From the NCBI GenBank assembly GCA_027080775.1, contig JALWPV010000066.1, positions 1 to 48,135 of the forward strand: a stretch of DNA of 48,135 bases, in the 5' to 3' direction. This document shows positions 1 through 48,135 of the stretch, piece by piece. Source of the DNA: Acidilobaceae archaeon. GTDB taxonomy: Archaea; Thermoproteota; Thermoprotei_A; Sulfolobales; Acidilobaceae. Under the pieces are notes generated by a model, which had not been told where the DNA came from, ran no database searches, and worked only from the letters and a program-made list of their open reading frames with translations. The stretch's first letter is position 1. The number at the start of each line of letters is the position of its first letter. Made by a program: the position numbers and the translations under genes.

Positions 1-179
1 TCCTAGTGGTGTTCGGGGGGCCCAGGGCGGGGATCATGGGGGAGGCTGAGTTCGATTACATCATAAACACGGTGCCCAACCAGGGCACGCTGACGGTGAG
101 GACGGAGGAGGCGCTCCATGCCACGCTGGCGCTCCTCAACGCTGTGGGGGAGTCGGGGTTGTGTGGAGACACCTTATAA
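1..179 (+). CDS. SPOUT-class RNA methyltransferase, C-terminal part
   Basis: Only the last 58 codons are inside the window; the reading frame runs in from the left edge and stops at TAA 177-179. The end of the protein contains GGPRAGIMG, then NTVPNQGT and VRTEEALHATLALLN, which match the C-terminal knotted S-adenosylmethionine-binding region of the archaeal COG2106 family of putative RNA methyltransferases. Family members commonly sit directly upstream of rpl3 in archaea, and the same order is seen here. The identification rests on a short fragment plus context. The target RNA base cannot be told from this fragment. Confidence 0.7.
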   Translation, partial: LVVFGGPRAGIMGEAEFDYIINTVPNQGTLTVRTEEALHATLALLNAVGESGLCGDTL

Positions 180-244
180 CCCCGCCGTGCAGGGCTCGGG
201 TGGGGATTGGGTGCTGGGTGCGTATCTAGCTGAGGTGCTGGGAG

Positions 245-1282
245 ATGGGAGCACGTAAAAAGAGCGCGCCAAGACGCGGGAGCCTCGGGTTCTCGCCGAG
301 GAAGAGGGCCTCGAGGCTAGTACCCCGCGTCAGGAGCTGGCCCGAGGTCGACCTGGGCAAGCCTACGCTACTGGGCTTCCTCGGCTACAAGGTCGGGATG
401 ACGCATGTCTACATGATAGACGACAGGCCCGGCAGCCCCACCGCCGGCAGGGAGATATTCGTTCCGGTCACCATAGTAGAGACGCCCCCACTATTCGTGC
501 TTGCCGTTAGGCTCTACGGCTACGACCCCAACAGGGGCCTCTACAGCATGGGGGAGGCCTGGGCCTATCCTCCCCCCGAACTCGAGATATGGAGGAAGGT
601 GAAGACTCTTGGCTCGATAGACACCGACAAGATGCTGAAGAGGCTCGAGGACATGCTACCTCTGGCCAGGGAGGTCAGGGTACTAGTGGCGACCCAGCCC
701 AAGCTCGTCGGCGGCCTGAGCAAGAAGAAGCCGGACATACTCGAGATCAAAGTGGGTGGAGTCCAGGATGTAGGGAAGCTATTCGAGTACGCCGCGGGCA
801 AGCTGGGGGACCTAGTCAGCATCAGGGAGGTCTTCGCGGAGGGCCAGATGGTGGACGTGATAGCCGTTACCAAGGGCAAGGGCTTCCAGGGCGTGATAAA
901 GAGGTGGGGCGTGAAGGAGCTGCCCAGGTGGCACAAGCACAGGAAGGGGAGCAGGAGGATAGGGGCCAGGAGCCACGGCCGCGGAACCTGGAGCGAGACC
1001 CCGCAGGCTGGCCAGACGGGCTATCACAGGAGGACAGAGTACAACAAGAGGATACTTATGATAGACGATGACGGCTTCAAGATAACGCCCGCTGGCGGGT
1101 TCCTCCACTACGGTATAGTGAGGAGCACCTACGCAGTACTCTCAGGCTCAATTCCCGGCACGCCCAAGAGGCCCGTGGTGCTGCGCCACGCCATAAGGCC
1201 GCCGAGGTGGTACCTATCCCTGAAGGAGATAAAGAAGCCGCAGATTACCTTCATAAGCCTCCAGAGCAAGCAGGGCAACTAG
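245..1282 (+). CDS. rpl3: 50S ribosomal protein L3 (uL3)
   Basis: Ribosomal protein uL3, which binds 23S rRNA near the peptidyl-transferase centre and starts large-subunit assembly. The 345 residues have the archaeal/eukaryotic form: a basic N-terminus (MGARKKSAPRRGSLGF), the LGFLGYKVGMTH segment around residues 43-55, and the conserved loop KGKGFQGVIKRWG near residues 211-223 followed by a RIGARSHGRG-like stretch. The length agrees with archaeal L3 (about 330-350). ATG 245 is preceded by a purine-rich GGTGCTGGGAG. It leads the cluster rpl3-rpl4-rpl23, with 16 nt to rpl4. Confidence 0.97.
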   Translation: MGARKKSAPRRGSLGFSPRKRASRLVPRVRSWPEVDLGKPTLLGFLGYKVGMTHVYMIDDRPGSPTAGREIFVPVTIVETPPLFVLAVRLYGYDPNRGLYSMGEAWAYPPPELEIWRKVKTLGSIDTDKMLKRLEDMLPLAREVRVLVATQPKLVGGLSKKKPDILEIKVGGVQDVGKLFEYAAGKLGDLVSIREVFAEGQMVDVIAVTKGKGFQGVIKRWGVKELPRWHKHRKGSRRIGARSHGRGTWSETPQAGQTGYHRRTEYNKRILMIDDDGFKITPAGGFLHYGIVRSTYAVLSGSIPGTPKRPVVLRHAIRPPRWYLSLKEIKKPQITFISLQSKQGN

Positions 1283-1298
1283 CGGGGGTGCACGAGGC

Positions 1299-2120
1299 GT
1301 GGCGATATACTCGAGCATGCTACTATACCTCTCCGAGCCAGTGACGGTCCCCTACTACAACGCCGAGGGCGAGAGGGCGGGGATGCTGACGCTACCCGAC
1401 GTCTACAGGGTGCCCGTCAGGCCGGACCTCATTAGGAGGGTGTTCCTAAGCGAGTTCACGGCCAGGCTCCAGCCCAAGGGCCGCGACCCCATGGCTGGCA
1501 AGAGGACCTCGGCCAGGAGCCTTGGCGCTAACCATGGAGTGGCTAGGGTGCCCAGGATAAGGGGCTCCCTGAGGGCGGCCTTCGCACCCATGACCGTCGG
1601 CGGGAGGCTGGCGCACCCGCCCAGGGTCGAGAAGAGGATACATGAGGAGGTCAACAAGAAGGAGAGGCTCCTGGGTACCATGAGCGCCCTAGCGGCGACG
1701 GCCAGGCCCGAGCTGGTCAAGGCCCGGGGCCACATCTTCAGCGCCGAGGCCGTCCCCGTTGTGATAGAGAGCAGCGCTCTGAACGCCTACTCAAAGGCCA
1801 GTGAGGCCCGCAGCCTCCTAGCCAGGCTGGGCCTCCTCGACGACGTGGTGAGGGCTAAGGAGCGGACCCGTCAGAGGGCGGGTAAGGGCAAGAGGAGGGG
1901 GCGAAGGCTGAAGAGGCCAGTCTCAATACTATTCATAGCCGAGGATCACAGGGCCCCCCTGGCTAGGGCCCTGGCGGGCCTCCCAGGCGTGGACGTAGTA
2001 GAGCCGGGTCTCGTGAGCGTCATACACCTAGCGCCCGGCGGAGTCCCGGGGAGGCTAACGCTAGTAACCACGGGTGCACTCGAGGCCCTAGGTAAGCGCT
2101 TCGAGGTGAGCCTACCGTGA
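1299..2120 (+). CDS. rpl4: 50S ribosomal protein L4 (uL4)
   Basis: Ribosomal protein uL4, lining the nascent-chain exit tunnel. The 273-residue product has the archaeal L4e features: PDVYRVPVRPDLIRR near the N-terminus, then the tunnel loop rich in Arg/Gly/His (RVPRIRGS and GGRLAHPPRVEK, about residues 83-110), and the globular end with AGVKGKRR-like basic stretch GKGKRRGRRLKRP near residue 195. The start is GTG 1299, 16 nt after rpl3. Its stop TGA shares bases with the GTG of rpl23 (GTGA), which indicates translational coupling. Confidence 0.96.
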   Translation: MAIYSSMLLYLSEPVTVPYYNAEGERAGMLTLPDVYRVPVRPDLIRRVFLSEFTARLQPKGRDPMAGKRTSARSLGANHGVARVPRIRGSLRAAFAPMTVGGRLAHPPRVEKRIHEEVNKKERLLGTMSALAATARPELVKARGHIFSAEAVPVVIESSALNAYSKASEARSLLARLGLLDDVVRAKERTRQRAGKGKRRGRRLKRPVSILFIAEDHRAPLARALAGLPGVDVVEPGLVSVIHLAPGGVPGRLTLVTTGALEALGKRFEVSLP

Positions 2121-2380
2121 AGCCGGAGGAGGTAATAGTGAGGGCCGTCTTCAGCGAGAAGAGCCTCAAGCTACTCGAGGAGCAGAACACGCTAACACTC
2201 ATAGTGAGGAGGGAGGCCTCCAAGCCACTGATAAAGCAGGCAGTCGAGAAGATGCTGGGAGTAAAGGTAGTGAGGGTTCGAACGCTCATAACACCGAAGG
2301 GCGAGAAGAAAGCCTACGTGAGGCTCTCACCGGAGTACAACGCCTCAGAGGTAGCAACGAGGCTAGGCCTCGTTGCCTAG
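2117..2380 (+). CDS. rpl23: 50S ribosomal protein L23 (uL23)
   Basis: Ribosomal protein uL23, which binds domain III of 23S rRNA at the tunnel exit and helps dock SRP. The 87 residues match the archaeal L23 length and pattern: FSEKSLKLLEEQNTLTLIV, then QAVEKMLGVKVVRVRTLITPKGEKKAYVRL and a C-terminal ASEVATRLGL. The start GTG 2117 overlaps the rpl4 stop by four bases. In most archaea rpl2 and rps19 would follow directly; here the cluster ends and a convergent gene lies downstream. Confidence 0.96.
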   Translation: MKPEEVIVRAVFSEKSLKLLEEQNTLTLIVRREASKPLIKQAVEKMLGVKVVRVRTLITPKGEKKAYVRLSPEYNASEVATRLGLVA

Positions 2381-2556
2381 CCCACTCCACACCCTCTCAG
2401 CTAGCGTTGACGCACACGTGTTACAAGCCACCAATGGTATACCGATTCTAGGCTCCCCGTAGCCCCCCTCGTGGAGATCTCCAGGAAAGGGCTCTCCTCA
2501 GCGCATATCTGCGGTAGGAGGCGACAGGGAAGGTAAGGGGGGGCCCGGCGTTAGCG
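2381..2556. other. intergenic region between convergent rpl23 and mrp
   Basis: This stretch of 176 nt separates the converging rpl23 and Mrp genes. No open frame, tRNA or clear hairpin could be recognised in it. The short ACACGTGT palindrome near 2414 is not supported by any context. Confidence 0.4.
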
Positions 2557-3459
2557 TTACTGTGCGCCCTGCCCGGCCTGGGCGCCTCCCTGCTTCTCGA
2601 CGATCTCCATGACCTTCTCCGCTATCGATAGGAATGCCTTCGAGGCCTTGGAGTCGGGGTACTCGAGGAAGAATATCTTGCCAGCATCGTTGGCCTCCCT
2701 TATCCTGGGGTCTATCGGTATCTCGCCCAGATAGGGTATGTTGAACTGCTCGGCTATCTCCTTGGCGGCGCCCTTACCGAATATGTAGTGCTTGCTGCCG
2801 TCGGGGCACTCGAAGTAGGTCATATTCTCGACTATGCCTATTATCGGCACGTTTAGCTTCCTGGCGAACGCCGCCGCCTTGAGGACGACCGACTTAGACA
2901 CCTCGGAGGGTATCGTGACGAGTATGACGCCCGTCAGCTGCGGGATGAGCTGGGCTATGGTGAGCTGCTCATCGCCGGTACCTGGGGGTAGGTCTATTAG
3001 GAGGTAGTCTATGCCGCCCCAGTCGACGAAGGCTAGCAGCTCCCTGATGGCGCTTGTCTTCAGGGGGCCCCTCCAGATCACGGGGGTCTCATCCGTTGGG
3101 AGTAGGAGGCCGACACTGACGACCTTAAGGCCCGGGGGGACCTCTATTGGCTCTATGGTGCCATCGGCCCTCGCCGGCAGGCCTAGGCCCGTTGGCAGGC
3201 CGAGCATCTTGTGGACGCTGGGGCCGTGTACGTCCGCGTCGAATACACCCACCTTCCTGCCCTTGACTGCTAGGGCCGCTGCCAGCGAGACAGTGACGAA
3301 GGACTTGCCCACGCCCCCCTTGCTACTCAGCACGGCTATCTTGTACTTTATCTTCTTCATGTTCTCGACTACCTTCTTCTGCTGCTCCTGGATAAGCTTC
3401 ATGCGCTGCGCTACCTCCTTGTAGGAGGACCCACTACTCGTGCTGGCCACACTAATCAC
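2557..3459 (-). CDS. Mrp/NBP35-family iron-sulfur cluster carrier ATPase
   Basis: P-loop ATPase of the Mrp/ApbC/NBP35 family, thought to bind and deliver [4Fe-4S] clusters to target proteins in the cytosol. The 300 residues contain the deviant Walker A VLSSKGGVGKS (residues 43-53), the switch I region DADVHGPSV, Walker B LLIDLPPGTGDE, and the family end SEVSKSV and GIVENM. The CxxC pair that usually ligates the bridging cluster after GIVENM is not seen: the segment reads YFECPDGSKHY, with one cysteine. The start GTG 3459 lies 27 nt from a TATA box, so the mRNA is probably leaderless. A second start, Met20, is possible. Confidence 0.9.
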   Translation of the reverse strand: MISVASTSSGSSYKEVAQRMKLIQEQQKKVVENMKKIKYKIAVLSSKGGVGKSFVTVSLAAALAVKGRKVGVFDADVHGPSVHKMLGLPTGLGLPARADGTIEPIEVPPGLKVVSVGLLLPTDETPVIWRGPLKTSAIRELLAFVDWGGIDYLLIDLPPGTGDEQLTIAQLIPQLTGVILVTIPSEVSKSVVLKAAAFARKLNVPIIGIVENMTYFECPDGSKHYIFGKGAAKEIAEQFNIPYLGEIPIDPRIREANDAGKIFFLEYPDSKASKAFLSIAEKVMEIVEKQGGAQAGQGAQ

Positions 3460-3483
3460 CAGGGGCCAACCGGCCCGCTAGAG

Positions 3484-3489
3484 TTTATA
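3484..3489 (-). promoter_or_regulatory. TATA box for the Mrp gene
   Basis: TATAAA on the minus strand, centred about 27 nt upstream of the GTG start at 3459. This is the spacing expected when transcription begins at the start codon, and it supports that start. Confidence 0.6.
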
Positions 3490-3615
3490 CGCCTCCGTGC
3501 ATACATGGGCCCACGCGCGGGGTGGGATGAGCTATTTGCCGAGTGCGGATGGCGATGTCGAGAACGGTGAGGCGACCACCCCTACCCGGCGTATGGGGAC
3601 CGGCCATGACTTGGG

Positions 3616-3622
3616 TTTTAAG
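3616..3622 (+). promoter_or_regulatory. TATA-like box for the gene at 3644
   Basis: GGGTTTTAAGAG on the plus strand, centred 25 nt upstream of GTG 3644. It is the main reason for choosing that codon as the start of the following gene and not one of the earlier in-frame codons. Confidence 0.5.
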
Positions 3623-3643
3623 AGCCGACGCCGCCTAGGCGAT

Positions 3644-4090
3644 GTGGAGGAACCCACGCTGAGAGCCGGCCCCTGCCTAGGGGATGTAGCGGAGTGGCTG
3701 GAGGCTGTTGACAGGGAACTCCACGCTGCGGCTCTCACGAGGGAGTACAACTACTACCTCCTCACCCTCGAGACCCCCAGGGGCTTCGAGGTAACCCTCC
3801 TGCTACTGGCTTCCGAGGAGTGCATGCGCGTCAGAGGCGTCGCCGTGAGGGCCTGCGGTTCCCGGGTCGAGGCCCTGAAGCCCCTGGCGGGGAGGCCGGA
3901 GTTCGTGGTCGTAGACGTTGAGGGGGACTGCGTCACCCTGAGGGCCCCGGCCGACTCGCTCTATAGGGTACTACGGGCCCTCGAGCTGGCGGGGCTCGAG
4001 GGGGGCTCCGAGCTGGTAGCGCTAGAGCCGGTCGAGGACCTGGTAGGGGTCGAGGAGGAGTGGTTCAGCGCCCACCAAGGTTTAGGGTGA
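3644..4090 (+). CDS. uncharacterised protein coupled to XPB helicase
   Basis: Unrecognised soluble protein of 148 residues. Start GTG 3644 is preferred because a TATA-like box lies 25 nt upstream; the frame is open further up to 3497, but that extra 49-residue stretch is low in structure-forming residues and overlaps the promoter. The protein has a helical start (DVAEWLEAVDRELHAAAL), a beta-like centre (YNYYLLTLETPRGFEVTLLL; FVVVDVEGDCVTLR) and no catalytic motif that I know. Its stop TGA overlaps the likely GTG start of the XPB helicase (GTGA), so the two are probably made together. It is not the Bax1 nuclease that accompanies XPB in many archaea. Confidence 0.7.
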   Translation: MEEPTLRAGPCLGDVAEWLEAVDRELHAAALTREYNYYLLTLETPRGFEVTLLLLASEECMRVRGVAVRACGSRVEALKPLAGRPEFVVVDVEGDCVTLRAPADSLYRVLRALELAGLEGGSELVALEPVEDLVGVEEEWFSAHQGLG

Positions 4091-5673
4091 GGGGCTGGCT
4101 GGGGGAGGAGGACTTCAAGGCCCTACTGAGGGTAGCCAGGTACATGGGCAGGAGCGACGGCTACTCCCTCTTCGAGCTAGACGTCGCCCGCGCTAGGAGG
4201 AACGGGCTCGCCCCAAGGGACGTGCTGGCCCTCCTATCCTCGATCGAGGGTATCGAGCCCTCGGACCTGGAGGCGGTGGAGGAGGCCCTAAAGGCGGAGG
4301 CTGGTGTGAGGCTAGAGTACCAACCAGGCGGGTGGCTGCTGATATCCTCGAGGCTCCGCCTCAAGGAGCTGTTCGAGGGCCTGGGCTTCAGGCCCTCCTA
4401 CGACCCGTCGAGGAGGGCCTTCAGGGTCAGGGCCTACCTCTACCGGGAGGTAGCCGAGCACCTCGCGGGCAAGGGGGTGGTGCTCGATGACAGGCTCGGC
4501 CTCCTATCCGGGGCCAGGATGCCGAGGGCCCCCAGCTTCCAGGGATCCCTGAGGCCCTACCAGAGGGAGGCCCTCGAGGCCTGGGAGCGTAATGGGGGCA
4601 GGGGAGTGATAGCCCTGCCCACGGGCTCGGGTAAGACTGTGATAGCGATAGCAGCAATGGCCAGGCTCGCCGTCAACACCCTCGTGGTTGTCTACACGAA
4701 GGAGCACATATTCCAGTGGATAGAAGCCATCAGGAGGTTCACGGACGCCGGCGCCCTGGTGGGCGCTTACTACAGCGAGGAGAAGAGCCTGAGGCCCATA
4801 ACAGTGACGACATACCAGACAGCCTACAGGAAGCTCGACGTGTTCGCGACGCGCTACGCCCTCGTAGTCTTCGACGAAGCCCACCACCTCCCAGCCGACA
4901 AGTTCAGGGCGATAGCCATAGGCCTGCCAGCCCCCTACAGGATAGGCCTCTCAGCCACCGTGGAGAGGGAGGACGGGAGGCACGAGGAGATATTCCCCAT
5001 AGTGGGGGGAGTCGTATACCACACCAGCCCCGGCAGGCTCACCCAGGAGGGCTACCTGGCCCCATTCCAGATACGCCGCGTCCCCGTGGAGCTGCCGCCC
5101 AAGCTGAAGAGGGAGTACCAGAGGCTCCGCCGCCGCTACAGGGCCCTAGTCGGGGGCCTCAGGTTCGAGGAGGTCCTGAGCCTAGCCAGGAGGGGGGATG
5201 AGAGGGCCATAGAGGCCCTGAGGATCCACTCCCAGATGAGGAGCCTGATATACGAGAACCCGGCGAAGATAGACGCTATAGAGCGCATAGTCCGGGAGGA
5301 GCTATCCAGGGGCTCCAAGATCATAGTCTTCACCCAATACAAGAGGCAAGCCGAGGAGCTAGCCGAGAGGCTGGGGGCGCACCTGATACACGGCGACATG
5401 GACGCCGCCCGCAGGAGGAGGGAGCTAGAGGAGTTCAAGGCCGAGCCAAGCGGGGTCCTCGTGGTAACCACAGTGGGAGACGAGGGCCTAGACATACCCG
5501 ACGCCAACGTAGGCATACTAGCCTCGGGCACAAGCTCCAGGAGGCAGTTCCTCCAGAGGCTAGGAAGGCTCCTAAGGCCGGCCCCCGGGAAGAAGGCGGT
5601 CCTCTACGAGGTAGTAACAGCGGGATCCCCCGAGGAAATGCAGTCAAAGAAGAGGAGGGGCTCAATATACTAG
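4087..5673 (+). CDS. XPB/Rad25-type superfamily 2 DNA helicase
   Basis: ATP-dependent DNA helicase related to eukaryotic XPB, with proposed roles in DNA repair or transcription-coupled unwinding. The start is taken as GTG 4087, giving 528 residues and a 4-nt overlap with the upstream stop; an earlier GTG at 4060 would overlap by 31 nt. The N-terminal ~130 residues resemble the damage-recognition domain. The helicase core follows with Walker A LPTGSGKT (Lys183), DEAH box (Asp263), SATVERED, and in the second RecA domain IIVFTQYKRQ, VVTTVGDEGLDIP and QRLGRLLRP. The RED motif of XPB is visible in SATVERED. No Bax1-like gene follows; a tRNA gene does. Confidence 0.92.
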   Translation: MRGWLGEEDFKALLRVARYMGRSDGYSLFELDVARARRNGLAPRDVLALLSSIEGIEPSDLEAVEEALKAEAGVRLEYQPGGWLLISSRLRLKELFEGLGFRPSYDPSRRAFRVRAYLYREVAEHLAGKGVVLDDRLGLLSGARMPRAPSFQGSLRPYQREALEAWERNGGRGVIALPTGSGKTVIAIAAMARLAVNTLVVVYTKEHIFQWIEAIRRFTDAGALVGAYYSEEKSLRPITVTTYQTAYRKLDVFATRYALVVFDEAHHLPADKFRAIAIGLPAPYRIGLSATVEREDGRHEEIFPIVGGVVYHTSPGRLTQEGYLAPFQIRRVPVELPPKLKREYQRLRRRYRALVGGLRFEEVLSLARRGDERAIEALRIHSQMRSLIYENPAKIDAIERIVREELSRGSKIIVFTQYKRQAEELAERLGAHLIHGDMDAARRRRELEEFKAEPSGVLVVTTVGDEGLDIPDANVGILASGTSSRRQFLQRLGRLLRPAPGKKAVLYEVVTAGSPEEMQSKKRRGSIY

Positions 5674-5782
5674 GGCTGCAGGACACCCGAAATAAAGCCC
5701 CGCCCGCCCGTCCACTCAGAGGGGGCAGCCGGGTCGTCTAGCGGCCCAGGATGCGGGGCTTTGGATAGCGGCCCCCTACCCC

Positions 5783-6382
5783 CTACCCCCGTTTCACTCC
5801 GCAGTCTCTCGTTAGCTTCTCCACTTCATGGGCCACTTTGAATGAATTACGTAACAAAATTAATTTATTGAAGATAAATACGCGATATTTATTCCCGCGA
5901 GAGTAATGATTACAGCTTGCTTCGATTTGATTACAAACATTCATTATAAGCTTTACTACACGCTTAGATGATGTAGTTATTGCTACGCAGAAGTAACACC
6001 CACGCCTTCGTTCGATGTTGCCATCCGAGTCGATGAGACCCTCAATGATACCTAGCAGGGCTTCCAAAGGAACTCTCTTTACATTTTCTTCAAGTTTTTG
6101 AGTGAATTTGGTTAGAGCTAGTATTAAGCATTTGCCACGTACTGATACTATTATCTCGTTATCACGCTTGAACACGTTAGTATTGAATCCTAGAGATGAA
6201 ACTATGCGGGTAAGTTCTTCTGCAATTTTTGACTCGTGAGATCCGAGGAAGAGTCTTAGCCTGTAATCATAGCGTTTCTTATCTATATAGATATTTCCGT
6301 CGCCTAGATAAAATCCGACAGGGTAACCCCATCTATGCTAGCCGACCTTGCTAATCAGCCCTACATAGTCGTCGCATTCCAT
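5783..6382 (-). pseudogene. LAGLIDADG homing endonuclease, amber-interrupted, antisense to its host intron
   Basis: Read on the minus strand from ATG 6382, one frame of 199 codons ends at TAG 5783-5785 inside the intron stem. It carries two LAGLIDADG helices: GFYLGDGNIY (codons 23-32, acidic Asp28) and LLGIIEGLIDSDGNIE (from codon 109, Asp118/Asp120), the layout of a single-chain two-motif homing endonuclease. Codon 15 is TAG (6338-6340). Between it and GTG codon 70 (6175) no ATG, GTG or TTG occurs in frame, so a downstream restart would lose the first motif. A TATA box lies about 33 nt before the ATG. Apart from the amber codon the frame is intact, so inactivation is recent, or the stop is read through. 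Confidence 0.85.
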
Positions 6383-6410
6383 GGGTTCCAAGAGGTCTAG
6401 CAGGAGCAAT

Positions 6411-6420
6411 AATATATAAG
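6411..6420 (-). promoter_or_regulatory. TATA box of the homing endonuclease gene
   Basis: CTTATATATT on the minus strand, within the tRNA intron and about 33 nt upstream of ATG 6382. It would give a very short leader and transcription against the tRNA gene. Confidence 0.5.
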
Positions 6421-6533
6421 CCCTCATGAAGCCTCCAAAAATGGCCGGGGGTAGGGGGTAGGGCCGCTAGAAGAGCCCCCGTGACCGGGGTTCGAATCCC
6501 CGCCCGGCTGCCACTTCCCTTCTCCATTCTCCC

Positions 6534-7400
6534 TTAGGCTGCCTGTGGGGAGAGCCTGGAGGGGTCTAGGGTGTACCCGCTGCATAGGCCCTCCTCGAGG
6601 CAGGCCTTTAGGGCCGCGCCGTTCATTATGGCGTAGGCCTCGCCTCCACGCACTATGACCTCTGAGGCCCCCAGCTTCTCGGCGGCTTCGATGGCCTTGG
6701 CTGGCTCTAGGCTTAGCCGGGCCTTGTAGAGGGGCTCCTCGACCATCCAGGGGTCTGAGAGGTCGTAGTACCTAAGCAGTCTCCCAGCTGCTAGGATGGC
6801 CGCGCCCCTCACGCCGCCGAGTTGTGGGGGTAGTATGTGGGTCGCCGCTATGACGGGCCTCCGCCTGGACTCCTCTGCCAGCAGGCTTGCCACGGTCGAG
6901 ACTGTTGCGGGGTCTAGGTTGGCGAACGGCTCGTCGACGAGGAGTATCCGCGATGGCGTGGAGAGCGCGATGCATAGCAGGAGCTTCTTCGCGGTCCCAC
7001 TGCTCAGGGCCCACGTCCTCCTCTCGAGGAACCCGCTTAGGCCCAGCTTCTCAGCAAGCTCCCAGGCCCTCTCCAAGCTCGCCCCAGCTATTGAGGAGGC
7101 GTACTCTATGTACTCCCTAGCACTCATCCAGTAGGGCAACTCCTCGTCACCTATAAGCCCGGTTACCGGGGGCCTCCGCGGCGCCAGGCCCCTGTAGACC
7201 TCGACTCCACCCACCACGACCCTCCCCCTACTCGGCCTCCGCAGCCCAGCCACTACCTTGAGGAGCGTAGTCTTCCCCGAGCCGTTAGCGCCCAGGAGGA
7301 GCGTCAGCCCCCCGCCGATCCTGAGGGTCACGCCGGCGAGGGCCACAGTGGGCCCGTAGCGGACCCACACGTCCTCCAGCTCCACCACGGGCCCGCTCAC
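6534..7400 (-). CDS. ABC transporter ATP-binding protein
   Basis: Cytosolic ATPase subunit of an ABC transporter, 288 residues. Walker A GANGSGKT spans residues 37-44, the signature is LSSGT (132-136; a variant of LSGGQ), Walker B is RILLVDEP (151-158) and the switch histidine is in AATHI (His188). The C-terminal ~80 residues are an extra regulatory-like domain. The start is taken as GTG 7400 because it overlaps the TGA stop of the permease gene (GTGA). It surely pairs with the large membrane protein encoded just upstream. The substrate is unknown; the ABC-2-like partner suggests export. Confidence 0.92.
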   Translation of the reverse strand: MSGPVVELEDVWVRYGPTVALAGVTLRIGGGLTLLLGANGSGKTTLLKVVAGLRRPSRGRVVVGGVEVYRGLAPRRPPVTGLIGDEELPYWMSAREYIEYASSIAGASLERAWELAEKLGLSGFLERRTWALSSGTAKKLLLCIALSTPSRILLVDEPFANLDPATVSTVASLLAEESRRRPVIAATHILPPQLGGVRGAAILAAGRLLRYYDLSDPWMVEEPLYKARLSLEPAKAIEAAEKLGASEVIVRGGEAYAIMNGAALKACLEEGLCSGYTLDPSRLSPQAA

Positions 7401-10147
7401 AGCTCCCTCCCCCTCCACGAGCCTGCCAGGAGGAGCAGGGGCACCACTACCAGGGCCGCGGCGATATGGTACCAGAGGAGCCTCGGGATCGGAGTGAAGG
7501 GCACCGCCAGCTTCAGCGGCAGGGACTCGAAGGCCAGCTGGGCCCGGATCCCCATGGTAGACACGGCGACCACGGCGGCGGGGGCCGCTACCAGGAGAGT
7601 GTAGGACAGCCTGCCTAGCGCGATGCCCAGCAGGGCCGTGGCGCCTCCATACACCAGCGCCACTATGACACCGCTCGCAAGCGAGCCAGCCACTAGGGGG
7701 TAGAGGGTCTCGAGGGCCACGCTGGGGTCCACGAGCACCCCCAGGAGGATCCTGGCGGAGGCGTATGGCAGGGCCACGAGGGCTACCAGCGAGGCGAGCT
7801 TGTAGGCCTGCAGCCCGGTCCTCCCAGCCCCCAGCAGGTAGAGCCTCCTGTCGAGTCCGGACTCGTGGTGGTAGCCGTAGAGGATAGCGGCTACTATGAC
7901 TGCGTAGAGGGCTAGTATCACGTAGGCCTGCAGGGGTAGCTCCGAGACAGTGAGCAAGAGCGCCCTCGGCGAGATGTTGCTAATGCAGAAGCCGCCGAGC
8001 TTGCAGGGCCTCTGGGCCATGGAGTAGGTGTAGAGTAGGACCCACGCTATAGCGGCTGAGACCGCGTAGAGGTAGCTGGCCTCCAGATGCCACGCCCAGA
8101 GGCCCCCACGCCTCCCACGCACCCAGAAGCCCAGAGCCGCAAGAGCGGCCCCAGCCAAGGCGAGGGCCAGCCCCGGGGCCACGAGGCCCCTCAGGGAATC
8201 CCTGCTACTCGAACCGCGGCCCGAGACGAGCAGGCTCAGCACCCTACAGGCCCTCCCGCCCCGTAGCTCGATGGTTACATTGTAGATCCTGGGATCCCCC
8301 AGGCCCACTCTGCCCGACGAGCTCCCGGCCACGTTCGATGCCGAGGCCCCCCACGATCCCCTTCCCCCCGTCACGTTGACGCTGGCGTTGTAGAAGCACT
8401 CGCCACTAGCAGTTAGCTCGATGCTGTCGCCCCTCCACCCGTACACGTAGAACTCCTGGGCGATGGGCGCGCCCCCTTCGCCGCTGGCTACGACCCTGAA
8501 GCCCCCGGGCACGATGACGCTATGGTATACTACCACCACGCCAGCCCCTAGGGCAAGGGCAAGGAGCCCCAGCGCCGCCAGGGGCCTCCTGGTGGCGTAG
8601 AGGGGCGCAGCCACCGCCAGGGCCAGTAGCGCCGCTGCGCCCAGGGCCCTAGGCCAGCTCAGCCCGGCGCGGGCCTCCAAAGCCAGGAGGCTCGGAGCAC
8701 CAAGGCCCCGGGCCTCCACGAGCCTAGCCGAGAGGGGAGTCCCCGTGAGGCTTCCAACGCTGAGCCAGACATGCCCTGCTCCAGTGGAGTTGGCGAGCCT
8801 CTCCCAGGCGAGGCCAGCCACGACGCTCAGGCCCCTATTCAGGAAGAGGGGGGAGGAGGCCTCGAGCAGCACCCCCCTCGACTTACTGTACACGTAGATA
8901 GTATCCCTGAGCTCGTACGCAGGCACGAGCAGCCTGCCATCGACTCTAACGGCGATTACGCCGCCTACCATCTTTAGAATCCTGACCCCCGCTATGCTGA
9001 GGTTATAGGTCGTCCCATTAATGACGCCGACCCTCCAGTACCTGGGGTGCCCCGAGAGGTAGTGTATAAGGGATAGGTAAGCCTTGTTGGTTATCCACAC
9101 AACGCTGTCATTAACTTTCGCCGTATCATAGCGTGAGAAGCGTGACCTTACCAGTTTAGCTAACCTCAGTGCATCACTAGGCGAGGAGGCGACGAGGACA
9201 GTGTAAGCACTCATGGTTAGCCCTCTAACCGCTGGAGTGCATGTCGTGTCGAAGTAGGGCACTCTCCCGAGGCCCCTCACCGTATAGTTGAGCCTCGTCC
9301 CCACGCTGGTGTTGATGCCATACAGGCCAGCATACCCATCGGGGGCGACGCCATACCTCTTCTCATAGAAGAGCTTGGCCTCCTGGTCCATCGGCTTCTC
9401 GTAGAGGTACATGTACCCCGTACCATTAACGAGTGGGGGGAGGAGGTAGGGGAAGTCCCACTCATAGCGGCCCTCGGAGTCCAGGACGGCCCAGCGCTCC
9501 CAGTCAACACGGCCAGAAGCGCTAACGTTGAACCTCCCGATATACGCGGCTACACCCTCAAAGTGGCCCCTTTTGTAGGTAACGTTGAAGCCCTTGAGGC
9601 TCCCCCTAGCCCCAATGCTAGCCAAGATGTTGCTCGCTAGCCTCCGCGCGGCGCTAGGGGGGCCATAGCATGCTAGCATGGCATTCCTGAAAACTAGGGA
9701 CTCCCGAAGGTTGGTGTTCCACACCTCTACTATGGCATTGATATTGCCAGCGTAGATATAGCAGCTTTCATTATAGAGGGGCGCTTCTAGGGGGCTGACT
9801 CTCACAATCAGTCGGGGCTCGTAGTCTCTGAGACCCAGTTTGCCGGCAACTAGTCCTCCTAGGGCTCTGAGATCGCTGGAGTATGTATTACTTATTGTTT
9901 CGATATTATTTATGAAACTTCCTAGGTGAGAGTAGACTCCTTCGTGGGAGTGAGATTCAATAGGCGTATAGGCATACACGAGTTCTAGAGCCTTGGGGAA
10001 ACCTTGAGGTCTAATCTGAGCTGAAGTTGAAGCCGATGCTAAAAGAGTAGATTGAAATAATAATAGTATAATTGATAAAAAGAATAAAATAAATTTAAAG
10101 TTAGTATTCATGCCTCTATGCAACTTTATCTTCACTACTCTCTTCAC
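7397..10147 (-). CDS. large membrane permease with two extracytoplasmic domains (ABC partner)
   Basis: Unrecognised 916-residue membrane protein. An N-terminal hydrophobic segment (about residues 17-40) is followed by an external domain of roughly 450 residues, two membrane segments near 495-545, a second external domain (about 550-660), and then seven or so membrane segments to the end, resembling an ABC-2 permease. At least a dozen N-x-S/T sequons lie in the external parts, consistent with glycosylation at the cell surface. The first ~40 codons are AT-rich, unlike the rest. The start is uncertain: GTG 10147, GTG 10135 or ATG 10111 are possible. It is coupled to the ATPase downstream and follows the pilin-like gene by four bases. 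Confidence 0.8.
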   Translation of the reverse strand: MKRVVKIKLHRGMNTNFKFILFFLSIILLLFQSTLLASASTSAQIRPQGFPKALELVYAYTPIESHSHEGVYSHLGSFINNIETISNTYSSDLRALGGLVAGKLGLRDYEPRLIVRVSPLEAPLYNESCYIYAGNINAIVEVWNTNLRESLVFRNAMLACYGPPSAARRLASNILASIGARGSLKGFNVTYKRGHFEGVAAYIGRFNVSASGRVDWERWAVLDSEGRYEWDFPYLLPPLVNGTGYMYLYEKPMDQEAKLFYEKRYGVAPDGYAGLYGINTSVGTRLNYTVRGLGRVPYFDTTCTPAVRGLTMSAYTVLVASSPSDALRLAKLVRSRFSRYDTAKVNDSVVWITNKAYLSLIHYLSGHPRYWRVGVINGTTYNLSIAGVRILKMVGGVIAVRVDGRLLVPAYELRDTIYVYSKSRGVLLEASSPLFLNRGLSVVAGLAWERLANSTGAGHVWLSVGSLTGTPLSARLVEARGLGAPSLLALEARAGLSWPRALGAAALLALAVAAPLYATRRPLAALGLLALALGAGVVVVYHSVIVPGGFRVVASGEGGAPIAQEFYVYGWRGDSIELTASGECFYNASVNVTGGRGSWGASASNVAGSSSGRVGLGDPRIYNVTIELRGGRACRVLSLLVSGRGSSSRDSLRGLVAPGLALALAGAALAALGFWVRGRRGGLWAWHLEASYLYAVSAAIAWVLLYTYSMAQRPCKLGGFCISNISPRALLLTVSELPLQAYVILALYAVIVAAILYGYHHESGLDRRLYLLGAGRTGLQAYKLASLVALVALPYASARILLGVLVDPSVALETLYPLVAGSLASGVIVALVYGGATALLGIALGRLSYTLLVAAPAAVVAVSTMGIRAQLAFESLPLKLAVPFTPIPRLLWYHIAAALVVVPLLLLAGSWRGREL

Positions 10148-10151
10148 TCCT

Positions 10152-10634
10152 CTATCCCCTGCAGAGCCCGCAATAACCCCCTAGCGTTGCTGAGACGCTT
10201 GCGTGCGCTTCGCATATGGAGCCGGACGCCCCTATGAAGGCACCTGTATCGCCAGTACCGAACGCGTGAAAGACATATGCGCTGTCTCCAGTGTTTAGCG
10301 GTATCACACCACTCACGCCAGGGTCGTACTGGCTGCACAGGCAGTATGAGAAATCAGCTTCCAGCGGATTCAAGCAGCCCTCACCAGCTACCGCACGGGA
10401 GCTAGCTCCGCCCGCAGACGTCTCGGGAGTAGGTCCTTCTATAGATGCTGTTGCATCGACGAAATTACCATATACATCATGGTCCTTTGCGTAACAGGTC
10501 GTATGAGGCGGCTGCAAAGGCTTAACGCTGGAGGCTCTCGCCGCTGGTGCTAGTAGGATTGCCGTGAAGGCTGCTAGTACCACTATTGCCAGTAGGGGCG
10601 CCGCGATGCCCCCTCTATCGGTTGGCGGCCTCAC
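10152..10634 (-). CDS. Cys-rich secreted protein with pilin-like N-terminus
   Basis: Unrecognised secreted protein, 160 residues from GTG 10634. The N-terminus MRPPTDRGGIAAPLLAIVV has the form of a class III (archaeal type IV pilin) signal, charged residues then RG and about 20 hydrophobic residues, though an ordinary signal peptide cut after ARA is also possible. The mature part has seven cysteines, including YCLC and YCGLC, and is Gly/Ser/Ala-rich. The frame is open to an ATG at 10697, but that codon lies too close to the TATA-like TTTATAGAA at 10704-10714. It heads the operon with the big permease and ABC ATPase, so it may be the cargo or a surface partner. Confidence 0.65.
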   Translation of the reverse strand: MRPPTDRGGIAAPLLAIVVLAAFTAILLAPAARASSVKPLQPPHTTCYAKDHDVYGNFVDATASIEGPTPETSAGGASSRAVAGEGCLNPLEADFSYCLCSQYDPGVSGVIPLNTGDSAYVFHAFGTGDTGAFIGASGSICEAHASVSATLGGYCGLCRG

Positions 10635-10707
10635 GCTGCGGCACCCCCGAGGGGCGCCATATCCCTTTATGAAGGTATTGATATATATATGTATCATTAT
10701 ACAAATT

Positions 10708-11109
10708 CTATAAAGTAGTGCTAGTGCTGGAGTGTGTCTCGGCCGGCCTTTGGCATGGTAGGCCTTCGGCTATGCCTAGGCCGTCGTGGAGTACTATGCA
10801 CTCCTCCTCTAGCATTCTCATGCGTAGGGGGTCCCCTAGCTCGTTCTTCTCTATTACCAGGAGGTCTAGTGGTAGCTGCCTAGGCTTGAGTTTGTATGCC
10901 TCCTCCGCTACTTGTAGTGGGTTGGCCTCGTCTAGTATTAGTATTACGTCGTAGTCACTATAGGGCTTAGGGGTTCCCCTAGCCCTGCTACCTATGAGTA
11001 TTATCGTGGAGCGGGGCTCCCGGAGCTTCAGGCGCTCGGCTAGCCTTGGGAAGGCCTCGTCTAGAGTCTCGAGGTCCTCGCAGAGCCTACGGAGGATCCC
11101 CCGCCGCAT
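10708..11109 (-). CDS. MNT-type nucleotidyltransferase (antitoxin-like)
   Basis: Minimal nucleotidyltransferase of 133 residues. The family fold is shown by GSRARG-x4-YSDYDVIL, with the two metal-binding aspartates in SDYD, and a third acidic position in LPLDLLVIE. MNT proteins paired with HEPN proteins act as antitoxins that modify (AMPylate) the HEPN toxin. The start is taken as ATG 11109, which overlaps the end of the upstream HEPN reading frame by 23 nt; an earlier GTG would only add HEPN-frame residues. Its HEPN partner is broken, so this gene may now be an orphan. Confidence 0.85.
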   Translation of the reverse strand: MRRGILRRLCEDLETLDEAFPRLAERLKLREPRSTIILIGSRARGTPKPYSDYDVILILDEANPLQVAEEAYKLKPRQLPLDLLVIEKNELGDPLRMRMLEEECIVLHDGLGIAEGLPCQRPAETHSSTSTTL

Positions 11110-11543
11110 CCCTGAGCCACCCGAGGATTCTCTCCATGTAGTCAACGCACCTACCCGCTATCCTCGAGTCATAGGTTAGTGTCTTGGAGCCGGGGTAGCG
11201 GGCTATGGTTTAATGGGGGTTAGAGCGTCTGCCAGCGGGTATAGCTCCCCCGGGACGGCTACACCGGCCTCTTCAAGCGTGTATAGCAGCTTTGAGAGGT
11301 CATGCGTGAGCACGTGCACACCAGTCAGGGCTACCTGGAACGCCTTCAAGTAAAGCTCCACGGCCCGCCTGACGGTGGAGCAGGAGGCCCGTTACACGCC
11401 TTCCTCGAGGAGCCTAAGAGCCTCCTGGAGAACTCGGCCCTCTCAACCCACTCAGCCAGCAAATAGACCCTCAAACCCCACGACCCTCTCAACGAGCATA
11501 CCCGGCCCGGCCGGGCCCGAGGGTAAAGCTCCTTGGCGTCCAC
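11087..11543 (-). pseudogene. HEPN-domain toxin, decayed
   Basis: Pieces of a HEPN protein can be read on the minus strand in three frames. From GTG 11543 the frame gives LLAEWVERAEFSRRLL; after a frameshift the next piece reads EALRLLEEGV, TAA, RASCSTVRRAVELYLKAF, then THDLSKLLYTLEEAG; after another shift comes IARYPGSKTLTYDSRIAG and VDYMERILGWLRDAAG up to TAG 11087. The order matches the HEPN pattern: helix with EW..RA, the Q-A-E-K-like helix, THDL, and HYI..RYP, where the tyrosine codons of GVY and HY have become TAA. At least two frameshifts and two stops make it inactive. The gene sits directly upstream of MNT, the usual HEPN-MNT order. Confidence 0.8.
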
Positions 11544-11563
11544 CCGCGTATTCCTAATGTGGT

Positions 11564-11571
11564 GTTTATAG
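11564..11571 (-). promoter_or_regulatory. TATA box of the former HEPN-MNT operon
   Basis: CTATAAAC on the minus strand, centred 24-25 nt upstream of GTG 11543. The promoter looks intact even though the HEPN gene is broken, so the MNT gene may still be transcribed. Confidence 0.5.
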
Positions 11572-11616
11572 TTTTCGGCGAGGCAATTCCTGGACTAGAC
11601 GGGGGTATGCCCTAGC

Positions 11617-12450
11617 TTGAGGACGCCTCGCCTGCTTGCTGTGTCTGTCTTCCTTGTCCTCCTTGTTCTAGTGGCCATTGCGGCCTTGGCTGCCCCTGGA
11701 GGGTATGAAGCCAGCAGGTCTTACAGGGCCGTCTCGGAGTACGTCGTTAGGGGTGTATACAATGGCTCCAGGGTTGATTTGAGGGTCGCCTGCGTGGGGC
11801 GCTTCGAGCTTAGGATGGTAGGCGTTCAAGAGCAGTATAACCTGGTCAAGCTGGAGTCGAGGCTCCTCGAGCCTGTTAGATGCGGAGCTAAAGGCTCCCG
11901 GGGCCCCCTGAACGTGACGCGCATCGAGTCGGAGGCCCGGCGGGCCCTCTACTCTTTCTTCCACCTGGAGGGCGGGAATGAGAGTGTCTTCACCACGTTC
12001 TACTATCAGAGCAGGCCGGGCTCACTCTACATAGCCCCCGGCCTCCTCGAGGACGCTCCAGGCCTCCTCAGGGGTGCTGCGGCGAGGTTCTACTTTGACT
12101 ACAACTACACCACGGGAGCCCTCAAGATGAGGATCCTAACAGTCCATACGATGGCCTCGTCATATGATAGGCGCAGCGGCCTTCTCGAGTACTACCGAAG
12201 CGCGTGGAGGAGCCGCGTGGTGTACCTCAATGGCACCTCGGACTACCTCTACGCCAATAGCTTGGAGGTCAGGTCGGGCCTCCTGCCACCGCTGGCCCTC
12301 TACAAGGGCCTAGTCCTGGAGGTTCTAGCTGCGGCGCTCGCGGCCGTGGCGGTTGGCGAGTACCTCGCTATCAGGAGGCTCCGTGGGAGGATCCCCGTAG
12401 GGGGCGGGGGGTCAGAGGGTCTCCACGCTGACTCCGAGGGACTCGAGTAG
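11617..12450 (+). CDS. secreted membrane-anchored protein of unknown function
   Basis: Unrecognised protein of 277 residues from TTG 11617. It has an N-terminal signal segment (about residues 5-25), an external domain of about 200 residues with five N-x-S/T sequons (NGS, NVT, NES, NYT, NGT) and a C-terminal membrane helix near 225-248, then a short cytosolic tail rich in Arg and Gly. This is the topology of a type I surface protein. Two cysteines (in RVACVG and PVRCGA) could form a disulfide. Its last 39 bases overlap the converging deacylase gene. No family could be assigned. Confidence 0.7.
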   Translation: MRTPRLLAVSVFLVLLVLVAIAALAAPGGYEASRSYRAVSEYVVRGVYNGSRVDLRVACVGRFELRMVGVQEQYNLVKLESRLLEPVRCGAKGSRGPLNVTRIESEARRALYSFFHLEGGNESVFTTFYYQSRPGSLYIAPGLLEDAPGLLRGAAARFYFDYNYTTGALKMRILTVHTMASSYDRRSGLLEYYRSAWRSRVVYLNGTSDYLYANSLEVRSGLLPPLALYKGLVLEVLAAALAAVAVGEYLAIRRLRGRIPVGGGGSEGLHADSEGLE

Positions 12451-13269
12451 CTCTACGAGCCACCTCCTGGTGGCTGATTTGAGTGACTTCTTGTGTACCA
12501 GCGCGGTACCCGGCTTCTCGGGCCATGTCTTCTCGATGGCTTGTCTTACTACGTCTGGCGTTATGCCCTCCTGGATCGCGTACCTCGGTATAATATGGCC
12601 CATGCAGTAGGGGCCGTCTAGGTGTATCTCGGTGAACTTCCTGGGGTAGTGGCTCTCCCCGAAGCCCGCGGCGGCCTCGCACTCCTCCACTCCATGCTCG
12701 AGCACGTGTAGCACAGCCCTCGCCATTGCCTCCCTGGCCCTCCGGTCCCTCCACCTATCGGGGGTGCTACCGATCTCTATGAAGACCAGGGGCTTCCCGG
12801 GCCTCGTGGGGCCGTGGTGGGTGGCCTCGAGGCTGACCTCGTACTCCCCCAGGAGCCCCGCCTCCTCGGCCTCCCTCCGGTAGGCCCTTAGGAGGGCCCT
12901 CGAGAGGGGTGGGGCGCTCACGCTGAGCACCCGGGGCTCGCCGCCTAGGGTGCGGCTCGTGGGATTGCCCGTGTGGTGCACGGTAAGGCTCGGCCTCCCA
13001 CTGGAGGAGCTGTGCCTCGAGAGTATCACCACAGCGTCGGCGTGGGGGTCGGGGGTCTCATCTATGAACTCCAGGTTAACGGTGTCCTCCTCGTAGCCAG
13101 CCAGGTAGACGCCGCCGGCCACCTCCAGCCTGTAGCACTCCACGGCGCGGGGGCACTCGGCCTCCTCGTGGCTGGCGAGGCCCAGGATCTCCCTGGCGGC
13201 CCCGGAGCCCGCGGGGTCCCTGACGCTATAGGCTAGAGCGAGCCTGAGCCTAGGCAAGCCAGCGGGCAC
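12412..13269 (-). CDS. dtdA: D-aminoacyl-tRNA deacylase, archaeal GEK1 type
   Basis: Cytosolic hydrolase that removes D-amino acids from tRNA, keeping them out of protein. The 285 residues show the hallmarks of the archaeal/plant DtdA family: SRHSSSSGRPSLTVHHTGN (about residues 83-101), SLEATHHGPT, FIEIGSTPDRW, and GFGESHYPRKFTE, rich in conserved His and Ser. The start GTG 13269 lies 28 nt from a palindromic TTTAAA element shared with the divergent dehydrogenase gene, so the transcript is probably leaderless. Confidence 0.93.
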   Translation of the reverse strand: MPAGLPRLRLALAYSVRDPAGSGAAREILGLASHEEAECPRAVECYRLEVAGGVYLAGYEEDTVNLEFIDETPDPHADAVVILSRHSSSSGRPSLTVHHTGNPTSRTLGGEPRVLSVSAPPLSRALLRAYRREAEEAGLLGEYEVSLEATHHGPTRPGKPLVFIEIGSTPDRWRDRRAREAMARAVLHVLEHGVEECEAAAGFGESHYPRKFTEIHLDGPYCMGHIIPRYAIQEGITPDVVRQAIEKTWPEKPGTALVHKKSLKSATRRWLVELLESLGVSVETL

Positions 13270-13294
13270 CTATGGGCCGGGTTAATGCGTTCGC

Positions 13295-13300
13295 TTTAAA
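13295..13300. promoter_or_regulatory. shared bidirectional TATA element TTTAAA
   Basis: The palindrome TTTAAA lies 23-24 nt from the plus-strand start 13321 and 28-29 nt from the minus-strand start 13269. A single TBP site could serve both divergent genes, each with a leaderless mRNA; the direction would then depend on flanking BRE bases. Confidence 0.6.
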
Positions 13301-13320
13301 CTTGAATCCACACCCCCAGC

Positions 13321-14352
13321 GTGATGGGGGTGGGAGTGGTGGCTAAGCCCAGGCTCTTCGTTACCAGGCAGCTCCCCGGCGACGCCCTCAAGAGGCTGGA
13401 GGAGTACTACGATGTAGTCCTGTGGCCCGAGTACCAGGCCCCGCCCTACGAGAAGCTCCTAGAGGAGGCCAGGAGGAGCGACGCCCTAGTCACACTCCTC
13501 ACTGATAGGGTCGACTGCAACCTGATAGAGTCGTCCCCCCGCCTCAGGATCATAGCCCAGTACGCTGTGGGTTACGATAACATTGACATCGACTGCGCGA
13601 CGAGGCACGGCGTCTACGTCACGAACACCCCCGGAGTGCTGACTGATGCGACCGCCGACCTGACGTGGGCCCTCATACTCGCAGCAGCGAGGAGGATAGT
13701 GGAGGCCGATAGGTTCGTGAGGAGTGGGGAGTGGTACAAGACCCGCACGGGCTGGCACCCGATGATGATGCTAGGCGTCGAGGTCCACGGGAAGACGCTC
13801 GGGATCATAGGGATGGGTAGGATAGGCAGGGCCGTGGCCAAGAGGGCCAAAGGCTTCGACATGAGGGTGATCTACTACGACGTTGTGAGGCTCCCCGAGG
13901 ACGTGGAGAGGGAACTCGGCGTCGAGTACGCGCCTCTCGAGAAGCTCCTGGCCGAGGCTGATATAGTGACTATACACACCCCCCTAACTCCCGAGACCAA
14001 GGGCCTCATGAATAGGGAGAGGATTAGGATGATGAAGAAGGGCGCCATACTAGTGAACACGGCCCGCGGCAAGATAGTGGACTTGGACGCTCTAGTCGAG
14101 GCGCTCAAGGACGGCCACCTGGCAGCGGCCGGCCTAGACGTCTTCCCGGAGGAGCCCCTGCCACCTGATCACCCGATAACGAAGCTGGACAACGTAGTGC
14201 TAACCCCACACATAGGGAGCGCCACCTGGGAGACACGCACCAAGATGGCGGATCTAGTCGCGGAGAACCTGATAGCATTCTACAAGGGCCAGGTGCCCCC
14301 CACACTCGTGAACAAGGACGTGGTGAAGGTCAGGCCGCCCGGCTTCGCCTGA
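13321..14352 (+). CDS. gyaR: glyoxylate/hydroxypyruvate reductase (D-2-hydroxyacid dehydrogenase)
   Basis: NAD(P)H-dependent reductase of glyoxylate or hydroxypyruvate, 343 residues (GTG 13321; ATG 13324 is equally possible). The family features are the dinucleotide site GIIGMGRIGRAVAKRA (about residues 163-178), the substrate loop AVGYDNID, and the catalytic Arg, Glu and His in NTARGKIVD, DVFPEEPLP and TPHIGSAT. The end of the second beta strand reads VIYYD; an acidic residue there favours NAD(H) over NADP(H). The gene is followed 12 nt later by a DUF2283 gene and is divergent from dtdA. Confidence 0.93.
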   Translation: MMGVGVVAKPRLFVTRQLPGDALKRLEEYYDVVLWPEYQAPPYEKLLEEARRSDALVTLLTDRVDCNLIESSPRLRIIAQYAVGYDNIDIDCATRHGVYVTNTPGVLTDATADLTWALILAAARRIVEADRFVRSGEWYKTRTGWHPMMMLGVEVHGKTLGIIGMGRIGRAVAKRAKGFDMRVIYYDVVRLPEDVERELGVEYAPLEKLLAEADIVTIHTPLTPETKGLMNRERIRMMKKGAILVNTARGKIVDLDALVEALKDGHLAAAGLDVFPEEPLPPDHPITKLDNVVLTPHIGSATWETRTKMADLVAENLIAFYKGQVPPTLVNKDVVKVRPPGFA

Positions 14353-14364
14353 GGGAGGAGCGGC

Positions 14365-14628
14365 ATGAGCGGCGAGGAGCCCGAGGAGAGGCTGAGGGAG
14401 TACGAGGAAGGCATGGCTAGGACTCGCAGGCTCGTCGTGGAGGACATTGATAAGCTGTGGATAGAGTATGACAAGCACAACGACATACTCTACATCAACT
14501 TCGGCACGGAGGAGGCCGATGAGAGCGTAATGATAGATGATGACGTGATAGTAAGGATGAGGGAGGGCAGGCTGGTGGGTATAGTGGTAAACAACTTCTC
14601 CAGGAGGGCTGGCATAGACATCTTATGA
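14365..14628 (+). CDS. DUF2283-family protein
   Basis: Small protein of 87 residues. From about residue 32 it has the DUF2283 pattern: W-IEYDKHNDILYINFG, then ADESVMIDDDVIVRMREGRLVGIVV. The biochemical role of this family is unknown; members often lie near toxin-antitoxin or metabolic genes. A strong purine-rich Shine-Dalgarno sequence (GGGAGGAG) lies four bases before ATG 14365, which fits translation from the upstream dehydrogenase mRNA. The first ~30 residues are a charged helix. Confidence 0.85.
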   Translation: MSGEEPEERLREYEEGMARTRRLVVEDIDKLWIEYDKHNDILYINFGTEEADESVMIDDDVIVRMREGRLVGIVVNNFSRRAGIDIL

Positions 14629-14633
14629 TATAC

Positions 14634-14660
14634 GGATCTTTTTAAAAATTTATTAAAAGG
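14634..14660. terminator. AT-rich terminator region between convergent genes
   Basis: CTTTTTAAAAATTTATT followed by AAAAGG lies in the 42-nt gap between converging genes. It offers T-runs on both strands, the usual form of archaeal intrinsic termination. Confidence 0.55.
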
Positions 14661-14670
14661 GGCGGGGCTG

Positions 14671-15069
14671 CTAGGCCTCGGTCTCCACCTTCTGGGCGGC
14701 CTTCACCATCTCCAGGGCCGCGAGGGGGTACCTCATTATCGTGGCGAAGTCGCCCTTCTCTACTTTGAGCTGCCTCCTCACTATAGCCGTCACCGGGTTC
14801 ACCTTGCCCTGGATTATGTCTAGCCAGTCCTTGAGCGTGGCTGAGAGCACGTAGGGGGCCTCGGCCTTGCTGGAGTCGTCGTACCACTCAACACCCTCGC
14901 AGGTGCCGTTGTTCAGCTTCAACACGAAGCCCGGGCTGGGGCCCCCGCCGCTCTCGACCTTGAAGAGTATGGGCCACACCCAGCCCCTGGCGCTCCTCTT
15001 GTAGCCCTCGGACTCGTTCAGGGCCTTACAGTACTCCTCGGCCCACTCCTTACTCGGGAACTTGGGCAT
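14671..15069 (-). CDS. SCP-2 sterol-carrier-like domain protein
   Basis: Protein of 132 residues with the SCP-2/sterol-carrier fold pattern: WPILFKVE near residue 31, FVLKLNNGTCEGVEW, then APYVLSATLKDWLDIIQGKVNPVTAIVRRQLKVEKGDFATIM, the typical D-x-x-x-I-x-x-G-x-x-x-P-x-x-A-x-x-x-x-x-L-x-x-x-G motif. Proteins of this type bind fatty acyl or other lipid ligands. It lies 45 nt downstream of the Fe-alcohol dehydrogenase gene on the same strand and may share its mRNA. The ligand is unknown. Confidence 0.88.
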   Translation of the reverse strand: MPKFPSKEWAEEYCKALNESEGYKRSARGWVWPILFKVESGGGPSPGFVLKLNNGTCEGVEWYDDSSKAEAPYVLSATLKDWLDIIQGKVNPVTAIVRRQLKVEKGDFATIMRYPLAALEMVKAAQKVETEA

Positions 15070-15114
15070 CCCACACTCGCCTCCCGAGCCCCTGGTGGGG
15101 CGGGTGGGTGGTGG

Positions 15115-16275
15115 TTAGTATAGGTTGAGTATAAGCTTCTCTATATCCTCCGGGGGCGGGACTATGGGTGCATATGCTATGTCGGGGTCGTGGAACGCCT
15201 CCTCCGCAACGCGGGCCGCCACAGCCTCGAGCCTGGGCTTCTCGACCCCGAGGTCTCTGAGCCTCTTGGGGGCGCCTATGGAGTCGTAGAGCCTGTAGAT
15301 GTGGCCTGCCAGGTCGTCCCTGTGCTCGGCCCCGTCCAGCTCCTCGAGGATCCTGCGGAGCCTCTCGTACTTAGCCCGGGCCCTCTCGTCGGAGTAGTAG
15401 AGCGAGACTATCCTCGGTAGCAGTATGCCCACTGTGGCGCCGTGGTGCGTGCCGAGGGCGGCGCCTAGCGGGTGGCCTATGGCGTGGGCCAGGCCCAGGC
15501 CGCCGTTGGTGAAGGCTATGCCAGCCATGGTGGCAGCCGCGTGGATCATGGCTGTTGCCTCCTCGTCGCCGTTCAGGGCGTCCTCGAGCCTAGTGAATAT
15601 GATCTCGGCAGCGCTGAGGGCCAGGGCGTCCGTGAATGGCGTCGCCTCCGTGCTGGCTAGGGTCTCGAGCGCGTGGGTGAGGGCGTCCATGGCTGTCCAC
15701 ACCCTGAGCCTCCTCGGGGCCCCGCCGGGCAGCCTCGGATCGAGCACGCTCGCGTATGGGACTAGGTCGTAGTGAGCCATCGCCACCTTACGCCTCACTC
15801 CCCCGGCCTCCTCGGTTAGGACCATCGCGTGAGAGGCGTCGCTCCCCGTGCCGCTCGTGGTGGGCACGGCTATGAGCAGGATCCCGCCCCTATCCAGGCC
15901 TAGGGGATTGAAGGGGGCCACATCGTGGAGGTCGAGGCCCGGCTTCACGAGCCTCACGAGGGCCGCCTTGGCAGCGTCTATAACACTGCCCCCGCCCACA
16001 GCGATGATGGCCTTGGCCCCCGCCTCCCTGGCGAGGGAGGCTATCTCGTCCGCCACAGTGAATGGGGGCTCCGGCGTTACCCGGTCGTAGACCCTAACCT
16101 TGATGCCGCGCGACTCGAGGGTGCCGAGCAGCTCCTTGAAGGCTTCTAGCCCTGAGATCACCTTGTCCGTCACGACCACAGCGGTCTCGACGCCCTCCTC
16201 GGAGAGGATGGCGTGTATCGCGTCCCCGGCCCGCTCGTTCCAGAGGATCTTGCGTGGGAAGCCGTGGAGCACCAA
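15115..16275 (-). CDS. iron-containing alcohol dehydrogenase
   Basis: Group III (Fe-dependent) NAD(P)-linked alcohol dehydrogenase of 386 residues. The nucleotide site GGGSVIDAAKAA is near residues 93-104, the signature TTSGTGSDAS follows, and the metal ligands are in MDALTHALE and HAIGHPLGAALGTHHG. The reaction is probably interconversion of an alcohol and an aldehyde; the substrate cannot be read from sequence. The start is TTG 16275 or GTG 16272. It is divergent from the MFS transporter with a palindrome between them. Confidence 0.93.
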   Translation of the reverse strand: MVLHGFPRKILWNERAGDAIHAILSEEGVETAVVVTDKVISGLEAFKELLGTLESRGIKVRVYDRVTPEPPFTVADEIASLAREAGAKAIIAVGGGSVIDAAKAALVRLVKPGLDLHDVAPFNPLGLDRGGILLIAVPTTSGTGSDASHAMVLTEEAGGVRRKVAMAHYDLVPYASVLDPRLPGGAPRRLRVWTAMDALTHALETLASTEATPFTDALALSAAEIIFTRLEDALNGDEEATAMIHAAATMAGIAFTNGGLGLAHAIGHPLGAALGTHHGATVGILLPRIVSLYYSDERARAKYERLRRILEELDGAEHRDDLAGHIYRLYDSIGAPKRLRDLGVEKPRLEAVAARVAEEAFHDPDIAYAPIVPPPEDIEKLILNLY

Positions 16276-16325
16276 GCCGGCCGCACCGGTGTATGGGGGA
16301 CCTGCGGGGATAAAAGTGGGACTCT

Positions 16326-16340
16326 AATAACATTGTTATT
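16326..16340. promoter_or_regulatory. 15-bp palindrome overlapping the MFS-thiDN-thi4 promoter
   Basis: AATAACA-T-TGTTATT is a perfect inverted repeat with a one-base spacer. Its centre is 28 nt upstream of ATG 16361, exactly where a TATA box would lie for a leaderless mRNA. A protein bound here would compete with TBP, so it is a candidate operator for the thiamine operon, and perhaps for the divergent dehydrogenase. Confidence 0.5.
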
Positions 16341-16360
16341 TTATTCTCTATAAGCTGGTT

Positions 16361-17695
16361 ATGATGTGGGAGAGCGCCTTGGCCGAGGCTGGGAGGCCTC
16401 GCTTCACCGACGTGCTCGACAGGAGCCCCTGGACTAGGGCCCACACGGTGATGTTCACGGTAATCTCTGCAAACTACATACTCGACGGCATAATGTTCGC
16501 CGTGGCCCCCCTACTACTCTACCTCGTGAAGCCCCCGGACGTCGCTGCAGCTATATTCGCCGTGAACCTCCTAGCCGAGGCCGCCGGGGCAGTGCTACTC
16601 GGCATGCTCGCCGACCGCTATGGGCGCAGGACCCTCTTCGCCCTCTGCCTGGGCCTCGAGGTCGCGGGCCTAGCAATCCTGGTCGCCGCCTACAAGAGCA
16701 CGGCCGCCCTCCTGGTCGGCACGAGCCTCATGACCTTCGGCATCGGGGGCGAGTTCGGCCCGGCGTACTCGGCAATCGCGGAGCTGACCCCGGCTAAGCA
16801 TAGGGGCAAGGCCCTCATGCTCGCGACGAACTTCTGGAACATAGGCTCCGCCGTGATAGCGGCCCTCTCTATATACTACAGCAAGATAGCCTCCTCCCCC
16901 GTCGAGCAGGCCCGCTACCTACTCCTCAGCGCCCTGGGAACCGCCATAGTGGCGGGCTTCGCGAGGCTCAGCATGCCCGAGTCGCCCCGCTGGCTCGTAG
17001 CCAGGGGCCGCGTGAGGGAGGCGGAGGAGTGGGTCAGGAGGATAACGGGCTACACGGGGCCCATGGACATGAGCCTGCCACCCGAGGCCGGGGCCGTCTC
17101 GCTGAGGGAGGCGCTGTCCCGCTACAAGTTCCGCCTCGCAGTACTAGCGACGATAACAATAGCGCAGTACGCCACCTACGACATGGCGGCCTACTACCTC
17201 CCATACGCCAAGGGCTTCGCCTTCGGGGAGAGCGCCGTCGGCTGGGTCGTGTTAATAGCCAACATAGGGGCCTCGTCCGGCGCATTCCTCCTGCTCCCAC
17301 TAATAGATAGGAGCAGGATAGTCTCCACGCTATCAAGCTTCGCCGGAGGCCTGGCTACGGCCGCGGCCCTATGGGCAGCCCACGACGCCCACGTGCTGTC
17401 AGCCTTCTACGCCGTGCTGCTCGTGAACATGATATTCAGCGAGTGGGCCTGGGCCAGCCTGAGCGTGCTGCAGAGCGAGCTATTCCCGACCGGCGTGAGG
17501 GCCAGCGTGGTAGGGCTCCTGACGAGTCTCCAGGGAATCGTGGGCGCGGCGGCGGTCTACGTGAGCATAGTGATGAGCGCGGACGTGATGCTGGCAACCA
17601 TAGTGGGCCTCTGGGCGGCGGGCCTCGCGGCGGCGCTCGCCTGGAGGGTGAGGGGTATAGAGTCCGCATCTAAGAGCGTCGAGTCCCTGGTGTAG
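16361..17695 (+). CDS. major facilitator superfamily transporter, probable thiamine-related substrate
   Basis: Twelve-helix MFS permease of 444 residues. Motif A is GMLADRYGRRTLF (about residues 82-94), and GIGGEFGPAYSAIAEL plus PAKHRGKALML match the sugar/metabolite porter branch. LARLSMPESPRWL is the usual PESPRWL motif after helix 6. The gene ends six bases before thiDN, which is followed by thi4, so the three form one operon. By context it may import thiamine, HMP or another precursor, though no ThiC is seen here to make HMP. This assignment of substrate is inference. Confidence 0.88.
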   Translation: MMWESALAEAGRPRFTDVLDRSPWTRAHTVMFTVISANYILDGIMFAVAPLLLYLVKPPDVAAAIFAVNLLAEAAGAVLLGMLADRYGRRTLFALCLGLEVAGLAILVAAYKSTAALLVGTSLMTFGIGGEFGPAYSAIAELTPAKHRGKALMLATNFWNIGSAVIAALSIYYSKIASSPVEQARYLLLSALGTAIVAGFARLSMPESPRWLVARGRVREAEEWVRRITGYTGPMDMSLPPEAGAVSLREALSRYKFRLAVLATITIAQYATYDMAAYYLPYAKGFAFGESAVGWVVLIANIGASSGAFLLLPLIDRSRIVSTLSSFAGGLATAAALWAAHDAHVLSAFYAVLLVNMIFSEWAWASLSVLQSELFPTGVRASVVGLLTSLQGIVGAAAVYVSIVMSADVMLATIVGLWAAGLAAALAWRVRGIESASKSVESLV

Positions 17696-17701
17696 CCGGG
17701 G

Positions 17702-19087
17702 GTGCGGGCCGTGGCTGGTAGGAGGATCCCGGTCGCCCTAACCATCGCGGGGAGCGATAGTGGTGGGGGCGCCGGCATAGAGGCTGACCTCAAGGTCTTC
17801 GCAGTACTCGGCGTCCACGGGACGGCGGCGATAACCAGCGTTACAGCCCAGAACACGAGGGAGGTCACCGGCGTCTACGACCTGCCGCCGGAGGCCGTGG
17901 TCAGGCAGATAGAGGCAGTCCACTCCGACCTAGGCGTGGACGCCGCTAAGACAGGGATGCTGAGCAACTCGGTCATAGTGGAGGCTGTAGCCAGGACCGT
18001 TGAGAGGCTCGGGTTCCCCCTCGTCGTGGACCCGGTTATGATAGCGAAGAGCGGGGCCCCACTCCTAAGGGAGGACGCCGTCAAGGTGCTCAGGGAGAAG
18101 CTGATACCACTGGCGAAGGTCGTGACGCCGAACAGGATGGAGGCGGAGAAGCTCACGGGAATGGAGATCAGGAGCCTCGAGGACGCCCGCAGGGCCGCGA
18201 AGTACATAGTCAGGGAGCTCGGGGCCGAGGCGGCGGTTGTGAAGGGGGGCCACCTAGGAGGCCCCGAGAGCGCCGACGTGCTCTACTACAGGGGCGAGTA
18301 CAGGGTCTACAAGGCCCCCAGGATCGAGGGGGGATGCACCCACGGCACGGGCTGCGGTTTCTCAGCCGCCATAGCGGCGGAGCTTGCTAAGGGCAGGGAC
18401 GTCCCGGAGGCGGTGGGCGTGGCTAAGAGGCTCATAACGATGGCCATAGAGTATGGGCTACACGTTGGGGGTGGGCACTGCCCGATCAACCCCGTTGCAT
18501 GGCTCATGATACCCGCCGAGAGGTGGAGGGCTGTCGAGTCCGTCGAGGACGCCGTGGCCCTCATACTCCGCGAGGCCGAAATCCTGGAGCCCTACGCGCC
18601 CGAGGTCGGGATGAATGTCGTCCAGGCCATAGCGTACCCCTACGCCAGGACCCCCGAGGACGTCGTCGGGGTCGAGGGCAGGATAGTGAGGGTCAGGGGC
18701 GGCCTCAGGGCGGTAGGCCCCGCTAGGCCCGGGGCGTCGAGTCACATGGCGAGGCTCGTGCTGGCGGCGATGAGCGTGGATCCCAGGGTCAGGGGGGCCG
18801 TGAACATAGCTTACCACCCCGAGCTGGTCGAGGCGGCTGAGGGGCTCGGCCTCAGGGTTGTGAGGGTCGGCCGCGAGGAGGAGCCCGAGGAGGTCAGGAG
18901 AGCCGAGGGCAGGAGCATGCAGTGGCTGCTGGAGGAGGCCGCGAGGAGGGCGGGCGGCGCCGTGCCAGACGTGATATACGACGAGGGGGGCCTAGGCAAG
19001 GAGGCCATGATAAGGGTGCTCGCGGCAACAGCGCTCGAGGCGGCCGAGAAGCTAGTCGCCATAGCGCGCCGCGCCTCCAGGAGGTGA
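17702..19087 (+). CDS. thiDN: hydroxymethylpyrimidine phosphate kinase / thiamine phosphate synthase fusion (ThiDN)
   Basis: Two-domain cytosolic enzyme of 461 residues. The N-terminal ThiD part (about 1-265) has TIAGSDSGGGAGIEADLK, GTAAITSVTAQN, VDPVMIAKSG, TPNRMEAEKL and the anion hole GGCTHGTGCGFSAA; it phosphorylates HMP and HMP-P. The C-terminal ThiN part (about 285-461), with EVGMNVVQAIAYA-like start, GPARPGASSHMARLVLA and a DVIYDEGGLGKE end, joins HMP-PP and thiazole phosphate into thiamine phosphate, replacing ThiE. Starts GTG 17702 or GTG 17711 are possible; the latter has GGGGGTG eight bases upstream. It is followed by thi4. Confidence 0.95.
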   Translation: MRAVAGRRIPVALTIAGSDSGGGAGIEADLKVFAVLGVHGTAAITSVTAQNTREVTGVYDLPPEAVVRQIEAVHSDLGVDAAKTGMLSNSVIVEAVARTVERLGFPLVVDPVMIAKSGAPLLREDAVKVLREKLIPLAKVVTPNRMEAEKLTGMEIRSLEDARRAAKYIVRELGAEAAVVKGGHLGGPESADVLYYRGEYRVYKAPRIEGGCTHGTGCGFSAAIAAELAKGRDVPEAVGVAKRLITMAIEYGLHVGGGHCPINPVAWLMIPAERWRAVESVEDAVALILREAEILEPYAPEVGMNVVQAIAYPYARTPEDVVGVEGRIVRVRGGLRAVGPARPGASSHMARLVLAAMSVDPRVRGAVNIAYHPELVEAAEGLGLRVVRVGREEEPEEVRRAEGRSMQWLLEEAARRAGGAVPDVIYDEGGLGKEAMIRVLAATALEAAEKLVAIARRASRR

Positions 19088-19093
19088 GTTCCC

Positions 19094-19915
19094 GTGGAGA
19101 AGCGCTACGATGCATACACGGAGAGGGCCGCCGCCCACAGCGAGGGCGGCCTGGCCAGGCTCATAATAAGGGCGGCCGCTAGGGTGCTCGAGGAGGCCCT
19201 AGAGCCCGACGTAGCCATAGTGGGCGCGGGCCCCGCCGGCCTGACGGCCGCCTGGCTCCTAGCTGAGAGGGGCTTCAGGGTGACCATACTCGAGAGGGGC
19301 CTCGGCGTCGGCGGCGGCATGAGGGGGGGCTCAACATTGCTCCCCGCGGGCCTGCTGGCGGAGGGCCTCGGCGCCGAGCTCGCCCGGAGGGCAGGAGTTA
19401 GGCTCGAGAGGGCCTCCGAGGACCTCTACATAGTGGATCCCACGGAGCTCTCCGTCAAGCTGGCATTCAAGGCTATAGAGGCTGGTGCGCGCGTCATCCC
19501 CGGCGTTTACGTTGAGGATGTCATATTCGACCCCGGGGAGAAGCCGAGGATACGGGGAGTCGTGGCGCTCCTATCACCCATAGTGGAGGCTGGCTGGCAC
19601 GTCGACCCGATATACGTTGAGGCCAAGGCCGTGGTGGACGCCACAGGCCACGACGCTGACGTTCTCAGGATAGTGGAGAGGAGGTTCCCCGGCCTCCTCA
19701 GGGTGCCGGGAATGTCGGCCCTGAACGTGTGGGAGGGCGAGAGGCTTGTAGTCGAAAAGACTGGCAGGGTGCTCCCGGGCCTCTACGCGGCCGGCATGAG
19801 CGTGGCGGAGCTATACAACCTACCGCGCATGGGCCCCATATTCACGGGCATGCTGGTCTCCGGCGCCAAGGCGGCCGATGCCATAGAGGCGGACCTCAGA
19901 GGGGGAACCCCCTGA
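19094..19915 (+). CDS. thi4: thiazole synthase Thi4, archaeal sulfide-using type
   Basis: Enzyme that makes the thiazole of thiamine from NAD and glycine. Of 273 residues, the NAD/FAD-like site is DVAIVGAGPAGLTAAWLL (about 39-56) followed by LERGLGVGGGMRGGS. The catalytic region reads GWHVDPIYVEAK then ATGHDADV. Residue His169 is where yeast Thi4 has the sacrificial cysteine; archaeal enzymes with His here take sulfur from free sulfide and turn over many times. The start is GTG 19094, six bases after thiDN. The last 20 bases overlap the converging FAD oxidase gene. Confidence 0.95.
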   Translation: MEKRYDAYTERAAAHSEGGLARLIIRAAARVLEEALEPDVAIVGAGPAGLTAAWLLAERGFRVTILERGLGVGGGMRGGSTLLPAGLLAEGLGAELARRAGVRLERASEDLYIVDPTELSVKLAFKAIEAGARVIPGVYVEDVIFDPGEKPRIRGVVALLSPIVEAGWHVDPIYVEAKAVVDATGHDADVLRIVERRFPGLLRVPGMSALNVWEGERLVVEKTGRVLPGLYAAGMSVAELYNLPRMGPIFTGMLVSGAKAADAIEADLRGGTP

Positions 19916-21284
19916 GGATTCCCTGGGGGTCCAGGGCCCGCTTTATCCTAGCCACAAGCCTGGCCCCCTCCTCGCCCAGCTCTAGTTTGAGGTAGGGCAG
20001 CCTCATCCTCCCGATGCCGTGGTGGTGGGAGATGCTGCCCCCGGCAGAGGAGACCGCCCTCATCACCCGGTCCCAGACGGCCCCATAGACCTCTTCTAGC
20101 CTCCCGGCGTCGAAGGCGAAGGTCATGTAGAGCGCCACCCCCGAGGGGTAGAAGTGGCTCGCGTGCACCCCAACGTAGGCCACCCCCTCAACGCTGAGGG
20201 CGGCGCTCCTCGCGGCCTCGTAGACCCTAGCGGCCGAGCCCCAGGGGGCGGAGAACTCTATCGTATCGAACGCCAGGCCTATCTCGAGTAGCCTTGCGAT
20301 GCTGGCTATCACGTTGAACCTCTCCCGTAGCCAGCGGCTGGCGGGGCCCTCGCCCTCCTCGACCTCGACCCTGGAGCTTATGAGCTCCGCCGCGGCCTCC
20401 AGCCTGGCCCTGGCGACCCTGCAGGGGCCCTCGTAGACCCCGATTGCCGCGGGCCCCTCCACCCCCAGGGCTACGGGTGCCTCCTGCTCGTCGTAGATCC
20501 TGTATAGGTCCGGTGCCAGCCTCCTCTGCGCCAGGCTCCTCGCCTCCCCGAGGGCCTCCCGGAAGCTCCCAGGCCTCCAGTGGACCCTCAGCTCGCACTC
20601 GGGGAGGGGGAGGGCCTCGAGGTAGACCCTGGTTATGACGCCCAGGAGGCCCTCTGACCCGGTGAATAGCTGCTCGAGGGGTGGGAGCACGCTCCTCCGC
20701 GGCGAGGGCTTAACCCTGACCAGCCCGACGCCGGGGACAGCCGCGTGGAGGCCCTTCACCCTCTCCTCGATGCCCCCGTAGCCCGTGGAGTACTGGCCCG
20801 TGCTCCTCGTTGCCACGAGGCCCCCAATGCGGGCCTCGGGGAGGCTCTGGGGGTAGTGGCGGAGGGTCCAGCCGCGCCTGTTGAGCCACCCCTCCACCTC
20901 GGCGAGGGGGGCGCCGGCGCCGGCGTCGACTATCCCGGCCTCCTCGTCGAACCAGTCGACCCAGTCCAGCCTCGCGACGTCGAGGACCACCCACCCCTCA
21001 TCGGGCACCGCACCGCCCAGGACCCCGGAGCCCCCAGCGTAGACTGCGAGCCTCACTCCAAAGCGCTGGGCCGCCTCTAGGAGGGCGGCCACCTCCTCCT
21101 CGGAGCCCGGCAGCACAGCAGCCGCTGGCCCCCGGGAGAGGGCGCCCCGAGGGTCGCGGAGGGCCCTGTAGACAAGGAGTGGCCAGTAGTCGATGGCGTA
21201 TCCCGCTAGGCTCCATGTCTCCACGAGGACCCAGCGGGGCCCCACTATGCGCCTAGCCTCCTCGACGAACGACTCCAGGCTCAA
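19896..21284 (-). CDS. FAD-linked oxidase of the VAO family, alkyl-DHAP-synthase/glycolate-oxidase-like
   Basis: Flavoprotein of 462 residues. The FAD-binding half has VAALLEAAQRFGVRLAVYAGGSGV (about 65-88) and PQSLPEARIGGLVATRSTGQYSTGYGG; the cap half ends with SISHHHGIGRMRLPYLK. The triple histidine HHHGIG and the STGQYSTGYGGIEE segment resemble alkyldihydroxyacetonephosphate synthase, but GlcD and D-lactate dehydrogenases share the fold. The TTG start overlaps the stop of the Fe-S gene (TTGA), so the two probably form one enzyme. Next to a sugar-type kinase, glycerol 3-phosphate or glycolate is a plausible substrate; this is inference. Confidence 0.85.
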   Translation of the reverse strand: MSLESFVEEARRIVGPRWVLVETWSLAGYAIDYWPLLVYRALRDPRGALSRGPAAAVLPGSEEEVAALLEAAQRFGVRLAVYAGGSGVLGGAVPDEGWVVLDVARLDWVDWFDEEAGIVDAGAGAPLAEVEGWLNRRGWTLRHYPQSLPEARIGGLVATRSTGQYSTGYGGIEERVKGLHAAVPGVGLVRVKPSPRRSVLPPLEQLFTGSEGLLGVITRVYLEALPLPECELRVHWRPGSFREALGEARSLAQRRLAPDLYRIYDEQEAPVALGVEGPAAIGVYEGPCRVARARLEAAAELISSRVEVEEGEGPASRWLRERFNVIASIARLLEIGLAFDTIEFSAPWGSAARVYEAARSAALSVEGVAYVGVHASHFYPSGVALYMTFAFDAGRLEEVYGAVWDRVMRAVSSAGGSISHHHGIGRMRLPYLKLELGEEGARLVARIKRALDPQGILRGFPL

Positions 21285-22138
21285 CCCCTACACCCCCAGA
21301 GGGTCTCGAGGAACGTGCAGGCCCTAGCCCCCGAGGCCCTGAGGGCTAGCGCAGCCCAGGCGCAGGGCGTCACCACGAGGCGACCGCCAGCCTCTCGGGC
21401 CAGCCTCGAGGCTGCCTGGGCAGCGTACTCCGGCATACCCAGCCCCAGGGGCCCCCCGGCTCCGCTGCAGGCCTCCAGGGCCTCGCCTAGGCCCCTCAGC
21501 CTGCTCCTCAGTTCCTCGGGGGCCTTGCAGGGGACGTGGATGAGGGAGTCACCCGGGGGCCTCCATTGCAGCCCGAGGGCGTCTAGAGCCTCCGGGCTGT
21601 AGAGGATCCTGCCGAGGCCCTCCAGGGCCTCCCGTGGGAAGTCGAGGTCCTCAACTATGATGGTGGAGCCCTCCGGGGCCTGGGCCTCCACCCTCGACCC
21701 CCACCAGTAGGCCCTCACAGCCTCCCGCGTAGGTAGCCAGTAGAGCCTCCACCCGCTTAGGGCGTCGATGGCTCTCCCAGGCGGCTCTATGGGCGACGCC
21801 ACGACCAGGGGCTCCCCGGAGCCCCCCAGGGGCCTGGCCTCGACCCTGACCACCCCGGCCTCCCCGGCTAGGCGGGCCCTCGCAGCCATGAGGGCCCCGG
21901 GTAGGTCGTTGTGTATGGGGCAGGCCCTCACGCACTCGCCGCAGTGCACGCATAGATTCAACGCCTCACCCAGCCCGGGCGAGCCCTGGAGCGCCGCCAG
22001 GGCTATCCTGGCTAGGACGTGGGGGGCGGCTGACCTGAGGTTGGAGCCCCTGTAGACCGGGCAGGAGTACTGGCATATCCCCGGGCACGCCGCGCAGATC
22101 CTCAGGGCCCTCTCTGGGTCCCCCGCCGTGGACTCCAA
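21281..22138 (-). CDS. GlpC/GlcF-like iron-sulfur protein
   Basis: Electron-transfer subunit of 285 residues from TTG 22138. Two [4Fe-4S] sites are visible: CAACPGICQYSCPVY (about residues 15-29) and CVHCGECVRACPIH (62-75). The C-terminal part would be the CCG region of the GlpC/GlcF/HdrB families but is degenerate: only scattered cysteines (HVPCKAP, EACSGAGG, VTPCAW) remain. It passes electrons from the FAD oxidase downstream to the membrane or another carrier. It starts four bases after the kinase gene. Confidence 0.85.
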   Translation of the reverse strand: MESTAGDPERALRICAACPGICQYSCPVYRGSNLRSAAPHVLARIALAALQGSPGLGEALNLCVHCGECVRACPIHNDLPGALMAARARLAGEAGVVRVEARPLGGSGEPLVVASPIEPPGRAIDALSGWRLYWLPTREAVRAYWWGSRVEAQAPEGSTIIVEDLDFPREALEGLGRILYSPEALDALGLQWRPPGDSLIHVPCKAPEELRSRLRGLGEALEACSGAGGPLGLGMPEYAAQAASRLAREAGGRLVVTPCAWAALALRASGARACTFLETLWGCRG

Positions 22139-22142
22139 GGCG

Positions 22143-23615
22143 TCACCCCCGGCCGGCTTGGGTGTTAGCTCCTTTTCTGCGGGATATGAGCGCCTCTATC
22201 TCGAGCGCGGCCTCCTCGAGGAGGTCTGGGTCCAGCCTGTACTCGACGTCGATAGGGTCCACCTCCTCCACCCTGACCTCGGGCTCGAAGCTGACCCCGC
22301 AGTTCCTAGCGGCGAGGACCGCGGCCCCCAGGGCGCTAGCGCTCCCCGGGGTGGCGGCGAGATCCACGCTCCTCTCCAGGTAGGCCGCCACCAGGCCCAC
22401 GAGCCTCCTGAGCCTCGAGAGGCCCCCCGCGATCCTCACCCTGGAGGGCCTCGAGGCCCTCCTAGATATCTCCCTGTAGAGCAGGGCCACCGAGGCGGCG
22501 AGGCCGTGGGCGAGGCCTGCTGCTATGTCCCTCTTAGAGTGGCCGGGCTCGATGCCCAGCACCCCCGCAGTCCCCCTCCACAGCCTCGGCGTCCTAGAGC
22601 CCCACACGTAAGGTACCAGCAGGGGCGGGCGGCCCCGGGCCTCGACGCTCTCGTCGAGGGCGCCATAGCTGCCGCCGAGCATGTTGTCCACGAACCACTC
22701 CACACCGTGGCCGAGGCCGGATGCGTAAGCCTCGACCCCGTAGACCCTCGTGGAGCCCCTATCCAGGAGTATGAGGGGCACCAGCCCCCCACCCGGCGAG
22801 AGCCTGAGCCTCGGCCCCGTGGAGAGGTCGAGGAAGAACCCCGTGCCCAGGGCGGCCTTCAGGCAGCCCTCGGCTAGGCAGTCGAGGCCGACGCTGGCGG
22901 CCTGCTGGTCGCCTATCACGGCGGCTAGCCTACCTCCCTCCTTGATCTCGAGAGGCTCGACGCCCTCGTGCGCCAGGAGCCTCGGCAGCTCGAACCTGGG
23001 GAGCCCCGCGAGCCTCCAGGCGAGGCCCAGGGGCTCCAGGGTGCGCGGGTCCACGAGGCCCGTGAGCGCTGCGGTCGAGGAGTCGGCTGCGTAGACGCCG
23101 GTCAGCCTGTGGACCAGGTAGGCGTCCAGGTTCCAGGCGAGCAGGGAGCCCTCCTCGAGGCCACGCCGCAGCTCGGGCCTCTCAACGAGGAGGGCGGCTA
23201 GCCTCGCAGTCATGGACTCCGGCGAGAAGGCCTCCCCGAGCCTGGGGAGCCTCCTCGCGAGCCTCAGGCCCCAGGGGAGCCTGTGCCAGAGCACGTGTGG
23301 CCTGAGGTCCATCCAAGTGATGACCCGGGTGACAGGCTCGCCGGAGCGGCTCCAGGCTACTAGGGAGCCCCTATAGACTGTTAGCCCCACGCACCCGGCT
23401 CCGGCCCCTATGGCATCGGAGATCATGCTCTTCACGATGCCCAGTATGGCCTCGGGGTCCTGCTCGGCCACGGGCCCCCGGGCTATGGTCCTATTCCTCT
23501 CCACCCTCCTGAGGACCAGGGCTCCATCCTCGGAGTAGACGTCCAACTCTATCTTGGTGGTACCCACGTCTATACCCGCGACAACGCCGTGCCCAGGCAA
23601 GAGGCGGCCAACCAC
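22143..23615 (-). CDS. FGGY-family carbohydrate kinase, glycerol-kinase-like
   Basis: ATP-dependent kinase of 490 residues. The phosphate-1 motif AGIDVGTTKIELDVYS opens the protein, followed by GSLVAWSRSGEPV and ITWMDLRP, and the second ATP region with DSSTAALTGLVD, AALGTGFFLDLS and RIAGGLSRLRRLVGL. The start GTG 23615 lies 26 nt from a TATA element, so leaderless; an ORF extension to 23687 would overlap the divergent gene. Position next to a GlpC-like protein and a GlpA-like flavoenzyme suggests glycerol kinase, but other polyols are possible. Confidence 0.85.
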   Translation of the reverse strand: MVGRLLPGHGVVAGIDVGTTKIELDVYSEDGALVLRRVERNRTIARGPVAEQDPEAILGIVKSMISDAIGAGAGCVGLTVYRGSLVAWSRSGEPVTRVITWMDLRPHVLWHRLPWGLRLARRLPRLGEAFSPESMTARLAALLVERPELRRGLEEGSLLAWNLDAYLVHRLTGVYAADSSTAALTGLVDPRTLEPLGLAWRLAGLPRFELPRLLAHEGVEPLEIKEGGRLAAVIGDQQAASVGLDCLAEGCLKAALGTGFFLDLSTGPRLRLSPGGGLVPLILLDRGSTRVYGVEAYASGLGHGVEWFVDNMLGGSYGALDESVEARGRPPLLVPYVWGSRTPRLWRGTAGVLGIEPGHSKRDIAAGLAHGLAASVALLYREISRRASRPSRVRIAGGLSRLRRLVGLVAAYLERSVDLAATPGSASALGAAVLAARNCGVSFEPEVRVEEVDPIDVEYRLDPDLLEEAALEIEALISRRKGANTQAGRG

Positions 23616-23637
23616 GCCCCCAGGATCCTGTGGGCGC

Positions 23638-23645
23638 GTAAAAAG
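23638..23645. promoter_or_regulatory. shared TATA element between kinase and GlpA-like genes
   Basis: GTAAAAAG on the plus strand (CTTTTTAC on the minus). It is 26 nt from the kinase GTG 23615 and 35 nt from ATG 23677, so it could drive both genes, with a short leader on the plus side. Confidence 0.5.
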
Positions 23646-23676
23646 CCCCCGGGCCGCCTTGGCGCCTTGGGTAGCG

Positions 23677-24756
23677 ATGGCATCCAAGAGGGTTGCAGTC
23701 GTAGGCCTGGGGATCGTGGGGCTCCTAGCGGCCCTTGAGGCCCTCGACAGGGGCTACAAGGTGGAGGCCTACGAGGCCTACGAGGCGCTCGGCAGGGGGG
23801 CGAGCGGGCACAACGCTGGCGTTATACACGTCCTCCAGCCCCCCTTCATTAATAGGAAGGCCAGGCTCGCCAGGAGGGCCAACAGGCTTTTCGACTCGAT
23901 AGCCTCCAGGGCCGGCTTCAGGCTCAGGAGGCTGCCCGGCCTCATAGTATACAGGGGCAACAGGGAGCGACTGCTGGCTATGGGGGCTGCGGGCGTCCTG
24001 AGGATCCTGGGCTACCCCGTGAGGCTCGTCGGGCAGGGGGTCTTCAGGGATTTATGCCCCTCCTCCGAGGCCCGCGTCGACGGCGCGATCCTCGTCGAGG
24101 GCTACGGGACCGTGGTACCCTGGGAGGCCGTTAGGGCCATTGGAGACCTTGTGGCTTCCATGGGGGCCGAGATCCACTACTCCACGGAGGTCGAGGAGGT
24201 CAGGCCAGCCCGGGGTGGCAGGGGCCCCATAGTGAGGAGTCCCCTGGGCGATAGGGAGTATGACGCCGTAGTCGTGGCCGCGGGGGCCGACACCGCCAGG
24301 CTCGCCAGGCAGGCTGGCCTCAGGCCTCCCAGGATGGGCTACTACAAGGGCGTAATGGCCCTGGCGAGGCTCGACTGCCGCGCCGTGGCAGCACCACTAG
24401 TCTCCAGGACCCGCTCCAGGGAGACCAAGGGCGGGGGCGTCATACCATGGCCCACGGGCGAGGTGCTCCTCGGCCCCACCTTCCAGGCCACGAGGGATCC
24501 CTGGGACACGAGCTACACCCGGGGCGACCTAGAGGCCACTGCGGGCCTCTACACCAGCGTGCTGGGCTTCGCACCCGAGCCGCACGCGGGCTTCGCGGGG
24601 ACTAGGGTTAAGAACCTCGAGAGGGACGACTTCTACACGGAGGCCAGGAGGGGGGTGGCCTTCCTGGGCGCCATAGACAGCCCGGGCTTCACGTCATCGC
24701 CCCTCCTGGCCAGGTGGGCCCTGGAGGCGGCCCTCGCCGGGGGTGGTGGGCCCTGA
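23677..24756 (+). CDS. FAD-dependent oxidoreductase, GlpA/DAO family (probable glycerol-3-phosphate dehydrogenase)
   Basis: Flavoenzyme of 359 residues starting at ATG 23677. The Rossmann motif VAVVGLGIVGLLAALEAL is followed by GRGASGHNAGVIH, the FAD-contact region of the DAO family, and the C-terminal half ends with GVAFLGAIDSPGFTSSPLLARWALEAAL. It lacks the C-terminal Fe-S/BFD extension of bacterial GlpA, as is known for crenarchaeal glycerol-3-phosphate dehydrogenases. L-2-hydroxyglutarate oxidase-like function is an alternative. The gene is divergent from the kinase operon with a shared TATA element. Confidence 0.85.
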   Translation: MASKRVAVVGLGIVGLLAALEALDRGYKVEAYEAYEALGRGASGHNAGVIHVLQPPFINRKARLARRANRLFDSIASRAGFRLRRLPGLIVYRGNRERLLAMGAAGVLRILGYPVRLVGQGVFRDLCPSSEARVDGAILVEGYGTVVPWEAVRAIGDLVASMGAEIHYSTEVEEVRPARGGRGPIVRSPLGDREYDAVVVAAGADTARLARQAGLRPPRMGYYKGVMALARLDCRAVAAPLVSRTRSRETKGGGVIPWPTGEVLLGPTFQATRDPWDTSYTRGDLEATAGLYTSVLGFAPEPHAGFAGTRVKNLERDDFYTEARRGVAFLGAIDSPGFTSSPLLARWALEAALAGGGGP

Positions 24757-25385
24757 GGCCTAGAACACTGGGAGCCTGCATCCTCAGCCTCTCGCTCGCC
24801 GCGATACTCCTAGCCTGGGCGGTCATAGGGGCCTCCTGGAGCCTCAACTCGGATTGGTTCGTCTTCACGCGCGACGCCTTCAGCGACCTCGGCGGGGCTA
24901 GGAGCTGCTGCCCGGGCCTCTACAACTACGGCCTCATGGGCGTCGGCTCTATCATAGTAGTGCTCGGCTACTGCATCGCCCTCGCGGCACCCTCTAAGCT
25001 GGAGGTGGCCGGCGGGGCCTACGTGGCCCTCGCCGGGGTATTCCTGGGGCTCATAGGCTACTACCACGCAGGCACGAGGCCCCACGTCTTCGTTTCGACA
25101 TGGTTCTTCCTCCAGATGGACGTTGGGCTGGCCCTCGTCGCGGCAGGCCTCACGAGGAGGAGGGCTGGCGGCCTAGCCTTCCCAGCGCTCCTCGCCTCTA
25201 TGGAGGCCTTCCCCGTGGCCGCCCTAGTGGGGGTCCTCGTCGGCTGGCCTAGCGCGGCGGTACTGGAGGCCTATGGTGTGCTAGTGATAGACGCGGTCGT
25301 GCTTATGATCTCGGCCGAGTACTATAGGGGGCTAGCCGCCGCCCACGGCCCTGCCCCTCAGGCAGTCGGGCCAGGGGCTCGTTGA
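24714..25385 (+). CDS. DUF998-family integral membrane protein
   Basis: Six-helix membrane protein of 223 residues. The pattern with a long loop SLNSDWFVFTRDAFSDLG after the first helix, then NYGLMGVGSIIVVLG and GYYHAGTRPHVFVSTWFF, matches DUF998 proteins, which have no settled function. The GTG start at 24714 overlaps the previous gene by 43 nt; no better start is seen before the first helix (a CTG at 24753 would be nonstandard). The C-terminus overlaps the converging membrane protein gene. Context hints at a link with glycerol or its products, but this is weak. Confidence 0.75.
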   Translation: MGPGGGPRRGWWALRPRTLGACILSLSLAAILLAWAVIGASWSLNSDWFVFTRDAFSDLGGARSCCPGLYNYGLMGVGSIIVVLGYCIALAAPSKLEVAGGAYVALAGVFLGLIGYYHAGTRPHVFVSTWFFLQMDVGLALVAAGLTRRRAGGLAFPALLASMEAFPVAALVGVLVGWPSAAVLEAYGVLVIDAVVLMISAEYYRGLAAAHGPAPQAVGPGAR

Positions 25386-26528
25386 GGCCCTCTTGAGCAC
25401 CGTTATATTGTAGGCCGGGTGCACCTCAGCCCACATGCCGTGGTCGGTGTCTACCACGTAGACGCCTGTGACCCTCACGATGTCGCCGGGGCATACTCCT
25501 CCGCCTATAGGGCCCAGGACCCTGAAGTGGTCGTGTGGCACGACCTCCACGTGCAGCGCCCCTCTCCTGAGCACCTCGTTGCCCAGTGAGAGTATTGCCC
25601 CCGAGGAGTTGATTATCTTGACGTCGAAGCAGTAGTCTCCGTCATCCTCTATCTTCGGCGCGCCCACCACCCTGCCAGTAACGGTGACGCACCCCTCGAC
25701 TATCCGCAGCCTAGCCGGGTCGTGAGTGTACCTGAACACATTGCTAGTGGACTGGCAGGGCCCCGTCGAGGACTGGGCCCAGCGCTGTGGGCCCCAGCTG
25801 TGGGGCTCGAAGGGGTAGAGCGAGACCTTCAGGTTGTATGAGAGCGGCGTCCCGCCCAGCGCAAGCCCGGAGGCAGCCACGGCGAGGGCGAGGGCCGCGG
25901 CGCCTAGGGCCGTAGCGCCGTGGGGCCTGGCTACCGCGGCGCCCAGAGCCAGGGCGGCCACGGCTCCAGCGGCGAGGCTTGGGAGGGAGAGGAAGGCGTA
26001 GGCCCCGAAGTAATACGCAGCCAGGCCAGCGAGTGAGGCGGTGAGGCCCAGCGCTGGGGCCCAACCGTGCCTCCGGGCTTCTAGGGTGGTGTAGTGGTAG
26101 GCATAGTAGGCGTAGGGCGCTAGTAGCAACTCGTAGATTGCCAGGCCGGCGTGTATGCCGTCGTTCCCATAGTAGAGTATTGCTATTGTAAGGGCGACTA
26201 GCTGGTCCACCCCGGCTAGAAGGAAGGCCTCCCCCAGGGCCCCCAGGCGCCCCCGGAGCCTCGCCGCTACATAGACCAGAGGAGTCCTGAGGGCGAGGCT
26301 CGCCGCTGGCACTAGCGTGAAGGCGGCCCTAGTCTCAGCTATTACCGCGAGGGCTGCGGCGTGGGCCGTGGCGAAGAGAGCGGCCGCCATGGCTGGTGGG
26401 AAGGCCAGCACGGCGTAGTACATGGCGGCGTAGACGAGGCCGTAGCCGACCAGTATGCCGGGGGCGTTGGCCATCAATGATATCCCGGCGAATGCTAGGA
26501 TCGCGTAGAGGGCGGCTCGAGCCTTCAA
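25332..26528 (-). CDS. membrane protein with C-terminal OB-like extracytoplasmic domain
   Basis: Protein of about 398 residues from TTG 26528. The first ~265 residues hold eight or nine membrane helices rich in Ala, Leu and Tyr. The last ~130 residues are external: VTVTGRVVG, DDGDYCFDVKI, LHVEVVPHDHF, and CPGDIVRVTGVYVVDTDHGMWAEVHP. This pattern of G-D-x-V-x-V-T-G-x-Y-V-x-D-x-x-H-G-W-x-E-x-H-P occurs in secreted bacterial and archaeal proteins and looks like an OB-type barrel. The frame is open another 309 nt upstream, but that part overlaps pcp and lacks structure. Function unknown. Confidence 0.7.
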   Translation of the reverse strand: MKARAALYAILAFAGISLMANAPGILVGYGLVYAAMYYAVLAFPPAMAAALFATAHAAALAVIAETRAAFTLVPAASLALRTPLVYVAARLRGRLGALGEAFLLAGVDQLVALTIAILYYGNDGIHAGLAIYELLLAPYAYYAYHYTTLEARRHGWAPALGLTASLAGLAAYYFGAYAFLSLPSLAAGAVAALALGAAVARPHGATALGAAALALAVAASGLALGGTPLSYNLKVSLYPFEPHSWGPQRWAQSSTGPCQSTSNVFRYTHDPARLRIVEGCVTVTGRVVGAPKIEDDGDYCFDVKIINSSGAILSLGNEVLRRGALHVEVVPHDHFRVLGPIGGGVCPGDIVRVTGVYVVDTDHGMWAEVHPAYNITVLKRASTSPWPDCLRGRAVGGG

Positions 26529-26581
26529 GCAGCACGCCCCCGTGCAGGGCGGGTTATGGGTGGGATAAAACGGGGAGCCCC

Positions 26582-27208
26582 CTAAGCGTACCAGGAGGGC
26601 TGGCCCCCCAGGGACTCCTCTATGATGCACTCCACGAGCTCCACCATGAGGTTGATGGGGAGGCTGTTCTCGAGGCCTAGGCGGAGGGCTAGGGTTGAGT
26701 GGGGTGGCACGTGCAGGAAGCCGCCTAGCCTGCCCCGCTCCGAGGCCCACCTCATGACGAGGTAGCCTAGGGTGTTGCAGAGGTATGAGCCTATCCCAAC
26801 GCTGACCCGCAGGGGTAGCCCGCGGTGACCTGTGCATTCCCTGTGGATCCTGCGGAGGGGCAGCCTGGCGTGCACGACTGGGGGGCCGCTGGGGTCTATG
26901 GGCTCCACGCTGGCCTTGAAGCCGTCAACATCCGGGGCCTCGAAGTGCATCAGGTTGGCGGCTGCCGCTTCGAGGACGGGCCTCGAGGCCGCCGGGTTGA
27001 GGCCCACGCCGAGGGCCAGCTCGGGGTCGGCCTCCTCGAGGAGCCTTGGCACCCTCTCCCTGACCTCGCTGGCCGAGACCCTCAGGCTGACGCCGGTGAC
27101 CCTGCAGCCCCCTATTGTGGAGCCGTTGAGCCCCAGGGCTATCTCCTCGGCGGGGTTATGGGTGTAGGGGCCGAAGCTTGAGTAGCCGAGCACGAGTACC
27201 CTGCACAT
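26582..27208 (-). CDS. pcp: pyroglutamyl-peptidase I
   Basis: Cysteine peptidase (family C15) that removes N-terminal pyroglutamate from peptides in the cytosol. All 208 residues fit the family (about 200-215). The catalytic triad is seen at the usual spacing: Glu80 in VLEAAAANL, Cys144 in GSYLCNTLGY, and His166 in GFLHVP. GYSSFGPYTHNPAEEIA is the N-terminal signature. The start is ATG 27208, eight bases after the dehydratase gene, so the two are probably transcribed together. Confidence 0.95.
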   Translation of the reverse strand: MCRVLVLGYSSFGPYTHNPAEEIALGLNGSTIGGCRVTGVSLRVSASEVRERVPRLLEEADPELALGVGLNPAASRPVLEAAAANLMHFEAPDVDGFKASVEPIDPSGPPVVHARLPLRRIHRECTGHRGLPLRVSVGIGSYLCNTLGYLVMRWASERGRLGGFLHVPPHSTLALRLGLENSLPINLMVELVECIIEESLGGQPSWYA

Positions 27209-27215
27209 GCCGGGG

Positions 27216-28673
27216 CTAGCCTCCTATGCCGGCTAGCCTCTTGGCGTTCTCGATGAGGCCCCCCACCTGCTCCCTGACGAGCCTGTTGAGTGCAACCCAC
27301 TGGGTTGCTGGGGGCCCGCCGCCCTGCACGAGGCCCACGAGGTGCGGGCCGGCGGTCCAGAGCTGTAGGAGCCTCATGGCCCTCAGCCTGTCCTCGGGGG
27401 AGTATGTGGGGTTGGCCTTCAGGGCCTCGGATACTAGGCTCCCCAGGCCGGGTATCGCGAGGTCCCTCGCGGAGGGGGCGTTCACCGTTATGCCGCCGCC
27501 TATCTCCGCTGCAGCCGCTATCGCCTCCTTGAGGTGGTCAACCGCCTCGAGCTTGGCTATGTTGGCGAGTGTGAAGTCCGGTATGTAGGCGCCGCTCGGG
27601 TGCCTCCACCCTTTCACCGCCGCAGCGAGGCCGGGGGCGTAGGCTGCCTCGCCGTGCCTCTTTATCTCCGCCAGCTTCTGCTGGATGTACCTAGCCCCCA
27701 GGACCCCGTTGGCGTCCGCGGCGAGGGCCGCTGCCCCGAGTACCACGTCGGCGAAGGCGGCCTTGCAGCCGGCACCCGCCGCGCGGTGGTGGGCCACGAA
27801 GTACTCGACGATTTTACCCGTGAACTCCGCCTCGCCAGCGAGGAACACGCGCTCGCGGGGCACGAATACGTCGTCGAATATCACTAGGTAGGTGCTCCTG
27901 TGGCCGTAGGGCACGGGGTAGTCCAGCTCCACGCCTAGGTCCCTCGAGATCTTCCTCAGGGCGTCGAAGGAGTTCCAGGAGGAGACGAAGTAGACCCCCT
28001 CGGTATCCGGCGTGACGGCGAAGGCTACGGCGTATTCCTCCTCCCCCGGGCCGAGGGCCCTCGTCGGGACAACCAGTATCTCGTCGGCGAGGGCGGCCCC
28101 GCTTATGTGCATCTTGGCCCCCCTGACCACTATGCCGTCCCTCCTCCTCTCGACGATGTGCACGTAGGATAGTGGGCTGTCCCTGAGCTCCCCGGGCCTC
28201 TTGCTCCTGTCGCCTTTCACGTCAGTCATGGCCGTAGCCACGACGAGGTCCCCCCGCTGGAGGCCTCTCAGGTACTCGGTGAACCTCCTGTGGTAGTCCG
28301 TCCCATGCTTCTCGTCGACCTCGTAGGTCGCGGCGTAGAGGGCGTTTATCCCATCGTGGCCCGTGCACCTGTAGTTGCAGTTGCCCACGTGGTAGTTGAC
28401 TATCCTCTGGGACTCGACCCTCTTGACGAGATCCTCGACACTAGACTCCACGTGTAGGAACCTGCTAACCTCATCACCGTCAAGCCCCCTGGCCGTCAGG
28501 ATCCCCCTATACTCCTCCCGGAGGGTCAGCTCATAGACTCTCTTCAGGGTCTCCACGACAGGCCTCGTCACGGGGTGCTCGAGGGGGTCATCCACGGGCT
28601 CACCGGCCACGTAGAACTTAACCCTCCTCGAGGACACCCGCCTAACGTACTCCTCGGGCGTGGATAGGGCCAA
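27216..28673 (-). CDS. abfD: 4-hydroxybutyryl-CoA dehydratase
   Basis: Radical flavoenzyme with FAD and a [4Fe-4S] cluster that converts 4-hydroxybutyryl-CoA to crotonyl-CoA. The 485 residues carry Cys99 and Cys103 (HVGNCNYRCTGHD) and His296 and Cys303 (HHRAAGAGCK), which match the cluster ligands Cys99, Cys103, His292 and Cys299 of the Clostridium aminobutyricum enzyme. This separates it from plain 4-hydroxyphenylacetate hydroxylases. It is the key enzyme of the dicarboxylate/4-hydroxybutyrate CO2-fixation cycle of Desulfurococcales. The start is TTG 28673. Other cycle genes are not in this window. Confidence 0.93.
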   Translation of the reverse strand: MALSTPEEYVRRVSSRRVKFYVAGEPVDDPLEHPVTRPVVETLKRVYELTLREEYRGILTARGLDGDEVSRFLHVESSVEDLVKRVESQRIVNYHVGNCNYRCTGHDGINALYAATYEVDEKHGTDYHRRFTEYLRGLQRGDLVVATAMTDVKGDRSKRPGELRDSPLSYVHIVERRRDGIVVRGAKMHISGAALADEILVVPTRALGPGEEEYAVAFAVTPDTEGVYFVSSWNSFDALRKISRDLGVELDYPVPYGHRSTYLVIFDDVFVPRERVFLAGEAEFTGKIVEYFVAHHRAAGAGCKAAFADVVLGAAALAADANGVLGARYIQQKLAEIKRHGEAAYAPGLAAAVKGWRHPSGAYIPDFTLANIAKLEAVDHLKEAIAAAAEIGGGITVNAPSARDLAIPGLGSLVSEALKANPTYSPEDRLRAMRLLQLWTAGPHLVGLVQGGGPPATQWVALNRLVREQVGGLIENAKRLAGIGG

Positions 28674-28717
28674 CTAGGACACCTCGGGCACTATCCGATA
28701 GGGCATGTGTATGGCTG

Positions 28718-28727
28718 TGATATATCA
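28718..28727. promoter_or_regulatory. palindrome TGATATATCA between abfD and pyrF
   Basis: The 10-bp palindrome TGATATATCA lies in the 131-nt divergent region. It contains a TATA core and may be a promoter or operator for the dehydratase gene, about 49 nt upstream of its start. The rest of the region shows no gene. Confidence 0.35.
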
Positions 28728-28766
28728 GCGTGTGATTACCGGGGGCCTATGCGCGGCCGTGCACCC

Positions 28767-28772
28767 TTTTAA
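28767..28772 (+). promoter_or_regulatory. TATA-like box for the pyr operon
   Basis: CCTTTTAACCC, with TTTTAA at 28767-28772, centred 35 nt before GTG 28805. It would start a transcript with a leader of about nine bases. Confidence 0.45.
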
Positions 28773-28804
28773 CCCGCCCCACCTGGAGGCACCGGCAGGG
28801 CTTC

Positions 28805-29461
28805 GTGCCTCTGATAGTGGCCGTTGATAGGGTGGTGGACCCCGAGGTCCTCCGCGGCCTCTGCGAGGGCGTCAACGGCATAGACGGCGTCAAGGTGGGC
28901 CTCCCGGCAGTCCTGCGCGGGGGCCTCGAGTGGGCCTCGAGGATAGCTGGTGCCTGCAGCGGGTTGAGGGTCCTCGACTACAAGCTGGCCGATGTGGAGC
29001 ACGTTATGAGGCTAACCGTTGAGCCGTTCCTGGAGAGCTACAACGTGTTCATAGCACACTCGTTCGTGGGAGCCCACGGCGCTCTCCTAGGCCTCAAGGA
29101 GCTGCTCGATGATAGGGGGGCGAAGCTGGCGCTCGTTGCCTCGATGAGCCATGAGGGCTCCATGGAGGTCTACGACAAGGCGTCCCCCTGGGTTGAGGAG
29201 GTCATTAGGAGGGTTGATCCCTGGGGCCTCATAGCCCCCGCCACTAGGCCATCCCTAGTCAGGAGGCTCAGGGGGAGGTTCCCGGGGAAGGCGATACTAT
29301 CACCGGGGGTCGGGGCCCAAGGCGCCCGGCCGGGGAGCGCGCTCTGCGCTGGCGCCGATTACGAGATAGTGGGTAGGGCAATCATGGATTCCCGGGACCC
29401 CCGGGCGTCGGCTGAGTCCATAGTTGAGGCGCAGGAGGTGGCCCTGCGTGCCTGTAGATAG
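28805..29461 (+). CDS. pyrF: orotidine 5'-phosphate decarboxylase
   Basis: Last enzyme of UMP synthesis: decarboxylates OMP to UMP. The 218 residues fit archaeal PyrF. The catalytic motif D-x-K-x-x-D is seen as LDYKLADV with Asp58, Lys60 and Asp63; the opening LIVAVDR and the closing ILSPGVGAQG and YEIVGRAIM are the phosphate-binding signatures. The start is GTG 28805. Its end overlaps the pyrE start by 14 nt, so it leads a translationally coupled operon pyrF-pyrE-pyrB-pyrI. Confidence 0.96.
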   Translation: MPLIVAVDRVVDPEVLRGLCEGVNGIDGVKVGLPAVLRGGLEWASRIAGACSGLRVLDYKLADVEHVMRLTVEPFLESYNVFIAHSFVGAHGALLGLKELLDDRGAKLALVASMSHEGSMEVYDKASPWVEEVIRRVDPWGLIAPATRPSLVRRLRGRFPGKAILSPGVGAQGARPGSALCAGADYEIVGRAIMDSRDPRASAESIVEAQEVALRACR

Positions 29462-30053
29462 AGGCATCGTGGAGCTGATCGTATCCATCGGAGCCGTGAA
29501 GCTGGGCGAGTTCACCCTGGCCAGCGGCGCGCGGAGCAGCGTCTACGTGGACCTCAGGGAGTTCCCGATGCACCCAAGGGAGTTCAGGGAGGCCGTGAGG
29601 CGCATGGCCTCCAGGGCCGGGGAGCTTATGGGGTCCACTGGGGCCGAGGTCATCGCTGGCGTGGCAACGGGCGGCATCCCATGGGCCATAGGCGCGGCCC
29701 TGGAGCTGGGGGTGCCGGCGACCTACGTTAGGCCAGAGGCCAAGGGCCATGGCACCTCGAGGAGGGTCGAGGCCCGCGTTGCCGGTAGGAGGGTCCTGGT
29801 AGTGGATGACGTCGCCACGACCGGCGGCAGCCTGGCAGCGGCGATTGAGGCGTTGCGGGGGGCGGGCGCCTCAGTCAAGGCAGCCCTCGTAGTCGTGGAC
29901 AGGCTCCAGGGGGCCCGCGAGAGGCTCGCCGGCCTCGGGGTGCCCCTCTACAGCCTCGCAACCCTCCGCGATATACTCGAGTACATGGCTGGGAGGGGCC
30001 TCGGGGACCCCTACCTCCTTGAGAGGGCTCTTGCGGAGGTGGGAGCCCGTTGA
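29448..30053 (+). CDS. pyrE: orotate phosphoribosyltransferase
   Basis: Joins orotate and PRPP to OMP. The 201 residues from GTG 29448 show the PRPP-binding motif [15 protein letters not shown] (about 117-131), the flexible loop [12 protein letters not shown] and the N-terminal [19 protein letters not shown]. The GTG at 29448 lies 14 nt before the pyrF stop; an earlier in-frame start would add only arginine-rich residues unlike the family. Its stop overlaps the TTG start of pyrB (TTGA). Confidence 0.95.
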
Positions 30054-30988
30054 GTGAGGGGTGGCTGGGTAGGGATGTGATTAGCATCCTCGACTTCGAC
30101 AGGGAGGACTTGGAGGTCCTCTTCGAGGAAGCGGATAGGATGAAGTCCCTGCTGGCAAACGGCTCGGTCCCCAAGACGCTCTCCGGTAGGATAGTGGCGC
30201 TAGCGTTCTTCGAGCCCTCAACCAGGACCAGGATGAGCTTCGAGGCCGCCGCGAAGAGGCTGGGAGCCGAGACCATAGGGTTCACCTCGGAGGAGGGCAT
30301 AAGCGTCGCCAAGGGCGAGAGCCTCGCCGACACGGTGAGGATGCTCGACTCCTACGCAGACCTCATAGTTTTGAGGCACCGCTACGAGGGCTCCGCACTC
30401 TACGCCGCCGAGATAGCCGTCCACCCCGTGATAAACGGCGGCGATGGGAGGCAGCACCACCCCACGCAGGCGATGCTCGACCTCTACACGGTGAGGGAGG
30501 CGCACGGCGTCATAGACGGCCTGACCTACGGGGTCCTCGGGGACCTGAGGTACGGCAGGGCGGCGACGAGCTTCATACTCTCGCTGGGCCTCTTCAAGCC
30601 GAGGAGGGTCTACCTGATAGCGCCCCCCAGCCTCGAGCCCCGCGCCGAGGTCATGATGCTCATAGAGAGGCTCGGCATACCCGCCGTGAAGGCCAGGCTG
30701 GAGGACGTGATAGGGGAGCTGGACGTGCTCTACGTGACCAGGATCCAGCGGGAGAGGTTCCCCGACCCCGAGGAGTACGAGAGGGTCCGCGGCGCCTACA
30801 GGGTGACACCCTCCACCCTGGAGGGGGCGAAGAGGGACCTCATAGTGATGCACCCCCTACCACGCGTTGATGAGATAGACCCCAGGGTGGACTCGACGCC
30901 CCACGCCTGGTACTTCAGGCAGGCCAGGAATGGGGTCCCGGTTAGGATGGCGCTACTCAACCTGGTCATGGGGGGTGGGGCCTCGTGA
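30050..30988 (+). CDS. pyrB: aspartate carbamoyltransferase, catalytic chain
   Basis: Condenses carbamoyl phosphate and aspartate, the committed step of pyrimidine synthesis. The 312 residues have the carbamoyl phosphate motif [13 protein letters not shown] (about 58-70), [21 protein letters not shown] (residues about 125-145), and the aspartate region with [11 protein letters not shown] and [10 protein letters not shown]. The start TTG 30050 overlaps the pyrE stop, and the stop overlaps the GTG of pyrI, so equal amounts of catalytic and regulatory chains are likely made by coupling. Confidence 0.96.
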
Positions 30989-31479
30989 GGAGCCCCGATG
31001 GAGAGGAGGGCCTCGTAGTCAGGAAGATAAGGCACGGCACGGTCATAGACCACATACCGGTGGGGAGGGCCCTAAGCGTGCTGAGGATCCTGGGTGTGAG
31101 CCTCACGGGCCCGCATAGGATAGCGGTCCTCATAAACGTTGAGAGCAGGAAGATCGGGAGGAAGGATATAGTCAAGATCGAGGGCCTGGAGCCGCGGCTC
31201 GAGGACCTCGACAGGATAGCCCTGGTTGCCCCGACAGCCACTATAAACGTTGTGAGGGACTACAGGGTCGTCGTCAAGAGGAAGGTGGAGCCCCCACGCG
31301 AGGTGCGCGGCATACTCAGGTGCGTCAACCCGACCTGTATAACCCGCCAGGAGAGGGAGCACGTCACGCCCCGCTTCGTGAGGGTGAGCCTCGAGCCCCT
31401 GGTCTACCAGTGCGTCTACTGCGGCAGCCTCCTGACTGAGAAAGAGATAGTGGAGCAGCTCACCGGCGGAGTAGGCTAG
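30985..31479 (+). CDS. pyrI: aspartate carbamoyltransferase, regulatory chain
   Basis: Regulatory subunit that binds nucleotide effectors and holds the catalytic trimers together. In 164 residues the zinc site is C-x4-C...C-x2-C at Cys113, Cys118, Cys143 and Cys146, matching the E. coli pattern. The N-terminal allosteric part has [17 protein letters not shown] and [17 protein letters not shown]. The start GTG 30985 overlaps the pyrB stop by four bases. The last 20 bases overlap the converging pyrD gene. Confidence 0.96.
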
Positions 31480-32425
31480 AGGCCTCCCTGGCTATGAGCC
31501 AGGGGGCCATGGGGCCCCTGTGGATGACGGCGCTTAGCACCTCCACGGCGTTCGCGCCGGCCTCGAGGGCCTCCAGGGCCCGGGCTCCATCGCTTATGCC
31601 CCCCACCGCTATGATAGTGAAGCCGCGGGGGCTCCAGCTCCTGAGTAGCCTAACCATCCTCAGAGTAACCGGGAAGAGCCGGGGCCCCCCTAGGCCAGCG
31701 TTGTAGCCGTCCACCCTGACCCTCAGGGTGTTCCCGGCGACTATGCCCGAGAAGCCGCAGGACCTGGCCAGGTCCAGGTAGCCCTCGAGCCTCCGCTCGT
31801 CTAGTGTGGGGGGTATCTTGAGGAGCACGGGCTTGCCCCTGGGCCTGAGGTGGTCGCATATGGCTGAGGCCACCTCGGGGTCCTCGAAGCTCCTATGGGC
31901 CTCCACGTTCGGGCAGCTAATGTTGACCTCCACCCAGTCCGCCACCGGCTCGACCGCCCTATAGACCCTCCCATAGCCCTCGGGCGTGAACGCCGCTACG
32001 TTGACCGCAACCGGCATCCCGGGGGGCCTCTCCCCGGAGAGCCTCTCAACCACGGGCCCGGGCCCGGGGCTCGGGAGGCCCAGCCTATTCAGGGTCCCAC
32101 CATCGGGGAGCCTGACAAGTATCTTCGGCTCCACGCCCTCGTAGGGCTCCGGCAGCACGCTCCCCACGACGTGGAAGCCAGCCCCCATAGCCCAGGCGAC
32201 CCAGAGGAGCCTGGCGTCCTTGTCGAGGCCTGCGGCTATGCCAACCAGGCTCTCCACCCTACGGCCCAGGATCTCGCCGTCAAGCCCCGGGGGCGGGGGC
32301 CGCCCGGAGGCCCTCGCTATAGCGTCTAGGAGCCACGCGGGCGTCGAGTGCAGGATCCTCCAGGCCCTCATGGGGCTCATGGAGTGCAGGATCCTCCACC
32401 CAAGCCCGAGCAGCGCCCCCACCAT
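31460..32425 (-). CDS. pyrD: dihydroorotate dehydrogenase, class 2-like
   Basis: FMN enzyme oxidising dihydroorotate to orotate. The 321 residues have VGIAAGLDKDARLL, VGSVLPEPYEG, NRLGLPSPG, VEVNISCPNVE, LLKIPPTLDE and IAVGGISDGARALEALEAGANAVEVLSA. The helical N-terminal extension before VGIAAGLDK and the NRLG motif point to the membrane-associated, quinone-using class 2. The start is ambiguous: the first 24 codons contain a 12-residue tandem duplication (WRILHS...). Met16 (MSPMRAW) may be the true start. It overlaps pyrI at its end and is divergent from pyrC. Confidence 0.93.
   Translation of the reverse strand: MVGALLGLGWRILHSMSPMRAWRILHSTPAWLLDAIARASGRPPPPGLDGEILGRRVESLVGIAAGLDKDARLLWVAWAMGAGFHVVGSVLPEPYEGVEPKILVRLPDGGTLNRLGLPSPGPGPVVERLSGERPPGMPVAVNVAAFTPEGYGRVYRAVEPVADWVEVNISCPNVEAHRSFEDPEVASAICDHLRPRGKPVLLKIPPTLDERRLEGYLDLARSCGFSGIVAGNTLRVRVDGYNAGLGGPRLFPVTLRMVRLLRSWSPRGFTIIAVGGISDGARALEALEAGANAVEVLSAVIHRGPMAPWLIAREASSLLRR
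32346..32398. repeat. 36-nt tandem duplication in the pyrD 5' end
   Basis: GAGTGCAGGATCCTCCA occurs at 32346-32362 and again at 32382-32398, a perfect 17-bp direct repeat with a 36-nt period. On the pyrD strand it encodes WRILHS twice, exactly 12 residues apart, with the linker MSPMRA between. This looks like a recent in-frame duplication at the N-terminus. Confidence 0.85.
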
Positions 32426-32490
32426 AGCCCGCCCCTAGGCTGGGGGCTGCGGGCTCCTAAGTAGGTGGGGTAACTCTCACTCCCCATGGG

Positions 32491-33774
32491 GTGGGGATCC
32501 TGCCTGCCTGGGTGTGCGGGCACCTGGCCGACTATCGGGGCCTGCTGGGCGAGGGGTGCGTGGGGGTTGACGAGGAGTCGGGCCTGATAGTGAGTGTCTC
32601 GAGGGACCACCCGGGGAGCGGGGCTGGCAGGGTCTGGGACTATAGGGGTAGGGGGGTCATAGTGGCCCCCGGCTTCATAGACCTGCACGTCCACTTGAGG
32701 GGCCTCCAGCTATCCTATAAGGAGGACGAGGCCAGCGGGTGCAAGGCGGCCGCGGCCGCTGGCATAACCCTTGTAGTGGACATGCCCAACACCAGGCCCC
32801 AGCTGAGGGATCCAGAGGCCCTCAGGGCCAAGCTCGAGGCACTCGACTCCAAGTGCATCGTGGACCACGGAGCCTACGCGGGGATACCCCGGGACCCCTC
32901 CCTTGCCTCTAGGCTGGCCTCGGAGCCGATAGCGGGCTTCAAGGTCTACCCCGAGGATCTCGCGAGCCCCGGCCTCGCGGGGGCCCTGGCTACTAGGAGG
33001 CTCGTGGTGCTCCACCCAGAGCTGCCCGAGGCCTCCAAGGCTGACCTCGCCTCGGCGACGCTCGAGGGCAGGCTCGCCCATAGGGGGTGCTGGTGGGAGG
33101 GGGCCGCCGTCCTAGAGCTAGGCGCCCACAGGCCCCGGGGGAGGGTGCACGTGACCCACGCATCCTGCGCCTCCACGGTTGCGATGGCCAGGTCGTGGGG
33201 CTACACGGTTGACGTCACGCCGCACCACCTATTCCTAGACACCACGGCCCCCCTGGACCCATGCCTCGGCAGGGTCAACCCCCCACTGAGGAGCCCCGGG
33301 GAGCGCCTGGGGCTTGTGAAGATGCTCCTCGAGGGCCGGGTCGACGCGCTGGCGAGTGACCACGCGCCCCACGAGGAGAGGGAGAAGAGCCTTCCACCCA
33401 CGTGCCCCCCGGGCTTCCCGTGGCTGGAGGCCTGGCCCTGGCTGGCATACAGGCTGGTAGCCTCGGGCGCCCTGGGCCTCGGGGAGTTCCACTGGCTCAC
33501 CAGCAGGGGCCCAGCCCTCGTGCTGGGCCTCAAGCGCTACGGGGCGCTGCAGGAGGGTTTTAGGGCCAACCTAGTAGCGTACGACCCCAACGCCTCCTGG
33601 CGCTTCCCCGGGCCCCGGTACTCGAAAGCCAAGCTACACCCGGCCACCATGATGGAGCTGCGGGGGCGACCCCTCGGAGTCTGGGTCGGCGGGGCCCCAG
33701 TCTACCTCGACGGAGAGATCGTGGAGGGCCGGAGGCCCGGGGTCAATCCTTTCCGGGCCCCAGGTGCTCGATAA
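32491..33774 (+). CDS. pyrC: dihydroorotase
   Basis: Zinc amidohydrolase closing carbamoyl-aspartate to dihydroorotate. The 427 residues contain the metal motif HVHLR (His66, His68), the bridging lysine in GFKVYP (Lys151), His175 in HPELPE, His223 in THAS and Asp290 in SDHAPH. The class I dihydroorotase form is indicated by VVDMPNTRP. The start is GTG 32491. The 3' end overlaps the converging epimerase gene by 32 nt. With the neighbours it completes the pathway from carbamoyl phosphate to UMP. Confidence 0.95.
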   Translation: MGILPAWVCGHLADYRGLLGEGCVGVDEESGLIVSVSRDHPGSGAGRVWDYRGRGVIVAPGFIDLHVHLRGLQLSYKEDEASGCKAAAAAGITLVVDMPNTRPQLRDPEALRAKLEALDSKCIVDHGAYAGIPRDPSLASRLASEPIAGFKVYPEDLASPGLAGALATRRLVVLHPELPEASKADLASATLEGRLAHRGCWWEGAAVLELGAHRPRGRVHVTHASCASTVAMARSWGYTVDVTPHHLFLDTTAPLDPCLGRVNPPLRSPGERLGLVKMLLEGRVDALASDHAPHEEREKSLPPTCPPGFPWLEAWPWLAYRLVASGALGLGEFHWLTSRGPALVLGLKRYGALQEGFRANLVAYDPNASWRFPGPRYSKAKLHPATMMELRGRPLGVWVGGAPVYLDGEIVEGRRPGVNPFRAPGAR

Positions 33775-34186
33775 GCTCAACCAGGACCCCGTGGGCGCTC
33801 TTGGGGTGGATGAATATGTAGCGTATCCTCTCGCCCGTATAGGGGTGGATGATCTCAACGGGCTCATCTGGAACAAGGCGGGCCCCGAGGCTCCTGAGGT
33901 GCTCTATAAGCGAGTCAAGGCCCTCGACCCTGAACGCTATGTGGTTGAGGCCCTCACCCCTCTTCTCCAGGAAGCCCTCCACAACGCTATCAGGGCTAGT
34001 GGGCTCCATGAGGTGGAGCTGGGTCTCGCCGAGGGGCTCCATCCTGATCCTTATCTTCTCGTTGTCAAGCCTCCATCCGCCCCTGAACTCGAAGCCGAAC
34101 ATCCTCCCGAAGTCCTCGGCCGCCTTGTCCGCGTCCCTAACGGCTATGACGACCTCCTCAAGCCCCAGGATCCTGAAGCCCCCCAC
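33743..34186 (-). CDS. mce: methylmalonyl-CoA epimerase (VOC family)
   Basis: Metal enzyme that interconverts the R and S forms of methylmalonyl-CoA, used in propionate and succinyl-CoA metabolism. The 147 residues have the two-repeat VOC fold: EVVIAVRDADKAAEDFGRMFGF at the start, TQLHLMEPTSPDSVV, GLNHIAFRVEGLDSLIEHL, and GERIRYIFIHPKSAHGVLVELIEH. His and Glu in these segments are the metal ligands. The start is GTG 34186. Its presence fits a carbon cycle through succinyl-CoA; direct links with neighbours are not evident. Confidence 0.9.
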   Translation of the reverse strand: MGGFRILGLEEVVIAVRDADKAAEDFGRMFGFEFRGGWRLDNEKIRIRMEPLGETQLHLMEPTSPDSVVEGFLEKRGEGLNHIAFRVEGLDSLIEHLRSLGARLVPDEPVEIIHPYTGERIRYIFIHPKSAHGVLVELIEHLGPGKD

Positions 34187-34378
34187 TACCCGACCCCCAC
34201 CCGAGGGGTGGAGCTATCGCTATTCATCTCTTCAATACACGCGTGTTAGTAGTGTGGAGGCGGTCCGCGGAGTAACCTGGCCTCATGCACGCTCGGTTGA
34301 AACCGGGTTCCAGTCATCCCGCCTAGAAAAGCGTGGGGCTAGGGAGTGGCTTAATTAAGAGAGGGTTCTAGGGGGCTG
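34187..34378. other. intergenic region between mce and the FAD-dehydrogenase operon
   Basis: The 192-nt space holds the promoter side of mce and the downstream side of the flavoenzyme operon. It includes the palindromes ACACGCGTGT (34237-34246) and CTTAATTAAG (34351-34360), and no recognisable gene or RNA. Confidence 0.4.
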
Positions 34379-35503
34379 CTAGGCCCTGCGGGGCCTGAAG
34401 GCCTCGAGGTCCGGGTCCTTGGTGCCGCTCGCTATCTCCTTGGCGGCCTTGGCTGCGGCTACGGGGCCCACGGAGAGGCCGTAGTCGTTGAAGCCGTAGA
34501 TGTGGTACACCTTGCCGGGGTACTTGGTGCTCCACCCGACCACTGGTAGGTCGTCGGCCGTGAAGTCGACGAAGGCGCCCCAGGACCTTAGTATGTTAAC
34601 GTAGGCGAACGCTGGCAGTAGCTTAACTACGAGCGTGCTGGCCCTCTCGAGGAACTCCAGGCTGTCCTCGGTGCTCAGCTCGGGGTTCTCGAAGCCCATG
34701 TTGTCTATTGTTGCCACGAACTCCTTCCTGACGGTCTGGAGGAACCTGAAGGACTGGCTGTGGACCCTGATCGTCGGCTTTATAGTGTACTTGAAGGGCT
34801 CCGTGACTAGTCCGGCGGCGTACATAGGCTTGACCTCGACGCCGGGCTCGTCGCCCAGGAGTGCTAGCACCTTGGGCGAGGCTGCGCCCGCCGCTACAAC
34901 GATGGCGTCGCCGGTGAACTCCTTGCCGGTGTTGGTGACTACCCTGACGCCTTCCTCCTTGACCTCGGCCTTTACCACCTCCTCGAACGTGTACGTCTCG
35001 GCTCCCTGGATCCTGGCGGCCGCTATGAATGCCCAAGTCACCGGGTGGGGCATCACCTTGTAGTCATTAGGCGTGATGAACGCCTTGTAGAACGCGTTAG
35101 GATCCAACTGGGGGAAGTACTCCTTAGCCTTCTCAGGGTCCGCCTCTATGACCTCGGCCCCGGCCTCCCTCCAGATGGCCGCAAGCTTCTTGAGGTCCTC
35201 GTACTCCTCCTCGTTGAAGGCCACGGCTATGTGAGGGCTATCGTCATTCATGAACCTCTGGGCGAAGGGCACGCCAAGCTCGGCCGCCTTCTTCTGGAAC
35301 GCCAGTATGTGATCCTTCGTCTGGAGGGCCAGCTTCACTAGCTCGGGCTTCCTCTGCTGAACCGTTATGCTCCCCGTCGACCTACCGGTAGCGCCGTAGG
35401 TGAAGTAGCGGGCCTCGAGTAGTGTGACCTTGACGCCCTCCGAGGCGAGCGCCTCAGAGAGGCGGGCGCCTACTATTCCTCCGCCAACCACTATGACCTT
35501 CAC
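34379..35503 (-). CDS. FAD-dependent amine/amino-acid dehydrogenase, beta subunit
   Basis: DAO-family flavoprotein of 374 residues, the likely catalytic subunit. VIVVGGGIVGARLSEALASEGVKVTLLEA is the FAD site, followed by GATGRSTGSIT; near the end are SWGAFVDFTADDLPVVGW and YGFNDYGLSVGPVAAAKAAKEI. Similar proteins are the beta subunits of archaeal dye-linked L-proline dehydrogenase, sarcosine oxidase and HcnC. The start GTG 35503 overlaps the BFD gene stop (GTGA). It forms a four-gene unit with the alpha, ferredoxin and [2Fe-2S] genes. The true substrate is not clear from sequence. Confidence 0.85.
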   Translation of the reverse strand: MKVIVVGGGIVGARLSEALASEGVKVTLLEARYFTYGATGRSTGSITVQQRKPELVKLALQTKDHILAFQKKAAELGVPFAQRFMNDDSPHIAVAFNEEEYEDLKKLAAIWREAGAEVIEADPEKAKEYFPQLDPNAFYKAFITPNDYKVMPHPVTWAFIAAARIQGAETYTFEEVVKAEVKEEGVRVVTNTGKEFTGDAIVVAAGAASPKVLALLGDEPGVEVKPMYAAGLVTEPFKYTIKPTIRVHSQSFRFLQTVRKEFVATIDNMGFENPELSTEDSLEFLERASTLVVKLLPAFAYVNILRSWGAFVDFTADDLPVVGWSTKYPGKVYHIYGFNDYGLSVGPVAAAKAAKEIASGTKDPDLEAFRPRRA

Positions 35504-35832
35504 TGCTTCTCACCCTCCTCCAGCCTAGCGAACACCGCGAAGGGTACGGGCTGCAGGGGTGGCCTCCTCTTGGGCACTAGCTTTTCTGGGTCGAGCTGGA
35601 CACCGATCTTCCGTAGCTCCCCCGAGAGTATCCTCTGAAGGTGCTGCAGGCACCCCCTGCCCTGGCAGAAGCCCGTGACGGCGCCGCTCATCCTCCTGTA
35701 GGTGTCGGCGTCGAAGGAGCCGAGGAACTTCACCATGGCGTTGAACGTCTGTATCATCTCCTCGAGCGTTACGTCCATGCACCTACAGACGATCGCGGGG
35801 TGCTCGAACCTGTGGGTCTCACTGCTCATCAC
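35500..35832 (-). CDS. BFD-like [2Fe-2S]-binding subunit
   Basis: Small iron-sulfur protein of 110 residues. The cluster ligands have the BFD arrangement: C-x-C at Cys16/Cys18 (VCRCMD) and C-x4-C at Cys56/Cys61 (GFCQGRGC). In related complexes this domain is fused to the alpha subunit; here it is a separate gene. The start is GTG 35832 or ATG 35829, overlapping the end of the ferredoxin gene. It probably passes electrons between flavins within the complex. Confidence 0.88.
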   Translation of the reverse strand: MMSSETHRFEHPAIVCRCMDVTLEEMIQTFNAMVKFLGSFDADTYRRMSGAVTGFCQGRGCLQHLQRILSGELRKIGVQLDPEKLVPKRRPPLQPVPFAVFARLEEGEKQ

Positions 35833-36430
35833 GCATCACCTCCACATACTTAGCCTCAAAAGCGCACTCGCCCGGGACGAGTACGTTAACCAGTACGGTG
35901 CCGAAGCGCGGGCTCTTTATAACGGTGTACACCTCGCCGTCGCAGAGGTAGCGGTGGCCCCTATCGTAGACCTTAACCTTCTCGCCCTTCTTGGGTATGG
36001 GGAGCATCTCGTAGGGTATGGAGACGAGCCAGAGCTTCTCGGCGTCGGGCCTCTTGCCCTTGAGCCTCTTCTCGCCGAACTTGGGGTAGACTATGGTTAT
36101 CGCCAGGCCTGGGCATGCCTGGGCACAGAGGGTGCAGCCGGTGCACTTCTCCCATATCACCTTGGGCTTATCGTTCATCGTCTCCATGACGACGGCACCC
36201 GTGGGACAGACGTCGTGGCAGGGCGTGCAGGGTATGTTCTCGAGGCAATCGAACACCGGTACGGGTATACCCTTCTCGACGATCTCGTCTGGCGGTAGGT
36301 TGCCAGCCCTCCTCAGGTCCTCCAGGGAGATGTAGCCAGCGTTGAGTTCCTTCTGCATCTCAAGGAGATCCTCGGGCTCAACCTTCTTGGGCTTACCCTC
36401 CTTACCCTCGCCGCTGCTCACCCTCCTCAC
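35819..36430 (-). CDS. two-[4Fe-4S] ferredoxin-like subunit
   Basis: Electron-transfer protein of 203 residues. The first cluster site is unusual, C-x5-C-x2-C-x3-C-P (Cys62, 68, 71, 75); the second is a standard C-x2-C-x2-C-x3-C-P (Cys96, 99, 102, 106). About 50 residues of charged N-terminus precede, and a beta-rich C-terminal domain follows, ending VLVPGECAFEAKYVEVM. It lies between the alpha and BFD genes and likely links the complex to the respiratory chain. The start is GTG 36430, or GTG 36421. Confidence 0.85.
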   Translation of the reverse strand: MRRVSSGEGKEGKPKKVEPEDLLEMQKELNAGYISLEDLRRAGNLPPDEIVEKGIPVPVFDCLENIPCTPCHDVCPTGAVVMETMNDKPKVIWEKCTGCTLCAQACPGLAITIVYPKFGEKRLKGKRPDAEKLWLVSIPYEMLPIPKKGEKVKVYDRGHRYLCDGEVYTVIKSPRFGTVLVNVLVPGECAFEAKYVEVMRDEQ

Positions 36431-36434
36431 CCCC

Positions 36435-37925
36435 TCACTTCTGGATGAGGACCTTCTGGACCCCCTCCTTGATCCTGGCGTAGTGGGGGCTCGAGCGGAA
36501 CTCGTCCAGCCACTTCATGGCGTGAGCCCTCTCCTTCTCGGCCCAGTCCGCCTTGTAGCCTAGGCTGAAGGCGGCGCTTATACCCGCGATCTTACCCTCC
36601 ATCATAGCCGTTGAGGCCTCCTCTATGCCAGTAGCGTCGCCGGCCACGTAGACGCCGTCCAGGGTGGTCTCGAGGTACTGGGTCCTGAGGGGCACGTAGC
36701 CTCCAAGCTCCCTAACGAACTTGATCTTGGCCCCCATTAGCTCTAGCAGCTCGACGCTCGGCGTGAGGCCGACGGCCATCCAGACGCCGTCTACTGCTAG
36801 GTCCTTCTCGCTACCTGGAACGGGGCGGAACTTCTCGTCGACCTCGTATATCACGGCTCCCTCCACCTTGCCCTTACCGTAGGCCTCCCTGATCGTATGC
36901 CTCATTAGGACGGGTATGCCCATCCTCCTGATCTTAGAGGCGTGTACTAGGTATGCGGCGGTCTTGGGGAGTATGTCTATCACGGCCTTCACCTTTATCC
37001 CCGCCTGAGCGGCCTGGTAGGCTATGATGACGCCCACGTTGCCAGCCCCTATGATGAGGACCTCATCCGCTGGCCTTATGCCGAAGACATTCATGAGGGT
37101 CTGGGCTGCGCCGGCTCCCATGACGCCTGGCAGGTCGTTGCCGGGGAAGACGAGGCTCCTCTCCATGGCGCCCGTTGCTACTACGTACCTCTTGCCGCGG
37201 AGCTTGAGCACCCTGTACTCGGCGAGCCTCCTGGACTGGAACGCCACTAGGACGCCCTCGCGCCTGTAGTAGCCTATGGCCTGCGCTGAGGGGTAGATGT
37301 CGACGTTCTCATAATCCTTTATCTCGTCCACAAGCATCTTGGCTATCTCGACTCCCCGGGTCCCGGCATAGCTGTCCTTGGTCCCGAAGAACTTGTGCGT
37401 CTGCTTTATGAGCTGGCCTCCTAGGAAGGGGTTCTGGTCGAGTAGTGCAACTTTAGCTCCTAGCTTAGCTGCCTGCATCGCCGCGCTAAGGCCAGCGGGG
37501 CCAGCCCCTACCACCACTATATCGTAGTCCTTGGTAACGTACTCGACCTTCATCTTCTTCGTGGGCGTCGGCAGCTCGGCGTCATGCACGTCCTCCCTCT
37601 CAACTACCATGCCGTCCTCGACAAGCGTTATACACGTCCTAACGTGGGGTATCCCGTTGACCCTCATCATACACTGGCTGCACTTTCCTATCATACAGAA
37701 GGGACCCCTAGGCCTCTTCAGGCGCCCACTGTAGTTGAAGTGTACTATACCCGCGGCGTAGAGCGCGGCCGCTATCGTCTCGTTCTCATAAGCCGGTATC
37801 TCACGGCCCTCGAAGATTATCCTGACGCGCCTGCCTCGATCGAACTTTAGTACCGGGTGCTCGTATATCCTCCTATCCACCAGCCCGCTGAGGGGGCTTG
37901 AGGCCGCTATCCCTGATCCCCCCAC
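36435..37925 (-). CDS. FAD/NAD-binding dehydrogenase, alpha subunit with N-terminal [2Fe-2S] domain
   Basis: Protein of 496 residues with the alpha-subunit layout of sarcosine oxidase/HcnAB/proline dehydrogenase complexes. The N-terminal [2Fe-2S] domain has C-x4-C-x2-C-x12-C (Cys77, 82, 85, 98). The first dinucleotide site is IVVVGAGPAGLSAAMQA (about 136-152), the second VLIIGAGNVGVIIAYQAA, and the end carries VYVAGDATGIEEASTAM, the FAD-contact motif. It starts the operon alpha-ferredoxin-BFD-beta. A TATATTT box lies about 37 nt upstream of GTG 37925. Confidence 0.88.
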   Translation of the reverse strand: MGGSGIAASSPLSGLVDRRIYEHPVLKFDRGRRVRIIFEGREIPAYENETIAAALYAAGIVHFNYSGRLKRPRGPFCMIGKCSQCMMRVNGIPHVRTCITLVEDGMVVEREDVHDAELPTPTKKMKVEYVTKDYDIVVVGAGPAGLSAAMQAAKLGAKVALLDQNPFLGGQLIKQTHKFFGTKDSYAGTRGVEIAKMLVDEIKDYENVDIYPSAQAIGYYRREGVLVAFQSRRLAEYRVLKLRGKRYVVATGAMERSLVFPGNDLPGVMGAGAAQTLMNVFGIRPADEVLIIGAGNVGVIIAYQAAQAGIKVKAVIDILPKTAAYLVHASKIRRMGIPVLMRHTIREAYGKGKVEGAVIYEVDEKFRPVPGSEKDLAVDGVWMAVGLTPSVELLELMGAKIKFVRELGGYVPLRTQYLETTLDGVYVAGDATGIEEASTAMMEGKIAGISAAFSLGYKADWAEKERAHAMKWLDEFRSSPHYARIKEGVQKVLIQK

Positions 37926-38106
37926 AATCCACGCTCTTTACGGGGGGAGAACCGGAAATATAGCGTCCACAGGGAATCATAGCACCTAGAACCCTTTAGA
38001 CACTATAAAAAACCCTCCCGTAGAGGCCCCCACACCTATGCTGGCGTATCGGCAGAGAATAGTACTCATAGTACTCCAAGGCCACTAACTCTGGGGGTGC
38101 CGGGGC

Positions 38107-38703
38107 GTGGGCGTCATAGGCGATCTTCGGAGGGAGCTGGAGGGTCTCAATAGAGAGATACTGGAGGCCCCCTCTGTCACGAGGCCGTCCATGGAAGTCC
38201 TCAGGGCGTTCGTGGCAAACCAGCTATACATCGTGCCCCACGACCTCAAGGCGCTATCCCACTCTATGGTGAAGGCGTCAGATGCCCTCGAGAGGAGGTT
38301 CGTGAAGGCCCTCATAGACGGCGACTACCAGGCCCTCCAGGCCCTCGAGGAGCTGGCAGCCGAGGTGGGGGTCAGGTTCAGCTACGATAGGATCTCACCT
38401 AGGGCGGTGGCTTACACGCACTTCCTCCAGTGGCTAGCCCTCCACGGCACAATGGGCGACCTGGCGGTTGCGATGACAGTTAATCTACCAGTGTGGGGGG
38501 AGAACTGCTCAAGGCTGGGCCGCTGGGCTGCCAGGGCCGGGGTTAGGGCTACGAGGTTCTTCGACCTATTCAAGGGGCCCTGGGACGAGCTGGAGGGGAC
38601 GGCCGAGGAGATAGCCTCGAGGTACCTCGACATGGAGAGGTACAGGTTCGTGGCGAGGGCAATCCAGTTTTACGAGAGGGAGTTCTGGCTCGCCATAGCT
38701 TAG
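38107..38703 (+). CDS. TenA/PqqC-like heme-oxygenase-fold protein
   Basis: All-helical protein of 198 residues. Segments FVANQLYIVPHDLKALSHSM, AYTHFLQWLALHGTMGDLAVAM and FYEREFWLAI resemble the TenA superfamily. The position of the TenA-C catalytic cysteine (usually near LLPCYW) reads NLPVWGE here, so if it acts on pyrimidines it would be of the TenA-E type, lacking that cysteine. The start is GTG 38107. TenA-E proteins salvage aminopyrimidines for thiamine, which would fit thiDN and thi4 elsewhere in the window; the assignment is moderate. Confidence 0.6.
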   Translation: MGVIGDLRRELEGLNREILEAPSVTRPSMEVLRAFVANQLYIVPHDLKALSHSMVKASDALERRFVKALIDGDYQALQALEELAAEVGVRFSYDRISPRAVAYTHFLQWLALHGTMGDLAVAMTVNLPVWGENCSRLGRWAARAGVRATRFFDLFKGPWDELEGTAEEIASRYLDMERYRFVARAIQFYEREFWLAIA

Positions 38704-38764
38704 GCATTCCACGAGCTGGTGGATAGAAAAACTCCACTCGGCACCCTTTCTTTACTGGGGAGTA

Positions 38765-39367
38765 GTGTTGAGCGTGGCGGTGCCACGCGAGAGCCCGGAG
38801 TATAGGGCCCTGAGGAGGATAGAGAGGCTGCTGGCCAGGCTAGTGGTCGACGAATACGACGCCGATCCCGGACTACTCGACTACGTGAGGAGGAGGGTCG
38901 CTGGCGCGGAGGAGATACTCAGGAGGGGCCTCGTCGTCAGCGTTAGGAGGCTCGGCGAGCAATCCTGGATAGCGTCGTTTATATCGTTAAGGGCCGGAAA
39001 AGAGCTAGGCCCTCGAAGGATCCTGCTCAGGAGCCTGGAGGGTCGTATAGTCGAGGTCGAAGAAGGCCTATCTCTCGATGACATGATACATTACGCCGAG
39101 GTCTCACCTCAAGTCATTAAGTGCACGTGCATGGACTCAATCGTTACGGCCTCCGCAGCGTCGAGGCTAGGCACCAGGACCAGGAGCACGCTATGCAAGC
39201 ACGTCATAGCACTGTTAGCAATCATAACCAGTGGTGCGGGAGAGGACATCGGGGTATATAGGAAGCCGCTGCGGGAGGCCCTTGAAGCGGCTTACGCTAG
39301 GCTCCATGGGAGGCCCCGGAGAGGATCTAATTTAAAAGTTCCTCCTAGATCGAATCCGTATCGGTGA
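38765..39367 (+). CDS. SWIM-type zinc-finger protein
   Basis: Protein of up to 200 residues with a SWIM motif, C-x-C-x21-C-x-H at Cys120, Cys122, Cys144 and His146. SWIM fingers bind DNA or protein partners; in archaea some act with RadA-related or Sws1-like recombination factors. The start is uncertain: GTG 38765, or GTG 38774, which is 23 nt from the TATA-like CTTTACTG. The stop overlaps the start of the next gene (GTGA), so the two are coupled. The C-terminal tail is basic (RPRRGS), suiting nucleic-acid binding. Confidence 0.85.
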   Translation: MLSVAVPRESPEYRALRRIERLLARLVVDEYDADPGLLDYVRRRVAGAEEILRRGLVVSVRRLGEQSWIASFISLRAGKELGPRRILLRSLEGRIVEVEEGLSLDDMIHYAEVSPQVIKCTCMDSIVTASAASRLGTRTRSTLCKHVIALLAIITSGAGEDIGVYRKPLREALEAAYARLHGRPRRGSNLKVPPRSNPYR

Positions 39368-39699
39368 AGGATGTGGGGCCCGCCCAGGCCCTCGCTGCTC
39401 TTCTGGGCCTCCTCGTGGCTGGGCATGTGGGGATACTCTTCGTAGCCGATCTCGAGCCGTTCCTGGTGGGCGAGAACATAGCGCTCGCAGCGCTCTACAG
39501 CGCCTCTGCCGTGGTGGCCCTGGAGGGCTACAGGCTAGGGGTCGCGCTGGCCGTGGGGGTCTCGCTATTCAGCGCGGGGAGGGTGTCGAGGAGCATAGTG
39601 GGGCCCCGGGGCGAGGTGGGCGAGCTGGCGGCCCGGCACGTGCCGCTCCTAATCCTTGATCTAGCAGTGGGCCTCCTCGGCCTGGCCATGCTGTACTAG
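39364..39699 (+). CDS. small membrane protein of unknown function
   Basis: Unrecognised protein of 111 residues with three or four predicted membrane helices (about 8-26, 38-56, 60-75 and 93-110). The GTG start overlaps the SWIM gene stop by four bases, suggesting co-production with a zinc-finger protein, an odd pairing. The last four bases overlap the converging permease gene. No conserved motif is seen. Confidence 0.7.
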   Translation: MKDVGPAQALAALLGLLVAGHVGILFVADLEPFLVGENIALAALYSASAVVALEGYRLGVALAVGVSLFSAGRVSRSIVGPRGEVGELAARHVPLLILDLAVGLLGLAMLY

Positions 39700-40799
39700 C
39701 CCAGCGCTAGCAGGAGCGCCGAGGCGCCTAGGAGGGCTGCGAAGTAGGGGAGGGCGTACCTGTGGTAGGACCTGGTGTCGACCCGCGTTAGCCTTAGCAG
39801 TATGAGGTTCGCCATGGATCCGGTGGCGAGCCCCGCGCCTCCCACGTTGGCCCCCACAGCTAGGGGTATCCAGAGCCTCCGGGGCACTAGGTGTGCCAGT
39901 AGAACCGTGGCGGGCACGTTGCTCACCGCCTGGCTGAGCCCGGCCGCTAGGAGCATCGCCTCCATGGGGGTCGCGGGGACGGGTATGTGGCTGGCGGCTA
40001 GCCTCGACGCCTCGCCGAACTCTATGAATAGCAGGGCGAACACTGCTAGGAGCGGGGCGTCAACGGCCCCTAGGGCCCGGGGCCTGGCGACCCCTACAAG
40101 GGCGACCGCTAGCAGGAGGGCCTCGTACTGCATGCCCAGGCTACCCAGGACGGCGACGCCTAGTATGGCTGCGAGGGAAGCCGCTGCCAGGGGCTTGTCG
40201 AGCCTCACCGGGGGAGGAGGGGGGGCCCGCGCCGGGGGTCCCCTGAGGAGGGCTGTATACACTACCAGGAGCCCGAGGCCCGCCAGGGTGTAGGGGGCCA
40301 TGCCAGCGGCGAACTCGGCGGCGCTGAGCCTGTAGTGCTGCCAGATGTAGATGTTCTGGGGGTTGCCGATGGGTGACGCCATGGATAGGGTGTTAACGCT
40401 GAGGGCTACAAGCACGTAGAGCCCGGTGAGGGGGGCGCCCAGGATCCTCTCGACGGACATCACCAGGGGGAGGTAGACGAAGAGGGCGGCATCATTAGTC
40501 ATGAAGGCGGCCGAGGCGCCTGCCGCCAGGACTATGGAGGAGTATAGCAGGCCAGGCCTGCCCCGGAGCTTGGCGAGGAGCCTCGAGGCAGCCCTAGCAG
40601 GGAGGCCGGATAGCTCGAGGCCCCTCGAAGCTACAAGGAGGGCCACGAGGGCGGCGTAGACCCGCGGCTCGAGGAGCCTCAGGCTCCTGCGGGGGAGGCT
40701 GGGATCGAGGGGTATCATTACTATGTACGCTACAAGCAGCACCGTGAGGAGCCTCTCCCTGGCGGCGTAGGTCCTGAGCCTAGCTGCGAGCCTAGCCAA
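39696..40799 (-). CDS. ArsB/CitM-type anion permease (ion transporter superfamily)
   Basis: Ten- or eleven-helix membrane transporter of 367 residues. The two re-entrant signatures of the IT superfamily are present: FMTNDAALFVYLPL (around 100) with ASPIGNPQNIYIW, and SNVPATVLLAH with GANVGGAGLATGSMANLI in the second half. Such proteins move arsenite, citrate, dicarboxylates or Na+. No arsenate genes are near. The TTG start overlaps the preceding gene by eight bases, making it the last gene of the MoaD-like/UbiA operon. Confidence 0.85.
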   Translation of the reverse strand: MARLAARLRTYAARERLLTVLLVAYIVMIPLDPSLPRRSLRLLEPRVYAALVALLVASRGLELSGLPARAASRLLAKLRGRPGLLYSSIVLAAGASAAFMTNDAALFVYLPLVMSVERILGAPLTGLYVLVALSVNTLSMASPIGNPQNIYIWQHYRLSAAEFAAGMAPYTLAGLGLLVVYTALLRGPPARAPPPPPVRLDKPLAAASLAAILGVAVLGSLGMQYEALLLAVALVGVARPRALGAVDAPLLAVFALLFIEFGEASRLAASHIPVPATPMEAMLLAAGLSQAVSNVPATVLLAHLVPRRLWIPLAVGANVGGAGLATGSMANLILLRLTRVDTRSYHRYALPYFAALLGASALLLALG

Positions 40800-41286
40800 C
40801 GAGCCTCCGGACCTCCTCCGTTAACCCGTAATCCGGCACTATCTCCCCGCCGTCCCCGCTTACCTTGATGTGGGCTACGATGAAGCTCCTCCAAGCGACG
40901 GGCACTGCCCAGGCGGCCTCGGGCCCCCTGTACTCGGCGGCGTCGAGCACCCTAAGCTCGCCTAGGATGGCCTCGGCCTCCCCCGCTATAGAGGAGGGAT
41001 CCACGTCTCTCAGCATGGCGTGGACCGGCCTCCCCTTGGGGGAGGGCGAGCGGCTCACTGGGTCGTAGTGTATACGGTCTAGAGCGAAGCCCTGGTATAT
41101 GAGTGGCAGGTCAACGTGGACGTCACCCGCTGGCCCCCTGTGGATTATCGGTGGCCCCACCACCACGTAGGGGAGCGCCCTCCTAGCGGTCTCTACAGCT
41201 CTCGAGGCGGCGGCCATTAGTCCACCGCCAGAAAGACCCTCAGGGGCCCCCTTAACCGGCGGCGGTCCCTCGGGGCTCTGGGGCAT
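40792..41286 (-). CDS. uncharacterised soluble protein in ubiA operon
   Basis: Unrecognised protein of 164 residues from ATG 41286; an internal ATG at 41217 would drop a Pro/Gly-rich N-terminus and may be the true start. It contains PYVVVGPPIIHRGPAGDVHVDLPLIY, ALDRIHYDP and WAVPVAWRSFIVAHIKVS, a mix of beta strands without membrane segments. The gene is between ubiA and the anion permease, with an eight-base overlap to the latter, so it may help in one of those processes. No function can be assigned. Confidence 0.65.
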   Translation of the reverse strand: MPQSPEGPPPVKGAPEGLSGGGLMAAASRAVETARRALPYVVVGPPIIHRGPAGDVHVDLPLIYQGFALDRIHYDPVSRSPSPKGRPVHAMLRDVDPSSIAGEAEAILGELRVLDAAEYRGPEAAWAVPVAWRSFIVAHIKVSGDGGEIVPDYGLTEEVRRLVG

Positions 41287-41301
41287 CGCAGCCGCACCCG
41301 G

Positions 41302-42468
41302 CTAGGGCTCGGGGGCCGCAGGGTTAAGGGGCTGGGAGGTGGAGGCCCGCGCTAGCCCCGCTATCTGGGGTAGCCTCTTGTAGTCGCCGACAAGCATTAG
41401 CGCGGTCAGCACCGCCAGGGCGTAGAGGGCCCTGCCGTGGAGCCCCGCTAGGAGGAGCGCGGCCACGCCATACCTACCCGCTAGGTCTAGGACGGCGTAG
41501 CCCCACGCGGCGTACCATAGCGGCCAGACGGGCCAGCCCTCCGGAGGCGCGGCGGGCTTGGGCGACGCCAGGATCCGCGCCTCAGCGGCGGCTATGGGTA
41601 GTGGTAGGAGCACTAGGAGGCCCCAGGCGCTGGAGGTGTAGTAGGCCACGCCGATGGCCAGTGAGGCTATGCTGGCCAGGGCTAGGGCCGCGGCCAGGAT
41701 CCTCGCGCGGCGCCTGCCGAGGCGTATGGGGAGGGTTCTAACCCCCTTGGCCGAGTCGTGGTCGTACTTGTCGAGGTGCTTGCCCACTAGTACTAGGCTG
41801 ACAGCGGCGGCGTATGGCAGGTAGACGGCGGCCTGCCTGAGGCCGTAGCGGCCGGTGAGGGCCAGGTAGGTGCCCCCCGCTATTATGGGGCCCCACACGA
41901 CCGCCACGAGGGCCTCGCCTAGCCCCAGCCTCTTGGCGTCAACGGGGAAGCCAGCGTAGAGCGCCATCACGAGGGCCCCGGCCAGGGCTAGCAGCGGTAC
42001 CAGCGGGCTGACGCGCACGCCGAGATAGAGGGCCATGGCTAGGTCGCCGGCCAGTATGAGCGCCACCGTGGCCTTGACCTCGCCTGGGGAGGCGATGCCA
42101 TCGATTATGGGGTGGGGCCCATACAGGCTCCTGAAATAGCCCGGCTCATCTATGCCCCTACCGGCGTCTGTCAGGTCGTTGAGCAGGTTATCGGCTAGGT
42201 GCGCGAGCGCGAAGCCGGTGAGCACTGCCAGGAAGAGGGGCCAGCTGAAGCGCCCGTCGAGCCAGGCCATGAGTCCCCCGAGGGCCACGGCGTAGGCTGT
42301 CATGGAGAGCACGCAGAGCCTGGAGGCGGCCAGTATCCTCAGGGGCCTCGGCAGCCCTGCGAGGTCCTCGGAGACCCTGCAGTAGAGCAGGGACTCCCCC
42401 AGGGCCCTAATCGCACCCAAGACGCCCAGCCGGGCTCCCGGGGGAGTCGGTAGGGGAGAATTAACCAC
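41302..42468 (-). CDS. UbiA-family prenyltransferase (MenA-like)
   Basis: Membrane prenyltransferase of 388 residues with about nine helices. The first aspartate motif is NLLNDLTDAGRGID (Asp98, Asp101, Asp107), the second VGKHLDKYDHDSAKGVRTLPIRLG. Such enzymes attach a polyprenyl chain to an aromatic ring, as MenA does in menaquinone synthesis; the KYDHDSAKGVRTLPIRLG motif is the MenA style. The start is GTG 42468, 22 nt after the MoaD-like gene. The aromatic substrate in this organism is an inference. Confidence 0.88.
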   Translation of the reverse strand: MVNSPLPTPPGARLGVLGAIRALGESLLYCRVSEDLAGLPRPLRILAASRLCVLSMTAYAVALGGLMAWLDGRFSWPLFLAVLTGFALAHLADNLLNDLTDAGRGIDEPGYFRSLYGPHPIIDGIASPGEVKATVALILAGDLAMALYLGVRVSPLVPLLALAGALVMALYAGFPVDAKRLGLGEALVAVVWGPIIAGGTYLALTGRYGLRQAAVYLPYAAAVSLVLVGKHLDKYDHDSAKGVRTLPIRLGRRRARILAAALALASIASLAIGVAYYTSSAWGLLVLLPLPIAAAEARILASPKPAAPPEGWPVWPLWYAAWGYAVLDLAGRYGVAALLLAGLHGRALYALAVLTALMLVGDYKRLPQIAGLARASTSQPLNPAAPEP

Positions 42469-42490
42469 TAGAGAGGGGTACGAAGGAGAG

Positions 42491-42727
42491 CTAGCCCCCG
42501 CTTATGTGCGGCAGCACGGAGACGGTATCACCGTCCTCGAGCCTGTCGAGGGGCTTAGCCGGCCTCCCATTCCTGAGCACTATCACGTCATCGAAGGACA
42601 CATCGGGCGGCAGCCTCACGACATCCCTCACACGCGCCCCCTCAGGGGCCTCTACCTCCAGCTCGCGTCCGAAGTACTCAGTCAAGTAGCCGAAGTACTT
42701 CACCTTAACCCTCAAGGCATCTCCCAC
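42491..42727 (-). CDS. MoaD/ThiS-family ubiquitin-like sulfur carrier
   Basis: Beta-grasp protein of 78 residues that ends in GG (PHISGG), as needed for thiocarboxylation or conjugation. VKVKYFGYLTEYFGRELEVEAPEGARVRDVV and LRNGRPAKPLDRLEDGDTVSVLPHISGG match MoaD. The start GTG 42727 lies 23-24 nt from a TATTAA box, so the longer frame to 42817 was not used. It may be a SAMP-like modifier, a molybdopterin-synthase small subunit, or a carrier for thiamine sulfur; sequence alone does not decide. Confidence 0.85.
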   Translation of the reverse strand: MGDALRVKVKYFGYLTEYFGRELEVEAPEGARVRDVVRLPPDVSFDDVIVLRNGRPAKPLDRLEDGDTVSVLPHISGG

Positions 42728-42747
42728 GACGTGCCTCTCGGGGAGAG

Positions 42748-42753
42748 TATTAA
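42748..42753 (-). promoter_or_regulatory. TATA box for the MoaD-like-ubiA operon
   Basis: CTTAATAC on the minus strand with TTAATA at 42748-42753, centred about 23 nt upstream of GTG 42727. It supports a leaderless start and the shorter protein. Confidence 0.5.
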
Positions 42754-42879
42754 GGCCGCGCAAATACCCGGGCCGCTCCCCGAAGACCTCGGGAAGAGGC
42801 TTCGGGACGGCTCTCACAGCGATACTATTGCCAAAGCGTTTAACCCGCTAAGCCGACACTGTTACCGGGTCTGAGAGCC

Positions 42880-43365
42880 TTGTCGGAGATCAAGGATCTA
42901 GCGGCTTACTTCAGGAGGGAGGCCGAGCGTGAGAGGGAATACGCCAGGCTCCTCGAGGGCACTGCTTCTAAGTCGCATAACCTGATGCTCAAGGCCCTAA
43001 TGAAGGCCGTCTCGCTGGATTCAATGAAGCATGCGAGCCTCTACGAGGCCCTAGCCGACCTGGTGGAGAACCCGAGGCTAGTCACAGAGGAGGAGAGCGA
43101 GGAGGTCGCCAGGGAGGTCGAGAGGCACATAAGGGAGGAGGCCGAGGCAGTTGAGGAACTCGAGAGGCTCCTCAAGGATGAGAGGATAATCTCTAACCCA
43201 GCGGCGAAGTTCATAGTGGAGCTCATGCTGAGAGACGAGCGCTTCCACCACGCCCTCCTGAAGAGGCTGGAGGAGGCCGTCCTCAAGCCACTCCTCTTCA
43301 AGGAGGAGGACTACTGGGAGATGGTATGGAGAGACGCGGTCTGGCACGGAACCCCCGGCGGCTGA
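42880..43365 (+). CDS. ferritin-like/rubrerythrin-type protein
   Basis: All-helical protein of 161 residues from TTG 42880. FRREAEREREYARLLEGTASK begins the first helix, MKAVSLDSMKHASLYEAL the second, REEAEAVEELERLL the third and LRDERFHHALLKRLEEAV the fourth, a four-helix bundle with Glu, Asp and His at the usual diiron places (ExxxxYxxLL, DSMKH, EExE, DERFHH). It may bind iron or act in peroxide defence. The first helix pair is weak for metal ligands, so a non-catalytic member is possible. A GTTTAA box at about 42839-42845 may be its promoter. Confidence 0.75.
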   Translation: MSEIKDLAAYFRREAEREREYARLLEGTASKSHNLMLKALMKAVSLDSMKHASLYEALADLVENPRLVTEEESEEVAREVERHIREEAEAVEELERLLKDERIISNPAAKFIVELMLRDERFHHALLKRLEEAVLKPLLFKEEDYWEMVWRDAVWHGTPGG

Positions 43366-43476
43366 CCCCCGGCTGCCACGCCGCCCACCGACTCAAACGC
43401 CAGCTCGGTATCCTAGGCCCCTTGAATCCCTCTTAGGGCATCCCGCACCCCCTTCTCTCGGGAGGGCTAGCCGGAG

Positions 43477-44097
43477 TTGGCCGGCGATAGGGGCAGGCTT
43501 GTAGTGCTAGTCAGGATCTATCACGAGAGAAGCCTGACCCCGAGGCTCCACGCCAGGCTCCTCCAGAGGCTCTCCACGACGCTCCTGGGGGCTCCCCTGG
43601 TCGTGCGGGTCTCCTCTAGGTGGGTTGAGTTGACCGTGTTCGCCAACCCCAGCGGCGGTGCCCTATCTAGGCTCGCCGGGATCCTAGGAGCCCGCAGCCT
43701 CGAGGTCGGCGTCCCCGGGGAGCCAGACGCCTGTGGCCCCGAGTGTCTCAGCCGCTACAGGCGCCTCCTCGGGGAGAATAGGTTCTGGGAGGCCCACGAG
43801 GTAGGGGAGGCAATTTGGGCCTCCACCGGGAGGGCCGGGCAGGCCCTCGCCGCACTCGCTGGGGCGTATGCTAAAGCCCAGGAGGGCATGGCTCACGCGG
43901 CCCGCGGGATCCTATGCAAGGCACTGGCCATGAGCCGGGAGACCGGGCTCAGCGATGCATTGGACGCCCTATGCCTCAGAGCCGAGGTGGCTAGTGTCTA
44001 CAGCGAGGGGTGGGGAGACCCCGGAGCCTGCATAGAGTGGAGGCGTCTGGAGCGCCTTCTCAGCGGGGAGGCCAGGAGCCCCAGGATAAGGGCCTAG
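43477..44097 (+). CDS. DUF309-domain protein with an N-terminal extension
   Basis: Protein of 206 residues from TTG 43477. The C-terminal part (about residue 93 on) matches DUF309: YRRLLGENRFWEAHEVGEAIWASTGRAGQALAALAGAYAKAQEG, with the conserved FWEAHEV(xE) motif. The function of DUF309 is unknown. The first 85 residues form a separate beta-rich domain (LVVLVRIYHERSLTPRLHARLL) that I cannot assign. No obvious operon partner; 143 nt follow before the OsmC gene. Confidence 0.8.
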   Translation: MAGDRGRLVVLVRIYHERSLTPRLHARLLQRLSTTLLGAPLVVRVSSRWVELTVFANPSGGALSRLAGILGARSLEVGVPGEPDACGPECLSRYRRLLGENRFWEAHEVGEAIWASTGRAGQALAALAGAYAKAQEGMAHAARGILCKALAMSRETGLSDALDALCLRAEVASVYSEGWGDPGACIEWRRLERLLSGEARSPRIRA

Positions 44098-44214
44098 CCC
44101 CTTTACCCGGGTGGCCTTACAAAGTCCAAGCGTCCCCGCATGTCCTTATAGGCCTGAGGCCGCAGCCGCTATGCCGGAGGCACGGCCCCCATCATTTAGT
44201 CCTCTAGGAGCCGG

Positions 44215-44240
44215 CCCGCACTGCCCCGGGTGCGTGCGGG
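44215..44240 (+). promoter_or_regulatory. hairpin directly in front of the OsmC start codon
   Basis: CCCGCAC (44215-44221) and GTGCGGG (44234-44240) form a perfect 7-bp stem with a 12-base GC-rich loop, immediately before TTG 44241. In the mRNA this could hinder ribosome access, or be chance in GC-rich DNA. Confidence 0.35.
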
Positions 44241-44699
44241 TTGTCGTTTGACTTCCAGGCTCTGGCCGAGCTGTTCGCCGCTAGGTCGGAGTGGATAGGG
44301 GATGGCAAGACCAAGACGAGGATACACGATGCCGTGCTGGAGGTCGACAACCCGCTGAGCGTCCCGCCGCTCAACCCACCGCCGGGCGTGACGTGGCCGG
44401 AGCAGCTCTTCCCAGCAGCGCTCGCGGCGTGCTTTATAACCACGATGACCACGATAAACGAGAAGATGAAGCTCGACATCAAGTCCCTCGCCGTAACAGT
44501 GAAGCCCGTGCTGGCCGTGGACGAGGACGGCGGCTTCAAGTTCGAGAAGATGCTCGTAACCATCGAGCTAACAGTGGCCCCCGGTGAGAGGAGGAGGGCC
44601 GAGAGGCTGGCGGAGCTGACGCACAAGTACTGCCTGATAAGCAAGGCCATCAAAGGCAACGTAGAGGAGGTAGTAGAGACCGTCATAAGGGAAGCCTAG
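44241..44699 (+). CDS. OsmC/Ohr-family protein
   Basis: Thiol peroxidase-type protein of 152 residues. The two reactive cysteines of the OsmC family are present: ALAACFITTM (about residue 71) and THKYCLISKAI (about residue 131). NPPPGVTWPEQLFPAAL is the usual motif before the first cysteine. It would reduce organic hydroperoxides or act in sulfur metabolism. The start is TTG 44241, directly after a hairpin. It is followed by the S9 peptidase gene with its own TATA box. Confidence 0.92.
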   Translation: MSFDFQALAELFAARSEWIGDGKTKTRIHDAVLEVDNPLSVPPLNPPPGVTWPEQLFPAALAACFITTMTTINEKMKLDIKSLAVTVKPVLAVDEDGGFKFEKMLVTIELTVAPGERRRAERLAELTHKYCLISKAIKGNVEEVVETVIREA

Positions 44700-44721
44700 G
44701 CACCCCATACTATGGGCACCG

Positions 44722-44728
44722 TTATATG
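44722..44728 (+). promoter_or_regulatory. TATA box for the S9 peptidase gene
   Basis: CCGTTATATGG, with TTATATG at 44722-44728, centred 27 nt before GTG 44752. It supports a leaderless mRNA. Confidence 0.55.
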
Positions 44729-44751
44729 GTGGCAGCGCCGCTTGCCCCACG

Positions 44752-46710
44752 GTGCCAGTGTTGGAGCCCAGGCCCGTCGAGCCCGGCGACGTCCTAGAGC
44801 TGTCCCTGGTCTCCAGCCCGGCTGCCGGCGATGGGGTTGCATACGTCGTATCCAAGCCTGACGGGAAGGGTGAGCGGCTCGAGTCCAGCATCTGGCTATG
44901 GAGCCGCGGGGCGCCGAGGCCGCTAACCTCGGGGCCGGGTGACGCATGCCCGGCGTGGGGGCCTCGGGGTCTCCTCGCCTTCACAAGACGGCAGGGCCGC
45001 GGCGAGGCGGCGATAGCAGTCCTCGCCCCAGGCCTCGGGGAGCCCCGTGTGGTTGCCCGCTCCCGCTTCGGCTTCAGGTCGCTCAGGTGGGGCGGCAGGA
45101 GGATCTTCGCGCTCAGCCGGGCCCCGCTAGGCGGTGGCGAGTGGAGGGACTACGAGGACCGGGATGCCCTGGTGGTTGAGAGGCTCCCAGTCTGGTTCAA
45201 CGGTGAGGGCTTCATCTTCGATAGGAGGGTGGGCGTCGTAGCGGTGGATCCAGATGCCCAGAGCCTGGAGTGGGTCGTGCACGGCCCCTTCGACGTTGCC
45301 GCCTACACTGTCTCCGGGGACGGCGGGCTCCTAGCCTATGCCGTTGCCACTAACGAGCTGAGGCCGTATCTGCACGAGGTTAGGGTGAGGGACCTCAGGA
45401 GCGGCGAGGAGTGGGTCCTCGCCACGGGGCTCACAGTGGCCGAGCTGGAGTTCAGCCCTAACCCCAGGAGGCTGGCTATAAAGGCTCGAGACCCCACTAG
45501 GAGGGGCTTCGCAGGCCACTTCAGCGTCTACACAATACCCACCGGGGGAGGCGAGCTAGAGTGCCTCTCCTGCGACCTAGGCCTGAACACCCTCAACACC
45601 GCGAACAGCGACTCCCGGGGGCCCTCCTGCACGCCGAGCCTCCAGTGGGCCCCCACAGGCCTCTACACGCTCGTTAGCGACGCCGGGAGGGTACACCTCT
45701 ACAGGCTAGAGCCCAAGGGGCCGGAGCCAATCATAGCCCCCGAGTGCGGCGTTGTGGATGAGTTCAGCGTCTCGGGGACGGGGGAGATCTACTACACAGT
45801 GATGACCCCAACCCAGCCCAAGGAGCTATACCGCCGCACGCCCAGCGGCGCCGAGAGGCTCACGAGGCACACCGAGGCGTGGCGGGCCGGGAGGATCCTA
45901 GCCGAGCCGAGGCACTATAGGATCAAGGCTGGCGATGGGGCCGAGCTGGACTTCTGGGTTCTACCCCCGGCTAGGCCCACCCAGGGTGGCGGGGCCCCGT
46001 GGGTGCTCTACATACACGGCGGCCCGAAGACTATGTATGGCTGCGGCTTCATGCTGGAGTTCCACGCGCTCAGCGGTGCTGGCCTCGCAGTGGTGTACGG
46101 GAACCCCAGGGGGAGCGATGGGTACAGCGAGGAGTTCGCCGACATAAGGGGGCGCTACGGGGAGAGGGACTACGAGGACCTGATGGAGATAGCCGGTGCA
46201 GCACCTCGCTTCGAGCCCTCCCTAGACCCCGAGCGGGCCGGGGTCGCCGGGGGGAGCTATGGGGGCTTCATGACTGCTTGGATAATAACAAGGACGACGA
46301 GGTTCAAGGCCGCAGCCCCCCAGAGGCTATGCAGCAACTGGATAAGCATGCACGGGACAAGCGACATAGGCTGGTACTTCACCGAGGACCAGATAGCCCC
46401 CAGGCCCCCATGGGAGGACCCAGAGGCCTACTGGCAGAGGAGCCCCCTAAGCGGCGCCGCTAGGATAGAGACGCCGACCCTGATAATCCACAGCCTCGAG
46501 GACTACAGGTGCCACGTGGAGCAGGCGATCCAGCTATTCATAGCTCTAAAGCGGAGGGGGGTCCCAGCGAGGCTGGCCCTATTCCCCGGGGAGAACCACG
46601 ACCTAAGCCGCACCGGCACCCCGAGGAGGAAGAGGGCACGCATAGCCCTCATAAGGGACTGGATGCTGAAATGGCTCTCCTCCGGGAAGACTAGGAGCCC
46701 CTCAGGATAA
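44752..46710 (+). CDS. S9-family acylaminoacyl-peptidase-like serine peptidase
   Basis: Cytosolic serine peptidase of 652 residues. The N-terminal ~390 residues form a beta-propeller; the alpha/beta-hydrolase part follows with the oxyanion motif YIHGGPKTMYG, the nucleophile elbow GGSYGG (Ser502), Asp584 in SLEDYRCHVEQ and His616 in GENHDLSR. It cleaves acylated or free N-terminal residues from peptides, as known for archaeal acylaminoacyl peptidases. The start is GTG 44752. The segment TKNS-like LNTANSDSRGPS near 280 is in the propeller. It has no operon partners. Confidence 0.93.
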   Translation: MPVLEPRPVEPGDVLELSLVSSPAAGDGVAYVVSKPDGKGERLESSIWLWSRGAPRPLTSGPGDACPAWGPRGLLAFTRRQGRGEAAIAVLAPGLGEPRVVARSRFGFRSLRWGGRRIFALSRAPLGGGEWRDYEDRDALVVERLPVWFNGEGFIFDRRVGVVAVDPDAQSLEWVVHGPFDVAAYTVSGDGGLLAYAVATNELRPYLHEVRVRDLRSGEEWVLATGLTVAELEFSPNPRRLAIKARDPTRRGFAGHFSVYTIPTGGGELECLSCDLGLNTLNTANSDSRGPSCTPSLQWAPTGLYTLVSDAGRVHLYRLEPKGPEPIIAPECGVVDEFSVSGTGEIYYTVMTPTQPKELYRRTPSGAERLTRHTEAWRAGRILAEPRHYRIKAGDGAELDFWVLPPARPTQGGGAPWVLYIHGGPKTMYGCGFMLEFHALSGAGLAVVYGNPRGSDGYSEEFADIRGRYGERDYEDLMEIAGAAPRFEPSLDPERAGVAGGSYGGFMTAWIITRTTRFKAAAPQRLCSNWISMHGTSDIGWYFTEDQIAPRPPWEDPEAYWQRSPLSGAARIETPTLIIHSLEDYRCHVEQAIQLFIALKRRGVPARLALFPGENHDLSRTGTPRRKRARIALIRDWMLKWLSSGKTRSPSG

Positions 46711-46829
46711 CAGCTTCAGGGAACGCAAACTTTTCGATACACTAATCGCTTAAGCCTTCTACATTATCGCAAGGGACAATGATAGGGGATAGAGCACGCC
46801 ATTACCGCCTCTAATGAAATGCCAGGGCG

Positions 46830-46871
46830 TGGTGGGCCCGCCGGGATTTATGGACCCGGGGCCTCCGGCTC
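46830..46871 (-). repeat. 3' fragment of tRNA-Arg, putative att site
   Basis: On the plus strand TGGTGGGCCCGCCGGG, ATTT, then ACCCGGG, GCCTCCGGCTC matches the 3' half of the tRNA-Arg(CCG) gene at 47887 (TGGCGGGCCCGCCGGG, ATTTGA, ACCCGGG, ACCTCCGGCTC) with about five differences. It includes the encoded CCA, acceptor strand and T arm. Same orientation, 1057 nt apart. This is the arrangement left when an element integrates into the 3' end of a tRNA gene. Confidence 0.75.
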
Positions 46872-46878
46872 ACCCGCG

Positions 46879-46887
46879 CTATAAATA
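46879..46887 (+). promoter_or_regulatory. strong orphan TATA box
   Basis: CTATAAATA matches the archaeal consensus very well. No gene begins 20-35 nt downstream; the next start is TTG 47035. It may make a long leader for the DUF104 gene, or a small RNA. Confidence 0.5.
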
Positions 46888-47034
46888 GGAAGGTTGCACA
46901 AGTTCATAAAGAGATTCAACATAAACTCCAGCACGATAAGCACACAGAAGGCTCATTCCTGATAATAATGCAACACTCGAGGGTAAAGGCTTAGAGGCCC
47001 CCGGAGTACTGCTCCTATTAGTGGGGATTCAGAA

Positions 47035-47259
47035 TTGTCCAAGGTTATAAGGGTCAGGTATGAGAAGGGGGTACTAAAGCCTCTCGAGCCTATTGATCTT
47101 GAAGAGGGTGTGGAGCTTCATATAGTACTCCTAACTACTGGAAAACAAGAAAAGAGGAATAGAAAGAGAATTGTTGAGAAGTATAAGGGGTTTATGGGTA
47201 GTGCGTCCAAGAAAGAGATCGATGAGCTCCTTCTGGAGGCCGAGTTTGAGAGCTTATAA
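47035..47259 (+). CDS. DUF104-family antitoxin
   Basis: Small protein of 74 residues from TTG 47035. The pattern KVIRVRYEKGVLKPLEPIDLEEGVELHIVLL matches DUF104 (AF2212-like), which are antitoxins paired with PIN-domain toxins in archaea. The C-terminal part is charged and helical and would wrap the toxin. A PIN gene follows 29 nt downstream but is cut by a stop. AT-rich codon use differs from the rest of the window. Confidence 0.88.
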   Translation: MSKVIRVRYEKGVLKPLEPIDLEEGVELHIVLLTTGKQEKRNRKRIVEKYKGFMGSASKKEIDELLLEAEFESL

Positions 47260-47288
47260 TCCTTCTATTAACCGACGGGGGCATAGAA

Positions 47289-47726
47289 TTGAAGTTTGTA
47301 GACTCAAACGTATTCGCCTACAAGAGTGAGTATACAGAGGAGGCAGCCAGGCTACTAGTGGAGCACGAGGATCTGGCAACATCTGTTCGCGTAATTGACG
47401 AGGTAGTATTCCTATCGATAAGGAGACTAGCCTTGGAAAGGCTAGGACTACGGAGACTCGATAAGATAAAGGCATACATCTCAAAACATGGCTTGAACTT
47501 TGCAATGGATAAATTATCAATGCTGAGAGATGTTATCACTGAATTAGACATCATGGTCCTTAAGGATACCGCTGACCTTGAATAACTCTTCGATACTATG
47601 ATCAGGTATAATCTTACACCAAGTGACGCTTTAATATCGCTCACTTGCAAACACTATGGCATAGACACTATCATAACTTTTGACGAAGACTTCAAACGGG
47701 TACCATGGCTAAAAGTCATACCCTAG
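47289..47726 (+). pseudogene. PIN-domain toxin (VapC-like), interrupted by TAA
   Basis: From TTG 47289 the frame reads FVDSNVFAYKSEY, the PIN opening with the first aspartate, then ATSVRVIDEVVFLSIRRLALERLG, with the Glu of VIDEV. At codon 99 a TAA (47583-47585) interrupts it. The same frame then continues without shift: LFDTMIRYNLTPSDALISLTCKHYGIDTIITFDEDFKRVPWLKVIP to TAG 47724-47726. That second part is the PIN end, with the third and fourth acidic positions (SDAL, TFDEDF). One base change thus removed half of the active site. The preceding antitoxin is intact. Confidence 0.88.
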
Positions 47727-47886
47727 GATCGAAATAACACTGCTTCCTAGCTCCTCAAGAAGTAAATTAAATGGAAAAGATCAAGCCTCTGATTATCAGG
47801 ATATTGAGAAATATATCGGTCACGTTTTGCGGTCTCGGTTACCGATACATTTCCTACATGGATTAATGATGATTTGGAGGTGTTTA
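47727..47886. other. AT-rich region between PIN pseudogene and tRNA-Arg
   Basis: About 160 nt of AT-rich DNA downstream of tRNA-Arg (in tRNA sense). It holds no clear gene. It includes ATGATGA near 47864, which resembles a box C, but no matching box D was found nearby. Confidence 0.4.
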
Positions 47887-47964
<78 letters not shown>

Positions 47965-48030
47965 CCTGTCTGCGCTTATAGTTTGTGTGGTGGCGGGTGC
48001 TAAGAGTGTTGTGGGTCCTGGGGGTGTGGC

Positions 48031-48135
48031 TTGAGGTATAGGCGCCTCGGGCGTGGCGGTCCCAGGGTTAGCGTTGTGGGCCTGGGCTTCTGGGAGGCTG
48101 GTGGTAGGGCCTGGCGCTCTGGGGGGGGTGGGTGG
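48031..48135 (+). CDS. aldo/keto reductase, N-terminal part
   Basis: The frame from TTG 48031 stays open to the right edge (35 codons). It reads LRYRRLGRGG then RVSVVGLGFWEAGGRAWRSG, which matches the start of aldo/keto reductases (MxYRxLGxTGLxVSxxGLGTWxxGG). The rest lies outside. It is divergent from tRNA-Arg. Confidence 0.75.
   Translation, partial: MRYRRLGRGGPRVSVVGLGFWEAGGRAWRSGGGGW

Follow-up and report, generated by a model that had tools for sequence, protein, structure and literature searches.

A three-gene ABC-2 permease locus of Acidilobaceae and its small secreted cysteine-rich protein: a possible archaeocin system

What do an ABC ATPase, a giant permease of unfamiliar architecture, and a small secreted cysteine-rich protein do together in an Acidilobaceae archaeon? 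An earlier note on this DNA had suggested that the three genes might secrete or assemble the small protein on the cell surface, or form an antimicrobial, bacteriocin-like export system with two neighboring elements as partners. The stretch of DNA that we analyzed, here called the window, is 48,135 nucleotides long and constitutes contig C66 of a 1.78-Mb genome assembled in 85 contigs.

Gene layout and conservation of the trio

All three genes lie on the minus strand, the small protein gene (P0003, 10152 to 10634) first, followed by the permease gene (P0002, 7397 to 10147) and the ABC ATPase gene (6534 to 7400). The three intact open reading frames and their tight packing were as the earlier note had described them, with 4 nt between the small protein gene and the permease gene and a GTGA overlap between the permease and ATPase genes. 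The ATPase has 288 amino acids when read from the GTG at 7400, and its open reading frame reaches back to a GTG at 7418. The small protein has 160 amino acids from its GTG, or 181 from an ATG at 10697. Read directly from the sequence, a TATA-like CTTTATAG box at 10708 to 10715 on the minus strand, which overlaps the upstream MNT gene at its 3′ end, would favor the GTG at 10634 as the small protein start.

The nearest named record is an Acidilobaceae metagenome-assembled genome (MAG), JALWEW010000050.1, in which the permease is 95% identical; the trio genes are 95 to 97% identical to those of this second MAG. In a comparison with it, dN/dS was 0.15 for the small protein, 0.22 for the permease, and 0.20 for the ATPase, and three neighboring housekeeping-type genes gave 0.03 to 0.10. 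By these comparisons the trio genes are real, intact, and under purifying selection, yet evolve somewhat faster than the housekeeping-type neighbors. It is the high identity with low dN/dS, together with homologous trios at 23 to 50% identity, that marks the reading frames as more than chance. The same-order trio recurs in other genomes, so the proposal that they belong together as a single conserved unit, which a lack of co-occurrence elsewhere would have spoken against, stands.

The partners that had been proposed nearby did not follow the trio. Both the MNT/HEPN pair and the secreted protein encoded at 11617 are absent at the trio loci of two other Acidilobaceae genomes (G069 and G213). MNT genes are common, with 5 to 21 per genome, and within 5 kb of ten loci about 0.7 MNT genes would be expected at the base rate versus 2 to 3 seen; we rejected them as partners. 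In the window the HEPN gene (11220 to 11543), beside the MNT nucleotidyltransferase gene, has a disrupted frame, and the corresponding frame on MAG contig L013 is intact (137 amino acids, 5016 to 5429). The 11617 protein (P0004, 11617 to 12450, plus strand) is a secreted, C-terminally anchored protein of 277 amino acids with no assigned family and a dN/dS of 0.24. It is kept in L013, is elsewhere not linked to the trio, and has no detectable relation to the first extracytoplasmic domain of the permease (ECD1; hhalign probability, 0.4%). On the other side of the trio, at 5720 to 6510 on the plus strand, a tRNA gene that ARAGORN missed is apparently interrupted by an insert of about 700 bp. The insert contains an open reading frame that resembles LAGLIDADG homing endonucleases (PF14528/PF05204, weak) and looks partly broken; the L013 tRNA region appears to be without the insert.

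A permease of modules that relatives encode separately

The ATPase is the sole part of the trio with a family match, to PF00005 at 9.3e-19. The Walker A and B, signature, and H-loop motifs of ABC_tran are all present (GANGSGKTT, ILLVDEP, LSSG, and ATH), and a C-terminal extension of about 80 amino acids carries a conserved CLExxxC. PADLOC gave nothing beyond generic ATPase matches. The 916-residue P0002 matched no Pfam or NCBIfam family at E ≤ 1, ABC2_membrane included, and nothing in PADLOC; its PHROGs matches were all sub-threshold. A PDB sequence search with the permease, ECD1, and the small protein returned nothing credible. One split ABC-2 relative gave a sub-threshold match to PF12730. 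The view that this is not a described ABC type is supported. The architecture that the earlier note did not recognize is explained by the joining, in one protein, of modules for which relatives have individual genes.

P0002 begins with a signal or anchor helix. Two hydrophilic regions follow, the first of them large, with two transmembrane helices between them, and the C terminus is a transmembrane bundle. Of its 14 N-X-S/T sequons, which are candidate glycosylation sites, 13 fall inside the two hydrophilic domains. The first of these, ECD1, spans residues of about 45 to 494 (8666 to 10015, minus strand), and separate ECD1 proteins of relatives align to residues 111 to 493 (hhalign probability, 98.8%). 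The predicted six-helix ABC-2 core, residues of about 680 to 916 (7400 to 8110, minus strand), contains a conserved CKxGGxC loop. Separate permease subunits align to residues 682 to 873 (hhalign, 98.5%), and a profile built solely from separate ABC-2 subunits matches the C-terminal part of P0002 at an E value of 6.6e-18. Between them lies ECD2, residues of about 545 to 650 (8198 to 8515, minus strand), a predicted beta-sandwich. Its hhalign match to the separate ECD2-TM gene is weak (24.5%; E value, 8e-4), so that the correspondence of the two is suggested mainly by position and the predicted beta fold.

Structure prediction of the 916-residue protein, as the earlier note had advised, supports ECD1, ECD2, and the permease core with moderate confidence (AlphaFold2, 18 sequences; mean pLDDT, 67.7). 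The model places an anchor helix at 15 to 41, ECD1 at about 50 to 490, helices at 498 to 541, a beta-domain at 549 to 644, a further helix at 653 to 675, and a moderately confident permease core at 682 to 910, with an elbow-like element at 682 to 690 and about six helices. It agrees with the module order ECD1, helices, beta-domain, helix, and permease core. Foldseek found no specific relative of the P0002 model; the modeled ECD2 weakly resembles GOLD/CBM-type beta-sandwiches. P0002 is thus an ECD1-2TM-ECD2-TM-ABC2 fusion of modules that relatives encode separately.

Full-length copies found with the permease profile are confined to Acidilobaceae, namely the window genome, G214 (whose locus coordinates match those of MAG contig L013), G213 from the same genus, and G069, which has two copies. 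At every one of these five fused loci, the window included, a small cysteine-rich gene precedes the permease gene and an ATPase gene follows it. A profile built independently from the small protein recovers exactly the permease-profile loci and one extra locus in another family. The split form came from a phylum-wide search of a sample of 398 Thermoproteota genomes, in which many matches are MAGs with frameshifts. There, in other Thermoproteota families, the permease occurs as three genes of a five-gene operon that encodes a small secreted protein, an ECD1-TM protein (about 310 to 475 amino acids), an ECD2-TM protein (about 170 amino acids), a six-helix permease (about 240 amino acids), and an ATPase. 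Presence is patchy, with 4 of the 17 genomes of one family positive, and multiple copies occur. A plasmid search gave no match.

The system is also lost as a unit. In G153, a congener of G069, what is left at the syntenic site is a stop-riddled permease remnant (L035:5621-6549) between flanks that are 83% and 74% identical, with neither a small protein gene nor an ATPase gene. Another genome, G359, has an intact orphan ECD1 (L058:6693-8075), a candidate immunity-only gene; neither a small protein gene nor ABC-2 and ATPase partners were detected for it. Several matches were set aside, the small-protein match in G003 (L034, antisense to a kinase-like gene) and that in G079 (L011/L016, antisense to other open reading frames and with many stops) as chance, and those in G465 and G379 as other surface-type proteins with no surrounding trio.

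The small secreted protein and its pairing with ECD1

The seven cysteines that had been reported for P0003 were confirmed by count, at positions 47, 87, 98, 100, 141, 155, and 158. The protein has a Sec-type signal followed by a predicted beta-sandwich of about 120 residues. Four of the cysteines (47, 87, 141, and 155) are conserved across the family, and the protein has a C-terminal CxxC. P0003 matched nothing in Pfam, NCBIfam, or PADLOC and only sub-threshold entries in PHROGs. The Acidilobaceae small proteins are homologous to those of the f38 family (hhalign, 97.9%), with the four cysteines kept and a recurrent C-terminal GYC(xxC). A model of one relative shows a signal helix and seven strands (pLDDT, 67.9), and the nearest PDB folds found by Foldseek were generic Ig/FN3-like sandwiches, with nothing specific among them.

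The protein had been described as pilin-like, with a class III-like signal, and the window copy does have an RGG ahead of its hydrophobic stretch, as a type IV pilin-like or S-layer component might. That motif, however, is missing in relatives except the near-identical strain; they have ordinary Sec-type signals, with a basic start, a hydrophobic stretch, and small residues just before the first cysteine. No prepilin peptidase or pilus assembly ATPase or platform gene was seen among the open reading frames read beside the window trio or the trio loci of relatives. The prediction is a beta-sandwich instead of a long N-terminal helix, and the hydrophobic stretch reads as a signal. We rejected the pilin reading because the class III motif is not conserved, and a structural role in a pilus or S-layer is highly improbable.

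Even where the ECD2, ABC-2, and ATPase genes are moved, shared, or missing, the cysteine-rich small gene keeps its place next to ECD1, lying immediately upstream of it in all 12 cases (the window, L013, L014, L015, L032, the minus strand of L033, two in L052, L053, L055, L057, and L085). The order of the ECD2, ABC-2, and ATPase genes varies (L084 and the plus strand of L033), and they may lie upstream (L052) or be divergent (L090). L052 has two small:ECD1 pairs with one ABC engine; its ECD1s are 62% identical, and its second small gene is frameshifted and followed by an intact second ECD1 (L052:9170-11215). At six further loci a different small secreted open reading frame, which no profile ties to the cysteine-rich family, occupies the slot beside ECD1/ABC-2. 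The ECD1 and/or ABC-2 proteins of these six loci link in part by BLAST or HMM, the plus strand of L033 by gene order alone. L033 (4278-10069) holds two convergent systems, of which the minus-strand one consists of a small gene, ECD1, and a gene for a 188-amino-acid protein, and the plus-strand one of a frameshifted, different small protein gene with genes for an ECD-like protein, an ABC-2-like protein, a 139-amino-acid protein, and an ATPase. Unrelated small open reading frames in one slot suggest exchangeable cargo and a conserved engine. Between divergent copies, identity is 19 to 34% for ECD1 and 29 to 39% for the small protein, versus 37 to 50% for ABC-2 and 35 to 49% for the ATPase, so that ECD1 and the small protein diverge faster than the ABC-2/ATPase engine.

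These observations bear on whether the permease and ATPase export the small protein itself. Genetic linkage as a dedicated pair would fit export, and ABC-2 permeases often export. But a Sec-type signal on the small proteins makes a dedicated cytoplasmic exporter unnecessary, and it is ECD1, not the ABC core, that remains next to the small gene. In addition, lactococcin-972-type bacteriocins are Sec secreted although they are encoded beside similar ABC genes (PMC11796350). We consider export of the small protein by the pump improbable. The bacteriocin-like part of the earlier functional guess is the best supported, and its pump-as-exporter part is disfavored.

Functional readings and comparison with known systems

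At about even chance, judged by analogy, the small protein is a secreted antimicrobial, an archaeocin, with a dedicated ABC-2 self-protection pump. The small protein would leave the cell via the Sec pathway, its signal being removed, and would fold outside as a disulfide-stabilized beta-sandwich. ECD1, anchored at the outer face of the membrane, would be its cognate binding partner, coupled via ECD2 to the ATPase-driven ABC-2 permease, to which it is fused here and from which it is a separate subunit elsewhere. The ECD1-ECD2-ABC pump would then capture the small protein at the membrane and either expel it or block its action, protecting the producer. A conserved engine, a faster-evolving receptor, exchangeable cargo, tight pairing, patchiness, duplication, decay, and possible orphan receptors together point to a bacteriocin with its immunity system. 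Between close strains the small protein has a low dN/dS (0.15), which gives no sign of rapid short-range diversification and counts against an antimicrobial role, and pairing and patchiness would also fit a surface or binding protein. No known bacteriocin or immunity protein showed sequence homology to the components.

The closest anatomical parallel is lactococcin 972, in which the structural gene is followed by two genes of an ABC transporter thought to confer immunity (PMC4055356) and secretion is Sec dependent (PMC11796350). The window and its relatives likewise have a small, Sec-type, beta-rich protein, a large membrane protein, and an ABC ATPase in that order in one operon, and the proposed immunity logic is the same. 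Unlike in lactococcin 972, the mature small domain is about 120 amino acids long with conserved cysteines, the membrane protein has a large ECD1 together with an ECD2 that can be separate, and the system is archaeal. P0003 did not match the lactococcin 972 bacteriocin models (TIGR01653/PF09683), nor did P0002 match the membrane-protein models (TIGR01654/DUF1430), and the window ATPase scored 61.2 bits, below the TIGR03608 cutoff of 254.85. One relative's small protein reached an E value of 0.043 against TIGR01653, at 14.1 bits versus a cutoff of 32.1 and across the signal peptide, and is a lead only. On these sequence grounds the trio falls outside the lactococcin 972 family, and the likeness is one of anatomy without established homology. 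Our literature search found no paper linking archaeal lactococcin-972-like operons; the families may have been listed earlier as archaeocin candidates.

Among archaeal secreted antimicrobial proteins, a likeness of kind can be drawn to the sulfolobicins (SulA/SulB) and halocin C8, for which we know of no such ABC partner. P0003, unlike these, has no Pfam or NCBIfam match; the sulfolobicins are set apart here by description rather than by sequence. Makarova et al. reportedly surveyed uncharacterized archaeal families for archaeocin-like and polymorphic-toxin loci in 2019.

The main rival to the antimicrobial reading is a maturation or assembly machine, in which the ABC-2 ATPase cycle would move ECD1/ECD2 outside the cell so that the small protein, then a functional surface or redox protein, is folded, loaded, cleaved, or positioned on the surface. 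NosDFY is a precedent, an ABC-2 permease and ATPase acting on an extracytoplasmic protein, and the engine here would similarly act without transport. Large extracytoplasmic domains coupled to an ABC-2 core, the conserved small:ECD1 adjacency, the conserved cysteines and the C-terminal CxxC, and a match of the ATPase profile to NosF among solved structures are all consistent with such a machine. The ATPase, however, matches NosF no better than it does many other ABC ATPases, a relationship at the general ABC level, and Pfam found no NosD-type beta-helix domain in P0002 or the split ECDs. The trio also differs from NosDFY in that the partner is a small secreted protein and ECD1 and ECD2 are unrelated by family search. 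Six loci with unrelated small proteins in the slot would be odd for a single maturation target, and the distribution is patchy and decaying. We regard maturation as rather unlikely, perhaps one chance among several. An uptake or sensing role, in which the small protein would be a secreted ligand binder such as a metallophore or lectin that ECD1 recaptures, fits the weak GOLD/CBM-type resemblance of the ECD2 model. ABC-2 permeases of this kind are export type, though, importer features are absent, and no conserved substrate gene was seen nearby in the loci read, making this role very doubtful.

The locus may represent a widespread but undescribed class of archaeocins in thermophilic Thermoproteota, a proposal that we make tentatively and at somewhat less than even chance. 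Interchangeable beta-sandwich effectors would each travel with their own ECD1 receptor and share a common ECD2/ABC-2/ATPase immunity engine that is fused in Acidilobaceae. Thermophilic archaea have yielded very few known antimicrobial systems, and a module that combines an effector slot, its matching receptor, and a shared engine offers proteins to express and a profile for mining more. Should the system turn out not to be antimicrobial, it would still represent an uncharacterized ABC-2 architecture whose membrane-anchored partner and secreted protein have been kept together across several archaeal families.
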